Positions 1 through 64,000 of a stretch of DNA of 64,000 nt are shown in pieces; the stretch's first letter is position 1, and each line of letters opens with the position of its first letter. Below the pieces are notes generated by a model. It saw only the letters and a program-made list of their open reading frames with translations. It did no database searches and was not told the DNA's origin. Source of the DNA: Symbiopectobacterium purcellii (GTDB lineage Bacteria > Pseudomonadota > Gammaproteobacteria > Enterobacterales > Enterobacteriaceae); contig NZ_CP081864.1 in the NCBI RefSeq assembly GCF_019797845.1, forward strand, positions 1,240,001 to 1,304,000, written 5' to 3'. Made by a program: the position numbers and the translations under genes.

Positions 1-615
1 CTCCAATGCGTTGACGCTCATCAGGCACAGATAGAGCTGTTTTTTCAAGGCGTGCAGATTTACGGTGACGGTTTTACCGTTCACCTGATGCGTGCCTTCT
101 CCCAGCAGATGGTAATAGCTGGTCAGTTCGATCAGATCGTCATAGAAAGCAGAGATGTCTTTTGCACGTTTCAGAATCTCTTCATTGGTGACGATATCAT
201 CGAACACCAGTGCCGGAGCGTTGACAATATTGCGGATGATATGGGTATAGGAACGGGAATGAATGGTTTCTGAGAATGCCCAGGTTTCTATCCAGGTTTC
301 CAATTCAGGGATGGATATCAGCGGTAATAATGCGACGTTAGGGCTGCGTCCTTGAATGGAGTCCAGCAGCGTTTGGTATTTCAGATTGCTGATGAATATG
401 TGCTTTTCATGTTCCGGCAGCGCCTGATAGTCGATGCGATCGCGAGACACATCCACCTCTTCCGGACGCCAGAAAAAAGAGAGCTGTTTTTCGATCAGCT
501 TCTCGAATATCTCATATTTTTGCTGATCGTAACGCGCTACGTTAACGGACTGACCAAAGAACATTGGTTCCAGAAGCTGATCGTTTTTATTCTGTGAGAA
601 GGTGGTATAAGCCAT
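1..615 (-). CDS. nrdB: Ribonucleotide reductase class Ia beta subunit (N-terminal 205 residues, cut by window edge)
   Basis: NrdB carries the diferric-tyrosyl radical cofactor that NrdA uses to reduce ribonucleoside diphosphates. Only the N-terminal part lies in the window; the C-terminus runs off at position 1. The reading frame starts [10 protein letters not shown]. The metal-site segments are visible: the YQTLLDS stretch with the Asp84-type ligand, and [12 protein letters not shown] with the Glu and His ligands followed by the radical tyrosine (Tyr122 type). It lies 87 bp downstream of nrdA on the same strand, the usual nrdAB operon order. Identification is by recalled similarity to E. coli NrdB and is secure. 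Confidence 0.97.
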
Positions 616-702
616 AGGGCTGTATCTCCAAAAAGGGACAGGAGGCGTTTGACCGCCTCCTGAAAAAAACTTACGTAAACAATATCCTATGCGGGAAACG
701 GT

Positions 703-2988
703 TTAAATCTTGCAGGCACCGCCTTCGCAGCCGTCATCCTGTGCGTCGGTCAGGATATCTTCCTGAACGTCTTCCGCGCCGTCACGGGTGTTTTGATAAT
801 ACAGCGTTTTTAACCCAAATTTATAGGCGGTGAGCAAGTCAGTCAGCAACTGTTTCATCGGCACTTTTCCTGACGGGAAGCGCGCCGGATCGTAGTTGGT
901 GTTGGCAGAAATAGCCTGATCGACAAACTTCTGCATCAGTCCAACAAGTTGCAGATAGCCGTCGTTGTTCGGCATTTCCCACAGTAACTCGTAGGCATCC
1001 TTAAGGGTTTCATAATCCGGCACCACCTGGCGCAGAATACCGTCTTTCGACGCCTTGATACTGATATGTCCGCGCGGTGGTTCAATCCCGTTGGTGGCGT
1101 TGGAAATTTGTGACGAGGTTTCCGATGGCATCAACGCGGAGAGCGTGGAGTTACGCAGACCGTGCGTTTTGATACTGTCGCGCAGTGCTTCCCAATCATA
1201 ATGCAACGGTTCGCTGCAAATGCCGTCCAGATCGCGCTTGTAGGTGTCAATAGGCAGCACGCCACGGGCATAGGTGGTTTGGTCAAACCACGGGCAGGCA
1301 CCCTGTTCGCGCGCCAGCTCGTTTGAGGCTTGCAGCAGGTAGTACTGAATGGCTTCAAAGGTTTTGTGCGTCAGGTTGTTGGCGCTGCCATCGGAGTAGC
1401 GCACGCCGTTTTTCGCCAGATAGTAGGCAAAGTTGATAACACCGATGCCGAGCGTGCGGCGGCCCATGGCACCGCGTTTGGCCGCCAGAATCGGGTAATC
1501 CTGATAGTCCAACAGGGCGTCCAGCGCACGGACTGCCAGGCGTGCCAGATCTTCCAAATCATCCAGGCTATTCAATGCGCCAAGGTTGAATGCGGAGAGG
1601 GTGCAGAGCGCGATCTCGCCTTTTTCATCGTTGACGTCTTCCAGAGGATGGGTTGGCAGCGCAATTTCCAGACACAGGTTGGACTGACGCACCGGTGCGA
1701 TGGTCGGTTCAAACGGGCTGTGGGTGTTGCAGTGATCGACGTGCTGAATGTAGATACGGCCTGTAGAGGCGCGCTCTTGCATCATCAGCGAGAACAGATC
1801 GACCGCTTTCATGGATTTCTTGCGGATGCTGTCATCTTTTTCATACTGCTGATACAAGCGTTCGAACTCGTCCTGATCGGCGAAAAACGCGTCATACAGG
1901 CCGGGCACGTCAGAGGGGCTGAACAGGGTAATTTCTTGCCCTTTGACCAGGCGCTGATACATCAGCTTGTTCAACTGCACGCCGTAATCGAGGTGACGGA
2001 CGCGGTTGCCTTCCACACCACGGTTGTTTTTCAGCACCAGCAGGCTTTCCACTTCCAGATGCCACAGCGGGTAAAACAGCGTTGCCGCACCGCCGCGCAC
2101 GCCGCCCTGTGAGCAGGATTTCACCGCGGTCTGGAAATGTTTATAAAACGGAATACAGCCAGTATGGAACGCTTCACCACCGCGAATCGGGCTACCCAGC
2201 GCACGGATACGACCGGCGTTAATGCCGATACCGGCACGCTGTGAAACGTATTTCACGATAGCGCTGGAGGTGGCGTTGATGGAATCCAGGCTGTCGCCGC
2301 ACTCGATCAACACGCAGGAACTGAACTGGCGGGTCGGGGTACGCACGCCGGACATGATCGGCGTTGGCAGCGAAATCTTGAAAGTAGAAATCGCGTCATA
2401 GAAGCGTTTGACGTAATCCAGACGCGTTTCGCGCGGGTAACCGGAGAACAGACAGGCTGCCACCAGTACATACAGGAACTGGGCGCTTTCGTAGATGTCA
2501 CCGGTGACGCGGTTTTGCACCAGATATTTCCCTTCCAACTGCTTGACCGCAGCGTAAGAGAAGGTCATGTCGCGCCAGTGATCGATGAAAGCGTCCATCT
2601 GAGCGAACTCTTCTGGCGTGTAGTCCTGCAATAAGTGGGTATCGTATTTGCCCAGTTCCACCATTTTGGTGACGTGATCGAATAACGTCGGCGGCTCAAA
2701 CTGGCCGTACGCTTTTTTGCGCAAGTGGAAAATGGCCAAACGCGCGGCCAGATATTGGTAGTCCGGGCTGTCGCGTGAAATCAGATCGGCGGCAGCTTTA
2801 ATAATGGTTTCATGAATATCGGCGGTCTTGATGCCGTCATAAAACTGAATGTGGGAGCGCAGCTCGACTTGAGACACTGACACATTGTGCAGGCCTTCTG
2901 CTGCCCAGGTAATCACCCGGTGAATCTTGTCCAGATTGATGCGTTCTTTGCTGCCATCGCGTTTGGTTACTAGCAGGCTCTGGTTCAT
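703..2988 (-). CDS. nrdA: Ribonucleoside-diphosphate reductase class Ia alpha subunit
   Basis: Catalytic subunit of aerobic ribonucleotide reductase, 761 residues, the same length as E. coli NrdA. An ATP-cone allosteric domain occupies roughly residues 5-95. The active-site set is present: RQFSSC with Cys225, NLCLE with Asn437/Cys439/Glu441, and ALCTLSAFN with Cys462. The swinging C-terminal tail ends CEGGACKI, keeping the Cys754/Cys759 pair that is re-reduced by thioredoxin or glutaredoxin. It heads the nrdAB operon. An NrdR-type box and a perfect DnaA box lie in the 420-bp upstream gap, matching known control of this operon by NrdR and DnaA. Confidence 0.98.
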   Translation of the reverse strand: MNQSLLVTKRDGSKERINLDKIHRVITWAAEGLHNVSVSQVELRSHIQFYDGIKTADIHETIIKAAADLISRDSPDYQYLAARLAIFHLRKKAYGQFEPPTLFDHVTKMVELGKYDTHLLQDYTPEEFAQMDAFIDHWRDMTFSYAAVKQLEGKYLVQNRVTGDIYESAQFLYVLVAACLFSGYPRETRLDYVKRFYDAISTFKISLPTPIMSGVRTPTRQFSSCVLIECGDSLDSINATSSAIVKYVSQRAGIGINAGRIRALGSPIRGGEAFHTGCIPFYKHFQTAVKSCSQGGVRGGAATLFYPLWHLEVESLLVLKNNRGVEGNRVRHLDYGVQLNKLMYQRLVKGQEITLFSPSDVPGLYDAFFADQDEFERLYQQYEKDDSIRKKSMKAVDLFSLMMQERASTGRIYIQHVDHCNTHSPFEPTIAPVRQSNLCLEIALPTHPLEDVNDEKGEIALCTLSAFNLGALNSLDDLEDLARLAVRALDALLDYQDYPILAAKRGAMGRRTLGIGVINFAYYLAKNGVRYSDGSANNLTHKTFEAIQYYLLQASNELAREQGACPWFDQTTYARGVLPIDTYKRDLDGICSEPLHYDWEALRDSIKTHGLRNSTLSALMPSETSSQISNATNGIEPPRGHISIKASKDGILRQVVPDYETLKDAYELLWEMPNNDGYLQLVGLMQKFVDQAISANTNYDPARFPSGKVPMKQLLTDLLTAYKFGLKTLYYQNTRDGAEDVQEDILTDAQDDGCEGGACKI

Positions 2989-3081
2989 GTGGTGTAGTAC
3001 CTATCCGTGTTTCCTATTGCAATAGTGTTTTCCCGGATCGAAAACGCACACAACAGTCTAGTGCTGCGGTGTGTGGAGGAA

Positions 3082-3097
3082 ACACTACATATAGGGG
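3082..3097 (-). promoter_or_regulatory. Putative NrdR box upstream of nrdA
   Basis: ACACTACATATAGGGG closely fits the 16-bp NrdR operator consensus acaCwAtATaTwGtgt. A second dyad, CCTATTGCAATAGTGT, lies closer to the gene at 3013-3028 and resembles the consensus less well. Tandem NrdR boxes normally repress nrd operons when dATP/ATP is high. The spacing here (69 bp start to start) is wider than the usual ~31 bp, so only the 3082 box is proposed with confidence. Confidence 0.65.
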
Positions 3098-3167
3098 GTT
3101 TAGTTTAGAATGATAACAAGATAGTGAGAATTTTCGGCTATTGCAAGTGAACAAAACACACTGAAAT

Positions 3168-3176
3168 TGTGGATAA
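3168..3176 (-). promoter_or_regulatory. DnaA box upstream of nrdA
   Basis: On the minus strand this reads TTATCCACA, the perfect high-affinity DnaA box. E. coli nrdAB is also controlled by DnaA binding upstream, which couples dNTP supply to replication initiation. The rest of the 2989-3411 gap is AT-rich with no convincing gene; the 64-codon frame inside it has no ribosome site. Confidence 0.7.
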
Positions 3177-3411
3177 CATGGGGAGGAATTGTTACACAGT
3201 GGCTAAACGCCTGTAGCGTTGCGGCCTTAACTTTTGTCAATGGATGGGGATAAAAAAATAAAAAATTGATCGGTTGCCGCTTTTTTCCGCGCACAGAAAA
3301 TTCTTAATTTGATCAGCGTCTAAGGTTATGACTGAAGAGGGAATGGCAGATTGGCGACGATATCACCAATCTGCGTTGTAAAGGCAAGCGGTGAAGCCAG
3401 CCAACGCTGGC

Positions 3412-4134
3412 TTATTCAGCATCGCGCTGCGTATGCAGCATATAGTTCACGTCCACATTAGGGCCCAGCGTAAAACGATCGCGCAGCGGATTATAGTGCA
3501 GACCGGTGATGTGCTGTTCCGCCAGTGAGGTGCCGTCCACCCAGTCCAGCAACTCTGCCGGGCGAATAAATTTTTTCGCGTCATGGGTGCCTTTAGGCAC
3601 CATTTTCAGCACATATTCGGCGCCGAAAATCATCAACAGCCAGGCTTTGGCATTACGGTTGATGGTAGAGAAGAACACGTGTCCACCGGGTTTGACCAAC
3701 GCGGCGCAGGCGCGCACCACTGATTGCGGATCTGGCACATGTTCCAGCATCTCCATACAGGTCACCACGTCATAGCGCCCGGCGTGTGCCGCCGCGTGAG
3801 ACTCCACGGTTTCCTGCACATACTGCACGCTGACACCGCTCTCCAGCGCGTGCAGTCGGGCAACCTGCAACGGTTCGGCACCCATGTCCAATCCGGTCAC
3901 CTCTGCCCCTTCGCGCGCCATGCTCTCAGCCAGAATGCCGCCGCCGCAGCCGACATCCAGCACCTGCTTGCCAAACAGCCCATCGGCGCGGCGCGCGATG
4001 TAGTCAAGTCGCAGCGGGTTGATGCGGTGCAGCGGTTTGAACTCGCCTTCCAGATCCCACCAGCGCGAGGCGACGGCTTCAAACTTGGCAATTTCATCAT
4101 GATCGACATTCTGTGTCTGTGTTTCTGCGTTCAT
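3412..4134 (-). CDS. ubiG: Ubiquinone biosynthesis O-methyltransferase
   Basis: SAM-dependent methyltransferase performing both O-methylation steps of ubiquinone synthesis. 240 residues, class I Rossmann fold. SAM motif [10 protein letters not shown] is at residues 58-66 and the acidic GLDMG motif II follows. The N-terminal [20 protein letters not shown] segment is typical of UbiG. It is divergent from gyrA, as in E. coli. A GC-rich hairpin (arms 3395-3401 and 3406-3412) overlaps the stop codon and may act in termination, although no T tract follows on this strand. Confidence 0.97.
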
Positions 4135-4339
4135 GCGGTATACAACCTTTTGTTATTCTCATCTGCGGTAAGTATATCGGGTGCAGGCAGGATGTAGTAG
4201 CGATTCTCCTTTTCGCCGTGGCGACGGGAAAGGGGGGGAATGAAAGAAAAGCGTCATTACTGGTGCGCGTATTTTCCCTGTGAGGTGGGTTTTGTGCTAT
4301 CATTTTCCACCTTTTGAACTCGGGTTGATGCATTAATAG

Positions 4340-6991
<2,652 letters not shown>

Positions 6992-7016
6992 TCGCGAGCT
7001 ACATCGATGAAACAAA

Positions 7017-7045
7017 AGCCAGCACCTCAGATGCTGGCTTTTTTT
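7017..7045 (+). terminator. Intrinsic terminator of gyrA
   Basis: Eight-bp stem AGCCAGCA / TGCTGGCT with a 7-nt loop, followed by a run of seven T. It lies 25 bp after the gyrA stop codon. Confidence 0.9.
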
Positions 7046-7112
7046 ATGCGCTCTCGGTACTGTATCGACACGCCTTTCCCCTGCAACCCTTTACCTACTT
7101 GATGGAATAACT

Positions 7113-9983
7113 TTGAAATACCTCGCTTCATTTCACACGACGCTGAAAATTTCCCGCTACCTGTTCAGGGTGCTGGCGATGATGTTATGGATGCTGGGGG
7201 CGCTGATTTCCATCTTCTATTTCAGCAAGGTACTCAACGATAAAGAAGCTGAGTTACGCCTGGAATATAACCAGAGCTACGATCAGTCGCAGGAGTATAT
7301 TCGTCGCACCACGGACATCGTGCGGGAACTACGCTACGTGGCTGTCAGTCATGTCAATATGGCGCCCGCGCATGCCACGCCGCCTGCCGCGAATACCCTG
7401 CGTACACCGCTGCTTTCGCTCTATCCTTTAACCACAGGTGCAGACTGCCAGACGATCTATCAGAGCCAAAAAGGGCAGTTGGATGCCGTCAGCGCATTTT
7501 TTACCGATTGGCAGGATAACTTCTCCACGGTATACGATCTGAACCGGGTGTTTTTTGTCGATGGTGCCTGGCAGTGCATGATGGATTTTGGTATCCGTAA
7601 TCAGGCACTGGATCGCGATAATTTATTGCAGAACCTGCAAGAACGGTTTGCCGATAAAAAGCATGCGACGCAGGGCGAATGGCGCGATGAAACGGTGTAT
7701 TGGATAACCCCGGCCTCCGATCCCGACATTGGCTATCTGTATGCCATTACGCCGATTTATAAAGGGGATCGGCTGGAAACCCTGATGGGTATCGAGCAAA
7801 CCATTCGTCTGGATGATTTTGTCGCTGCGGGTAAATTTACGGTCGGTGCCAAACTGCTCGATCAGTTTAATCAACCGTTGCTGCAATTTACCGATAAAGA
7901 GCGCAACGGATCGTTGACGTCCAGCTATCCGAACGATCGTACCTATTTTGGTTATGTGGACGGTTACGACGAAATTATTCTGAAGAAGGCCTTACCGCCA
8001 ACCACTTTTAATATCGTCTATTTCATGCCGTTCAGCGTGCTGCTGTCGCAGTTAAACGCGCTGATTGTCAACATCGTGTTGTTAAACCTGCTCTCCGCGC
8101 TGGTGCTGTTTATTCTCGCCTGGACGTTCGAACGCAAGATGTTTCTGCCTGCGCAGATTAATGCGTTTCAACTGGAAGAGAACGAACAGTTTAACCGTAA
8201 GATCGTGGCTTCTGCGCCAGTAGGTATCTGTATTTTGCGCATCAATGACGGCACTAACCTGCTAAGTAACGAACTGGCGCATAACTACCTGAATTTGTTA
8301 ACCCATGAAGATCGGCTCAAGATCACGCGCATTATCTGTGAACAGCAATCAAAATATGTCGATGTGGTCACCAGCCGGAACCACCATCTGCAAATCAGTT
8401 TCGTTCATTCGCGCTATCGCAATGAAAATGTGGCGATTTGCGTGCTCTCCGATGTGAGTGCACGGGTGAAAATGGAAGAGTCTCTGCAAGAAATGGCCAA
8501 TGCCGCTGAACAGGCAAGCCAGTCAAAATCGATGTTTTTGGCTACGGTCAGCCATGAACTGCGCACACCGCTGTACGGGATTATCGGTAATCTGGACTTG
8601 CTCCGTACTAAAAGCCTGTCGAAAGATGCTAATCGATTAGCGGCGGCGATGCAGAACTCCTCAGCGCTGCTGCTCAAAATCATCAGCGATATTCTCGACT
8701 TTTCCAAGATAGAGTCGGAACAGCTTAAAATCGAACCGGCTATTTTTACGCCACAGGAAGTGGTTAGCCATATCACCAGCAACTATCTGCCTCTGGTGGT
8801 GCGAAAAAACCTGACGCTCTACTGCTTTATCGATCCGTCGGTGCCGGCAACCTTGTCGGGTGATCCGGTACGCTTGCAGCAGGTACTCTCTAATCTGGTG
8901 AGCAATGCGATTAAATTTACCGATACCGGCTGCATCATCTTTCAGGTGTGTTGCACCGACGGCTATCTCGAGTTTTGGGTACGTGACACTGGCGTGGGAA
9001 TTAATCCCCGCGAGGCGCTCAAGCTGTTCGATCCCTTTTTCCAGGCGGGCAGCGGCGTTCAGCGCCATTTTCAGGGAACCGGATTGGGGTTAGCCATCTG
9101 CGAAAAGCTGGTGAATCTGATGGATGGCGACATGTCATTGATATCGGAACCCGGGCTGGGCAGTCAGTTTGGCATTCGTATTCCGCTCTACCAGGCACAT
9201 TACGTCGTCCCGACGGTCAGCGATGCGCTCCGGCAGAAAACCTGCTGGCTGCGGATGCGTAATGCCAGTCTTGAGCACAACGCGCTCAGTTTGCTGCATC
9301 AATATGGCCTCTCTGCTACCCGTTATTCTGACCAGGCTGTGCAGGAAGATGACATTGTCATCAGCGATTATCCGCAGGCTACGCCGCCGCTTTCGCGCTT
9401 TAGCGTGTTATTCAGTCACGTGCACATCGGCAGCGCGCAGGAGAGTGAGGCAGGGCACTGGGTTATCAGCACCGCCGGATTGCCGGATTTGCCGGCGCTG
9501 CTGGAACGCTTGTGCCGCAATAAAGAGGGGGAAGAGGAAACCCTGGCCGTGCTGAATACGCGCGCCCAAACGCACTATAACCTGGTGGACAATAGCGACA
9601 TCTTGATTCTGGTGGTAGACGATCATCCGATCAACCGTCGTTTGCTCGCCGATCAGCTTGGGTCATTGGGTTATCAGGTCATTACCGCTAATGATGGCGT
9701 GGATGCGCTAAGCGCGCTGGCGAAGCAAACGGCGGATATCGTGCTGACCGATGTCAACATGCCGAATATGGATGGCTATACGTTGACCCGTACCTTGCGT
9801 GCACAGCGCTGGGACGCGCCCGTCATTGGTGTCACCGCCAACGCGCTCGCGGAAGAACGACAACGTTGTTTGGCGGCGGGGATGGACAACTGTTTATCGA
9901 AACCGGTTACGCTGGATGTGTTACAACAGTGTTTGTCGCAGTACAGTCTTCACGTGCGTGAAAAGCGGGGTAGCGCGACGTAA
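7113..9983 (+). CDS. rcsC: Hybrid sensor kinase RcsC of the Rcs phosphorelay
   Basis: Inner-membrane hybrid histidine kinase that senses envelope stress and passes phosphate to RcsD then RcsB, controlling capsule, motility and cell-envelope genes. 956 residues: TM1 about 20-41, a periplasmic domain, TM2 about 310-333, PAS-like linker, HisKA with His481 in TVSHELRTP, HATPase with the NAIKF N-box and GTGLGL, and a C-terminal receiver with phospho-acceptor Asp880 in LTDVNMPN. The start is TTG giving MKYLASF, the same N-terminus as E. coli RcsC. It is convergent with rcsB, the standard rcs arrangement. Confidence 0.97.
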   Translation: MKYLASFHTTLKISRYLFRVLAMMLWMLGALISIFYFSKVLNDKEAELRLEYNQSYDQSQEYIRRTTDIVRELRYVAVSHVNMAPAHATPPAANTLRTPLLSLYPLTTGADCQTIYQSQKGQLDAVSAFFTDWQDNFSTVYDLNRVFFVDGAWQCMMDFGIRNQALDRDNLLQNLQERFADKKHATQGEWRDETVYWITPASDPDIGYLYAITPIYKGDRLETLMGIEQTIRLDDFVAAGKFTVGAKLLDQFNQPLLQFTDKERNGSLTSSYPNDRTYFGYVDGYDEIILKKALPPTTFNIVYFMPFSVLLSQLNALIVNIVLLNLLSALVLFILAWTFERKMFLPAQINAFQLEENEQFNRKIVASAPVGICILRINDGTNLLSNELAHNYLNLLTHEDRLKITRIICEQQSKYVDVVTSRNHHLQISFVHSRYRNENVAICVLSDVSARVKMEESLQEMANAAEQASQSKSMFLATVSHELRTPLYGIIGNLDLLRTKSLSKDANRLAAAMQNSSALLLKIISDILDFSKIESEQLKIEPAIFTPQEVVSHITSNYLPLVVRKNLTLYCFIDPSVPATLSGDPVRLQQVLSNLVSNAIKFTDTGCIIFQVCCTDGYLEFWVRDTGVGINPREALKLFDPFFQAGSGVQRHFQGTGLGLAICEKLVNLMDGDMSLISEPGLGSQFGIRIPLYQAHYVVPTVSDALRQKTCWLRMRNASLEHNALSLLHQYGLSATRYSDQAVQEDDIVISDYPQATPPLSRFSVLFSHVHIGSAQESEAGHWVISTAGLPDLPALLERLCRNKEGEEETLAVLNTRAQTHYNLVDNSDILILVVDDHPINRRLLADQLGSLGYQVITANDGVDALSALAKQTADIVLTDVNMPNMDGYTLTRTLRAQRWDAPVIGVTANALAEERQRCLAAGMDNCLSKPVTLDVLQQCLSQYSLHVREKRGSAT

Positions 9984-10002
9984 GCGTGTTTACGGTGATG
10001 TT

Positions 10003-10030
10003 CGTCGTTCCTGAGTCAGCAGGAACGACG
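10003..10030. terminator. Inverted repeat between convergent rcsC and rcsB
   Basis: A perfect 10-bp stem, CGTCGTTCCT / AGGAACGACG with an 8-nt loop, lies between the two convergent stop codons. No T tract follows on either strand, so it may be an RNA 3'-end stabiliser rather than a classical terminator. Confidence 0.5.
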
Positions 10031-10060
10031 GATCGATCGCTGAAAGGGATGGCTGAGTGC

Positions 10061-10714
10061 TTATGCACTTTCTCCCGGTTCGGCACCGTTGATGGAAGAG
10101 AGGTATTTCAGCAGGGCAATATCGTTATCAACACCCAGTTTGGTCATGGCCGATTTTTTCTGGCTGCTGATGGTTTTGATACTGCGGTTCAGCTTTTTAG
10201 CAATCTCCGTCACCAAAAAGCCTTCTGCAAACAGGCGCAGCACTTCACTCTCTTTCGGTGACAGGCGCTTGTCACCGTAACCGCTGGCGCTGATTTTTTC
10301 CAGCACCTTGGCAACGCTATCCGGGGTGAATTTCTTGCCCTTTTGCAAGGCAGCCAGCGCTTTGGGCAAATCAGTTGGTGCCCCTTGCTTCAATACAATG
10401 CCTTCGATATCAAGATCCAACACCGCACTTAAAATGGCGGGGTTGTTGTTCATGGTCAGCACAATGATTGCCAGATGGGGGAAATGGCGTTTGATGTATT
10501 TGATAAGCGTGATGCCATCACCGTATTTATCGCCAGGCATGGATAAATCGGTAATTAATACGTTGGCATCCAGTTTCGGCAGATGATTGATCAGTGCTGT
10601 TGAGTCTTCAAACTCACCCACCACGTTAACCCACTCAATTTGTTCAAGCGATTTTTTAATGCCAAAAAGGACAATCGGATGGTCGTCAGCGATAATTACG
10701 TTTAAATTACTCAT
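10061..10714 (-). CDS. rcsB: Response regulator RcsB
   Basis: DNA-binding response regulator of the Rcs phosphorelay, 217 residues. The receiver domain has the acidic pair in IIADDHP and phospho-acceptor Asp56 in LITDLSMPG. The C-terminal LuxR/FixJ-type helix-turn-helix covers about 150-210 (LSPKESEVLRLFAEG, then LNRSIKTISSQKK). It acts as a homodimer or with partners such as RcsA. It starts 8 bp after the rcsD stop codon and is almost identical to the E. coli protein through the receiver. Confidence 0.98.
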   Translation of the reverse strand: MSNLNVIIADDHPIVLFGIKKSLEQIEWVNVVGEFEDSTALINHLPKLDANVLITDLSMPGDKYGDGITLIKYIKRHFPHLAIIVLTMNNNPAILSAVLDLDIEGIVLKQGAPTDLPKALAALQKGKKFTPDSVAKVLEKISASGYGDKRLSPKESEVLRLFAEGFLVTEIAKKLNRSIKTISSQKKSAMTKLGVDNDIALLKYLSSINGAEPGESA

Positions 10715-10722
10715 CGTTTTAT

Positions 10723-13383
10723 TTACTCGTCTTGTTGGCCATTAGGCTGCAATAATACACTGACAAGTTCGTCGATCTCATCAATATCGTGTTTGATTTC
10801 TTCGCTCGCCTGTTCGGTAATATGCCGCTCAAGTTGTTCACACAATTGTTTGCCAGGGTGCAGATTTAGCATGGCAAACACACCCTTAAGTCGATGCGCC
10901 GTTTGTGCCAGCGTTAAAAAGTCGCCTGTTTCTGCATCAGTATACAGTTTGACAATGTCATCGGGTACCGTTTCAACGAACAGCGAAAAATAGTCGCTGG
11001 CTTTTAGTTGTCGGGCGTATTCTTGAATATCCGTTGGCGCAGCATCGTGCGTAGCGACCTCAAATTGTTGCTCAATCAACGCCAACAATGCATCTTGCAG
11101 TAGCTGACTGATATTATAATTGGTACGTAATCGACGCGGTGCCAATAAGGTCACCTCGGTATCCTCACCGTTCACCAGCAGCGTGTTATCTGCCATTTTT
11201 GCTTCATCATCGACAATACGCAGATCGAACTCCTGAGGCATTTGACGCTCATCGGCGTTGACGCATTCGGCCCCCCAACTGGAGAGCAGATGCTGTACGA
11301 TCTGCCGTACCTCATTGGCGGTGATGTCTAACAGCACCGTCATGTCTTCCAGCAGTTTTTCGTCTTCATCTCCGCTGTTAGCGCTGGCGGGCAGCGTGAC
11401 CGTTAAGTGGTAGTGCGTGCCGAGATCTTGTTTGCAGGAGATACTCAAATCGCCGCCAAGTTTGCGTGCAAGTTGATGGCACAGAAACAGCGCAAAACCC
11501 GAATTCTGTTGGGCGCGATCCGCCGCTGGCGCTGTTATCCAGGGGTGGCGCAGATTATCCAGTTCTGCTGCTGACATGCGAGTGCCGGTATCGCTGAGCC
11601 GGATAGCGATTTTGTCCGCCTGCTGGGCATCCGCTTCCAGCGTGAAGGTTATCTTGCCGTAATCTGTATTGGTGATAGCGTAATCGAGCAACAACAGCAG
11701 CGCTTTTTGCAGCATGGCCATGTCGCCCACATACAAACGTTGCGGCTCTAAGCGGTAGTGATGAAACAGATGCAATCCTTTTTGCGAAAGACGCGGCAGG
11801 CTGGTGAGCAGCAAGCTATCCATCATCGCAAGGGGAGAAAACGGCACCACGTCCGGTTGCCATGTATCGCTGTCGAGCCGGTCGTGGAGCGCAATATTGT
11901 CCAGCAGCGCGATGGTTTGCGCTGTTTCATCCGAGGCTTTACGTAACAGTTTGGCGCGCACATCGTCGTCCACCGTTTGTGCCACGGACCGTAAATGTTG
12001 CTGCAAGGCCTGCATTGGCGTATGCAGCTCCTGACGAAGATGGGTTAACAGCCGTTGGCGTGCCAGCACGTTTTTATCATATTCGCGTTGTGCCAATTGC
12101 ATCTTTTTATGCACCAGGATTTCTTTATCCTGCTCGCGAATCAGAAACAGATTGTGCTCTGGCATTTGCGGGTGACTGAACTGCAAAATCTCGTACATCT
12201 CGTTATTGATGGTTGCCTGCACCACGCCCTGATGCTCGCGTGCCATCGCGGCGATTTTCTCCAAACTTAAATGGGGCAACAGATGCTCGGCAATGGCATT
12301 TTGTACCACCACGCGGTTGGCAGAAAAATCATAGACCAGAATACCAATCGGGATGCGTTTAACGATCTCCTGATAAAGCGCCTGCTGTTTGCGCAAGCGC
12401 GGTGAGGGATCGTCGCGCGCATCGCGGTTAGGCTGGCGCCACAGGTAGAACCCAGTGAGGGCCAGCGCCAACAGCGCCAGATTCAACAGCAGCAACCAGA
12501 TATTATTACGCGCCATATCGGCTGCGAATTGCCGCAGAGGTAACTGATAAACGATGTTGACCGGCGCGTTAACCAGCGGTGCGGCTACCTCTAGCAGCGA
12601 ACCGTTTAACTGAACACGGGTGGTATCTTCGTTGTTGGTGAATGCTTCACTGCTGGTGCCCACGGTGTCTGCGCGCAGGATGAAGTTGTCGCGCGACAGC
12701 GTATGTGGGATCAGATCGTTGATGGGCAAATCAAAGGCAATGATGGTTGCCAGATGGCCCGGCTGGTTGAACGTGGTGCGCAGCGTAAAATAGTAGTCAT
12801 TGTAAAAGCGCAGCTTGCGGATGGGGGAGAAGCTTTCGCGTTCATCGAGCGCGTTTGACTGTTGCAGCATCTCTGTGCGCCGGGCTTCGGCAATCGCCGT
12901 GATATAGCTGCCGCGAAACTGTGCGGAAATGTCTTTCAGTATCTGCGTGGAAATCATGCTCAGGCTGTTATCTACACCGTTAAGGTAGTACATGGAGTAG
13001 ATATCGCTCTCAGCACCCCACAGGATATCAAGATAACGTGAAATCTTGCGCACCGCGCTCAGCGTTGATTTATCGTGCTGACCAAAGATGAGCGCATCGG
13101 TTTTCTGACCGTTTTTTTCCACATAGAACACATCCGGCAGCAAACTGATGGCATTGACGTTATCTTCTCCGCCAGCGGCGGCGTCGTTGTTCAGATTGCT
13201 ATAGATTTGGTAGGTAAAAAAGCGATAGGTATCGATGCGCTTTTGCATCCCGAGCGCGAGGGTGTTGAGCGTAGCCTTTTTCTCTGCCAACCAGTTGTTC
13301 ACGATATTGTAGCTCAGCGTGCCGGTTGTCAGCAGTAGCAGCAGCGCAAACAGGGTAAGGTAGCGAAGCAGACTCGCAGGCAT
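10723..13383 (-). CDS. rcsD: Phosphotransferase RcsD
   Basis: Inner-membrane histidine phosphotransfer protein that relays phosphate between RcsC and RcsB. 886 residues, close to the E. coli length. TM1 is near residues 8-28, a periplasmic region follows, and TM2 is near 290-315. Next come a degenerate kinase-like domain lacking the catalytic histidine and an HPt domain with phospho-acceptor His830 in AHRLKGVF. The ATG at 13383 opens the frame. The upstream gap carries the micF candidate on the same strand, the arrangement known from E. coli. Confidence 0.96.
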   Translation of the reverse strand: MPASLLRYLTLFALLLLLTTGTLSYNIVNNWLAEKKATLNTLALGMQKRIDTYRFFTYQIYSNLNNDAAAGGEDNVNAISLLPDVFYVEKNGQKTDALIFGQHDKSTLSAVRKISRYLDILWGAESDIYSMYYLNGVDNSLSMISTQILKDISAQFRGSYITAIAEARRTEMLQQSNALDERESFSPIRKLRFYNDYYFTLRTTFNQPGHLATIIAFDLPINDLIPHTLSRDNFILRADTVGTSSEAFTNNEDTTRVQLNGSLLEVAAPLVNAPVNIVYQLPLRQFAADMARNNIWLLLLNLALLALALTGFYLWRQPNRDARDDPSPRLRKQQALYQEIVKRIPIGILVYDFSANRVVVQNAIAEHLLPHLSLEKIAAMAREHQGVVQATINNEMYEILQFSHPQMPEHNLFLIREQDKEILVHKKMQLAQREYDKNVLARQRLLTHLRQELHTPMQALQQHLRSVAQTVDDDVRAKLLRKASDETAQTIALLDNIALHDRLDSDTWQPDVVPFSPLAMMDSLLLTSLPRLSQKGLHLFHHYRLEPQRLYVGDMAMLQKALLLLLDYAITNTDYGKITFTLEADAQQADKIAIRLSDTGTRMSAAELDNLRHPWITAPAADRAQQNSGFALFLCHQLARKLGGDLSISCKQDLGTHYHLTVTLPASANSGDEDEKLLEDMTVLLDITANEVRQIVQHLLSSWGAECVNADERQMPQEFDLRIVDDEAKMADNTLLVNGEDTEVTLLAPRRLRTNYNISQLLQDALLALIEQQFEVATHDAAPTDIQEYARQLKASDYFSLFVETVPDDIVKLYTDAETGDFLTLAQTAHRLKGVFAMLNLHPGKQLCEQLERHITEQASEEIKHDIDEIDELVSVLLQPNGQQDE

Positions 13384-13713
13384 GATAACAGTTCCTACTT
13401 GGCAGAGCGTAAGATGAGAGAATGAAATGCACTGACCTCAGCCAGCAACAAATAAGGACAACCTGGGCCTTGTGCGGTCTCTTTTGTCTCCGCGTTCTCG
13501 ATTTGGCCTTGCGCTTCTCGCGTTACTTTGCCCATGTTCCACGCACCACCTTCTCTTTGTCCGGCTCCCTTTTTATCATAACTTCCTCACTGAATCGAAA
13601 CTTCCTTAACCCCGTAGTGTAACTTCTAATATTAATCGGAACAGTTAACCCTTTTTGCTGTGATATTCGCCAATGGTGAGAGGGGATCCTCAGGAGGTCG
13701 TAAGCATAGGGGC

Positions 13714-13773
13714 AAAAAAAAGCCGGTAAAAACCGGCTAAAGGATCGGAAATTGGGAAATAAATGATGATAGC
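13714..13773 (-). ncRNA. micF: MicF antisense small RNA (short form)
   Basis: Read on the minus strand, the RNA would begin GCTATCATCATTTATTTCCC. Its first 12 bases equal the 5' end of E. coli MicF as I recall it, which is the part that pairs with ompF mRNA. It ends in an intrinsic terminator: AGCCGG, a T-rich loop, CCGGCT, then eight T (13714-13738). A TAAAAT -10 element (13780-13785) is placed correctly for a start at 13773; no good -35 is seen, as expected for an activated promoter. It sits upstream of rcsD on the same strand as in E. coli. At about 60 nt it is shorter than the 93-nt E. coli RNA. The remaining 13384-13976 gap holds no gene I can support. Confidence 0.82.
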
Positions 13774-13976
13774 AACGCTATTTTACCGCGTTGTGTTCGG
13801 CGCTTTTGTCGATTGATGCGATTAATTATTGCGCGATAGCATCCGTAATGCACAGCACCCATTTGCTGTTGTGATTGTTTACAATGATTTGACCGTGGAT
13901 AGCACGTAAGCCTGTCTCACATCATCCGCTTTTTGCCGTATAATCCCGTGCTTTACGTTTGAGCTTTGGGGTAAGG

Positions 13977-15317
13977 GTGAAACAACTTTCTCACTTGTTG
14001 CGTCGTATGCAGCAGGTATTGCGTGAACCGCAGCCAGCATTGCCGGGAAGCCGACAACTCGTCGTCTCTTTGTCCATGGATGTCGCGGCGGCAGAAGAGA
14101 GTGAGCCATCATTGTTGCCCTGGTTGGCCACCCAGCCCGTTTATCCCCAGTTTTACTGGCAGCACCGGCAGGAGCCGGAAGAGGCTGCTGTGTGCGGTAT
14201 CGTGCGCGGTTTTCGCCATGTCAGTGATGCCGAAAGTTTTTTTCAGCATTATCGCAGTGCGCCAGATGTGCGTGTCTGGGGCCTCAACGGTTTTGAGCGT
14301 ACCACTGCGGATGGGGGAGAATCGGCTGACTACCTCTTTTTACCGCGCGTTGAAGTCATTCGTCAGGGTAACCAGCTAAGTCTCAAGGTGAATGTGTTCA
14401 GTGAGACCTCATTGCAGGCGGATGCCGATGAAGCCGCTGCATTTATCAAATTCCTGCTGCCTGCGCATCCTATTGCGCCGCTGACCAGCCGCATTGTCGC
14501 GCAAGAGCACCACCCTTCGCGGGAAGGGTGGGTTAGCATGCTCGAACAGGCATTGGCGAGTATCGCTGCTGATGAGATGGAAAAAGTGGTGTTGGCGCGC
14601 TGTACCACGCTGACGTTGTCGCAGCCGCTGCGCGAGGCAAGTATGATGGCTGCCAGCCGCGCCGCCAATCATCGTTGCTTCCACTTTATGCTGGCCCACA
14701 ATGCAGAACAGGCTTTTATGGGCTCCAGTCCTGAGCGCCTTTATTTACGTCAGGGGACCACCCTGAACACGGAAGCACTGGCCGGAACGGTTGCCAGCGA
14801 TGACAATGACCGCACCGCCGAGACGCTGGCGCAGTGGTTAATGAACGACAGAAAAAACCAGTGCGAAAACCAATTCGTGGTGGAGGATATCAGCCAGCGG
14901 TTGCAGCAATCCGCCGCTACGTTGGATGTTATGCCCCCGGAAGTGATAAGGTTGCGTAAAGTGCAACATTTGCGCCGCGCGATCCGCGCCACGCTGCATC
15001 AGGCTTCTGATACCGCCTGCCTGAATGATTTGCAGCCGACAGCGGCGGTGGCTGGTTTGCCCCGTCAGGCAGCGCGTGCGTTTATTCGTCAGGTCGAGCC
15101 GTTTACGCGCGGCTGGTACGCGGGTTCTGCCGGTTATCTTTCTCTGGCGCAGGCCGAATTTTGCGTTGCCTTGCGATCAGCAGAGATCAATGGCGATAAA
15201 ATCAACCTCTATGCCGGTGCAGGCATTTTGCCGGGATCTGATCCAGAGCAAGAATGGGTTGAGCTGGATAACAAAGCAGCAGGGTTAAAGACGCTATTCG
15301 ACGGCGAAGTGTCATAG
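13977..15317 (+). CDS. menF: Isochorismate synthase MenF
   Basis: Converts chorismate to isochorismate, the first step of menaquinone synthesis. It belongs to the chorismate-binding (anthranilate synthase I-like) family. From GTG at 13977 it is 446 residues; a GGGG ribosome site lies about 5 bp upstream. A longer frame from TTG at 13959 has no ribosome site. C-terminal motifs are clear: KVVLARCT, GSSPERLY, TEALAGTVA, QPTAAVAGLP and GAGILPGSDPEQEW. It heads menF-menD-menH-menB-menC-menE; the 107-bp gap before menD may hold a second promoter. Confidence 0.95.
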   Translation: MKQLSHLLRRMQQVLREPQPALPGSRQLVVSLSMDVAAAEESEPSLLPWLATQPVYPQFYWQHRQEPEEAAVCGIVRGFRHVSDAESFFQHYRSAPDVRVWGLNGFERTTADGGESADYLFLPRVEVIRQGNQLSLKVNVFSETSLQADADEAAAFIKFLLPAHPIAPLTSRIVAQEHHPSREGWVSMLEQALASIAADEMEKVVLARCTTLTLSQPLREASMMAASRAANHRCFHFMLAHNAEQAFMGSSPERLYLRQGTTLNTEALAGTVASDDNDRTAETLAQWLMNDRKNQCENQFVVEDISQRLQQSAATLDVMPPEVIRLRKVQHLRRAIRATLHQASDTACLNDLQPTAAVAGLPRQAARAFIRQVEPFTRGWYAGSAGYLSLAQAEFCVALRSAEINGDKINLYAGAGILPGSDPEQEWVELDNKAAGLKTLFDGEVS

Positions 15318-15424
15318 TTTTGTTTTATCTTTGTTGTGCAGAGTGCGGGTTTATATCAAAGTCAGTCTCATGAAAAAAAATATAATAAGCGGCATATCCT
15401 GAAATCAGAGCAGTCGAGTCCACC

Positions 15425-17155
15425 ATGTCAACAAGTGTATTTAATCGTCGCTGGGCCACATTATTGCTTGAGGCGTTGACTCGTCATGGCGTTCGCCATA
15501 TTTGCATCGCGCCGGGCTCGCGCTCAACACCGTTAACGCTGGCGGCGGCTGCGCATGCCTCGGTAATCTGCCATACCCATTTCGACGAACGTGGGCTGGG
15601 CCATCTTGCGCTTGGCTTAGCCAAGGCATCGCGTGAACCCGTGGCGATCATCGTGACGTCGGGTACGGCTACTGCCAATCTTTATCCAGCGATCATCGAA
15701 GCTGGGTTGACCGGCGAGCGACTGGTGGTGCTGACGGCCGATCGTCCGCCCGAATTGATTGACTGTGGGGCCAATCAGGCCATTCGCCAGCAGGGTATGT
15801 ATGCTTCTCACCCTACTCAGGTGCTCAATCTGCCGCGCCCAACGCCGGATTTGCCCGCGCGCTGGCTGGTGTCGGCGATCGATGGGGCGGTGGGAGCGTT
15901 AACCCACGGTGCGTTGCATATTAACTGCCCTTTTGCTGAACCGCTGTATGGCCCCGATGACGATGATTTGTATCAGGACTGGCTGGCTACGCTGGGTGGA
16001 TGGTGGCAAACGCGTGCGCCCTGGCTGCGGGTAGCGCACCCCACAGCGGTCGCCGTGGAGCCCGATTGGCCGCTGTGGCGTAAAAAACGCGGTGTGGTTT
16101 TGGTGGGCCGGGTAACCGCGCAAGAAGGGGCTCAGTTGACGGCCTGGGCTGAAACGTTAGGCTGGCCGTTGATTGGCGATGCGCTCTCGCAAACCGGTCA
16201 ACCGTTGCCTTATGCGGATTTGTGGCTGGCGCATCCGACGGCAGCGCAGCAATTGCAGACGGCCGAAGTGGTACTGCAATTTGGTGGCAGTCTGACCGGA
16301 AAACGCGTGTTGCACTGGCAGGAGTCCTGCTGCCCACAAGAATTCTGGCTGATTGACCCGATGCCGGGGCGGCTCGATCCGGCCCATCATCGTGGGCGTC
16401 GTCTGGTGGCCCCGGTCAGTGACTGGCTTAACGCCCACCCGGCGCAGGCGCAGGCACCGTGGGCGCGCGGATTGTCGGCATGCGTCGAGGCGGTTCGTCA
16501 TTATGTGGCCGCGCGGTTGGCGGGACCTTTTGGTGAAGCACCCTTGGCACACCGTGTGGCGGCACTGCTACCGCCCAACGGGCAACTGTTTGCGGGCAAT
16601 AGTCTGGTGATTCGTCTGATCGATGCCCTGGCGCAGTTACCGGGTGCCTATAACGTGTATGGCAATCGGGGTGCCAGCGGCATTGATGGCCTGATCGCCA
16701 CGATGGCGGGAGTCCAGCGTGCAAACGGGTTACCGACATTGGGGATTGTGGGCGATCTCTCTGCGCTATACGACATGAATTCGCTGGCGTTGTTGCGCCA
16801 GGCACCGGCTCCGTTGGTGCTGATGGTGGTGAACAACAACGGTGGACAGATTTTCTCTTTGCTGCCGACACCCGCTCGGGCGCGAGAAACCTTTTACTGT
16901 ATGCCGCAAGACGTGGAGTTCAGCCACGTCGCCGCCATGTTCGGACTGAACTACGTACGTGCGGAAAGCTGGCAACAGGTGAGCGAAGCCACGGCGGCCT
17001 GCTGGGCGCAAGGTGGCGTAACCTTGCTGGAGGCCGTCGTTGAAGCCAAAGCGTGGGCTGACACGCTCAATCAACTCGCAACCCAGGTTGCCAACGGTGA
17101 GATTGAGACACAGCTGGAAAGCGACATTGCGCGTTTAGAACCGCTCCCGCTATGA
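15425..17155 (+). CDS. menD: SEPHCHC synthase MenD (thiamine-diphosphate enzyme)
   Basis: 2-succinyl-5-enolpyruvyl-6-hydroxy-3-cyclohexene-1-carboxylate synthase: adds 2-oxoglutarate-derived succinic semialdehyde to isochorismate using ThDP and Mg2+. 576 residues. The N-terminal [16 protein letters not shown] and [16 protein letters not shown] segments are typical. The ThDP/Mg region reads [12 protein letters not shown] followed by [14 protein letters not shown]. The C-terminus ([10 protein letters not shown] to the end) is about 20 residues longer than E. coli MenD. It overlaps menH by 4 bp (ATGA), implying translational coupling. Confidence 0.97.
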
Positions 17156-17973
17156 GTGCTGGTCCCGCCATGAGCTTGCACTGCCAGCGTATTACGCCTC
17201 CCGACGTTACGCCAGAGACACCCTTGCTGGTGCTGTTGCACGGGTTACTTGGTCGCGGTGATGACTGGCAGGCGCTGTGCCCTCTGCTGCCAGAGTGGCC
17301 CATTCTGCAAGTGGATTTACCCGGTCATGGTGCATCGACGCGTGTGCGTGTCCGTGATTTCAGCGAGATGCGCCAGCAGTTGGCGCTGACATTGCGTGCG
17401 CAGGGCATCACGCGTTACTGGCTGATTGGCTATTCGCTGGGGGGGCGTATCGCAATGGATTTCGCGGCCTCTCGCGCAGGGGAACCGGCGGAAGGATTAT
17501 GCGGCCTGCTGGTGGAAGGCGGCAACCCTGGGCTGCCGGAAGAGGCAGAGCGTCAGGCACGCAGGGAGCATGATGCGCGTTGGTCGTGGCGTTTTCGCCA
17601 CGACCCCTTATCTGCAGTGCTGGCTGACTGGTATCGTCAGGGCGTGTTTGCCGATCTGGATGATGAAGCACGCCAGACGTTAGTATCCTTGCGCAGTCGC
17701 AACGATGCCGTTGCCGTGGCCGATATGCTGGAAGCCACCTCGCTCGGCCGGCAACCGTGGTTAGTGGATGCGGTGTGCCGTAGCGGCTTACCCTTTGGTT
17801 ATCTGTGCGGCATTCAAGATCAAAAATTTCAGGCTATCGCCCAGACTTACCGTTTGCCGTTGCTGTCGGTTGCACGGGCGGGCCACAATGCGCACCGCGC
17901 CAACCCGGCAGGCTATGCGCAACAAATACGTAGGTTTATCACTTTGCCCGACGCCCTACAGGCGCAGGGCTGA
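17152..17973 (+). CDS. menH: SHCHC synthase MenH
   Basis: 2-succinyl-6-hydroxy-2,4-cyclohexadiene-1-carboxylate synthase, which eliminates pyruvate from the MenD product. Alpha/beta-hydrolase fold, 273 residues from the overlapping ATG; a second ATG at 17170 would give 267. The nucleophile elbow is GYSLGG, the oxyanion region [12 protein letters not shown], and the catalytic His is in ARAGHNAHR near the C-terminus. [15 protein letters not shown] matches the MenH signature region. Confidence 0.95.
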
Positions 17974-18024
17974 TTCTCTCTCTGCCACGGTAGCGCCCTG
18001 GCACCCTATGAAGGAAGGAACACC

Positions 18025-18882
18025 ATGCTTTATCCGAGTGAAGAACTGCTGTATGCCCCGGTTGAATGGCACGATTGCAGCGGTGATTTTGTCGATATTC
18101 TCTACCATAAATCGACGGACGGCATTGCCAAAATCACCATTAACCGTCCGCAGGTGCGCAACGCATTCCGTCCGCTGACGGTAAAAGAGATGCTCCAGGC
18201 GCTGGAAAATGCCCGCTACGATGACGGTATCGGCGTGATTATTCTTACCGGTGCCGGTGACAAAGCATTCTGTTCCGGTGGCGATCAGAAAGTGCGCGGC
18301 GATTACGGCGGCTATCAGGATGACAGCGGTGTTCATCACCTCAATGTGCTGGATTTCGAGCGCCAGATTCGTACCTGCCCGAAACCGGTTGTGGCGATGG
18401 TTGCAGGGTACTCCATCGGTGGTGGCCATGTGCTGCACATGATGTGCGATCTGACCATCGCGGCTGAAAATGCGATTTTCGGGCAAACCGGTCCGCGCGT
18501 CGGTTCCTTTGACGGCGGGTGGGGCGCTTCTTACATGGCGCGTATCGTGGGTCAGAAGAAAGCGCGAGAAATCTGGTTCCTGTGCCGCCAATACGATGCT
18601 GCTCAGGCGCTGGATATGGGATTGGTCAACACCGTTGTGCCGTTGGCGTCCCTGGAAAAAGAAACGGTGCGCTGGTGTCGCGAAATGCTGCAAAACAGTC
18701 CGATGGCGTTACGCTGCTTGAAAGCGGCACTCAATGCTGATTGCGACGGTCAGGCAGGGCTGCAGGAACTGGCTGGCAACGCGACCATGTTGTTTTACAT
18801 GACGGAAGAAGGGCAGGAAGGCCGTAACGCCTTCAACGAGAAACGTCAGCCTGACTTCGGCAAATTCAAGCGTAATCCATAA
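18025..18882 (+). CDS. menB: 1,4-dihydroxy-2-naphthoyl-CoA synthase MenB
   Basis: Crotonase-family enzyme that closes the naphthoquinone ring of o-succinylbenzoyl-CoA. 285 residues, equal in length to E. coli MenB and nearly identical over long stretches. Visible features are [20 protein letters not shown], the oxyanion-hole segment [12 protein letters not shown], and [14 protein letters not shown] with the bicarbonate-site glycine and active-site aspartate region. An AAGGAAGGA ribosome site precedes the ATG. It overlaps menC by one base (TAATG). Confidence 0.98.
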
Positions 18883-19856
18883 TGCGTAGCGCGTCGGTTT
18901 ATCGCTATAGCGTTCCGATGGACGCAGGCGTGGTGTTGCGTAATCAGCGCCTAAAAACCAGAGAGGGGCTGATCCTGCACGTGCGCGATGGCGCGCACCA
19001 AGGCTGGGGCGACGTCGCCCCATTGCCGGAATTCAGTCAGGAAACGCTGCCACAAGCGCAGGCCGCCCTGTGTGCTGCGCTGACACAGTGGAAAACGGGA
19101 GACGTGTCGGATGACGCCGGATTGCCACCGTCGGTGGCGTTCGGGCTCAGCTGTGCGCTTGCCGAGTGCGATGCGCGCTTGCCACAGGCTGCTGATTACC
19201 GCAAAGCGCCGTTGTGCAGCGGCGATCCGGATGAGCTGTTTGCACTGCTGCAAGACATGCCGGGCGACAAAGTGGCGAAAATCAAGGTTGGGCTTTACGA
19301 AGCGGTGCGTGACGGCATGATCGTCAATGTGCTGCTGGAAGCGCTGCCGGATTTGACGCTGCGGCTGGATGCCAACCGCAGTTGGACGCGCGTCAAGGCT
19401 GATGGCTTTGCGCGCTATGTGGCACCGGAACTGCGTTCACGCATTGCGTTTCTTGAAGAGCCGTGCAAAACCCGTGAAGAATCCCGCGCTTTTGCGCGTG
19501 ACACCGGTATTGCTATCGCTTGGGATGAGAGCGTACGTGAGGCCGATTTTCGCGTGCAGGCGGAGCCCGGCGTAAGTGCGATTATCATCAAACCGACGCT
19601 GGTGGGCAGTCTGGCACGCTGCGAGCAATTGGTGCGTGAAGCGCATCAGGCCGGTTTGACGGCGGTAATCAGTTCCAGCATTGAGTCGAGTTTGGGGCTG
19701 ACGCAATTGGCACGTATCGCCCAGTGGTTGACGCCGAACGTGGTTCCCGGTCTGGATACGCTGGATCTGATGCAGGAACAGGTGGTGCGCGCCTGGCCGG
19801 ACAGTGTGCTGCCGCTGCAATCGTTGGAATCACTGGATAAGGTATGGCAGGCATAA
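18882..19856 (+). CDS. menC: o-Succinylbenzoate synthase MenC
   Basis: Dehydrates SHCHC to o-succinylbenzoate. It is a member of the enolase superfamily, 324 residues. The catalytic set is readable: KIK with Lys133/Lys135, metal ligands Asp163 (RLDANRSW), Glu192 (FLEEPCK) and Asp215 (AWDES), and the second base Lys237 (IIIKPTL). Its start shares a base with the menB stop, and its end overlaps menE by 13 bp. The genes therefore form one translationally coupled unit. Confidence 0.96.
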
Positions 19857-21244
19857 CGGACTGGCCCTGGCGATATTGGGCCGCGCGTAAACCGCAGGCG
19901 TTGGCGCTGACGGTGGAAGCGCAGCCATGGAGCTGGCAACGGCTGGCATCGCATTGCACTGCCCTTGCCGCCGATTTTTCCCGGCAAGGGGTCAACCCTG
20001 ACGATATCGTGGCGCTGCGTGGGAAAAACAGTGCCGCGATGCTATTCAGCTATCTGGCGTTGCTGCAATGCGGTGCGCGGGTGTTGCCGCTGAATCCGCA
20101 ATTGCCAGCGGCGCTGCTGTCTACGCTGCTACCCTCGCTTGGCGTGGCGCATTTTCTTTCTGTCGCACCGTCCGACGCTGATTTTCCGCTGTCATGCAAT
20201 CTGCTTCATTATCCCGATAAGGTTACCGATGAGACGCCGCCAGAACGGCAATCCCCTGCATGGCAGGCCTCACGCCTTGCCACACTGACGCTGACCTCCG
20301 GTTCCAGCGGGCTGCCGAAGGCCGTGGTGCATGCGTTCTCCGCCCATATTGCCAGTGCGCAAGGGGTGATTGAACTGATGGCCTTTACCGCGCAGGACAG
20401 TTGGCTGCTGTCGTTGCCCTTATTTCACGTATCCGGGCAGGGCATTGTCTGGCGCTGGTTGACGGCGGGGGCGCGACTGGTGCTGCGCAGTGCACAACCG
20501 CTCGAGCACGCGTTGCAGGATTGCTCGTATGCCTCACTGGTGCCGACGCAGTTGTGGCGGTTGTTGGCGCAAGGCACTTTGCCAGATTCGTTAAGCGCGG
20601 TATTGCTCGGCGGTGCGGCGATCCCGCTAGAACTGACTCAGCAGGCCGAGGCGCGCGGCATTCGTTGCTGGTGCGGCTATGGCATGACGGAAATGGCCTC
20701 TACGGTCTGTGCCAAGCGGGCCGATGGCCAAGCTGGCGTCGGTCTTCCTTTGCTGGCGCGAGAAATCGCCGTGCAGGATGGGGAGATTCTGCTGCGTGGT
20801 GACAGCATGGCCGCAGGGTACTGGCGTGATGGTGCATTGCTGCCGCTCACTGACAGCGACGGTTGGTTTCATACGCGCGACAGCGGCGTATTCCAATACC
20901 ATGAGTTGCACGTGCTGGGGCGTTTGGATAATCAGTTCTTCAGCGGTGGTGAAGGTATTCAGCCGGAAAATATTGAAGCGCTGCTGCTGGCACACCCTAA
21001 GGTTAGACAAGCGTGTGTGGTGCCGGTGTCGGATGCCGAATTCGGTCAGCGCCCGGTGGCCGTGATCGATGTCTCCCCTGAGGTGACGCTCACGGCGATC
21101 TGCGACTGGCTCACGCCGCAGTTGGCGGGCTTTCAACGCCCAGTCGCCTACTACGCTTTGCCCACCGAATTACAAGGCGGTGGCATCAAAATTGCGCGGG
21201 TGCAGGCCTGGGCGGAAAAAATCTACCGTAATGGCGCGAATTAA
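19844..21244 (+). CDS. menE: o-Succinylbenzoate-CoA ligase MenE
   Basis: Adenylate-forming (ANL superfamily) ligase that activates o-succinylbenzoate with ATP and CoA. 466 residues. The phosphate-binding loop [11 protein letters not shown] is at about 149-159. Further motifs are [28 protein letters not shown] and the hinge [21 protein letters not shown]. The catalytic lysine region is GGGIKIAR near the C-terminus. Last gene of the men operon; an ERIC element follows about 100 bp after its stop. Confidence 0.96.
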
Positions 21245-21342
21245 GCGGCTTTTTTACACGTTCGTTGATGATATTAATGCAATTTGTTGCTGGTCACCGG
21301 GGCTGATTCAGGTAAAATCCCTCAGATGCGATGTTTTGCTTG

Positions 21343-21485
21343 TATACCGTCATACTTCACGTTGCAGGTGCGTTGGCTGCGCTCACTCGAATCACCTACC
21401 TGAGTAAGCGCATCGGGATGGATGAACCTCATCCCTGCGTGTCAGCGCTTGCTGCCTTCCTGAAACGCGAATTATTTAGGGTATA
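21343..21485. repeat. ERIC/IRU element with small hairpin insertion
   Basis: Bounded by TATACC and GGGTATA. It contains the ERIC core with a central GAATCACCTACCTGAGTAAG stretch, which corresponds to the binding regions of the classical ERIC primers. At 143 bp it exceeds the canonical 127 bp because of a short insert that can fold (GGGATG / CATCCC). It lies between menE and yfaZ. Confidence 0.8.
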
Positions 21486-21516
21486 GCGTTTAATGATCGA
21501 TTTAAGGATAAACACA

Positions 21517-22059
21517 ATGAAAAAGATTGCGATTGCCCTGGCAGGCAGCTTGCTGCTGGCAACAGCGACGGCTCAGGCTATCAGCCTTTCCGGGGAAGCG
21601 GGCGATGACTATGCGGGCGCGAGCGCGGGCTTTGGTCTGGGCGTTCCTGGTCTCGGTGCTAACGTCAGTTACAGTCATGGTAAAGACAATAATGACGTGT
21701 ACGGTTTCGGCTTGGGCTATACGTTGCCGCTGGGCGCGGTATCACTGACGGTGGGTGGCAAAGCGCTCTATTTGAACCAGCAACACGCGACCGATGGTTA
21801 CGGTGTGGCGCTGGGCGGTGGGTTGCAGTTCCCGATCAACCGTTATTTATCCCTGTATGGTGAAGGGTATTATGCGCCGGATGCGTTCTCCAGCCATATC
21901 GATCACTATGTAGAAGCTAAGGGTGGCGTGCGCTGGCAGGTATTGCGTCCGCTGAACCTGGATCTTGGCTACCGTTATATGAATATCGGTGGTGAAAGCG
22001 GTCGCTCTGATAACAAAGTGGCCGATACGTTCTACCTGGGCGCAGGCTTTACTTTCTAA
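21517..22059 (+). CDS. yfaZ: YfaZ-family outer-membrane protein
   Basis: A 180-residue exported protein with the signal peptide MKKIAIALAGSLLLATATAQA, followed by alternating aromatic/hydrophobic beta-strand segments ending ...FYLGAGFTF. The terminal Phe is typical of an outer-membrane beta-barrel. It matches the YfaZ family by length and pattern; function is unknown. The start at 21517 has an AAGGA ribosome site about 8 bp upstream. An upstream in-frame ATG at 21493 would add eight residues before the signal peptide and is less likely. The ERIC element ends 31 bp upstream. Confidence 0.88.
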   Translation: MKKIAIALAGSLLLATATAQAISLSGEAGDDYAGASAGFGLGVPGLGANVSYSHGKDNNDVYGFGLGYTLPLGAVSLTVGGKALYLNQQHATDGYGVALGGGLQFPINRYLSLYGEGYYAPDAFSSHIDHYVEAKGGVRWQVLRPLNLDLGYRYMNIGGESGRSDNKVADTFYLGAGFTF

Positions 22060-22080
22060 GCCAACGCGTAGCGTTATAAA

Positions 22081-22113
22081 AAACGGGTGTTCGCAGCAGC
22101 GGCACCCGTTTTT
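22081..22113. terminator. Bidirectional terminator between yfaZ and tyrP
   Basis: Stem AACGGGTG / CACCCGTT with a 13-nt loop, A-rich on the left and T-rich on the right. It lies between convergent yfaZ and tyrP and could terminate both. Confidence 0.75.
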
Positions 22114-22147
22114 GTTGGGGGGTAGTGAGCCCTAATGGGATAGGCGA

Positions 22148-23356
22148 TCAGCCGACCGTTGGTAGCCAGCCACTCGCCATGGCGCATTGGATGGCAATAA
22201 TGCCGATACCGCATAAAAACACCAGCAGTAGCGCCGGTGTACCGCCCGGCGTCGATCTACCTACCTGATGGTGTTGCCGCACGCGCCAACTGAGCAGCGC
22301 CGGAATTAACAACGCCAGCACCGCGAGCGCAATGGCGGCATACCCCAGCGCCATGACAAATCCTTGCGGATAGAACAGTGCAAAAATCAGCGGTGGCAGA
22401 AATGTCAGGACACCGGTTTGTAGTCGTCCACGCGCCGTGTTCTTGCGTTTGAACAAATCGGCAAGATAGTCAAACAGGCCAAGCGCTACGCCAAGGAAGG
22501 AGGTTGCCAGCGCCAGATCGGCGAAAAGGTGGACCGCAACTTCTACGTGCGGGGAGGCAACCAACGTTCGGATCGCGTGCATCAACCCATTTAAACCGGC
22601 TTGCTGCGCCAGGATTGCTGTGAAGGTGTTGCCACTCAGCGCGCCAAGTGTTGCCAATTGCCAGAACAGATACACAAACAGCGGGATGGCGCTACCGATG
22701 ATAAAGATACGGCGCAGCTTGCGACTGTCTCCCCCCATATAATGCACAATGCTGGGAATGCTGCAGTGAAAGCCAAACGACGTCAGCACCACAGGCAGTG
22801 CGGAGAGCGTGAGCCCTTGTTGCAGCGGGAGCGTCAGCAGGTTCTGTTTTTCGACGTGCGGAATCATCATCCCCAGCATGACCAGCAGCATTAGTAATTT
22901 TCCGCTAAACAGCACACGGTTAAAGAAATCGACCGATGTGGTGCCGATGCATACCACGCTGCCCGCTAACAGGGTAAACAGCAGGATACCCGCAGAGGAT
23001 GGAAGCGCGTAGCCACTCCACTGGTGCAGGCTGCTTGCCAGCAGTTCGCCTGCACCACTGATATAGGCGGCGGTGAGGGCATACATCAAAAACAGCATGC
23101 TAAAGCCGGTGAGCCATTGGCCCCACTGACCCAGATAAATTTTAGCCAGCGTGCCCAAACCGGTATGGGACGGCTGATATTGATAGACTTCGACCAGTAA
23201 TAACGCGCTGTAGCACATCAACAGCCACAGGCTCAACAAGATAGCGAAGGTCACGCTGAAACCCACGCCGGAGGTTGCCAACGGCATGGCGAGCATACCT
23301 GCGCCAATAGTGGTGCCCGCAACGATAAATATGCTGCCAAATGTACGATTTTTCAC
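22148..23356 (-). CDS. tyrP: Tyrosine-specific permease
   Basis: Proton-coupled aromatic amino-acid permease of the HAAAP family, 402 residues, about 11 hydrophobic segments. The N-terminus [26 protein letters not shown] and the [15 protein letters not shown] region are diagnostic of the family; overall similarity is closest to TyrP rather than Mtr or AroP. A TyrR-like box lies about 90 bp upstream. It is convergent with yfaZ and divergent from yfaY. Confidence 0.92.
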
Positions 23357-23447
23357 CCTTTCTCCTGAGTGTGATGCTATCTCTTTTTCTTATGGCTGCG
23401 CAGACTAGAGTATTCCGTAAAGTATGTCAAAACGTCGTTACGACGGC

Positions 23448-23465
23448 TGTAAAGCTGGCGTTACG
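23448..23465 (-). promoter_or_regulatory. Possible TyrR box upstream of tyrP
   Basis: TGTAAA-N6-GTTACG compares with the TyrR consensus TGTAAA-N6-TTTACA: one perfect half-site and four of six in the other. A weaker TGTAAA-like half (CGTAAA) occurs at 23416. E. coli tyrP is TyrR-controlled through two adjacent boxes, so the position is plausible. Confidence 0.42.
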
Positions 23466-23562
23466 ATTTAGGCGCTTTCACAAAAAGTGTGCGGCGGTGA
23501 GCGCAGCGATTGTCTTTCTGAGAGGGAATTTTTACAGTGAAAGAAAAACACAGGAATAGCAC

Positions 23563-24759
23563 ATGCTGAGGGTGGAGATGTTGTGTACCGGAGACGAAGT
23601 GCTCCACGGACAAATTCTGGATACTAACGCGGCCTGGTTGGCGGATTACCTGTTTGAACAAGGCATCCCGATGACCAGCCGAATGACGGTCGGTGATAAG
23701 CTGGAAGAATTGGTGGCGGCGCTGACGCAACGTAGTCAGATTGCAGATGTGCTGATTGTGAACGGCGGCTTGGGGCCGACCAGTGACGATCTGAGCGCGT
23801 TAGCGGCCGCAACGGCAGTGGGCGAAGGGCTGGTAGAACACCCTGAGTGGATTGCGCGCATGGAGGCATTTTTCACTGAGCGCGGACGTGTAATGGCCCC
23901 GAGCAACCGTAAACAGGCGCAGATTCCGGCCAGTGCCGAGGTGGTGGATAACCCGATAGGGACAGCGTGCGGGTTTATGTTAACGCTGAACCGTTGTTTG
24001 ATGTTCTTTACGCCCGGCGTACCGTCCGAATTTAAACGGATGGTAGATGAGCAGATTGTGCCGCGTCTGCGCGAACGTTTTTCTGTGACATCTGCGCCGC
24101 TGTGTCTGCGCTTGACCACTTTTGGTCGCTCAGAGAGTGATTTGGCAAACCAGCTCGACAGCCTGCCGCTGCCGGAGGGGGTGGTGTTGGGCTATCGTTC
24201 TTCCATGCCGATCATTGAACTGAAGCTGACCGGCCCGGCGTCTCAGCGAGCCGCAATGGAATCCGCATGGGAGACGGTACGCGCGGTGGCGGGGGAAAAC
24301 TCCTTGTTCGAAGGGACGCAAGGTTTGCCGGCCCAACTGGCGCAGCGTTTGACTGAGAAAGATTTGACGTTGACCGTCGGGGAGTCATTTACCGCTGGCC
24401 TGCTCCATTGGCAACTGAATGCCGCACAGGTGCCGCTTAATGGTGGTGCGCTGTGGTCGCAAACGCCGTTTGCTTCGTTGACCGTGCTGGCAGAGGTAGC
24501 AAACCGCTTGGCTGACGAGCATCAGTCTTCGCTGGCGCTGGTGGTGAGCGATCGTCAGGACGATCGTTTGTCCCTTGCATTGCATACACCGCAGGGCACC
24601 TTTGCTCAGGCGATTTCGTTTAATGTGACGCGCTATAGCCTGCAAACCCATCAGGAAGTGGTTGCCATGCTGGCGATGAACATGCTGCGCCGCTGGTTGA
24701 ACGGCTGGTCACCGTACGGTGGGCATGGGTGGATCACAGTGGTGGAAACATTAGGGTAG
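23563..24759 (+). CDS. yfaY: CinA-like protein YfaY
   Basis: CinA family, 398 residues, near the E. coli YfaY length. The N-terminal MoaB/COG1058 domain contains GDEVLHGQILDTNAAWLA and NGGLGPTSDDLSALA. The C-terminal domain corresponds to the NMN-deamidase (PncC) fold, but the usual ESCTGG active-site motif reads GESFTAGLL, so deamidase activity is doubtful here, as in other YfaY proteins. Function in the cell is not established. The gene is divergent from tyrP. Confidence 0.9.
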   Translation: MLRVEMLCTGDEVLHGQILDTNAAWLADYLFEQGIPMTSRMTVGDKLEELVAALTQRSQIADVLIVNGGLGPTSDDLSALAAATAVGEGLVEHPEWIARMEAFFTERGRVMAPSNRKQAQIPASAEVVDNPIGTACGFMLTLNRCLMFFTPGVPSEFKRMVDEQIVPRLRERFSVTSAPLCLRLTTFGRSESDLANQLDSLPLPEGVVLGYRSSMPIIELKLTGPASQRAAMESAWETVRAVAGENSLFEGTQGLPAQLAQRLTEKDLTLTVGESFTAGLLHWQLNAAQVPLNGGALWSQTPFASLTVLAEVANRLADEHQSSLALVVSDRQDDRLSLALHTPQGTFAQAISFNVTRYSLQTHQEVVAMLAMNMLRRWLNGWSPYGGHGWITVVETLG

Positions 24760-24769
24760 GCACCCTAGG

Positions 24770-25060
24770 TGCAAAAGCGATTTAGGTGAGTGACGGGGAT
24801 GTTTTCGTGCGCGAAGAACGCAGTGGTTCTCTGCTACTTGCGTAGCTCGCGCCCGACGAGGGGTGTGCAGTCGCCCACACCCCTCGACCCCGCGCTTTTT
24901 GCGCAATGATGCCGCTGCGCGGTACCTTCGCAAACGGGGTCGCTGGACGGACCGCGCCTGACGTGCTCCCGGCACGGCAGGCGCTTTCGCCGCATCCCTG
25001 CGGCTCATCCTGGCGTCCCCTTATTGCTCAGCATCATTGGACGCGGGGGAGATCAAGACC
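24770..25060. repeat. Hairpin-rich intergenic segment of unknown type
   Basis: The 326-bp gap between yfaY and cnoX is GC-rich and built of consecutive inverted repeats. These are an 11-bp stem at 24857-24886 (CGAGGGGTGTG with its complement, 8-nt loop), a near-perfect stem at 24955-24983 (CGCCTG-a-CGTGC, loop TCCCG), and CCGC/GCGG soon after. An 85-codon frame spans it on the minus strand, but its Arg-rich composition looks like a by-product. I do not recognise a named repeat family. Confidence 0.55.
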
Positions 25061-25085
25061 TTAAAACCTCATACAACAGTGCGGA

Positions 25086-25964
25086 TTAATACAGTAGCGC
25101 GTAAAGTTGGCGTCTGTAGCGTGAAGCGAGCGCATCGCCAGTCCCCAGTGCCGCCAGAATATCCATCATGGTTTTACGGGCGTTGCCGTCGGCGGCAGCC
25201 AGATCTTTTTTCAACATCACCATCAGGCTTTCCAGCGCTTCTTCGTTACGTACTACCTGATGCAACTGCAACGCCAGTTTCACTGCCAGTTCCGCGTTGG
25301 TGGGGTCGGCTGCAAGCTGTTGCTGTAACTGCTGGATCTCTGGCGTATCGGCGGCTTGCTTGAGCAATTCAATCTGTGCCACCAGACTGTGATAACGCGT
25401 GTCCTGATCCTGCAACGGGATGGTGTCCAGTACCGCTTGTGCATCGTCGCTGCGGTTCAATTGAATCTGGACTTCGGCCAGCATCAGGCCGATATCGCTG
25501 CGCTGCTGGCTCAACTGCCAGGCGTCTTTCAACAGCGTCAGCGCCGCCGGGAGATTGCCTTCCTGAATACGCTGCTGCGCTTCTGCCACTTTCAGCTCTT
25601 CTTCACGCGGCAACACCCGTTGCAGCAGTTCGCGGATCGCTTCTTCAGGCTGCGGACCTTGGAAACCGTCCAGCGGCTGGCCGTCTTTAAACAGATAAAC
25701 CGTCGGAATGGCGCGCAGACCAAACTGGGCCGCAACGCGCTGCTCGGCATCACAATCGACCTGGGCCAGAATAAACTGACCGGCATACTCCTGTGCCAGT
25801 TTGTGCAGCACCGGCGTGAGTGCCTGGCAGTGTTGACTGCGCTCTGACCAGAAATAAAACAGCACCGGCAGTTGCATGGATTGTTCCAACAACTGGTGCA
25901 GGTTGGTCTCATTAACATCCATCACGCTCGCGTAATGGGCTGTGTTGGCATTAGGGTCTAGCAT
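25086..25964 (-). CDS. cnoX: Chaperedoxin CnoX (YbbN)
   Basis: Thioredoxin-fold holdase with a TPR-like C-terminal half, 292 residues from the ATG at 25964. A GAGAGA ribosome site supports this start; an upstream in-frame ATG would add 13 residues. The thioredoxin active site is degenerate, SQHC in [11 protein letters not shown], as in E. coli CnoX, which protects proteins during bleach stress and passes them to GroEL and DnaK. The C-terminus ends [13 protein letters not shown], nearly the same as in E. coli. Gene order cnoX-ybbO-tesA matches E. coli. Confidence 0.95.
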
Positions 25965-25991
25965 GGCAGTCTCTCTCATCCGTTTCAGGGA

Positions 25992-26118
25992 TATACCCGT
26001 CATACTTCACGGTGCAGGTGTGTTGGCTGCGTTCGCGCACCCGAATCACTTACCTCAGTAAGATCATCGGGATTCACTCACGTGCGGCCTTCCTGCAACG
26101 CGAATTATTTAGGGTATA
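25992..26118. repeat. ERIC/IRU element, canonical 127 bp
   Basis: Starts TATACCCGTCATACTTCA and ends CGAATTATTTAGGGTATA, 127 bp, the canonical ERIC length. The centre holds the complementary TCACTTACCT / AGTAAGATCA arms. It lies between ybbO and cnoX on the 5' side of cnoX. It is the uninterrupted reference copy for this window. Confidence 0.9.
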
Positions 26119-26220
26119 AATGGGGGCGAATAACGCCATTTCAAGCGGTGTAACGTTCATCGTTCCGCCGTATTGCGCGCGGAATCGTGATGGCTATGGG
26201 TCAATAGTATATGCCGTTAA

Positions 26221-26997
26221 TCAAGAACGGGTACGCAATATCCCATCCAGCCAGCGGGCGGGCAGCAGGCGGCGCAGTACGGTAAGCGCATGTGCTACCA
26301 GCTTAACCGGGTAGCGCAGTTTGGGGCGCGGACTTTCCAGCGCATGGCGCAATTTGGGAAGTATTGCTTCGGGCGGTAGGGTAAAACGTCGGGCGATACC
26401 GGGATTAGTGACAGGCGCTTCCGCCTGCATTTGCGATACGTTATCGGTAAAGCGCGTGGCAATCGGTCCGGGTTCTATCAGGCTGACCAGTAATCCACTG
26501 CCGTGCAACTCCATACGCAGCGTATCCGACCAGGCTTCCAGCGCGTATTTGCTGGCGGCGTAGGCACCGCGTCCCGGTGTGGCGACAAACCCCATCACGG
26601 AGCTGGTTTGGATAATACGTCCTTCGCCGTGCGGCAGCATGGCCGGCAGCAAGCGCTGTGTCAGTTGGTGCGTGCCGAACAGGTTACTGGCGAACTGTTG
26701 TTCGAGTTGCTGACGCGAAAGGGTGTTTAATGGGCCATAAACCCCGTAGCCAGCGTTATTAAACAGCCCGTACAGTCGATTGCCAGTCAATGCGATAACC
26801 TGCTCAGCCGCGGCATCCACGCTGTCGGGATCGTCTAAATCCAGTGCGATCCCTTCAAGTCCCAGCGTGCTCATGCGTTGCACATCTTCGGCGCGGCGGC
26901 AGGCGGCCAACACCCGGTAGCCGCGCTGGCGTAAGTCTACTGCCGCAATCAAACCAATACCGCTGGAGCAACCGGTAACCAAAACCGTTTTTTGCAT
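26221..26997 (-). CDS. ybbO: Short-chain dehydrogenase/reductase YbbO
   Basis: Classical SDR, 258 residues. Cofactor-binding TGCSSGIG lies near the N-terminus, NNAGYG at mid-length, the catalytic Ser in SSVMG, and YAASK with the catalytic Tyr and Lys. E. coli YbbO is an NADP-dependent aldehyde reductase. The ATG at 26997 with an AGG-containing ribosome site is preferred over the upstream TTG at 27030. It lies between cnoX and tesA, same strand. Confidence 0.93.
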   Translation of the reverse strand: MQKTVLVTGCSSGIGLIAAVDLRQRGYRVLAACRRAEDVQRMSTLGLEGIALDLDDPDSVDAAAEQVIALTGNRLYGLFNNAGYGVYGPLNTLSRQQLEQQFASNLFGTHQLTQRLLPAMLPHGEGRIIQTSSVMGFVATPGRGAYAASKYALEAWSDTLRMELHGSGLLVSLIEPGPIATRFTDNVSQMQAEAPVTNPGIARRFTLPPEAILPKLRHALESPRPKLRYPVKLVAHALTVLRRLLPARWLDGILRTRS

Positions 26998-27068
26998 AAC
27001 TTTACCTAAGTAAAAAGCCCTATTTTTCAAGAGTCGTGGTTAACTAGCAATAAGACGCAAATAAGCGG

Positions 27069-27737
27069 TCACAGGTTCACTAACGGTTTAAGCTGTTTTG
27101 CCATCCAGTCGGCAATGAACGGCTGCGCTTCGCGCGTGGGATGGATACCATCGTCTTGCATCCATTCAGGTTTAAGATAAACCTGTTCCATAAAGAACGG
27201 CACCAGCGGGATGGAAAATTGCTGCGCCAGTCGCGGGTAAATAGCGCTGAACGTGGTGGTATAGCGCTGACCGTAGTTGGCAGGCAGGCGGATTTGCATC
27301 AGCAAGGGCTGCGCGTTAGCCGTTTTCACCTGATTGATGATGGTGGTCAGGTCCTGTTCGATGGTCGGTGGTGGGAAGCCGCGCAGGCCATCATTACCGC
27401 CCATTTCAATCAGCACCCAGCGTGGTTGATGTTGTTGCAGCAGTGCCGGTAAGCGCGCCAGCCCTTGTGATGCGGTATCGCCGCTGATGCTGGCGTTGAC
27501 GATTGTGATGCCGTCAGGGCTCGCTTTTTGCCATTGCTCATTGAGCAGGGCGGGCCAAGCGGAAGCGGCGGGCATGCGATAGCCCGCGCTCAGGCTGTCT
27601 CCCAATACCAGGAGCGTTTCCGCCGCAAAGGCGCGGGCGCTGAGTAATCCCAGCAGCAAAAGGATGTAGATATGTCTTTGAATGGCGTCTCTTCGGCAGC
27701 CACCGCGTCGGCGGAAAATATTCTGGAAGTTCATCAT
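27069..27737 (-). CDS. tesA: Multifunctional acyl-CoA thioesterase I / protease I / lysophospholipase L1
   Basis: Periplasmic SGNH-family esterase, 222 residues, with an N-terminal signal region ending RAFA-AETLL. SGNH blocks: I GDSLSAGY with nucleophile Ser48, III GGNDGLRG, V DGIHPT with the Asp and His. The segment before the hydrophobic core is Arg-rich and longer than in E. coli (RRRGGCRRDAIQRH). The first 66 bp overlap the start of ybbA on the opposite strand. Confidence 0.95.
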   Translation of the reverse strand: MMNFQNIFRRRGGCRRDAIQRHIYILLLLGLLSARAFAAETLLVLGDSLSAGYRMPAASAWPALLNEQWQKASPDGITIVNASISGDTASQGLARLPALLQQHQPRWVLIEMGGNDGLRGFPPPTIEQDLTTIINQVKTANAQPLLMQIRLPANYGQRYTTTFSAIYPRLAQQFSIPLVPFFMEQVYLKPEWMQDDGIHPTREAQPFIADWMAKQLKPLVNL

Positions 27738-28391
27738 TTAAGTAAGCACGTCGGTCAGGGTGAACATCGGCTTTCCATCCTCACCGGAGTTGAGCTGGTT
27801 GTCAAACCCGCGCAGTCGATTGCACTGATCGGTGAATCCGGTTCGGGCAAATCAACGCTGCTGGGAATACTCGCTGGGCTGGATGACGGCAGTGAAGGTG
27901 ATGTCAAACTGCTCGGCGAATCGTTGGGGGCCCTGGATGAAGATGGGCGTGCTGCACTGCGTGCCCGCGATGTCGGATTTGTGTTTCAGGCATTTATGTT
28001 GGTGCCGACGCTGAATGCGTTGGAAAATGTGCATTTGCCTGCACTGCTACGCGGTGAAAGTGATGCACAAAGCCGTGCGCAGGCAGAACAGTTGTTGCGT
28101 CAATTGGGACTGGGCGAGCGTTTGCACCATTTGCCCGCGCAGCTATCCGGCGGTGAGCAACAGCGTGTTGCCATCGCGCGTGCCTTTAGCGGGCGGCCCA
28201 GAGTGCTGTTTGCGGATGAACCGACCGGCAATCTGGATCGCAAAACCGGCGAACGTATTGTGGATTTGTTGTTTTCTCTAAATCGTGATTACGCCACCAC
28301 GCTGATCCTGGTTACCCACGATGAGCAGTTAGCTGCACGCTGCGAACGGCGTTTGCGCCTGTTGGACGGCAAATTGCAGGAGGTGGCATGA
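27672..28391 (+). CDS. ybbA: ABC transporter ATP-binding protein YbbA
   Basis: MacB/LolD-type ATPase, 239 residues. Walker A GESGSGKST is at 54-62, signature LSGGEQQR at 158-165, and Walker B VLFADEPTG at 178-186 with Asp182/Glu183. Partner of the FtsX-like membrane protein YbbP; the start of ybbP overlaps its stop by 4 bp. Its start lies inside the 5' end of tesA on the other strand, an overlap also found in E. coli. Proposed roles (lipid or hydrophobic-compound export) are not proven. Confidence 0.95.
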   Translation: MSLNGVSSAATASAENILEVHHLSKHVGQGEHRLSILTGVELVVKPAQSIALIGESGSGKSTLLGILAGLDDGSEGDVKLLGESLGALDEDGRAALRARDVGFVFQAFMLVPTLNALENVHLPALLRGESDAQSRAQAEQLLRQLGLGERLHHLPAQLSGGEQQRVAIARAFSGRPRVLFADEPTGNLDRKTGERIVDLLFSLNRDYATTLILVTHDEQLAARCERRLRLLDGKLQEVA

Positions 28392-30816
28392 TCTGGCGCT
28401 GGTTTTGGCGGGAGTGGCGATCCCCGTCGCTGCTGATCGTGTGGCTAGCGTTAACGCTGGCGGTGGCGTGTGTGCTGGCGTTGGGCAATATCAGCGATCG
28501 CATGGAGAAAGGGCTAAGCCAGCAAAGCCGTGATTTTCTGGCGGGCGATCGCGTGCTGAGCGCTGCACGTCCGGTCGATGAAGATTGGTTGCAAACGGCA
28601 CAGCAACAAGGGTTGACGGTCAGTCGCCAGGTGTCATTCATGACCATGACCTATGCGGGCGAACAGGCCCAGTTGGCGCGCGTCAAGGCGGCGGACGATC
28701 GCTATCCGCTCTACGGCCAGCTCCAGACACGTCCGGAAGGGTTACATCCGGTGCCTGGCTCGGTATTGGTGGCTCCGCGACTGCTGGCATTACTGGGATT
28801 GAAGGTCGGGGATAACCTCGATGTTGGCGATACTACGCTGCGAATCGCCGGGGAACTGATTCAGGAGCCGGACGAAGGGTTTAATCCGTTTGATACCGCC
28901 CCGCGCGTGTTGATGAGCAGCGCCGATGTGGAAAAAACCGGTGCGATACAGCCGGGTGGGCGCATTACCTGGCGCTATATGTTTGCCGGTGATCAAGCGC
29001 GTATCACGCTGTTTGGCGATTTTATCAAACCGTTGCTGAAACCGGATCAGCGCTGGTATGGCATGGAAGACAGCGACGGGGCATTGAGTAAGTCTCTGCA
29101 ACGCTCGCAGCAGTTTTTACTGCTGTCGGCGTTGTTGACACTGCTGTTATCCGTTGCGGCGGTGGCCGTTGCCATGGGGCACTATTGCCGCAGCCGCTAC
29201 GATTTGGTGGCGGTACTCAAAACGCTGGGCGCGGACAAAGGTGCACTGCGGCGTTTGATTGTCGGGCAATGGGTGTCGGTGCTGGCGCTGGCTGGCGTGT
29301 GCGGCAGCCTGGTCGGGCTGGGTTTTGAAGCGATACTCACGCGTTTGTTAGCGCCGGTGCTGCCCACCGCGTTGCCTGCGGCAGGGCTGTGGCCGTGGGT
29401 ATGGGCATTGGGATCGCTGGTGGTGATTTCGCTGCTGGTGGGGCTACGTCCATATCGCCTGCTGCTGGCGACCCAGCCGCTGCGGGTGCTGCGTCAGGAT
29501 ATCACGGCGAACGTCTGGCCGCTGCGTTACTATCTGCCCGCCGTGGCGCTGATTGTGGTGGCCGGCTTGGCACTGCTCTCTGGCGGCGGCATGTTGCTGT
29601 GGGCGTTGCTCGGCGGCACGGCCGTGCTGGCGCTGTTGCTGGGCGTTGTAGGCTGGGGGGGCTGTTGGTGTTGCGTCGGCTGACGGTCAAGCATTTGCCG
29701 CTGCGTCTGGCGGTTAATCGACTGTTGCGTCAGCCGTGGTCCACCCTGAGCCAACTGGCGGCGTTTTCTCTGTCGTTTATGTTGCTGGCGTTGCTGCTGG
29801 TGATGCGCGGCGATCTGTTGGAGCGCTGGCAGCGTCAGTTGCCGCCGGAAAGCCCTAACTTTTTCTTGCTGAATATCGCGCCACCTCAGGCGGCACCACT
29901 GAAAACGTTCCTTGAACAGCACGCGGTGAAACCGGAAGCGTTTTATCCGATCATTCGTGCGCGCTTGACGGCGATTAACGGTCAGGTTGCGACCGAGCGT
30001 ATACACGAAAACGATCCGGGTGCTAATACCGTTAACCGCGAACTGAACCTGACGTGGATGGAGGGCTTACCCGATCACAACGTGCTGACGGCCGGGCAAG
30101 CGCCGAAAGCGGGGGAAGTCTCGATGGAAGCGAATGAGGCGCAGGAGATGGGGATCACGCTCGGCGATACCCTGACCTTCACCGGCGACACGCAGCCTTT
30201 TAGCGCCACGGTGACCAGCTTCCGTCGCGTGGATTGGGAGAGCCTGCGGCCGAACTTCTTCTTTATTTTCCCGCCCGGTGCGTTGGATGCACAGCCGCAA
30301 TCGCTGCTGACCAGTTTCCGCCACGACGGTGATGACAAACTTATCGTGCAGCTTAACCGTCAATTTCCCACGGTCAGTGTGCTGGATGTGGGCACGATGC
30401 TGCGCCAGATTGGTCAGGTATTGCAGCAGGTGAGTCGTGCGCTGGAAGTGATGGTGGTGCTGGTCTTGTTCTGCGGCATACTGCTGCTGTTGGCGCAAAT
30501 TCAGGTTGGCATGCGTCAGCGGCGTCAGGAGTTGATGGTGTATCGCACGCTGGGGGCCGGACGTCGCTTGCTGCGTGGCACCTTGTGGTGCGAGTTTGCT
30601 GCATTGGGGCTGATGTCGGGGGTAGCGGCCGCCATTGGCGCGGAAGTGGCGCTGTGGCTGTTACAACGCAAAGTGTTTGATTTCCCCTGGGAGCCTAATG
30701 TGGTGATGTGGGGGGCACTGCCACTCAGTGCCGCCTTGCTACTGTCGCTGTGCGGCGGTTGGCTGGGACTGCGGCTGTTAAGCGGTAAAGCGTTGTTTCG
30801 GCAATTCTCAGGGTAG
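28388..30816 (+). pseudogene. ybbP: FtsX-like ABC permease YbbP, split by a -1 frameshift
   Basis: Membrane partner of YbbA. The first frame (28388-29683, 431 residues) ends in an unrelated tail GGCWCCVG. The homologous protein resumes in another frame at LLVLRRLTVKHLPLRLAVNR and continues to FRQFSG at 30816. The break is at a run of seven G (29655-29661). Eight G would restore one reading frame of 809 residues, very near the 804 of E. coli YbbP. MacB/FtsX domains and about ten membrane segments are otherwise intact. It is either a sequencing indel, a real lesion, or a slippage site, since a -1 shift on the G run also restores the frame. Confidence 0.9.
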
Positions 30817-30833
30817 TCTGGCCGTTGATATGT

Positions 30834-30885
30834 TGGCGCCATTGGCTCTGTTGTAGGTATTAATTAGCGTTGAGCCATGGCGCCA
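30834..30885. terminator. Inverted repeat after ybbP
   Basis: Arms TGGCGCCATTGGCTC (30834-30848) and GAGCCATGGCGCCA (30872-30885) pair with one bulge around a 23-nt loop. No T tract follows. It may mark the 3' end of the ybbAP transcript. Confidence 0.4.
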
Positions 30886-30938
30886 TCCACAAAATAAATA
30901 CGCGTTATGGGATGGCGTTATTTAACCGGTTAATGGTG

Positions 30939-31289
30939 TCAATCGGAAGGTTGATAGGTGATAAGATTTATATTGATCCCCATTTTGTTATTTGGGTCAT
31001 TGGAGGGGGTTAGCATGATGCCTTGACAGTTTTCTGGGGAGAGGGTTATCTTTTTTTGTTTCGATATTGAAAAGAGTAGCGGTATGCAAAATTTTTTCTT
31101 GGGATAAAGTATGTCTATTTCCATATTCCCCGCATTATTGGATATAGAGATGGTTTTATCTGCTGATGATTTTACACTACTGAGTTGCTTTATGAGATTG
31201 TTATCACTTTTCTTATCTGCGTGGCGAGTTGTGGTAATCGGGTTGGTCAGTAAAGAATAGCGATTATTGGCATTTGGAATTAATGGCAT
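30939..31289 (-). CDS. AT-rich orphan ORF, unknown function
   Basis: A 116-residue frame beginning MPLIPNANNRYSLL. I do not recognise it. It is probably real because an ideal ribosome site precedes the ATG (AAGGAGATAAGC-ATG) and the frame fills most of the gap between ybbP and speG. The protein is rich in Asn, Ser, Lys and Ile, has one hydrophobic stretch (FCIPLLFSI) and no signal peptide. Base composition is clearly more AT-rich than the flanking genes, suggesting recent acquisition. Sequence on either side (30886-30938 and 31290-31500) is also AT-rich and shows nothing else. Confidence 0.55.
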   Translation of the reverse strand: MPLIPNANNRYSLLTNPITTTRHADKKSDNNLIKQLSSVKSSADKTISISNNAGNMEIDILYPKKKFCIPLLFSISKQKKITLSPENCQGIMLTPSNDPNNKMGININLITYQPSD

Positions 31290-31508
31290 GCTTATCTCCT
31301 TCGTTGAGTTTTGATAGTAATTTTTATGGCAGAGAGTCGTGAATCATAAAGCGTTCTTGTTTGATGAATGGTATTTTTTGAGCAGTAATATGTTATTTCC
31401 CCGATGCAAGGCTAACGTCGTCTCAATGGCATGTGCTGTAAGTGGAAAGCTCAGGTGCTCTTTCTGTCAACGTGATATAAAAGTCGGCAGGTTATGACCG
31501 GGGGGAAT

Positions 31509-31539
31509 AGCCGACGATCCTGAATCAGGACAACCGGCT
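31509..31539 (-). terminator. Possible terminator hairpin downstream of speG
   Basis: AGCCG / CGGCT outer arms enclose an inner GATCCTGAATCAGGAC hairpin, 30 bp downstream of the speG stop. No strong T tract is present, so this is tentative. Confidence 0.35.
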
Positions 31540-31568
31540 TTAAATCGAAGATTTAGATAAGTAACCTG

Positions 31569-32144
31569 TTAGCGTGTAATATCGGCTTCCGGTGACGGTT
31601 TTTCTGACGCCGCATTCGCTTTATACCGCTCCATATACTGGTGCTGGAAAACGCACATGCGAATGGTATTGCGGTATTCGCCGTTGATGAAAAACTCGTG
31701 GCGCAATTCGGCTTCGACTTCAAAGCCCAGCTTGGCATAAATATGGATAGCCTTGGTGTTCTCTTTATCGACAATCAGGTACAGCTTGTACAAATTCAGC
31801 ACGGAAAACCCATAATCCATTGCCAGCTTGGCGGCGGCACTGGCATAACCACGCCCCTGATAGGCAGGGTCGATAATAATCTGGAATTCAGCGCGGCGGT
31901 GGATATGGTTGATTTCCACCAACTCGACCAGACCTACCCGATTTTTTTCAAACTCGATGATAAAGCGCCGCTCGCTTTGGTCGTGAATGTGCTTGTCGTA
32001 GAGATCGCACAATTCCACAAAGGCTTCATAGGGCTCTTCAAACCAATAACGCATCACGCTGGCATTATTATCCAACTGATGGACAAAATTGAGATCCTCT
32101 TGTTCCAGAGGCCGTAAACGCACGATATTGCTCGCGCCAGACAT
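31569..32144 (-). CDS. speG: Spermidine N1-acetyltransferase
   Basis: GNAT-fold enzyme that acetylates spermidine to prevent polyamine toxicity. 191 residues from the ATG at 32144, preceded by a strong GGGAGGAAAC ribosome site; upstream in-frame starts extend into sequence unlike SpeG. Family segments include [19 protein letters not shown], the acetyl-CoA loop [24 protein letters not shown] and [15 protein letters not shown]. The gene is monocistronic. Confidence 0.95.
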
Positions 32145-32237
32145 GTTTCCTCCCATTACCTGTTTGCCACATGGCAACACGATGAGTATAGCCTGCTTTG
32201 TTCGCAGAACCACCGTTTGCGAGGGGGAAGGTAATAA

Positions 32238-32270
32238 CCGCGCCCTTATCGTTAAGATCACAGGGCGCGG
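32238..32270 (-). terminator. Hairpin downstream of the TonB-receptor gene
   Basis: Perfect 9-bp stem CCGCGCCCT / AGGGCGCGG with a 15-nt loop, 11 bp after the receptor stop codon. On the minus strand it is followed by TTATTACC, only weakly T-rich. Confidence 0.5.
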
Positions 32271-32280
32271 CATAGCGCGA

Positions 32281-34401
32281 TTAAAAATCTACGCTGGCGC
32301 GCAGCAGCACCTGACGTGGTTCACCCACCGCCACGCGCAGGTTGTTGCCGCTGGACGGGTAGTAGGTTTTATCAAACAGGTTCTTCACGTTCATCTGCCA
32401 TTTTACCTTGTAGCCATTAAACGGCACGGTATAGGCTACAAAAGCGTCAGCAACGGTGTAATCATCGAGGTAGAAGCTGTTGGCCGCATCTCCCGCACGA
32501 CGACCGACGTAGCGAGCACCGGCACCTGCGCGCAGGTCGTCTCCGGCATGCCAGCCAAGCGACCCGAAATCTTGCGTCAGGAACAGCGCGGCAGTGTGGC
32601 GAGCGGCGTTAGTCATTTCGTTACCGTTATTTTTCGGATCGGCCACCACACGCGCATCAGTAAAGGCGTAACTACCGATCAGGCTCAGGGAATCGGTGAG
32701 CTTACCGGCCATGTCCAGCTCAATACCCTGTGAATGTACTTTGCCTGAGGTGCGTGTCACTGTTTCAGTGCCGATGGTTTCATCCACCATCACGTTACGT
32801 TTCACGATATCGAACAGCGCCAGGTTAGCGGTGATACGGTCCGGCAGATCGATTTTGGTGCCCACTTCATAAGAACGGCCCAGTTCAGGAGGAAGTGCGC
32901 CGATTTGAGTGGCAATAGATGAATTGGGTTTGAACGATTCGCTGTAGCTGGCGTAGAGCGAACTGTTCGGTGTCAGGCTGTAGATAACGCCGGTGCGTGG
33001 TACCAGGCGGTGGTAGGAACCGTCGGTGTTGGTGACAAATGGGCGGCCTTTGCCTGCCATGACATCAAAGCTGTCGTAGCGTAACCCGCCCAGCAACTGC
33101 CAGCGTTCGTTCAGGCGCAGGGTGTCTTGCACGAAAAAGCCGGTGCTGTCGATATTCTCACGCTGGTCGCTGTCTTTGGCGCTGACTGTGGTGGACGCGG
33201 GCAGGGTGCCGTAGACCGGGTTGTAAATGTTGAAACCTGACGTTGCTGTGCCACGGATCATGTCGCCACGGAAGGTACGATCGGCTTCATAATCAACACC
33301 AAACAGCAGTTGATGGTTGATGCGTCCCCAGTCTACATCGCCATTCAGGGTCAGTTGGACGATTTGCGCCTGGCTGCGAGCGTCTGCCGTTGCATCCGCT
33401 TGACGGGTGAGTATTCCGGTCGCCGCGTTGAATTTGGTGGCGCGCGCCTGATTGTCGCTATAGCGGTTACGTGCATAGGAGTAGGCGAGGTTGCTTTTCC
33501 AGCGATCGTTAAGCGTTCGCTCCATCTGGAGCGTCACGGTGTCCTGATCGCCGCGCGTGGCGTTGTAATGCTCGTCAAAGCGGCGGTCGCGCGGTGTATT
33601 GACCGGCTTGCCGGTATTGGGATTGATGATGGTGCCGCGATCGAACGGTGTCAGGTATTCCTGATGTTCATAGGCAAGGCGCACCGTGGTGTCATCGCCA
33701 TACCACATCACCGACGGTGCAACGGTGGTTTGGCGTTTGCGGCCAAAATTGCGCCAGTAATCGGTTTCACCGTGATCGACCAGCATGCGGTAAGCGAGAC
33801 CGTTGTCCCCCAGTGGGCCGGTGACATCCACCTGACCGCCGCCCCCGTTAAAGCTGCTTTGCCAGCCTTCGATATGGGTTTTTTGAACCAGTTCCGGTTT
33901 TTTGCTGATGATATTGATTATGCCGCCGGGTTCACCCATGCCGTACAGCATCGAGGCGGGGCCTTTGAGGACCTCAACGCGGTCGCTGGTGGGGGTGAAG
34001 TTGCGGGCCTGAATCGAACGAATGCCATCGCGAAACAGCGACCCATCGCGATTGTCGCCAAATCCACGTTTGATCACCGCATCCTTCGTCCCCCCAAGCG
34101 TGTTGGCTTGGGTAATACCGCTGATGCTGTACAGCGCGTCGTCCAGCGTGCGTGCCGCCTGATCGCGTAATACCTGCGGCGGCACAACGTTAACCGCCTG
34201 CGGCACGTCGAGCAGACGAGCTTCGGTGCGGGTGCCCGTCACGCTTTTGTGCGGCTGATAGCTGCTGTCTGTATCGGCGGCGGCGCGGTCAGATTGGGTG
34301 ACCACCATGGTATCTTCCTGCGCGCTCGATGAGGAAGCGTGCGAACCCAGTGGCAACAACGCGATAAGTGGCCAGCCGCGACGGATAAAATTAGCGTTCA
34401 T
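32281..34401 (-). CDS. TonB-dependent siderophore receptor
   Basis: Outer-membrane ferric-siderophore receptor, 706 residues from the ATG at 34401. Signal peptide, then a TonB-box-like DTMVVTQ, a plug domain (about 60-170, with [16 protein letters not shown] and [20 protein letters not shown]) and a 22-strand barrel ending RASVDF with the terminal Phe. It resembles the FhuE/FpvA/FoxA group of hydroxamate-type receptors, but the ligand cannot be read from sequence. Its start overlaps the end of the upstream binding-protein gene by 11 bp, so the two are co-transcribed, probably under Fur. Confidence 0.9.
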
Positions 34402-35515
34402 GTGCGATGTGACTCCAGAATGTCCCTGAAAATTCAATAGGTAAGAATTGTTGGTAGAGTTGTTTTAAGGTGTCTTGCGGTTGCAGATCGGCAAACAGAT
34501 CGGGGTAAAGCGCTTTGGCAAACATCTCCACCATCACCACGTGATACGGGCTTAGGTAGAAGTTGTGCCACATACTCCAGGCGCGCCCCTGCTGCACGGC
34601 ACGAAGGTGTGACAGAATGGGTTCGTGTTGTAGCAGGGTGGTAAAACTGTTTTGCGCTTGCTGCTCGGAAACGTCCGGGCCCAGCATCAGCGTTGAGAAC
34701 CGCTTTCCTTCTGGCCCCGCCATGCCTGTGGCGATGTAGACATTCGGGTTGGCTGCCAGCACTTTTTCCGGGTTGAGTTCACCGTAGACGCGCTGAATAC
34801 TGTCGGCTGCAATGTTATCGCCACCCGCAAAGGCTAACAGTTCACCGAGATTGCCACCGACCGCCGTGGTACAGCAGGTATCGCGGCGACCCAGATGCAG
34901 GTGCAACATCACGGTAGGCTTTTGCCCGTGATAGTGTGCCAGCCGTTGCGAAATGGCATCCATATGCTGCTGATAAAACGCGCTGAACGTGGCGGCACGC
35001 TCAGTGCGGTTCAGCACCTCGCCGAGTAAACGGATGCTGGGCAGGGTGTTTTTCAACAGTTCGACGCGCAGATCGACATAAATCACCGGGATGCCTGCGC
35101 GTTCAAGCGTTTGTTGTAGCGCCTCATCTTCCGTCGACGTTTTAGCCAGGCGCGGCAGGATGACCAGATCGGGCTTTAACGGCAGAATGGCTTCGGCATT
35201 CAGTGTGCGTGGGCCCCCATCGCCAAGACGCGGGATTTGTGCAATGGCAGGAAACGCAGCGGTGTATTTTTCCCAGCTTTGCGCATCGTAACGCGGCAGA
35301 TCGCCGGGCCAGCCTACCACTCGCTGTGCCGGATTGCCGGGTTCCAGCAACGCAAGGGTATAGAGCAAACGGCTTTCGCCAAGAAAGAGGCGTGAAGGAT
35401 TATCGGGAATCGCTACCTGGCGCCCCAGCAGATCGGTAACGGTCTTTCCCCAGGCGGTGGTGTTCGCCAACAGCAGCATGACCAGTAACGCTTTGGTCAG
35501 GAATAACGCACGCAT
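34391..35515 (-). CDS. Periplasmic iron-siderophore ABC substrate-binding protein
   Basis: FecB/BtuF-like class III binding protein, 374 residues. The signal peptide is MRALFLTKALLVMLLLANTTAWG, followed by VTDLLGRQVAIPDNPSRL, PLKPDLVILPRLA and NPEKVLAANPNVYIATG. The ATG at 35515 has an AGAGGG ribosome site 5 bp upstream; the ATG at 35530 has none. No permease or ATPase gene is adjacent, so it must use a transporter encoded elsewhere. First gene of a two-gene unit with the TonB receptor. Confidence 0.85.
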   Translation of the reverse strand: MRALFLTKALLVMLLLANTTAWGKTVTDLLGRQVAIPDNPSRLFLGESRLLYTLALLEPGNPAQRVVGWPGDLPRYDAQSWEKYTAAFPAIAQIPRLGDGGPRTLNAEAILPLKPDLVILPRLAKTSTEDEALQQTLERAGIPVIYVDLRVELLKNTLPSIRLLGEVLNRTERAATFSAFYQQHMDAISQRLAHYHGQKPTVMLHLHLGRRDTCCTTAVGGNLGELLAFAGGDNIAADSIQRVYGELNPEKVLAANPNVYIATGMAGPEGKRFSTLMLGPDVSEQQAQNSFTTLLQHEPILSHLRAVQQGRAWSMWHNFYLSPYHVVMVEMFAKALYPDLFADLQPQDTLKQLYQQFLPIEFSGTFWSHIAHER

Positions 35516-35559
35516 AGTCGCCCTCTGCATAAAATCGAGCAGGGGAAGTTAATGAGTAT

Positions 35560-35578
35560 GAGAGTGATTATCAATAAT
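35560..35578 (-). promoter_or_regulatory. Putative Fur box for the iron-uptake pair
   Basis: GAGAGTGATTATCAATAAT matches the 19-bp Fur consensus GATAATGATAATCATTATC at 13 positions, including the central TGAT-n-ATCA. It lies about 45 bp upstream of the binding-protein start, in an AT-rich promoter region. Confidence 0.65.
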
Positions 35579-35723
35579 GCTAAGGCGGGGAAAGTGCGAC
35601 AAAAAAATAATGTTGTTTTATATCATTAGGATGGTAATAATTTTGTAAATAAATAAAGTGTCGTTCAATGGGAACTTTCAGGGCGGCAGGGTTCTGCCGC
35701 CTGAACGTCAATGGGGATTTCCG

Positions 35724-36362
35724 CTATTCGGCAGCGTAGCCCTGTTTGGGAATACGCACGCCGTCAAGCCAGGCTTCGCCCTCGCGCATTTTAAGACGCC
35801 CTTCGGCAAACCAGTTCACCACCAGTGGATAGATGGTGTGTTCCTGGGTTTGTACCCGAGCGGCGAGCACTTCTTCCGTATCATCACTATACACCGGGAC
35901 CTTGGCTTGCAGAATCAGAGGGCCGCCATCCAGTTCGTCAGTCACGAAATGAACCGAGGTGCCATGTTCCTTATCGCCCTTTTCCAGCGCTTTACGGTGG
36001 GTATGCAGGCCCGGGTACTTGGGCAGTAGGGAAGGGTGGATATTCAGCATTTTGCCTGCAAACAGCGCAACGAACTCCGGGCTGAGGATGCGCATATAAC
36101 CTGCCAGTACCACCAGGTCCGGCTGGTATTGCGCCATCTCTTCTGCCATTGCGGCGTCAAAGGCGGCTCGGTCAGCAAACCCTTGCGGGTCGATGACATG
36201 AGCCGGAATGTCGGCTTCTTGCGCCAGCACCAGACCATAGGCTTCTGGATTGTTGCTGAACACGGCCGCGATATTCGCTTTGACGCGCTTGCGCGCGCAG
36301 GCGTCAATCAACGCCTGCAAGTTGCTTCCTTGACCTGAGAGCAAGACAACGATGTTTTTCAT
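35724..36362 (-). CDS. purN: Phosphoribosylglycinamide formyltransferase 1
   Basis: Transfers a formyl group from 10-formyl-THF to GAR in purine synthesis. 212 residues, same size class as E. coli PurN. SGQGSNLQALID is the phosphate-binding loop. The catalytic His lies in NIHPSLLPKYPGLHTH, and VTDELDGGPLI carries the catalytic Asp. It follows purM with a one-base start/stop overlap, the usual purMN operon. Confidence 0.97.
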   Translation of the reverse strand: MKNIVVLLSGQGSNLQALIDACARKRVKANIAAVFSNNPEAYGLVLAQEADIPAHVIDPQGFADRAAFDAAMAEEMAQYQPDLVVLAGYMRILSPEFVALFAGKMLNIHPSLLPKYPGLHTHRKALEKGDKEHGTSVHFVTDELDGGPLILQAKVPVYSDDTEEVLAARVQTQEHTIYPLVVNWFAEGRLKMREGEAWLDGVRIPKQGYAAE

Positions 36363-37399
36363 TAATTAATGACCACTGCGTCTCCGGCGTTAGCGGGTTG
36401 AATAACGCCAATTTTCCATGCGGTTTCACCCTGGCTAGTGAGGAATGCCACGGCTTCCTCTGCCTGTTCAGCAGGCAGTGCGATAATCATACCCACACCG
36501 CAGTTAAAAGTACGGTACATTTCGTGACGGCTGACGTTACCCGTCTGTTGCAGCCAGTTGAACACGGCGGGCCACTGCCAGCTGGATTCATCAATGTTGG
36601 CTTGCATGCCTTCCGGCAACACGCGCGGGATATTTTCCCAGAAACCGCCACCGGTCAGGTGAGCAATCGCGTGGACATCCACTTTTTCAATCAGCGCCAG
36701 AATAGATTTGACGTAGATTTTGGTCGGGGCCAGCAGATGATCGGCCAGCGATTTTCCTTCAAGCGTCGTCTGTTCCGGATCGGTTTGGCTTACTTCAAGA
36801 ATCTTACGTACCAGCGAATAGCCGTTAGAGTGTGGGCCACTGGCTGCCAGTGCGATCAGAGTATCACCTGCCTGCACCTTACTTCCGTCGATGATCTCTG
36901 ATTTTTCAACAACACCGACGCAAAAGCCCGCAACGTCGTAATCTTCACCGTGGTACATGCCGGGCATTTCAGCGGTTTCACCGCCGACCAGCGCACAGCC
37001 AGACTGCTTGCAGCCTTCGGCGATACCGGTGATCACGCTGGCGGCGGTATCGACATCCAGTTTCCCCGTGGCGTAGTAATCCAGAAAGAACAGCGGCTCG
37101 GCCCCTTGAACTACCAGGTCATTGACACACATGGCCACCAGATCGATACCGATGGTGTCGTGGCGTTTCAGAGCCATGGCAAGACGCAGCTTGGTGCCGA
37201 CCCCGTCAGTACCGGAAACCAGAACCGGTTCACGGTATTTTTGGGGCAAGGCGCACAGGGCACCGAAACCGCCCAGACCGCCCATCACTTCAGGACGGCG
37301 GGTTTGTTTCACTACGCCTTTAATACGGTCTACCAATGCGTTACCAGCATCAATATCCACGCCTGCGTCTTTGTAGCTAAGAGAGGTTTTGTCGGTCAC
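36362..37399 (-). CDS. purM: Phosphoribosylformylglycinamidine cyclo-ligase
   Basis: AIR synthetase, ATP-dependent closure of the imidazole ring in purine synthesis. 345 residues. Family segments: [57 protein letters not shown] and [16 protein letters not shown]. Heads purMN and is divergent from upp; a PurR box lies about 100 bp upstream. Confidence 0.98.
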
Positions 37400-37497
37400 T
37401 GCGGAGTCCCCACGGAGAATACAATTGGTGGTGAGATAGCGAGCATATCCAGCCTGGTGGATCTACCCCTATCGAAGCGCGCTAATTCTAACAGCGA

Positions 37498-37513
37498 GAG
37501 CAATCGTTTGCGA
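37498..37513 (-). promoter_or_regulatory. PurR operator upstream of purMN
   Basis: GAGCAATCGTTTGCGA matches the PurR palindrome ACGCAAACGTTTGCGT at the core GCAA-n-CGTTTGCG. It is placed in the purM-upp divergent region, as expected for PurR repression of purMN. Confidence 0.8.
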
Positions 37514-37615
37514 GTGGTGTGTTGCCTGCTTTGCATTTTTCCTGTTCAATGAGAATTTCCCTGCCCGGTTGATCTGGATCAGGCTATAACCTGTAGCGCT
37601 TAAGCAAAAAAGCGG

Positions 37616-37637
37616 TATAATCCCGCGATTTTTTTTT
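37616..37637 (+). promoter_or_regulatory. UTP-responsive upp promoter (TATAAT then G-A-T9)
   Basis: A perfect -10 TATAAT (37616-37621) is followed after CCCGC by G-A and a run of nine T (37627-37637). E. coli upp starts at a GATTTTTTTTG sequence where UTP level sets reiterative transcription and start-site choice. The same arrangement here implies the same pyrimidine control. No good -35 is evident. Confidence 0.75.
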
Positions 37638-37718
37638 ATGATGGGCTGCCATGTTCGCCCTCGGCGCACCGATTCTGCGTCGTGAGGATATCCGTCCACT
37701 TTCTATAGGGGGAATAGA

Positions 37719-38344
37719 ATGAAGGTCGTCGAGGTTAAACACCCGCTCGTCAAACATAAGCTTGGCCTGATGCGTGAAAACGATATAAGTACAAAACGCT
37801 TTCGTGAACTGGCATCCGAAGTCGGCAGCTTATTGACCTATGAAGCCACGGCCGATCTGGTCACTGAAAAAGTGACTATCGAGGGCTGGTGCGGTCCGGT
37901 GGAAGTCGATCAGATCAAAGGCAAAAGATTACCGTGGTGCCGATCCTGCGTGCCGGTCTGGGTATGATGGAAGGGGTACTGGAAAACGTACCGAGTGCGC
38001 GTATCAGCGTGGTGGGTATGTACCGCAATGAAGAGACGCTGGAGCCAGTGCCTTACTTCCAGAAGCTGGTCTCCAACATTGATGAACGTATGGCGCTGGT
38101 GGTGGATCCCATGCTGGCAACCGGTGGTTCGATGATTGCCACTATCGATCTGCTGAAGAAAGCGGGTTGCCAGAGCATCAAGGTATTGGTGCTGGTGGCG
38201 GCTCCGGAAGGGATTGCCGCGCTGGAAAAAGCGCACCCTGACGTTGAGCTGTATACCGCCTCGGTCGACAAAGGGCTCAACGAGCATGGCTACATCATGC
38301 CGGGTCTTGGTGACGCGGGCGATAAGCTCTTTGGTACTAAATAA
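37719..38344 (+). pseudogene. upp: Uracil phosphoribosyltransferase, frameshifted
   Basis: Converts uracil and PRPP to UMP. The frame opens correctly ([20 protein letters not shown]) but shifts after DQIKGK, giving an 82-residue product ending [12 protein letters not shown]. The remaining homology ([14 protein letters not shown] to GDKLFGTK) continues in another frame to 38344, including the PRPP loop DPMLATGGS. The lesion is in an A run at 37923-37926: four A where five would give an intact 208-residue protein, exactly the E. coli length. The predicted product lacks the catalytic half. Confidence 0.92.
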
Positions 38345-38352
38345 GCCGTATC

Positions 38353-38380
38353 AGCCGACTGAGTAAGTCGGCTTTTTTTT
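38353..38380 (+). terminator. Intrinsic terminator after upp
   Basis: Eight-bp stem AGCCGACT / AGTCGGCT, 5-nt loop, then eight T. It separates upp from uraA, so uraA probably needs read-through or its own promoter; a TATAAT at 38440-38445 is a candidate -10. Confidence 0.92.
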
Positions 38381-38555
38381 GCGCCGGTTTCGCGGTGCAA
38401 CGCGTATGACGGTTTTTCACCCATATTTCGCACGATTTTTATAATCAGCCTCGCTTCCCTACGCGGTGACGCGTGGGGGCGGCTGGGCTGTGATAACGAT
38501 GCTGGACAAACCGGCTAACCACAACATCAAGTGACTTTTACAGAGGATATAAACG

Positions 38556-39854
38556 ATGACTCGTCGCGCCATCGGGGTGAGTGAACGACCCCCCTTGCTA
38601 CAAACCATCCCGCTGAGCTTCCAGCACCTGTTTGCCATGTTCGGCGCGACGGTGTTGGTGCCGATTCTGTTCAAAATCAACCCTGCGACCGTGCTGTTGT
38701 TCAACGGCATTGGCACGTTGCTCTATCTGTTTATCTGTAAGGGCAAAATCCCGGCATATCTGGGCTCCAGCTTTGCTTTTATTTCTCCGGTACTGTTGCT
38801 GCTGCCGCTGGGTTATGAAGTGGCGCTGGGCGGCTTTATCATGTGCGGCGTGCTGTTTTGCGTGGTGGCGCTGATTGTGCAACGCGCTGGCACTGGCTGG
38901 CTGGATGTGATTTTTCCCCCCGCGGCGATGGGGGCGATTGTTGCGGTCATCGGTCTGGAATTGGCCGGGGTTGCCGCGGGCATGGCCGGTCTGCTGCCTG
39001 CGGACGGCGTGTCAGTGGATAGCAAAACCGTGATCATTTCGCTGGTGACCTTAGGCGTTACCGTGCTGGGCTCTGTGTTGTTCCGTGGTTTTCTGGCTAT
39101 CATTCCGATTCTGATCGGCGTGCTGGTGGGTTATGGCCTGTCGTTTGCCATGGGCGTGGTGGATTTCGCGCCTATCGCTCAAGCGCACTGGTTTGCTCTG
39201 CCGACCTTCTATTCGCCGCGTTTTGAATGGTTTGCCATTCTGACCATTCTGCCTGCTGCGCTGGTAGTGATTGCGAAGCACGTGGGTCACCTGGTGGTTA
39301 CTGCCAATATCGTGAAAAAAGATCTGATGCGCGATCCTGGCTTGCATCGCTCGATGTTTGCCAACGGTCTTTCTACCATGATCTCCGGTTTCTTCGGTTC
39401 TACGCCGAATACCACTTACGGCGAAAACATTGGTGTGCTGGCGATCACCAAGGTCTACAGCACCTGGGTGATCGGCGGTGCGGCAATACTGGCGATTCTG
39501 CTCTCCTGTGTGGGCAAACTGGCGGCTGCGATTCAGGCGGTGCCGGTGCCGGTCATGGGCGGCGTTTCTCTGCTGCTGTACGGGGTAATCGGTGCTTCCG
39601 GTATTCGTGTGCTTATCGAATCCAAAGTGGATTACAACAAGGCACAAAACCTGATTCTGACCTCGGTTATCCTGATCATCGGGGTGAGCGGAGCGAAAGT
39701 GCACCTGGGCGCTGCTGAATTGAAAGGCATGGCATTAGCCACCGTAGTGGGTATTGCCCTGAGCCTGCTGTTCGCACTGATCAACCGTTTCAGAAGCGAA
39801 GAAGTGGTGTTGGATGCCGAAGATGATGCCGAGGAGACCTCGCGCGCGTCATAA
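38556..39854 (+). CDS. uraA: Uracil:proton symporter UraA, with Lys at the uracil-binding Glu241 position
   Basis: NCS2-family uracil permease, 432 residues with 14 transmembrane segments, very close to E. coli UraA. In E. coli the uracil site uses Glu241 (AEHVGHL) and Glu290 (TTYGENIG). Here Glu290 is present, but codon 241 (39276-39278) is AAG, reading IAKHVGHL, a Glu to Lys change. His245 is retained. This should disturb substrate binding and proton coupling, so the permease is probably impaired although the frame is intact. It follows the broken upp gene. Confidence 0.96.
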   Translation: MTRRAIGVSERPPLLQTIPLSFQHLFAMFGATVLVPILFKINPATVLLFNGIGTLLYLFICKGKIPAYLGSSFAFISPVLLLLPLGYEVALGGFIMCGVLFCVVALIVQRAGTGWLDVIFPPAAMGAIVAVIGLELAGVAAGMAGLLPADGVSVDSKTVIISLVTLGVTVLGSVLFRGFLAIIPILIGVLVGYGLSFAMGVVDFAPIAQAHWFALPTFYSPRFEWFAILTILPAALVVIAKHVGHLVVTANIVKKDLMRDPGLHRSMFANGLSTMISGFFGSTPNTTYGENIGVLAITKVYSTWVIGGAAILAILLSCVGKLAAAIQAVPVPVMGGVSLLLYGVIGASGIRVLIESKVDYNKAQNLILTSVILIIGVSGAKVHLGAAELKGMALATVVGIALSLLFALINRFRSEEVVLDAEDDAEETSRAS

Positions 39855-39870
39855 ATTGCGCATTGCTCTG

Positions 39871-39900
39871 GTTTCCGGGGATGGTATTATCCCCGGAAAC
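39871..39900. terminator. Strong hairpin after uraA
   Basis: Perfect 11-bp stem GTTTCCGGGGA / TCCCCGGAAAC with an 8-nt loop, 17 bp after the uraA stop. It is followed by A-rich rather than T-rich sequence on the plus strand. Confidence 0.6.
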
Positions 39901-39929
39901 AGAAAAAATATGACAAGGGATTGTTAATC

Positions 39930-41399
39930 ATGAAAAAAACAATATTGGCGTTGTTACTGGGTCTTTCGTGTTCTGCTTTTGCCCAAGAGGCTGATGACGC
40001 CGACAGGCTCTACGATCGCCTCGAACAGCAAGATAATACCGCGCTGACCGCTCTCACCGATTTGGCTAAACGTCAGGACCCTCATGCTCTCTCCCTACTG
40101 GGGTTTGTCTACGAGTTTGGCGTTTCCGTTCCCAAAAATATCCAACAGGCCATCGACTATTATCAGCAAGCGTGTGCGCTGGGTGGTGATTATGGTTGTT
40201 ATAACGCCGGGTATTTTTATCAATATGGCATCGGCGTGCCGCAGGATAACGCCCGGGCCAGCCAACTGCTGGAAAAGATTAATGCCGCAGATATTGATAT
40301 CGAAACGACCAAGTCGCTCGGGCACACCATTTATGAAGCCAAAGCCAAGGCTGAAACCGATGCAGAGATGCGCGCCCCGATCCTGAAATATGTTTCCCGC
40401 TATTTAAATACTGCCGATGACGAAACGCGTCGGATATTCAGCCGCCTCGGCTTGAGTAAAAGCGATACGTTACGGCTGGCAAAGCGTTGGGCACAGCAAG
40501 GCGATCCCAAAGTAAACTTCTACGTCGGCCATTTTTATAATTTTGGTTACTCCCCGATCAAAGAGAAAGACATCGAGGCGATGCGGTGGTTTCGCCGCGC
40601 CGCAGAGGGCGGAGAGCCGGACTCGCAGAATCTTCTTGGCCTGGCCTATCGCGAAGGTCGCTGGGGCGTCGATGCTAATGCGCAAGAGGCTGTCACCTGG
40701 TTTGAACGTGCCGCGCAGCAGGGCAATAAAGATGCCATGATCAATCTGGGAGAAATGTATTACACCGGTGAAGAGATTGACGTTGATTATGACAAGGCGC
40801 GAGCGCTGTTTACCCAGGCCTACGACAAAGGCGTATCGCGGGCGGCAAAATACCTCGCTTGGATCTATTACAACGGTCAGGGCGTGACCAGCGATTGCCA
40901 GAAGGCCTGGGAGTATCGTGAACGGGGGCGCACTGGCGAAACCAAAGTCAGCTATATGGCGCACTGCGTCAACGATAAGCGTGGGCGTGAAGAAAACCGC
41001 CAAACCTTGCCCGCCTTGGTGTTGAAAAACCAGTCGACCTTTCTCGGTGGCAACGGTGGCGCATTGAAATGTGAAAATCATTTTATCGTTGATACCAACA
41101 AACTTGCTGAAGTGGCCAACTTGCGCGTCGTCGTCACGCTAAAAAACCGCGAGGGTGCCAGCGGGCAATTCACGCTGGCGTTTGCCCCCTTTGGCATGAA
41201 CACCATGAACGAAACCCTGTACGGCAGGGAATACAGCTCCTTTCGTTCCGCCGAACTGGTTCCACAAAAAACCAAAGACTTTTGCCAGCCGGGTGACGTG
41301 ACATTCCAGATCGATTCCGCCACGGCGCGCATCAACGGACAGGAAAAAGATCTGCTGGCGACCGGGATTATCAAGCCCTATGTTCAACATGCCGGGTAA
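39930..41399 (+). CDS. Exported Sel1-repeat (TPR-like) protein
   Basis: 489 residues from the ATG at 39930, with an AAGGGA ribosome site. Signal peptide MKKTILALLLGLSCSAFA. The body has about six Sel1-like repeats, recognisable by alternating A..LG..Y..G and A..W...AA..G patterns (for example MRWFRRAAEGGEPDSQNLLG and INLGEMYYTGEEID). A C-terminal non-repeat domain (about 350-489) contains paired cysteines. Sel1 proteins usually mediate protein-protein contacts; the specific role is unknown. It lies between uraA and hda, where E. coli has no such gene. Confidence 0.8.
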   Translation: MKKTILALLLGLSCSAFAQEADDADRLYDRLEQQDNTALTALTDLAKRQDPHALSLLGFVYEFGVSVPKNIQQAIDYYQQACALGGDYGCYNAGYFYQYGIGVPQDNARASQLLEKINAADIDIETTKSLGHTIYEAKAKAETDAEMRAPILKYVSRYLNTADDETRRIFSRLGLSKSDTLRLAKRWAQQGDPKVNFYVGHFYNFGYSPIKEKDIEAMRWFRRAAEGGEPDSQNLLGLAYREGRWGVDANAQEAVTWFERAAQQGNKDAMINLGEMYYTGEEIDVDYDKARALFTQAYDKGVSRAAKYLAWIYYNGQGVTSDCQKAWEYRERGRTGETKVSYMAHCVNDKRGREENRQTLPALVLKNQSTFLGGNGGALKCENHFIVDTNKLAEVANLRVVVTLKNREGASGQFTLAFAPFGMNTMNETLYGREYSSFRSAELVPQKTKDFCQPGDVTFQIDSATARINGQEKDLLATGIIKPYVQHAG

Positions 41400-41444
41400 C
41401 CGTATTGCCTTAGGACAATTCGCCTGAACAGTGACGCAGCATCG

Positions 41445-41489
41445 AGAAAGCGAGCCCGGTTGATGCGCTATCAACAGGGCTCGCTTTCT
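41445..41489. terminator. Long hairpin between the Sel1 gene and hda
   Basis: A 13-bp outer stem AGAAAGCGAGCCC / GGGCTCGCTTTCT encloses a second inverted repeat GTTGAT / ATCAAC. No extended T tract follows. Its position after the stop codon suggests a 3'-end structure. Confidence 0.55.
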
Positions 41490-41536
41490 GTGGTAAACTC
41501 AGTCCGTTTTCCCGCCGAATTGAACATGAGGTGCTT

Positions 41537-42238
41537 CTGAATACGCCGGCACAGCTTTCACTGCCACTTTCTTTGCCTGATGACGAAACCTTTGCCAGTT
41601 TCTACCCGGGAGAAAACGCGTCACTTCTGGCCGCCCTTCACAACGTGTTGCAACAAGAGCACGGTAGCTATATTTACTTCTGGTCACGGGAAGGGGGAGG
41701 GCGCAGCCATCTGCTGCATGCCGCCTGCGCGGCGTTATCACGTCAGGGCGATGCGGCGGGCTATGTGCCGTTAGACAAACGCGCTTATTTTGTGCCTGAA
41801 GTTCTGGACGGCATGGAGCAACTCGCGCTGGTCTGTATCGACAATATCGAATCCATTGCTGGCGATGATGCCTGGGAAATGGCGATGTTCAACCTCTACA
41901 ACCGCATTCAGGAAGGGGGGCACACCCGGCTGTTGATCACCGGCGATCGCCCACCGCGTCAGCTTAATTTGCATCTGCCTGATTTGGCCTCTCGTCTGGA
42001 TTGGGGACAGATTTATAAGTTGCAGCCGCTCTCTGATGAAGAGAAAGGCGAGGCGTTACAGTTGCGCGCCCGTCTGCGAGGTTTCGAGCTGCCAGAAGAT
42101 GTGAGCCGCTTTTTGTTGAAGCGGCTCGATCGTGAGATGCGCACGCTGTTTATGACGCTCGATCAACTCGATCACGCCTCGATTACCGCCCAGCGTAAGC
42201 TGACTATCCCCTTCGTCAAAGAGATCCTGGGGCTATAA
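41537..42238 (+). CDS. hda: DnaA regulatory inactivator Hda (probable CTG start)
   Basis: AAA+ DnaA-family protein that, with the DNA-loaded beta clamp, stimulates DnaA-ATP hydrolysis after initiation. About 233 residues. The clamp-binding motif QLSLPL is at the extreme N-terminus. AAA+ segments include the arginine-rich DRPPRQLN sensor region and [16 protein letters not shown]. The E. coli protein begins at CTG giving [11 protein letters not shown]. Here the equivalent CTG at 41537 has a GAGG ribosome site 5 bp upstream, while an in-frame GTG at 41531 overlaps that site. It overlaps yfgD by 6 bp at the 3' ends. Confidence 0.93.
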
Positions 42239-42589
42239 CAGCGCCAGCACTTGCTCCGGTGGGCGGCCGATTCGTGCCCGCTCACCGTTGACCACAATGG
42301 GACGCTCCATCAACTTGGGGTGTTCAACCAGTGCCGCAATCAGCTGTGTTTCACTCAGCGTTGCATCCGACAGGTTTAAGTCGCGGTACAGATCTTCTTT
42401 CTGGCGCATTACTTCACGTGCGCTGCTAAAGCCTAACTGTGATAACAGTTGGCGAACCTGTGCAGCATCCGGTGGCGTATCCAGATAGAGCACCACGCGT
42501 GGCGTGACGCCGTGTTGCTGCAACAGCGCCAGCGTTTCACGGCTCTTGGAGCAGCGCGGATTGTGATAAATAACGATATTCTGTGACAT
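42233..42589 (-). CDS. yfgD: ArsC-family thioredoxin-fold protein YfgD
   Basis: 118 residues, arsenate-reductase-like family. The N-terminus has [13 protein letters not shown] with the conserved Cys-x-x-Ser region. The C-terminus has [20 protein letters not shown], typical of YfgD/ArsC. Arsenate reduction has not been shown for chromosomal YfgD and no arsenic genes are nearby. Convergent with hda, as in E. coli. Confidence 0.93.
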
Positions 42590-42607
42590 GGGCTGTTCCT
42601 TGCTGTT

Positions 42608-42829
42608 TATACCCGTACAACTTCACGTTGCAGGTGCGTTGGCTGCACTCATTATTCGGCCCATCCCTGGGTCTCACCTCTTACGAGGCCGCCGCACACG
42701 GCGTTCAAATCTGCTCCTTGCAGATTTGTCACCCGAATCACTGACCTGAGTAAGCTCATCGGGATTGATTCACTTGCGCTGTTCAAAACGTAAACGTTTT
42801 GTCCTGCAACTCGAATTATTGAGGGTATA
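42608..42829. repeat. ERIC element with insertions at two sites
   Basis: 222 bp from TATACCC to GGGTATA. Relative to the 127-bp copy it carries about 78 bp after the first arm (hairpins GGCCC/GGGTC-like and CAAATCTGC/GCAGATTTG) and a shorter AAAACG...CGTTTT insert in the second arm. It abuts the bepA stop codon directly, so it lies in the bepA 3' UTR. Confidence 0.85.
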
Positions 42830-44359
42830 TCAAGACTTTTCAAACTGACGGAAACGTTGCTGTAACTGGCGTAACTGGTCAATGCGGGCATCATAGCGCG
42901 CCTGCTCCAGACTGCCGAGTTTGCTTAGTGAACTGGCATTGCTGAACAGCCCGATGGCCTGATCCAATTTTCCGGATAACGCCAGCTCCTCTCCGCGCGC
43001 GGCAAGCTCTTCGGCGCGCATGCCCTGTGCGGCGGAGGCCTGCGCCAGCAGCGACCAGCCGTTGGGATCGCCCGGATTGGCGTAGGTATAACGATAAAGC
43101 AGGCGGCTGGCTGCGGCGGCCTGACCGCCTGTGACATAGGCGTTCGCCAGGTTCAATTGCAGCACTGGGTTGTTCTGGGCACCCGGCGCTTTTTGTAAGC
43201 GCGCGATGGCCAATGCGGCTTTATTTTGCGCCAGATCGATATCCGTCATCAGATCGAGAAACCAGGGACTGTCCGGGGTTTTATCCAGCAGCGGCTGAAG
43301 CACGGCGCGGGCATCGTCATATTTCTTCTCTTCATACGCGCGCACCGCTTTACCGTACTGTGCGGCAAGCTGCTCGCGTACATTGCCTTTTAGCCAGTTA
43401 TCAATGGTCTCATCAGCGGTGGCCTTATACGCGGTGCTGTACATCGTCAGCGCGCGCATCTTGGCAAACAGAAAATCCTGTGAGGATTGGGTCGGTGCCG
43501 GGCGCATCTGGTTGGCGCGGTTACGGGCATCGGCCAGACGGCTCTCTGGCAACGGGTGGGTCAACAGCATTTCCGGCGGTTTAGTGGCATAGCGTGATTG
43601 ATCGGCCAGTTTTTGCATAAAGTTAGGCATAGCCTGTGGATCAAACCCGGCCCGCTGCAACACTTGCAGACCAATACGATCGGCTTCCTGTTCATTGGAC
43701 TGCGTGAAGCTGATAATTCCCTGTTGTGCGCCCGCCAACGTGCCGCTCAGTGCTGCCATCCCCACCTGCGGGTTTGCCATGGCGAGCAGAATAGAACCCA
43801 ATGCACCCATCCAGGTTAACGGGGCGCTGCGCTGTTGTGATTCCATGGCGCGCGCCAGATGGCGTTGGGTGACGTGCGAGATTTCATGCGCCAGTACCGA
43901 GGCCAGTTCGCTTTCATTTTCCGCGTAGCGGAACAAGGCAGAATGGATGACCACATTGCCACCGAAAAAGGCAAAGGCGTTCAGCTCATCGTTGCGAATA
44001 ATGAAGAAGTGAAAAGGCGTGCGCACTGAGTTGGCGCTTTTGACTAACCGTTGGCCCAGTTGGTTGATGTATTGTACCAGCAGAGGATCGTCAATCAGCG
44101 GTGCACCGCCGCGCATTTGCCGTAGGTAGAAGTCACCCATGGCAATTTCTTGATTGATACTGAGCGTACCGCCCGCAGTGGTTCCCATATCGGGAAGCTG
44201 ATCCTGCATATCTGCAACCACGGGAGCCGCGACGCCGCCCAGCATTGCGCCGAACAGCAGCGCAGTCAGGGTTTTCTTTACTCTCAATCCACGCAGAAAC
44301 GTCTTGCCTGCCGGAGCGCTAATGCGAGGACGTTCAGCACCTAACCAATTGAAGACCAT
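42830..44359 (-). CDS. bepA: Beta-barrel assembly-enhancing protease BepA
   Basis: Periplasmic M48 metallopeptidase with a TPR C-terminus that assists or degrades outer-membrane proteins such as LptD. Zinc motif HEISH is at about 158-162, and NEQEADRIG carries the third ligand. The second half is a TPR array ending [12 protein letters not shown]. The start is uncertain. ATG 44359 has an AAGG site and gives 509 residues, but the signal-like [19 protein letters not shown] comes 27 residues later, where E. coli BepA starts. A TTG there is the alternative. E. coli perM, adjacent in that genome, is absent. Confidence 0.93.
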
Positions 44360-44520
44360 GAATGGGACCTTCTCGACTGCACGGTAAAAGCGATTAGCGC
44401 CTATCTTAGCCAGCGCGGAGGGAGCATGCAAAGTGGAATGCGGGAAAAGTGCAGCATAACAGCGCACCGTGCAAAAAATAGCATGCACAAGGTTGCGCGC
44501 AACATAAATCAGACTAATGC

Positions 44521-44549
44521 AAAAACACCGACACCTTAACAGTGTCGGT
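44521..44549 (-). terminator. Intrinsic terminator of gcvR-bcp
   Basis: On the minus strand: stem ACCGACAC / GTGTCGGT with a 7-nt loop, followed by GTTTTTGC. It lies 18 bp after the bcp stop. Confidence 0.85.
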
Positions 44550-44566
44550 GGACACCTGACGCGCTA

Positions 44567-45034
44567 TCAGGCGCTCTTCAGATAGTTCAGTACGATATCG
44601 TGGTGATCGCTGGTTTTGAAATCATCAAACACGTGCGCCACTTTACCGTCTTCACCAATCAAAAAGCTGATGCGGTGAATACCGTCGTAGGTTTTTCCCA
44701 TGAATGTCTTTTCGCCCCATACGCCGAAGGCTTGTGAGATCTGATGATCTTCGTCGGACAACAGCGTAAAGTTCAGCAACTCTTTTTCCGCAAAGCGAGA
44801 CAGTTTTTCCGGTTTGTCGGTGCTGATACCCAGTACTTCCACGCCATGTTTCTTCAGATCGTCCATGTTGTCGCGCAAACCACAGGCTTGCACGGTACAT
44901 CCCGGCGTCATTGCTTTAGGGTAAAAATAGACCAACACTTTTTGTCCCTGGAAGTCGGTTAAATTTACTTGTTCGCCATCCTGGTCGGGCAAGCTAAATT
45001 TCGGTGCGGTATCACCGGCTTTCAGTGTGTTCAT
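44567..45034 (-). CDS. bcp: Thioredoxin-dependent thiol peroxidase Bcp
   Basis: Peroxiredoxin Q/BCP, reduces hydroperoxides with thioredoxin. 155 residues. The peroxidatic Cys46 and resolving Cys51 are in MTPGCTVQACGLRD. ATG 45034 is chosen, with GGAG 7 bp upstream; a GTG one codon earlier is possible. It begins just after the gcvR stop, the same pair order as E. coli. Confidence 0.97.
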   Translation of the reverse strand: MNTLKAGDTAPKFSLPDQDGEQVNLTDFQGQKVLVYFYPKAMTPGCTVQACGLRDNMDDLKKHGVEVLGISTDKPEKLSRFAEKELLNFTLLSDEDHQISQAFGVWGEKTFMGKTYDGIHRISFLIGEDGKVAHVFDDFKTSDHHDIVLNYLKSA

Positions 45035-45036
45035 CA

Positions 45037-45606
45037 CTACTCTCCATCTTTCTCTTCATGCTGTGGATAGTTCACGACGCTAATACTGCCTTGTGCGTGC
45101 AGTTCTGTACATAGCTGATGAAAGGCTGGCTCAATAATTGCGCCATTTAGCGTTTCAGGGCTGTGTGCAGTGATTTGAATATATAACGTTGACGGATGTC
45201 CGCTGGTGGCGGGCTGCGTTTTTGAAACCAGCTCCGCAATGTTCATGTGATGGGCGTCAAACAGCGCGGTAAAGCGTTCAATGATATGCGGGGAATCTGC
45301 CAGTTCAACCTTGACCCACACCGTCGAGGGCATTGGTGGGCGAGCCTGAGACTCCGTGCGCTTCATCACGATCAACAATTCCATTTCCGCCCCTTTGAGC
45401 GGCAGCGTGGATTCGATAAGCGTGATGGCGTTCCAACTTCCCGACAGCAGCATGATGAACGTGAACTCTTTGCCCAGCATCGCAAGACGACTATCTTCAA
45501 TGTTACAGCCACAGCTACTGACGTGACGTGTGATGGCGTTCACAATCCCGGGACGATCGACGCCGAGGGCGGTGATAACCAGAGAGTGTTCTTGTTGGCT
45601 CGGCAA
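45037..45606 (-). CDS. gcvR: Glycine cleavage system transcriptional repressor GcvR
   Basis: Tandem ACT-domain protein that binds GcvA and glycine to control gcvTHP. ACT1 begins LVITALGVDRPGIVNAITRHV; ACT2 is around VELADSPHIIERFTALFDAHHMNIAEL. The TTG at 45606 follows a GAGGAAG ribosome site and gives 189 residues beginning PSQQEHSLV, matching the 190-residue E. coli protein. Longer frames from ATG 45642 or GTG 45651 have no ribosome site and add non-homologous sequence. Confidence 0.92.
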   Translation of the reverse strand: MPSQQEHSLVITALGVDRPGIVNAITRHVSSCGCNIEDSRLAMLGKEFTFIMLLSGSWNAITLIESTLPLKGAEMELLIVMKRTESQARPPMPSTVWVKVELADSPHIIERFTALFDAHHMNIAELVSKTQPATSGHPSTLYIQITAHSPETLNGAIIEPAFHQLCTELHAQGSISVVNYPQHEEKDGE

Positions 45607-45829
45607 AATCTTGCTTCCTCTGCATCGGGTTGAGAGTAACATGGTAAACACAAAAAATTGTCTGGGGCAATTTTGAGTTTGTTCTGCGTGCGTTTTCCCG
45701 CGCCGCCGTCAGTCGCGGCATGCAGAAAGAAAAAAACCGCATGTCAGACGCCGACAACGCGGTTGCGCGCTTGCTTTTGCAGTGAAGTCAAAAGTACCAT
45801 GAAGAACTTGTTTTTGGAGGGGATGGCGA

Positions 45830-46708
45830 ATGTTTACGGGAAGTATTGTTGCACTGGTAACGCCGATGGACGACAACGGCGCCGTCGATCGTGCAAGCTT
45901 AAAAAAACTTGTTGATTATCATGTTGATAGCGGTACCGCGGCGATAGTGTCCGTCGGAACCACCGGAGAGTCCGCCACGTTGAGCCATGATGAACACGGC
46001 GACGTGGTGATGATGACGCTGGAACTGGCAGACGGACGTATCCCGGTGATCGCGGGAACGGGTGCCAATGCAACGTCGGAAGCCATCTCTCTGACCAAAC
46101 GCTTTCACGGCACCGGTGTGGTGGGCTGCCTGACGGTAACCCCTTACTACAACCGCCCAACGCAGGAAGGGTTGTTCCAGCATTTTAAAGCGATCGCTGA
46201 GCACACCGATCTACCGCAGATTCTGTATAACGTACCGTCGCGTACCGGTTGTGACATGCTGCCGGAAACCATCGCCCGTCTTTCCGAAGTAAAAAATATT
46301 GTTGCGGTGAAAGAAGCCACCGGGAACTTAAGTCGTGTGAGTCAGATCCAAGAGTTGGTTGATGATAAATTCATTTTGCTGAGCGGTGATGACGCCAGCA
46401 GTCTGGATTTTATGCAACTCGGTGGTCGCGGCGTGATTTCCGTGACGGCGAACATTGCCGCACGGGAAATGGCACAGCTGTGCGCCCTGGCGGCACAAGG
46501 TGATTTCGCTGCGGCGCGCCGTTTGAATCAGCGCCTGATGCCACTGCATCAGAAATTATTTGTTGAACCTAATCCGATCCCAGTGAAATGGGCATGCAAG
46601 GCATTAGGATTGATGGCGACCGATACGCTTCGCTTGCCGATGACGCCGCTGACTGACGCCGGTCGGGCAGTGATGGAGCGCGCATTGAAGCAAGCTGGTT
46701 TGCAGTAA
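45830..46708 (+). CDS. dapA: 4-Hydroxy-tetrahydrodipicolinate synthase
   Basis: Condenses pyruvate with aspartate semialdehyde, first committed step to lysine and meso-DAP. TIM barrel, 292 residues, E. coli length. Schiff-base Lys161 is in AVKEATGN, Tyr133 and Arg138 in YNVPSRTG, and the GTTGE loop is at the N-terminal side. A GGAGG-type ribosome site precedes the ATG. It is followed 16 bp later by bamC, the conserved dapA-bamC pair. Confidence 0.98.
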
Positions 46709-46724
46709 CCCTTAGGGAGATTTG

Positions 46725-47762
46725 ATGACTTCTTCAGTGCAAAAGTCCATGGTGGCAAAAGTGGTTGGTTTGTCGCTGGTTATGCTGTTAGCAGCCTGTT
46801 CCAGAGATCAGCGTCACAAACGTCAGGTCAGCGGCGATGAATCGTATTTGAAAGCGCCACAACCGAGGACGTTAGTGGCACCGGCAGGAATGATCCTTCC
46901 GGTGCAAAATGGGGATTACGAGATCCCGGCAGCCGCATCAACCGGTGAACTGGGTAAAGCGTTAGATATTTGTCCTCCTCTCCAGCCATTGGCGTTGTTA
47001 AGCGGATCGCGCACGCAAATTTCCGGTGATACGGCTACCTTGATGATCGAAAACAGTGCGCAGGCGAGCCGTTTGTGGCCGCAGGTGGTGCAGATCATTC
47101 AGGACAAGGGCTATGTGATTGCCAGCCGTCAGGATGCCTCGCAGACGCTGACCACCGATTGGATCTTCTGGCCGCGAGACGATGAAAGTGTGCCGTACCG
47201 CGCGCGTTATCAGATCTCCGTTCAACCTCAAGGGTATCAGGTTGCGGTTGTGGTGAAATTGCTCGGCCTTGAAGTGCAAAATACGCCAGTGGCAGAAGCG
47301 CTTCAGGTGCAACGTTATACCAGCCTGATGGCCAATGCCCTGTCAGATGCGTTGGAGAAACAGGCGGCTGCGCGTGAGAATGCGCAGACCCATCGTGCCG
47401 TTGGTACGCTGGACGTACTGAGCGGTGCGGATGATAGCGGCCTGCCGTTGCTGGTGGTGCGTGGTCCTTATTCGGTGGTCTGGGATCGACTTCCTGCCGC
47501 GCTGGAAAAAGTCGGCATGAAAGTGAACGATCGCAGCCGTCCACAAGGCTCCATTGCGGTGACCTACAAGGCTCCGGGCAGCAGCGCCTGGGAACGTCTG
47601 GGGGCGAAAGACCCTGAATTGGCCAACGGCGATTACAAATTGCAGGTTGGCGATCTGGGTAACCGCAGTACGTTGCAGTTTATCGACGCGAAAGGGCATA
47701 CGCTCAGCCAGTCGAAAAACGACGCGCTCGTCGCCGTCTTCCAGGCGGCACTCAGTCACTAA
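46725..47762 (+). CDS. bamC: Outer-membrane assembly lipoprotein BamC
   Basis: Lipoprotein of the BAM complex, 345 residues. The lipobox LLAAC places the lipidated Cys at 25. The N-terminal unstructured BamD-binding stretch ([17 protein letters not shown]) and two helix-grip domains follow. ATG 46725 sits 5 bp after AGGGAGA. Downstream of dapA in one operon; a short GCCGG/CCGGC hairpin at 47771-47786 may end the transcript before purC. Confidence 0.95.
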
Positions 47763-47890
47763 CAGCAAGAGCCGGTCACATCCGGCCCTTCTTTATTCGG
47801 CCCGGCGAATGCCGGTATTTTTATTGTTAATCAAGTATTAAATCATCGGGCCCGTTGTCGGTGGCCCACAACTGTGTGGAGTAATAAAAG

Positions 47891-48604
47891 ATGCAAAAGC
47901 TAGCTGAGTTGTATCGCGGAAAAGCGAAAACGGTCTACACCACTGAAGATCCCGATCTGTTGGTGCTGGAGTTTCGCAATGATACGTCAGCCGGTGATGG
48001 CGCGCGCATTGAACAGTTTGATCGTAAAGGCATGGTGAACAACAAGTTCAACCATTTCATCATGAGTAAACTGGAAGAAGCGGGCATCCCGACGCAAATG
48101 GTCAAGTTGCTGTCCGACAACGAAGTGCTGGTGAAAAAGCTGGAGATGGTACCGGTAGAGTGCGTGGTACGTAACCGTGCGGCTGGTTCTCTGGTGAAAC
48201 GCCTGGGTGTGGAAGAGGGCATTACCCTGAACCCGCCGCTGTTTGACCTGTTCCTGAAAAATGATGCCCTGCACGATCCGATGGTGAACGAGTCTTACTG
48301 CAAAACCTTTGGTTGGGTGAATGAAACCCACCTGGCGCGCATGAAAGCACTGAGCTACAAAGCCAACGACGTGCTGAGCAAACTGTTTGATGACGCAGGC
48401 TTGATTCTGGTGGATTTCAAACTGGAATTCGGCTTGTTCAAAGGTGAAGTGGTGCTGGGTGATGAGTTCTCTCCCGACGGCAGCCGCCTGTGGGACAAGC
48501 AAACCCTGAACAAGATGGACAAAGACCGTTTCCGTCAAAGTCTGGGTGGTTTGATTGAAGCCTATGAAGAAGTTGCACACCGTCTTGGCGTAAAATTGGA
48601 CTAA
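47891..48604 (+). CDS. purC: Phosphoribosylaminoimidazole-succinocarboxamide synthase
   Basis: SAICAR synthetase of the purine pathway, joins CAIR and aspartate with ATP. 237 residues, identical in length to E. coli PurC. Visible segments are YRGKAKTVY, the [12 protein letters not shown] loop, [13 protein letters not shown], and FKLEFGL...[14 protein letters not shown]. It has its own promoter region (128-bp gap); no convincing PurR box was found by eye. Confidence 0.98.
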
Positions 48605-48647
48605 ACGCGCAATCGTTTTCGTGTTAAGCCTTGCGTGCGTGCCGTTG

Positions 48648-48682
48648 CCTGCCATTCTCTGTGCTAAGCGGAGAATGGCAGG
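48648..48682. terminator. Strong hairpin after purC
   Basis: Perfect 12-bp stem CCTGCCATTCTC / GAGAATGGCAGG, 11-nt loop, about 45 bp after purC. No T tract follows. Confidence 0.6.
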
Positions 48683-48796
48683 TTACCCGTACCAATGTGA
48701 GTATTGGGCTAATTAGCCGTGTCAAAACAGTGCTATCATCTGAGTCTTGAATGAAACCGATATTTTGACATCAGCATGGCAGGAAACCCCTTCCTC

Positions 48797-49249
48797 ATGA
48801 CTTCTTTCGATCCCACGCTTCTGATCCTGCTTGGCCTGGCGGGACTGGGTATTATCAGCCACAACATGACGGTCACCTGGGCGATGTTGGCGCTGCTAGC
48901 GGTACGCTTGACGCCGCTCAATGGATACTTCCCGCTGGTGGAAAAATATGGATTGAGCATCGGGATACTGATTCTGACCATCGGCGTGATGGCCCCGATT
49001 GCCAGTGGGAAAATCAGCGCCCATGACTTCTTTCAGGCATTCCTCAACTGGAAATCGCTGGTAGCGATTGCGGTGGGCGTTGCGGTTTCCTGGCTCGGTG
49101 GTCGCGGTGTTTCTCTGATGAGCAATCAACCTTCCGTGGTGTCGGGATTGCTGATTGGTACTGTGGCCGGTGTCGCATTATTCCGCGGCGTGCCAGTAGG
49201 TCCATTGATTGCGGCAGGTCTGCTCTCGTTGTTGATTGGCAAATCCTGA
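48797..49249 (+). CDS. yeaL: DUF441 inner-membrane protein (YeaL family)
   Basis: About 150 residues with four hydrophobic segments. [21 protein letters not shown], the [14 protein letters not shown] motif and [22 protein letters not shown] identify the YeaL/DUF441 family. Function unknown. ATG 48797 gives the family length; ATG 48776 would add seven residues. Neither start has a strong ribosome site. It is placed next to tmcA rather than at its E. coli locus. Confidence 0.88.
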
Positions 49250-49262
49250 GAGCCGTATTGAC

Positions 49263-51377
49263 ATGTCTGAGCTCCTTACCCCAAACCTGCTCAGTGCTGA
49301 CGCGAACGGCGATCCTACGCTGCTGCAGCGTGTTGGCGCGCGTCGCCTGCTGGTTATCAGCGGTGAGGTGAATTGGGTGCAACGGCAGGTGGAAGCGCTG
49401 TGCCGACAGACGCCGGGGGATTGGCTTTGGCTGGGGGGCATGCACCCTGACAGCATACCCTTTGGCAAAGCGCGGATGCTGCTGGGGCAGGAGTATCAGC
49501 ATGCCGTCTTTGATGCCCGTATCGGACTGGATGTGGAAGCGCTGGCGATCGTGGCTGGCACGTTGCGTGCGGGCAGTTGGCTGCTGCTGCTGGTCCCGCC
49601 CTGGAATACGTGGGCACAACAACCCGATGCTGATAGTCTGCGCTGGAGTGAGCAATCGCAGGCGATAGCCACCCCGAATTTCATTACGCATTTTCAGCAA
49701 CAGCTGCTGGCGGATGAGGAAATCACGCTGTGGCGGCAGGGGGAAGAGGGCGCCCTAAAACCGCTGGCTCCTCGTGCACCGTGGCACCCTCCCAGTGGTG
49801 ATCCAACGCCACAGCAGCAGGCATTGCTGACCCGTCTACAGGCTGCGGCACCGGGCGTTTATGTGATTACTGCCGCGCGCGGGCGCGGTAAATCGACGCT
49901 GGCGGGAATGCTGGCCGCGCAGTGCACAGGCGTCTGTTGGGTGACATCCCCTTCCCGCGATGCTGCCGTTCAGTTGCTGCAATACGCTGGGGCTGAATTG
50001 CCGTTTTACGCTCCGGATGCCGTGCTCGCACATTGCCAATCGTCATCTGCGCCGCCGCTTGACTGGCTGTTGATTGATGAGGCGGCGGCGATCCCTGCGC
50101 CAATGTTGCAGGCGCTGGTAAGCTACTTCCCTCGCGTATTGATGCTCACGACGGTGCAAGGGTATGAAGGAACCGGGCGTGGTTTTCTGCTGAAATTTTG
50201 TGCCTCGCTGCCACAGTGCGACATACTGACGTTGGATCAACCACTGCGCTGGGCCGCAGACGATCCGCTGGAGCGTTTTCTGGATCAGGCCCTGCTTTTT
50301 CGTGACACGTTTACCGATGTCGATGCCCTGAATCTGGGGGACGCGAGAGTGCCTGCTGTCGTGACGAAATGTCTGGCGACAGCGTGGTTGAGCGAACCGG
50401 CAGGTTTGCATTGGTATTATGCCTTACTATGCAGCGCGCATTACCGCACCTCACCGCTTGATTTGCGGCGCTTGCTGGATGCGCCCGATATGCATCTCTA
50501 CGGCGCCCAACGGGGCGAGGCGTTGTGCGGTGTAGCCTGGTGGGTTGATGAAGGCGGTCTGTCACCCGCGTTAGCGCATGAGGTGTGGGCGGGGCGTCGT
50601 CGCCCACGCGGTAATCTGGTGGCACAATCATTGGCAGCGCACGGTGATGAGTGGCAAGCCCCGTGTTTACGTTCGCGGCGTATCAGCCGTATTGCGGTTG
50701 TCGCAGGGCAGCGGCGCAGTGGGATGGGTCATGCACTGATTGCCGCACAACGAGATACCGCGAGCAATGAGGGTATTGATTTTCTGTCGGTCAGCTTTGG
50801 CTATCAGTCTGAACTGTGGGCATTCTGGCAGGCTTGCGGGTTTCAACTGGTGCGTATTGGCAGCCATCGCGAGGCGAGCAGTGGCTGCTATAGCGCGATG
50901 GCGGTTTTGCCTATCAGTGAAGAAGGTCGGCAACTGGTCAGGCGTGCCGAACGGCGTCTTGCTCAGGAATGGACAGCCTTGCGCCGCCTCATCCCTCTGG
51001 CACTGCCGTTGCAACTGCCGGCATCCTATCGTTCTATACTCGATGACGCCGAGTGGCGCAGTCTGGCCGGACTCGATGACGCCGAGTGGCGCAGTCTGGC
51101 CGGGTTCGCTTTTGCGCATCGTGGCATGGAGCCGACTTTTGCCGCGTTGACCTCCCTGCTGGCACGCTCCGGGCTGCCGCTGCCTGCGTTGCGTTTGCTC
51201 AATGCCCATCCGCACGATCCAGAGCGTGGGGTGACGCGGTTTTCATTAAGCGGTAAAAAAGCGCTGTTACAACGCTGGCGTGAGGAGACGGCTCAGGCTC
51301 TTGCCGAGCTTGATGCAGCAACCTGTGCGCGTTGGCAACGCTGGACGCAACCGGGTGGTTTCCGATTGAATAAATAA
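49263..51377 (+). CDS. tmcA: tRNA(Met) cytidine acetyltransferase TmcA
   Basis: RNA helicase/acetyltransferase forming N4-acetylcytidine at the wobble base of elongator tRNA-Met. 704 residues from the ATG at 49263. An N-terminal domain is followed by the RecA-like module with ATP loop RGRGKST (206-212) and LLIDEAAAIP. The GNAT domain has RISRIAVVAGQRRSGMGHALI at about 477-497, and a C-terminal tRNA-binding tail follows. It is longer than the 671-residue E. coli protein, partly because of an exact 11-residue tandem duplication, LDDAEWRSLAG twice at 593-614. Confidence 0.95.
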   Translation: MSELLTPNLLSADANGDPTLLQRVGARRLLVISGEVNWVQRQVEALCRQTPGDWLWLGGMHPDSIPFGKARMLLGQEYQHAVFDARIGLDVEALAIVAGTLRAGSWLLLLVPPWNTWAQQPDADSLRWSEQSQAIATPNFITHFQQQLLADEEITLWRQGEEGALKPLAPRAPWHPPSGDPTPQQQALLTRLQAAAPGVYVITAARGRGKSTLAGMLAAQCTGVCWVTSPSRDAAVQLLQYAGAELPFYAPDAVLAHCQSSSAPPLDWLLIDEAAAIPAPMLQALVSYFPRVLMLTTVQGYEGTGRGFLLKFCASLPQCDILTLDQPLRWAADDPLERFLDQALLFRDTFTDVDALNLGDARVPAVVTKCLATAWLSEPAGLHWYYALLCSAHYRTSPLDLRRLLDAPDMHLYGAQRGEALCGVAWWVDEGGLSPALAHEVWAGRRRPRGNLVAQSLAAHGDEWQAPCLRSRRISRIAVVAGQRRSGMGHALIAAQRDTASNEGIDFLSVSFGYQSELWAFWQACGFQLVRIGSHREASSGCYSAMAVLPISEEGRQLVRRAERRLAQEWTALRRLIPLALPLQLPASYRSILDDAEWRSLAGLDDAEWRSLAGFAFAHRGMEPTFAALTSLLARSGLPLPALRLLNAHPHDPERGVTRFSLSGKKALLQRWREETAQALAELDAATCARWQRWTQPGGFRLNK
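51038..51103 (+). repeat. Perfect 33-bp tandem duplication inside tmcA
   Basis: Bases 51038-51070 are repeated exactly at 51071-51103. Being 33 bp it keeps frame, duplicating LDDAEWRSLAG. Absence of any mismatch suggests a recent slippage or unequal-recombination event. Confidence 0.97.
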
Positions 51378-51444
51378 ATGCCTTGGCGGAATGGACCTGT
51401 CTGCCGGCATACGCAGTAATCGATATGGAGAAGAGCGACATATT

Positions 51445-52023
51445 ATGGTGATGGGAATTTTTTGCGGTTCGAGTGCGGGAAGTGATACTGCTTTTATTGA
51501 TGCGGCGCGCGTGACGGGAAAAGCGCTGGCGCAGGCCGGTATTGCGATTGTTTACGGCGGTGGCCGTGTCGGGTTGATGGGCGCGGTCGCGGATGCGGCG
51601 CTGGCACAGGGCGGCAAGGTGATTGGTGTCATGCCGCGCTTGCTGGCCGATCAAGAGCTTTCTCATCCGGGCCTGACCACGCTGCATGTGGTGGAAAACA
51701 TGCATGAACGTAAAGCCAAAATGGCGCAGATTGCCGATGGTTTTATCGCGATGCCGGGTGGTCCGGGGACGCTGGAAGAGATTTTTGAACAGTGGACCTG
51801 GGCGCAATTGGGGATCCATGACAAACCTTGCGCGTTTCTCAATGTTAACGGCTATTTTGACCCGTTGAAAACCATGAATGAGACGATGGTCTGTCAGGGT
51901 TTTATGAAGCAACCCTATGCCGATATGCTCACGTTTTCCGACAGCATTGAGGATATTCTGCGCGTTTTCGCCACTTATACGCCGCCGCATAAGTGGACGC
52001 CTGCGTTTCGTCAGGTAGGGTGA
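51445..52023 (+). CDS. LOG-family protein (TIGR00730; cytokinin riboside phosphate hydrolase-like)
   Basis: 192 residues, Rossmann fold. The LOG signature PGGPGTLEE is at 104-112, with the conserved Arg and Lys in ENMHERKAKM upstream and IVYGGGRVGLMG near the N-terminus. Characterised LOG enzymes release cytokinin bases from nucleotide monophosphates or act as AMP nucleosidases; which applies here is unknown. ATG 51445 is preferred with a GGAGAAGAG site, and another ATG lies at 51451. It sits between tmcA and a NUDIX gene. Confidence 0.85.
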   Translation: MVMGIFCGSSAGSDTAFIDAARVTGKALAQAGIAIVYGGGRVGLMGAVADAALAQGGKVIGVMPRLLADQELSHPGLTTLHVVENMHERKAKMAQIADGFIAMPGGPGTLEEIFEQWTWAQLGIHDKPCAFLNVNGYFDPLKTMNETMVCQGFMKQPYADMLTFSDSIEDILRVFATYTPPHKWTPAFRQVG

Positions 52024-52030
52024 GACAGTG

Positions 52031-52435
52031 ATGGAGACGTCCCGTGTGATTCGCATTGCCGCTGCCGTGATCACCGATGCGACAGGTGCCTGCCTGCTGG
52101 TTCGCAAGCAGGGCACAACGGCATTTATGCAACCGGGGGGGAAAATGGAGCCCGGTGAAACGTCAGAGCAGGCGCTGGTGCGCGAACTGAAAGAAGAATT
52201 GTCGATTCAGATTGCGATAGCGGATCTGACGTATCTTGGTCATTTTTCCGATCACGCGGTCAATGAGCCTGGGTATGTTGTTGAAGCCGATGTGTACCGG
52301 GTGCAGGGGGTGAGTAGCGTAACTCCGGCGGCTGAAATTGCCGAAATCGCCTGGGTTAACCCAACCGCGCCGACGACATTGCGCCTGGCCCCGTTGACTC
52401 AGCAACAATTATTGCCCCTTGCCGCCGCATTTTGA
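52031..52435 (+). CDS. NUDIX hydrolase
   Basis: 134 residues. The complete NUDIX box GX5EX7REUXEEXGU can be read as GGKMEPGETSEQALVRELKEEL, binding Mg2+ for nucleoside-diphosphate-linked substrate hydrolysis. Substrate not predictable. Starts 7 bp after the LOG gene stop (ATG 52031, with GTG one codon before), so probably co-transcribed with it. Confidence 0.88.
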   Translation: METSRVIRIAAAVITDATGACLLVRKQGTTAFMQPGGKMEPGETSEQALVRELKEELSIQIAIADLTYLGHFSDHAVNEPGYVVEADVYRVQGVSSVTPAAEIAEIAWVNPTAPTTLRLAPLTQQQLLPLAAAF

Positions 52436-52619
52436 TGCCGTTGTGACAGGCTGACCACTGTGTCAGCCTGGTATTTCTCTTTTTCTTTCCTGCCTATGGG
52501 GTGAACGAGGTGAGGGCGTGTCATTGGAAATAATGGAATGACTTGTTCAATAAATCCCGATAGCACGCGATAGCCGCAGGGGTATCATGCTGGAATACCA
52601 CGACAAAACGGGATATATC

Positions 52620-53234
52620 ATGAGCGATGCAATTACAGTACAACAACCGGAGCAGGCGCAGCGTTTGGTCCTGCTGTTTCACGGTGTTGGCGACAGTGCC
52701 AACGGTATGGCGGCACTGGGGCGTTATTTCGCCGATGCCTTGGCGGATGCCTGTGTTGTCAGTCTCAATGGGCCAGAAAGCACCGAATGGGGCGCCGGGC
52801 GTCAGTGGTTCTCCGTGCAAGGGGTGACCGAAGAGAACCGTCAGGCGCGCGTTGATGCGGCGATACCGGGATTTTTGTCAACGGTGCGCCATTGGCAGGA
52901 TAAGGTTGGGGTCGATGCTGCACATACCGTGCTGGTTGGGTTTTCGCAGGGGACCATCATGTCTCTGGAAGCGCTCAAGGCGAACCCGAGGATTGCCGGT
53001 ACGGTTATCGCCTTTAGCGGCCGTTTTGCCTCGTTGCCTGAATCTGCATTGACGCCAGCGGTGGTGCATTTTATCCACGGAGAACAGGACAGCGTGATTT
53101 TGCCTGTGCATGCACAGGCTGCTGCTCAGCGCATGCATTCGTTAGGCAGTGCGCATTCACTCGATATGATTGCGGGGGTAGGTCACTCGATTGATGGTCT
53201 GATGCTGCAACAGGCGCTGGGTTATCTGGCATAA
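52620..53234 (+). CDS. ypfH: Alpha/beta-hydrolase YpfH (carboxylesterase family)
   Basis: 204 residues. Nucleophile Ser109 is in GFSQG, oxyanion region LLFHGVGDS, Asp in HGEQDSV and catalytic His in GVGHSID. Matches E. coli YpfH (an esterase of unknown natural substrate) but lacks its acidic C-terminal tail of about 25 residues. ATG 52620 is supported by a GGGA site and by alignment; the frame extends 11 codons upstream. Confidence 0.88.
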   Translation: MSDAITVQQPEQAQRLVLLFHGVGDSANGMAALGRYFADALADACVVSLNGPESTEWGAGRQWFSVQGVTEENRQARVDAAIPGFLSTVRHWQDKVGVDAAHTVLVGFSQGTIMSLEALKANPRIAGTVIAFSGRFASLPESALTPAVVHFIHGEQDSVILPVHAQAAAQRMHSLGSAHSLDMIAGVGHSIDGLMLQQALGYLA

Positions 53235-53456
53235 CCACTCACGTTGCTGGTAAGGCGGTTCTACCCATGAATCGCCTTTATTTTTCTTTGCCCTTCCTCG
53301 CTATTTCCCCTCCGCACTGAATGAGATATCGCGCCAAAATCATGTTGAGTAGTTTTTCTGTCCATATAAAAAGTGAATTTTTCCATATTTAAATAACGTT
53401 GAATGGCCGACGATGTTATTGCACTGTTTATGTGTTGCATTGCATCGGTAGTGCAC

Positions 53457-53652
<196 letters not shown>

Positions 53653-53683
53653 TACACACCATAATGTCTGACGTTTTTCCCGC

Positions 53684-53782
53684 TATACCCATATGTATTT
53701 GCGTCGCTGGCCTCTTTAACGCCGGTTATTCTTGCCGCTGCATCATTGCGTCAATGGCGCGGCGCGAATCATTGAGGGTATA
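53684..53782. repeat. 99-bp element with ERIC-like ends
   Basis: Begins TATACCC and ends ATCATTGAGGGTATA, like ERIC, but the interior (GCGTCGCTGG ... GCGGCGCGAATC) is not the ERIC core. It lies between the preceding ERIC and the chemoreceptor start, 31 bp away. It may be a degenerate or distinct miniature repeat. Confidence 0.5.
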
Positions 53783-53818
53783 TACATGTCACGTCCTTTT
53801 AGGAAATAAGGGTGTTAT

Positions 53819-55489
53819 ATGTTCAAACGTATAAAAGTTGTGACCATTCTTATTGTTGTTCTCTTAACTCTGGGTATTTCACAATTTCTCACCGGTGCAC
53901 TTTCCATGCGTGCGCTGGTCAATGACCGAGAAAGATTTCAGGCTTCACAGCGTGCGAATCAAAGCGTGGCGGCGTTTACCGATGCCTGGATTATGATGAA
54001 TCAAACGCGTATTGCCGTCGGTACCATGATTCAAAATATGATGATGGGAAATGCGGATAAAGACGCGATGCAGTCGCTGCTGCAAATGGCGAAGGAGCGC
54101 ATTGCCAGTTCCGAAAGTCGCTACAAGGCCTATCAGGCCCTTCCGCCGTCGCCGGGGGTGGATCCGGCGCTGATCAAAAAACTGGAAGAGAGTTATGTCG
54201 TTTATCAGAAACTGTTGAACGATATCGTCAATTCGCTGGCCGGAGGATTGGCCGGGGCGGCAATGAAACTGCATGAGGGGGCGGCACCGCTCAATGTGGC
54301 GATGCAAGAAAACTACCTGGCATGGCGTGAGGCGCAAACGCAGGTAGCCGATAATGGACTGCGCGATAACCATCGTGCTTTTCAGGAGATGTTGTGGCTA
54401 TTAGGGGCTATTTCACTGCTGGTGGTGCTGGTGATCGTGCTCAGTTGGGTAGGGTTACAGCGTATCTTGCTGCAACCATTGCGTGCACTGATGCGCCATA
54501 TCAATGCGATTGCCAAAGGCGATCTGACACAGTCGATTGACGTTGAAGGACGAAATGAGATGAGCCAGCTTGCCACCGGTTTGCATCATATGCAGCGTTC
54601 ATTAATTGATACGGTAAGCGCGGTGCGTGACAGTGCACAGTCGATTTACACCGGTGCCAGCGAGATCTCGGCAGGCAGCAACGATCTGTCATCGCGTACT
54701 GAGCAGCAGGCCGCGTCGCTGGGCGAAACCGCTGCCAGCATGGAACAGTTGACCGCCACGGTAAAACAGAACTCACACAGCGCGCGGCAGGCGGCGCAGG
54801 TCGCAAAAGAGGCGTCGGAGACGGCAGACAAAGGTGGGGTAAAAGTCAGCCATGTGGTGATCACCATGAACCAGATTTCCGACAGCTCGCAAAAAATCGC
54901 GGATATCACCAATGTGATCGATGGTATTGCTTTTCAGACCAACATTCTGGCACTGAATGCCGCTGTGGAGGCCGCTCGAGCGGGCGATCAAGGCCGTGGT
55001 TTTGCCGTGGTGGCAGGCGAAGTGCGCACGCTGGCACAGCGCAGCGCGCAGGCGGCCAAAGAGATCAAGACCCTGATTGACGATTCGGTCAATCGCGTCA
55101 GCACCGGGGCGATGCAAGTGCGGGAAGCGGGAGACACCATGCAGGAAATTGTCACGGCGGTGAGTCGCGTGACCGATATTATGGGCGATATTGCGTCGGC
55201 GTCCGATGAGCAAAGCCGTGGCATCGATCAAGTGGGACAAGCGGTGAGCGAAATGGATCGGGTGACGCAGCAGAATGCGGCGCTGGTAGAAGAATCCGCC
55301 TCTGCGGCAGCCTCTCTGGAGGAGCAAGCGGGCTTTTTACAAGGTGCCGTGTCGGCATTCAATATTGGCAATAACCAAAGCGTGCCGCCTGCTGCGGCAC
55401 AGCCGTTTACACGCGGTACGCAAGGATTATTACCTGCGGTGAAAAACGCCTCCGGGCGTCGATCAGAACACAACTGGGAGGCGTTTTAG
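53819..55489 (+). CDS. Methyl-accepting chemotaxis protein (Tar/Tsr type) with C-terminal NWEAF
   Basis: 556-residue chemoreceptor. TM1 about 9-31, a periplasmic four-helix-bundle ligand domain, TM2 about 193-215, HAMP to about 265, then the methylation and signalling helices with the hairpin tip IDGIAFQTNILALNAAVEAARAG near 367-389. The C-terminus NWEAF resembles the NWETF pentapeptide that tethers CheR and CheB, marking a high-abundance-type receptor. Ligand unknown. Its last codons form an inverted repeat (55443-55453 with 55477-55487). It is convergent with atoB. Confidence 0.93.
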   Translation: MFKRIKVVTILIVVLLTLGISQFLTGALSMRALVNDRERFQASQRANQSVAAFTDAWIMMNQTRIAVGTMIQNMMMGNADKDAMQSLLQMAKERIASSESRYKAYQALPPSPGVDPALIKKLEESYVVYQKLLNDIVNSLAGGLAGAAMKLHEGAAPLNVAMQENYLAWREAQTQVADNGLRDNHRAFQEMLWLLGAISLLVVLVIVLSWVGLQRILLQPLRALMRHINAIAKGDLTQSIDVEGRNEMSQLATGLHHMQRSLIDTVSAVRDSAQSIYTGASEISAGSNDLSSRTEQQAASLGETAASMEQLTATVKQNSHSARQAAQVAKEASETADKGGVKVSHVVITMNQISDSSQKIADITNVIDGIAFQTNILALNAAVEAARAGDQGRGFAVVAGEVRTLAQRSAQAAKEIKTLIDDSVNRVSTGAMQVREAGDTMQEIVTAVSRVTDIMGDIASASDEQSRGIDQVGQAVSEMDRVTQQNAALVEESASAAASLEEQAGFLQGAVSAFNIGNNQSVPPAAAQPFTRGTQGLLPAVKNASGRRSEHNWEAF

Positions 55490-55528
55490 ACCGCTTAACA
55501 CGGGGCCGTGAGGCGTGCTGCGGCCCGG

Positions 55529-56713
55529 TTACAGGCGTTCAACGATCAGCGCGATGCCCTGGCCGCCGCCAATGCACAGCGTTGCCAGCCCCAGCGTTTT
55601 GTCGTAGCTGTGCAGCGCGTGGACAAGCGTAACCAGAATACGTGCACCGCTGGCACCGATCGGGTGGCCCAGCGCAATCGCGCCGCCGTTGACGTTAACT
55701 TTTTCCGGGTCCAGACCCAAATCGCGCTGTACGGCCAGGAATTGTGCCGCAAACGCCTCATTGGCTTCGATCAGATCGATATCCTGAATGGTCAGTCCTG
55801 CCTTGATCAGCGCTTTTTGGGTGGCAGGAATTGGACCTAATCCCATCACCTCGCTCGGAACACCGGCTGAGGCCCAACTGCGAATGCGTGCCAGCGGCGT
55901 GATCCCCTGCTGACGAGCTTCCGATTCCCGCATCAGCACCAGCGTTGCGGCCGCATCGTTGATTCCCGAGGCGTTGCCCGCCGTGACGGTGCCGTCCGGC
56001 AGGAACGCCGGGCGCAGTTTACCCAATGAATCCAACGTGGTCTCGGCACGCACGAATTCATCCTGATTGAAGATACGCGTCTCTTTTTTCACGCGCAGCG
56101 CAATCGGGGTGATCTCAGCCTCAAAGCGACCGCTGGCCTGTGCAGCGGCAGCTTTTTGCTGCGATGCGAAAGCGACAGCATCCTGATCTTCCCGCGTAAA
56201 GCCGTACTGTTTGGCGATATTCTCGGCCGTGATTCCCATATGGTAATCATTGAAAGCGCACCACAGACCGTCTTTGATCATGGAATCGATTAATTTGCCA
56301 TCGCCCATGCGGTAACCCTGACGCGCTTTCTCCAGCAGGTAAGGGGCGGCACTCATGTTTTCCATACCTCCCGCGATACAGACCTGATTGTCGCCGGCAA
56401 CAATGGATTGTGCACCGAGCGCTACCGCTTTGAGGCCGGAGCCGCACACTTTGCTGACAGTAAAGGCGGGCGTTTCAATGCCGAGCCCGGCAGCCTGACT
56501 CGCCTGATGCGCCGGGTTTTGGCCTAAACCGGCACTCAGCACATTGCCCAGCATCACTTCATCAATTTTCAAACCCTGCGGCAGGGATGACAGACTGTCT
56601 TTTATCGTGGTGCTTGCCAGTTCAACGGCGGACGTTGTGGCCAGACTGCCCGCGAATTTACCGATCGCAGTACGTTTAGCGCTTACAATTACCACGGAAT
56701 CTTGTGTGTTCAT
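55529..56713 (-). CDS. atoB: Acetyl-CoA C-acetyltransferase (thiolase)
   Basis: Degradative thiolase, 394 residues, cleaves acetoacetyl-CoA to two acetyl-CoA. Nucleophilic Cys90 is in [10 protein letters not shown], His350 in GHPIGASGA and Cys380 in LCIGGGQG. Last gene of an atoD-atoA-atoB run, 10 bp after atoA. The symbol is by function and order; the sequence is also compatible with other short-chain thiolases. Confidence 0.92.
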
Positions 56714-56723
56714 CAGGGTCTCC

Positions 56724-57371
56724 TTAGTGGACTTTTAACGGTTGCAGGTCGTCGGAGACAATGAAGTTGGCTTCTGTCTTCTGGAGCAGTTCGTCGAGGG
56801 TGATATCCGGGCTGATTTCGCGCAGCACCATCTGCTGGTCGATAAATTCAAATACCGCCAGTTCGGTGACCACCATGCTGACTTTGTTGGCGGCGGTCAG
56901 GGGATAGGTACATTCATGCAGCAGTTTAGGTGCACCGTTTTTAGCGCAGTGCTCCAGCGCAATGATCACTTTTTTAGCACCAACCACCAGATCCATGGCA
57001 CCGCCCATGCCGGGCACCATTTTGCCGGGCACCACCCAGTTGGCGAGGTTGGCATGTTCATCCACCTGCAAACCGCCGAGTACGCACACGTCAACGTGAC
57101 CACCGCGGATCAGCGCGAAGGAGAAGGCGCTGTCAAACATCGCCGCGCCCGGCACCATACCGCAGGGTTGTCCACCCGCGTTAACCAGATTGGTGTCGAT
57201 GTCGGTAATGGCACCTAAACCGAGAAAGCCGTTTTCCGATTGGAAGGTTACTTCAATGGCCTCGGGGACGTAGTTGGCGACCTGAGTTGGCAGGCCAATC
57301 CCTAAATTCACAACGTCGCCGTCGTTTAACTCCAGCGCGACGCTGCGAGCAATAATTGATTTAGCGTCCAT
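56724..57371 (-). CDS. atoA: 3-Oxoacid CoA-transferase subunit beta
   Basis: Family I CoA-transferase small subunit, 215 residues from the ATG at 57371, preceded by GGAGAAAAATA. The catalytic glutamate is Glu46 in the SENGFLG motif, with [13 protein letters not shown] upstream. Pairs with AtoD to move CoA between acetyl- or acyl-CoA and a 3-oxoacid such as acetoacetate. The start overlaps the atoD stop by one base (TAATG). Confidence 0.93.
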
Positions 57372-58028
57372 TATTTTTCTCCAACATAAAGGTGATCGAC
57401 CAGTGCAGCAGGCGTCACAATGCATTCCGGCGCTAATTGGCCGACAGGAATAACCTGTTCGCATTGCGCCACCACGTTGTCTGCGGCAAGTGCTATCAGA
57501 GGATTAAAATTACGGGCGGTAAGGTGATAAATCAGATTTCCACGGGTGTCAGCGATGCTTGCCTGAATAATGGCAAGATCGGCTTTTAACGGTAATTCCA
57601 ATAAATAGGTCGTATTATCGAGGGTGATTTTTTGTTTATTTTCTTCCACCACAGTGCCAACCCCTGTCGGGGTGAGAAAACCACCCAGTCCGGCGCCGCC
57701 ACTGCGAATACGTTCTGCCAGTGTGCCCTGTGGTACCAGCTCGACATCCAGCGTTTCGGCAATCATGCGCTTGCCCGTTTCCGGGTTGGTGCCAATGTGT
57801 GAAACGATGACTTTTTTAACCTGACCGTTGGCAATTAATGGGCCAACGCCGGTGTCAGGAAATGCCGTGTCATTACCAATCAGGGTTAAATCAGTGACGC
57901 CGGATTTGATGATTTCTTTTACCAATAAATCCGGGGTTCCGACACCCATAAAACCACCGAACATAATTGTCATTCCGTCTTTTTAATAAAGATCGGAAAT
58001 AACTGGCATCACTGATTTTGTTTTTCAT
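57371..58028 (-). pseudogene. atoD: 3-Oxoacid CoA-transferase subunit alpha, frameshifted near the N-terminus
   Basis: The frame open from 57973 starts [15 protein letters not shown], which corresponds to about residue 19 of AtoD. The missing start is upstream in another frame: ATG at 58028 gives [16 protein letters not shown], then sequence shifts at a run of five A (plus-strand T 57980-57984). With four A the protein reads ...[12 protein letters not shown], giving 218 residues and 18 residues before MTIM, as in E. coli AtoD. A GGAG site precedes 58028. Internal initiation at 57973 could give a shortened subunit lacking the first helix and strand. Could be a sequencing indel. Confidence 0.85.
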
Positions 58029-58087
58029 TATTCAGCTACTCCATCAATCAAAGGACGCTATTGCTGTTTTTAGGCAACGGCGATCCC

Positions 58088-58112
58088 ATCGAAAATTAGT
58101 GATAATTTTCGA
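58088..58112. promoter_or_regulatory. Inverted repeat upstream of atoD, possible LysR-type operator
   Basis: TCGAAAATTA-gtga-TAATTTTCGA, perfect 10-bp arms, about 60 bp upstream of the atoD start. The right arm TAATTTTCGA recurs exactly at 61776-61785 in the divergent promoter of the same cluster. Confidence 0.5.
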
Positions 58113-58166
58113 AAATCGTTATCCAGATAATCGGGTGGTATAGTGGGGCAATAGTCGTTGCCCCAC

Positions 58167-58438
58167 TATATCCGTCATACTTCACGTTACAGGTGTGCTG
58201 GCTGCGTTCGTTATTCGGCCCATCCCTGGGCCTCACCTTTTACGAGGCCGCCGCACGCGGCGTTCAAATCTGCTCCCGGCAGATTTGTCACCTGAATCAC
58301 TTACCTGAGTAAGTTCATTGGGATTCCTTCTCTTGCCGCGTTACGAGACGCATAAATGCGTCTCGCCCTAAAGGGCCAACGCAAGCGCTGTTCAAAACGT
58401 TAACGTTTTGTCCTGTAACTCGAATTATTTAGGGTATA
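58167..58438. repeat. ERIC element carrying both insertion types
   Basis: 272 bp, the longest copy. It has the first-arm insert seen at 42608-42829 (with CAAATCTGC-tcccg-GCAGATTTG) and the four-hairpin second-arm insert seen at 53457-53652. It separates the atoDAB genes from the AtuA-type genes, so these are probably two transcripts. Confidence 0.88.
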
Positions 58439-58477
58439 CGCTTTTAGCCGTACCACGGGCGAACCCGTGGCAATCGT

Positions 58478-58777
58478 TTAGATATCCATGTCCAGAATGG
58501 CTGCACTCAGCCCTTTGCCGTGCATATCCAGCGCCAGTGAGCGGGTAACACCGCCACCCAGTGCGCCATACATGACAAAGTTCAGCGCGCCAATGGCGGG
58601 CAGTTCGTAGCGAACGACGTCACCGGTGACGATATCGGCAAACCAGGCTTTAACTTTTTCCGCCGTAACGGCCGTTTTGATTTTCTCAAAATCTTCCGCA
58701 CGATAAGCAATCAGCGAGATATTCGACGTATTGCCTTTGTCGCCAGTGCGGGAGTGAGCGATTTCACGTAGTTTCAT
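58478..58777 (-). CDS. AtuA-associated small protein (AtuA C-terminal/DUF4387-like)
   Basis: 99 residues beginning MKLREIAHSRTGDKGNTSNI, a segment found as the C-terminal domain or separate partner of AtuA-type proteins. Ends in AALDMHGK-like and ILDMDI sequence. Starts on the last base of the upstream gene (TAATG), so it is translationally coupled with it and probably forms a complex. Biochemical role unknown. Confidence 0.8.
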   Translation of the reverse strand: MKLREIAHSRTGDKGNTSNISLIAYRAEDFEKIKTAVTAEKVKAWFADIVTGDVVRYELPAIGALNFVMYGALGGGVTRSLALDMHGKGLSAAILDMDI

Positions 58778-60117
58778 TATTTGATCTCCAGGTAGTTAAC
58801 CGCTGGGGTAACGAAAGCGCGCGCCAGCAGGGTGGAATCCATGGCCAGAATCTCTTTAACGCCTTTATTGACGCCACCGCCACCCGCAGGGCCGTTGGTG
58901 TACAGCGTTTCCACTTCGTTGCCCACTTTCACTGCCTGTGCGCGAGTGGCGCAGCGAGCGGCCACGCGCGCGCGCACTTCATAAGGCTCGCTGCGTTGAG
59001 AACGTTCTGCGCCGTGCAGCGCGTCTACGCCAATCAAATCGAAACGCACTTCTGACGGTGCGAAACCGCATACTTCAAAACGGCCTTTGACGATATCGAG
59101 CGCCAGACGTCCGCGCGCGACAGCACCCGGTCCAGCGTAGGAAATTTCCCCTTCGCCGATAAAGCCATCCTGATAGCCGACGGAGACTTTCAACGTGTCG
59201 GTTTTGGCGCGGCCCGTGGCACCTTGAACGCGAACCCGGTCTTCACCCACCTGAGTGAAGGTGACACCGGTGAAATCGGCCACGACATCGGGAGTGATAT
59301 AGCTGTCCGGACGGTGGATTTCATACAGCATCTGCTCTTTGCAGGTGTCCACGCAAACCCGGCCGCCAGAACCGGCAACTTTGGTGATAACCGCATCGCC
59401 GTTTTCGTCAATTTCCGCGATCGGGAAGCCAAGGCGCTCCAGATGCGGAATATCCTTGAAGCCAGGATCGGCATAGTAACCACCGGTGATCTGTCCAGCA
59501 CATTCCAGCAGGTGACCAAGGCAGGTGCCTTTGCCCAAGTGTTCCCAATCGTCGGCTGCCCAGTTGAATTCATACATCATCGGTGCCAGGAACAGCGACG
59601 GGTCAGATACGCGTCCGGCGATAATGATGTCTGCACCGTCATGCAGCGCTTTGACCATGGCATCAGCGCCCATGTAGGCATTGGCGGAAAGGATCTCTTT
59701 ACCGCAGGTAGAAACTGGCTGGCCGATTTCATCCAGACGTGCATCTTGTTGAATCAATACATCGCGAACGTCATCACCGGTGACCACGGCAATTTTCAGC
59801 TGTGTGGCGCCCAGTTCTTTGGCGATCTCCAGCACGCGCTGGCCCGCTGCCGTTGGGTTGGCAGAACCCATATTGGTGATGATTTTGATACCTTTTTCCA
59901 GACAGGTTGGCAGCACCGCGTACATTCTGTCTGCCAGCAGCTCGTTGTAGCCCTTTTCCGGGTTTTGCTGCTTCTGTTTCTGGCCGATAGCGATGGTGCG
60001 CTCTGCCAGGCATTCGAATACCAGGTAGTTGATATCGCCTTTTTGCGCGAGCTCAAGAGCGGGCTCGATGCGATCGCCGGCATAGCCTGCGCCGGAACCT
60101 ATACGGATAGTTTTCAT
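58777..60117 (-). CDS. AtuA-family protein (DUF1446)
   Basis: 446 residues from the ATG at 60117 (AAGG site 7 bp upstream). KTIRIGSGAGYAGDRIEPALEL, GKGTCLGHLLECAGQITGGYYADPG and YTNGPAGGGGVNKG identify the family named after AtuA of Pseudomonas acyclic-terpene degradation. No terpene genes (biotin carboxylase AtuC/F, AtuB) are present here, so terpene use is unlikely. In this context with a transporter and CoA-transferase a role in carboxylate or acyl-CoA metabolism is inferred. Follows the transporter gene by 49 bp. Confidence 0.85.
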   Translation of the reverse strand: MKTIRIGSGAGYAGDRIEPALELAQKGDINYLVFECLAERTIAIGQKQKQQNPEKGYNELLADRMYAVLPTCLEKGIKIITNMGSANPTAAGQRVLEIAKELGATQLKIAVVTGDDVRDVLIQQDARLDEIGQPVSTCGKEILSANAYMGADAMVKALHDGADIIIAGRVSDPSLFLAPMMYEFNWAADDWEHLGKGTCLGHLLECAGQITGGYYADPGFKDIPHLERLGFPIAEIDENGDAVITKVAGSGGRVCVDTCKEQMLYEIHRPDSYITPDVVADFTGVTFTQVGEDRVRVQGATGRAKTDTLKVSVGYQDGFIGEGEISYAGPGAVARGRLALDIVKGRFEVCGFAPSEVRFDLIGVDALHGAERSQRSEPYEVRARVAARCATRAQAVKVGNEVETLYTNGPAGGGGVNKGVKEILAMDSTLLARAFVTPAVNYLEIK

Positions 60118-60166
60118 AGCTTTACCTTCTATATTTAAAACGGCTCTGGTTACGGTGTACTGGCGC

Positions 60167-61489
60167 TTAAAGCGGGAACACACCAAAGATGACGCAGGCA
60201 AATGTCATGACGACACTGGCTGCCCAGAGCACGGGAATAGAGAATTTCTGGTGGTCGGCCAAATCGACGCCTGCCAGGCTGCACAGCAGGAACGTGGCTG
60301 GGGTCAACGGGCTGACGGGGAAACCGGTGGTCATCTGACCCAATACGGAGGCCTGTGCCACTTGAATGGCCGGGACGCCCAGCATTTCGCCGGTGTGAGC
60401 GATAACGGGCATGATGCCGAAGTAATAAGAGTCCGGGTCAAACACCAGGCTCAGCGGCATGGAGATGAGACCCACCACGAACGGAATGTGAGATGCCAGT
60501 GCTGGAGGAACGAAGCCGACGGCCGCTTCAGACATGGCTTTCAGCATACCGGCGCCACCCATGATGCCGGTGAAGGCACCTGCGGCGAACAGGATACTGG
60601 CCATCATCAGTGCTGCTTTGGCGTGCGCATTGATACGTGCTTTCTGCATTTCAACATTGGGATAGTTCACCATCAGTGCGACGGTCAGCGCGACCATAAA
60701 GGCCACGGTCGGCGAGATCTTGGTGAAGACCATGGTGCCAATCACGCACACTACCAGCGCGATGTTGATCCAGAACATGTGTGGACGACGCAGCGCTTTC
60801 TCTTCGTCAGTCAGTTCTTTTACGTGCTGTTGGGCATCGAACGACGCAGAGCTACCCGCCAGCGGGTTGCTACCCGACAGACCCAGGCGTTTCTCCTCTT
60901 TCTTACCCCAGTAGTAGCCCATCAGCACCATGAAGACCAGGCCACAAATCTGCGCAGGGATTAACGGGATAAACAGGTCGTGGGTAGATATGTTCAATGC
61001 CGCTGAGGCGCGGATCATCGGTCCGGTCCACGGCAGGAAGTTCACACCGGCGCTCAGGGCGGTGATACCTACCAGAATGCGTTTGTCCATGCCCAGCTTG
61101 TTAAACAGCGGTAGCATGGCTGGCACCGTGATCAGGAAGGTGACCGCACCGTTGCCATCCAGGTGTGCCAGCAGGGCCAATACCCCAGTACCGATAATGA
61201 TCCTTACCGGGCTGGTTCACACCATGCGCAAGATGCCGCGAATGATAGGATCAAACATGCCAGCGTCGGTAACGACGCCGAAAAAGCAGATGGCAAACAC
61301 AAACATGGCGGCCATCGGTGCCAGTTTGGTGATCCCGTCCACGACGTATTTTGCTGTGTCAGTACCGCTTCCTGCTAATAATGCTCCAGCAATCGGAATG
61401 ACAATCAATGCCACCAGCGGTGACATTCGTTTGGTCATGATGAAAAATAATAGGGTGGCAATGGTGAGCACCCCGATTAACGCTAACAT
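60167..61489 (-). pseudogene. CitMHS-family citrate/carboxylate transporter interrupted by in-frame TGA
   Basis: Transporter of the citrate-Mg2+:H+ (CitMHS) family with about 12 hydrophobic segments. Starts MLALIGVLTIATLLF at 61489 with a GAGGAG site. After codon 90 (GILRMV) a TGA at 61217-61219 stops translation, and the same frame continues TSPVRIIIGTGVLALLAHLDGNG to 60167, giving 440 codons in all, the family length. No frameshift is needed. GGA to TGA would explain it, since the family has Gly here. First gene of the unit divergent from the LysR gene. Confidence 0.88.
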
Positions 61490-61729
61490 ACAGCACTCCT
61501 CTACTTATTATTGTGCGCAGTTGACAATGCATGCTGGTTTAACGATTATGTTAAAAAATATCGTTTTTTTATAACAAACATGAAAATCAACGCCTAACCC
61601 AGAACAGATATTGTTGGCTGCGCTATTTTTATCATTTGGAATTGGTTCAGACTAACTCATAATGGCAATGGATTCATTTGAAAACAGAATTGGTTTATTC
61701 TATTTGCAGATCAAATAAATAGACATAAA

Positions 61730-61747
61730 TTACCTATATATAGGTAA
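61730..61747. promoter_or_regulatory. Perfect 18-bp palindrome in the divergent promoter region
   Basis: TTACCTATATATAGGTAA is fully self-complementary. It lies in the AT-rich 548-bp gap between the transporter and the LysR gene and is a candidate operator, factor unknown. Confidence 0.45.
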
Positions 61748-61766
61748 CTGATTGTTTTGAAATGAT

Positions 61767-61786
61767 ATCGAAGAATAATTTTCGAT
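61767..61786. promoter_or_regulatory. Candidate LysR-type operator in the divergent region
   Basis: ATCGAA-N8-TTCGAT, an interrupted palindrome with TTCGA half-sites and the spacing of a LysR-type T-N11-A site. It shares TAATTTTCGA with the inverted repeat upstream of atoD. Confidence 0.5.
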
Positions 61787-61946
61787 AGGCGTAGGTGAGG
61801 TGTTGTGATTCTGCTTCAAAATGTAGCAATTGCATCTTTTATCTGAAGGCCAAATAAGATTAAATAATTGTGGCAGTGATCATAAAAACAAAATAAGTCG
61901 CTTGATTGAAATAAAGTTTGTTAATTTTTTACCGATGTGTAAGGTC

Positions 61947-62020
61947 TATACCCAAAATAATTCGAGTTGCAGAACAAAACGTTAACGTTTTGTTCTGCAA
62001 CTTGAATTACGACGGGTATA
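61947..62020. repeat. Miniature ERIC derivative (74 bp)
   Basis: Contains only the two ERIC termini (TATACCCAAAATAATTCGAG ... TTGAATTACGACGGGTATA) joined through AACAAAACGTTAACGTTTTGTT. The whole element is close to a single long hairpin (GTTGCAGAACAAAACG / CGTTTTGTTCTGCAAC). It ends 17 bp before the LysR start codon, so it lies in the leader. Confidence 0.75.
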
Positions 62021-62037
62021 TTTCAGATAGAGGTGTT

Positions 62038-62943
62038 ATGAACTTATCCATAAAACAATTGAGGGCATTTATTGCGCTCACGGAAACTGAAAACTTTACC
62101 CGGGCAGCGCAGAAAATAAACTTGTCGCAGCCTGCCTTTAGCGCGTTGATCGCGACATTGGAAGATGAGGTGGGATATCGTCTTTTTGACCGTGATACGC
62201 GCAAGGTACAGTTAAACGGAAATGGCATCCACTTTATTGATATTGCTCGTCGACTCATTCAGTCACATGATGACGCCGTCGTGGAGATTCAGTCGTATGC
62301 CACCGGATACAAAGGCAAAATTGTATTGGCAGTGTTGCCCTCAATGGCGGTGGAATGGTTGCCGAAGGTGCTGGCACAGCATCATCGCGCACATCCTGAT
62401 ATCAAGGTTGAATTGTTGGATACGCAGTGGGATCGCTGCCTAAAAGCTATTCTGGATGGGCGCGCGGATCTGGCATTAACCGCAGGTCAGCCTTCTCCGG
62501 GCACGTTCAGTTCCCGAATGCTGTTTGCCGATGAGTTTTTCCTGATTTGCCATCGCAATCACCCTCTGGCACAGCGCCAGAGCGTTGACGTTGCCGAAGT
62601 GGCGCAGCACGCCTTTGTGGGCTTATCTCAGGGGACCAGCATCCGTCAGTACACCGATCAACTGATGGCGCCGCACAGTTTTAACTACGTGCTTGAAGTG
62701 CGTCAACTGACCACCATGATGGGGCTGGTTGCGGCCAACTATGGGGTGAGCATTGTGACTGGCCTGACGCTGTTTCAGTTTCAGCACAAAGATATCGCAA
62801 TTGTGCCGTTTCGCGATCTGTCGTTACAGCGTGGCATCTATCTGGTGACCGACAAAGAGCGGCAGTTGTCGCAATGTGCCAAAGAGTTCTATGAATTTTT
62901 GCTGGAAAAAGCGGAGAGTTTCACCCCGCGCTCAGTATCCTGA
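62038..62943 (+). CDS. LysR-family transcriptional regulator
   Basis: 301 residues. The N-terminal winged helix-turn-helix reads LSIKQLRAFIALTETENFTRAAQKINLSQPAFSALI. The C-terminal effector domain is of the periplasmic-binding type (KIVLAVLPSMAVEWLPKVLAQHH, HPLAQRQSVDVAEV). ATG 62038 has GAGG 6 bp upstream. Divergent from the CitMHS-AtuA unit, so it is the likely local regulator; effector unknown. Confidence 0.93.
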   Translation: MNLSIKQLRAFIALTETENFTRAAQKINLSQPAFSALIATLEDEVGYRLFDRDTRKVQLNGNGIHFIDIARRLIQSHDDAVVEIQSYATGYKGKIVLAVLPSMAVEWLPKVLAQHHRAHPDIKVELLDTQWDRCLKAILDGRADLALTAGQPSPGTFSSRMLFADEFFLICHRNHPLAQRQSVDVAEVAQHAFVGLSQGTSIRQYTDQLMAPHSFNYVLEVRQLTTMMGLVAANYGVSIVTGLTLFQFQHKDIAIVPFRDLSLQRGIYLVTDKERQLSQCAKEFYEFLLEKAESFTPRSVS

Positions 62944-62992
62944 CGCTTTATTAAAAAACGGCCCACCGGGCATGGGCTGGAAGAGGAAACCA

Positions 62993-63181
62993 TCAGGGTT
63001 TTTTCTCCGGCCAGTCATCTTCTTTATCCCACTCGGCATTGTTGTCTCTGTGAGGAGGCAGTTCCGGTTTATTCTTGAGAAAGCGTTTATGGTCGAGGCG
63101 GCTCAGTTCTTTCATGCCATTAATTACCATGCCAACCAGAATAATCAGAATCACCCACCAGTAATCAGCCAGCCACGACAT
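62993..63181 (-). CDS. ypfN: Small membrane protein YpfN
   Basis: 62 residues, one N-terminal membrane helix ([21 protein letters not shown]) and a charged tail with [12 protein letters not shown]...EDDWPEK, matching E. coli YpfN (66 residues). Function unknown. GAGGATTGAAC precedes ATG 63181. Located just after the M15 peptidase gene on the same strand; E. coli has ypfN next to dapE. Confidence 0.92.
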
Positions 63182-63183
63182 GT

Positions 63184-63858
63184 TCAATCCTCATCAATAT
63201 TCATGATAAAGCGGGAAAAAATATCAGGCAGGTGCGGGCGTAACCAAGCATCTCCCGCGATATCTTCATGTTGCCAGGCTTCCAGAATAACCTCTGGCGT
63301 CAACTGTTGCGCCGCCGGTCTGGCCAAGGGGTGGTAGCTGATGTGCCAGGGTTCTATCGCTACGCCGCCGCGGTCGTGGGCAAAGGGGCGGTAAAAATCG
63401 AACTGCGCCATATGCGCAGTAAGCCAGTCGTTCAGTTCAGCAAAATAACCGTCCGCCTGATATTCCCACGGCTCCAGTTGCAGGCGGGCACCCTGAGGTA
63501 GGCGTGACGGATCGTAGATATCAAGTTCAGTGCCCCAGTGATGGCGGCTGGCGCCCGGCAGGGCAGACCAGCGCAATATCGCGGCACAGCGTTCCGCCAC
63601 AGAAAGCGCTGCTGCCACCAGCGGCTGGCTGTTTTTATCCAGCAACGGGCGCTCGCCGTTGAATTTTTGATTCCAGATGTGGCGCTGGCGGGCAAAGTCA
63701 CGAAAGGTGCTGGCGGGCTGTAGCTGAAAGCCATCACGCGCAGCCGCCTGCTGTAAGCCAGTAAAGGCGGCGAGGGCGGCCGGTTGCAGGCTGTGTGTCT
63801 CACCGAGCGGGACAAGGTGCTCACGGGTTTTCCCCGTGAGCATGGCGTGCGTCATCAT
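63184..63858 (-). CDS. M15-family D-alanyl-D-alanine carboxypeptidase-like peptidase
   Basis: 224 residues from ATG 63858, which overlaps the dapE stop (ATGATGA). Zinc-site motifs of the VanY/DacY type: [13 protein letters not shown] (SxHxxGxAxD-like, with the first His and Asp) and IEPWHISY (ExxH). No signal peptide is apparent, so it may be cytoplasmic or act on muropeptides after uptake. Lies between dapE and ypfN, apparently one operon. Confidence 0.88.
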
Positions 63859-64000
63859 GCGATGAGCTGCTCCATAATGCGTTGATAAATGCGACTCAGT
63901 AATTGCAGGTCGGCGGCGCTGACGCACTCGTCCACTTTGTGGATGGTGGTGTTTACCGGGCCAAGTTCTACCACCTGTGCGCCCATCTGCGCGATAAAGC
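63855..64000 (-). CDS. dapE: Succinyl-diaminopimelate desuccinylase (C-terminal fragment, cut by window edge)
   Basis: The last 48 or so codons of DapE run in from the right edge, ending ...[15 protein letters not shown] before a TGA at 63855-63857. The visible part contains [20 protein letters not shown], the conserved C-terminal stretch with the metal-site His. Part of lysine/DAP synthesis. Identification rests on this tail and on its position beside ypfN. Confidence 0.85.

Follow-up and report, generated by a model that had tools for sequence, protein, structure and literature searches.

The uracil phosphoribosyltransferase gene upp and the neighbouring uracil permease gene uraA both carry lesions in the stretch of DNA analyzed here, a 64,000-nucleotide segment (G000:C1:1240001-1304000, hereafter the window) of a genome that consists of one contig of 4,942,431 bases (G000). 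Has this organism truly lost the ability to import uracil and convert it directly, and if so, did decay, selection or a sequencing artefact produce the damage? These questions were addressed by comparing the locus with four genomes of the same genus (G001, G002, G003 and G004), with outgroup loci and with a wider sample of the family. Features discussed in the text are collected in Table 1.

Table 1. Positions of the genes and sites considered in this study. Plain numbers refer to the window; entries that begin with G000 or L152 lie elsewhere in the genome.
Feature	Position	Strand	Description
ybbP, ABC transporter permease (809 aa in G004)	28388-30816	+	One-nucleotide deletion in a seven-G run near 29658, which splits the gene
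purM	36365-37399	-	Ala at position 76 of PurM
upp, 5' part	37719..37967	+	82-aa open frame with premature stop; N-terminal third of uracil phosphoribosyltransferase
upp, 3' part	37922..38344	+	Other frame; residues 69-208 (37922-38341)
A run in upp	37923..37926	+	Four As; one nucleotide short relative to four genus relatives
uraA, uracil permease, NCS2 family	38556..39854	+	432 aa, open; 794.5 bits against NF007995
uraA codon 241	39276..39278	+	AAG (Lys) replacing an otherwise invariant Glu
citMHS-type citrate:proton symporter	60167-61489	-	Nonsense change at codon 91 (of 440 residues); G002 and G004 have open copies
smdB, named multidrug ABC transporter	G000:C1:1195211-1196946		Outside window; eight-nucleotide insertion
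nei (endonuclease VIII)	G000:C1:1362745-1363795		Outside window; nonsense change at residue 136, within the part matched by the profile (from 88 on)
Cytosine permease, PucR-like regulator (assigned by eye), cytosine deaminase	L152:5350-9218 = G000:C1 ~3.695-3.699 Mb		All open

Lesions in upp and uraA

The upp gene is interrupted by a frameshift near codon 69 that puts the C-terminal two thirds of the coding region out of frame. It had been predicted from the sequence that upp is one nucleotide short in a run of As and is cut at 82 residues, and the open reading frames, the profile matches and the alignment with relatives all agree on this point. When compared with the Upp profile TIGR01091, the first frame corresponds to positions 1-69 and the second to positions 66-207. 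The two frames jointly cover the profile, but the single open frame over its full length that would be expected of a functional Upp is lacking. Residues 69-208 of the second piece are 99% identical to the Upp of G002, and this piece is spanned by a GTG-started open reading frame (37889-38344). At the site of the frameshift, a multiple alignment places an uninterrupted run of seven As in all four relatives, from which the window differs by one deletion and one further base difference. The intact run was originally expected to hold five As, and the relatives do not bear out this number. Slippage at a run of four As would be unlikely to rescue the gene. The window gene resembles Upp in that both of its pieces match the profile and it adjoins uraA as in the relatives and the outgroup loci, but it differs in being split, with a first frame that ends after 82 codons.

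The uraA gene is damaged in another manner. Its product exceeds the curated cut-off of the UraA profile NF007995 (477 bits) and matches positions 1-426 of 429, which indicates a full-length protein. Residues 1-425 align with E. coli UraA (3qe7), free of gaps over at least residues 1-423 and with the sole gap at the C-terminal end, and this alignment pairs Lys241 of the window with Glu241. The open frame and the alignment confirm the original reading of an in-frame AAG codon where E. coli UraA has Glu. The two proteins can be aligned over their full length, and the window retains Ser72, Phe73, His245, Gly289 and Glu290 of E. coli UraA, an NCS2 uracil:proton symporter (3qe7, 5xls, 8omz). In contrast, the glutamate at position 241 of the uracil site, called functionally essential in the available text of one study (PMC5539350), is Lys in the window.

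Glu is found at position 241 in all 120 of the homologue matches listed (among 7,995 over threshold) and in 80 of 80 outgroup loci. A separate tally, in which second NCS2 genes and mutually overlapping loci are included, counted 90 Glu against a single Lys, that of the window's own gene. Because Lys241 is the sole departure of the window from 135 columns that are invariant in the 120 listed homologues, it is not chance noise at a variable site. Codon 241 is GAA in all four relatives, rather than the GAG first expected, and the AAG of the window differs from it by two bases. An apparent Asn at this codon in G003 was rejected as an artefact of gapped alignment near uraA damage, since tblastn and the multiple alignment give Glu.

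In the available portions of two reports, E241A of E. coli UraA is classed as loss-of-function (PMC5539350), and a triple alanine mutant that includes E241A serves as a negative control (PMC11362169). No assay of Lys at this position was found in the accessible text of the cited papers. We infer that the truncated Upp product would be inactive and that Lys241 would abolish uracil transport by UraA.

Probable gene decay and possible sequencing error in the window genome

The level of background decay was estimated by comparing 344 kb of the window genome with 360 kb of G004, using frames of at least 100 codons. Among 306 G004 frames, 141 without a match, 16 that resemble non-coding sequence and three partial frames were dropped to leave 146 comparable frames, and 151 of 293 frames from the window genome remained after the same steps (123, 13 and six dropped, respectively). 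Twelve of the 146 were flagged as broken in the window genome, compared with four of 151 in the reverse direction; one of these four, ybbP, is the lesion of the window genome seen from the G004 side. Inspection of the eight flags that could be named left five clear lesions, which comprise nonsense changes (citMHS, nei), one-nucleotide frameshifts (upp, ybbP) and an eight-nucleotide insertion (smdB). Two candidates were dropped, namely ushA (stop at residue 4, before the profile start at 18) and ampG (stop at residue 495 of 496). The ambiguous pxpB, in which the stop at residue 43 comes just after the profile start at 41, and four short flagged frames (134, 111, 125 and 100 aa) were left out of the count.

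Within the window, where genes were tested with G002 frames of at least 80 codons (72 rows), three genes (ybbP, upp and citMHS) are broken out of 47 that are conserved. A fourth row, likewise broken in the window but open in G004, stems from a 95-aa frame that runs antisense to the start of upp, and was left out as spurious. Gene loss in the window genome is modest and well below that in G001 and G003, in which 19 of 44 and 7 of 17 window genes, respectively, were flagged by a coarse test that overflags some frames (as with ushA and ampG).

Two damaged neighbours therefore need no special cause, because five of 146 genes are clearly broken by several types of lesion. When extrapolated to an assumed 4,500 genes, this frequency yields approximately five adjacent pairs that are hit twice by chance. 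Moreover, uraA is not the only gene here with an odd replacement at a conserved site: the neighbouring purM carries D76A in a column where 62 of 62 outgroup loci have Asp. These observations run against the original argument that two hits in one pathway exceed chance.

Taken together, the data make it probable that the uracil salvage pair decayed recently, as part of an early, scattered loss of genes in an organism that probably belongs to Symbiopectobacterium. One of the two steps may have been lost first, leaving the other of little value and free to drift, or both may have been lost independently once uracil uptake was dispensable. The near-complete pseudogenes of Symbiopectobacterium endolongispinus, a recent endosymbiont from the same probable genus, are similar in that a near-full-length gene carries a small indel (PMC13345370, available text). 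However, 2,679 pseudogenes are given for that organism in the same text, whereas approximately 3% of the sampled comparable genes are clearly broken here. A search of the available literature found no paper that treats uracil phosphoribosyltransferase, pseudogenes, symbionts and salvage together.

A different possibility is that an error in assembly or base calling created the upp deletion, and perhaps Lys241, and that the living strain carries intact genes. Apart from the lesions, both genes are conserved, and the upp deletion falls in an A run just as the other private deletion within a gene (ybbP) falls in a G run. In addition, private one-nucleotide indels number five in 46,877 positions in the window compared with two in 46,973 in G004, and two of the five break genes (ybbP and upp), both in homopolymer runs. 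However, G001 has 16 such indels in 46,703 positions, which indicates that small indels are common in the genus, and the lesions in the other broken genes are nonsense changes and an eight-nucleotide insertion rather than homopolymer slips. Clustered miscalls were rejected as an explanation, since private substitutions lying 1-6 bases apart occur at 1.29-fold the uniform expectation in the window, which is no excess over the 1.51-fold seen in G004 (1.05-fold in G001). Substitutions are rarer than indels among residual sequencing errors, and Lys241 requires base substitutions, two of them from the codon of the relatives. This leaves room for error at upp and less at codon 241, and we consider error an unlikely explanation overall.

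Distribution among relatives and age of the lesions

A tree of UraA places the window protein with those of G001, G002 and G004, beside Brenneria and Pectobacterium (support of 99/94 for the joint group); no named Symbiopectobacterium was included. Among named matches to a less conserved neighbouring protein (39930-41396), the one with the best identity is a 312-aa protein of Symbiopectobacterium purcellii (86% identity, with 65% of the query covered). A Brenneria match of 69% identity covers 96% of the query, and being longer has the higher score. Other matches to this protein, at 99, 84, 82 and 73% identity, rank above both. On the strength of one gene tree and one neighbouring protein, Symbiopectobacterium is the likely genus.

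Among the genomes compared, the upp frameshift and Lys241 are private to the window genome. The comparison proposed alongside the original prediction, of upp length and UraA residue 241 across close relatives, gave a full-length upp and Glu241 in all four. Upp is full length and stop-free in these relatives and in 80 of 80 outgroup loci. In the family sample, 106 of 149 genomes have a upp match, of which 100 (counted by eye) are one uninterrupted, near-full-length match. Broken copies are found in three of the 106, namely the window genome, G031 (rated 49% complete) and G054 (87% complete), and three others have weak matches only (G012, G036 and G042). The remaining 43 genomes have no match, and the 20 of these that were listed are all 1.4 Mb or smaller.

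A frame change after residue 322 splits uraA in G001, and G003 lacks a stretch between residues 111 and 195 and has a frame change as well; including Lys241, uraA has been damaged in three different ways in three of the five genus genomes. Three different lesions could mean that uracil import has been lost repeatedly and adaptively in the genus, for example on entry into insect hosts. However, upp is open in both G001 and G003 despite their broken uraA genes. Furthermore, because these two genomes are decayed in general, with a probability of approximately 0.18 that any one gene is lost jointly by chance, the repeated loss of uraA is not significant by itself. Adaptive loss is a very improbable cause of the pattern.

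Branch-specific changes were defined as codons at which the window differs while G001, G002 and G004 agree. There are no replacement and 12 silent changes in upp (one silent change before the frameshift and 11 after it), and two replacement and 24 silent changes in uraA, a ratio that is not raised relative to the other comparable window genes jointly (81 replacement, 445 silent; p = 0.40). Normal constraint therefore acted on both genes along most of the branch, and the lesions look late. Relaxed selection, one of the causes offered in the original prediction, fits these data, in that the lesions are private, the rest of both genes is conserved and relatives are eroding. A raised replacement rate, the other expected sign of relaxed selection, is absent, as expected if the loss is very recent, and for this reason the case for relaxation of uraA rests on a single residue.

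Remaining pyrimidine routes and selective explanations

The window genome has udk, udp, pyrF, pyrB, pyrE and nupC genes that exceed curated cut-offs and have stop-free frames; the de novo genes sampled are pyrB, pyrE and pyrF. Genes for a codB-like cytosine permease (543 bits, cut-off 326) and a codA-like cytosine deaminase (597.5 bits, cut-off 483) are open and separated by one regulator-like frame. These two genes are open though the uracil they would yield should not be able to pass through Upp any more. The only other NCS2 match in the genome was rejected as a second uracil permease of the RutG type (71.7 bits, cut-off 758.65). Its best matches are to the NCS2 superfamily and, with 382 bits against a cut-off of 414 that it does not reach, to the xanthine permease subfamily. 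In the decayed G001, the pyrE match (G001:C10:46262-46588) covers 108 of 173 profile positions, and the de novo pathway of that organism may be damaged.

The two lesions have very probably put an end to uracil import through UraA and to the direct conversion of uracil by Upp, in accord with the original prediction of lost uracil uptake and salvage. The extension of that prediction to a complete loss of salvage is unsupported, because udp and udk are open, and uracil can also be turned into UMP by way of these two genes (PMC13328217, available text). UMP should still be formed by de novo synthesis and from uridine. Because the sampled de novo genes, udk, udp, the nucleoside transporters and the cytosine permease and deaminase are open, direct uracil salvage should be reduced and the pyrimidine supply should not.

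Selection by a toxic pyrimidine analogue was also proposed as the cause of the loss of upp and uraA; it could have acted within a host, on a plant or in the laboratory. According to the accessible text of an evolution study, six of eight lines that had evolved under a fluoropyrimidine in nutrient-poor medium carried an inactivated upp, and a single knockout of upp or uraA conferred resistance in such medium only (PMC7725501). Since one hit is enough for resistance by this account, the second is not predicted. The cytosine permease and cytosine deaminase genes are open and should generate uracil within the cell, which likewise speaks against such selection, as do the broken genes outside the uracil pathway, and the strain has no known exposure to a toxic pyrimidine analogue. 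Nothing found points to fluorouracil selection, and this account, which is without support of its own, is very improbable.

Least credible is the notion that Lys241 alters the substrate of UraA rather than killing the permease, for example toward an acidic pyrimidine, for although uraA is open with few replacement changes and keeps the 134 other invariant columns, including His245 and Glu290, a recent hit accounts for this conservation without a new function, Lys is found at 241 in none of the 120 homologues among the matches listed, and E241A abolishes E. coli UraA function (PMC5539350, available text). It is equally far-fetched that UraA now carries orotate or another anionic pyrimidine, usable by PyrE and PyrF, while the Upp branch closes; if true, this would be a natural one-residue reversal of substrate charge in an NCS2 transporter.

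The lesions look like a real, recent and ordinary loss of salvage, for which ordinary early gene decay is the likeliest cause, and knowledge of the Upp and UraA families is unchanged by this case. If this explanation is correct, UraA of the window offers a naturally occurring charge reversal at a binding residue, in a transporter for which structures have been solved. The locus would also provide a snapshot of the first steps in the loss of nucleotide salvage, with a pathway pair seen soon after breaking, in a group whose other members broke the importer by other lesions yet kept the enzyme.
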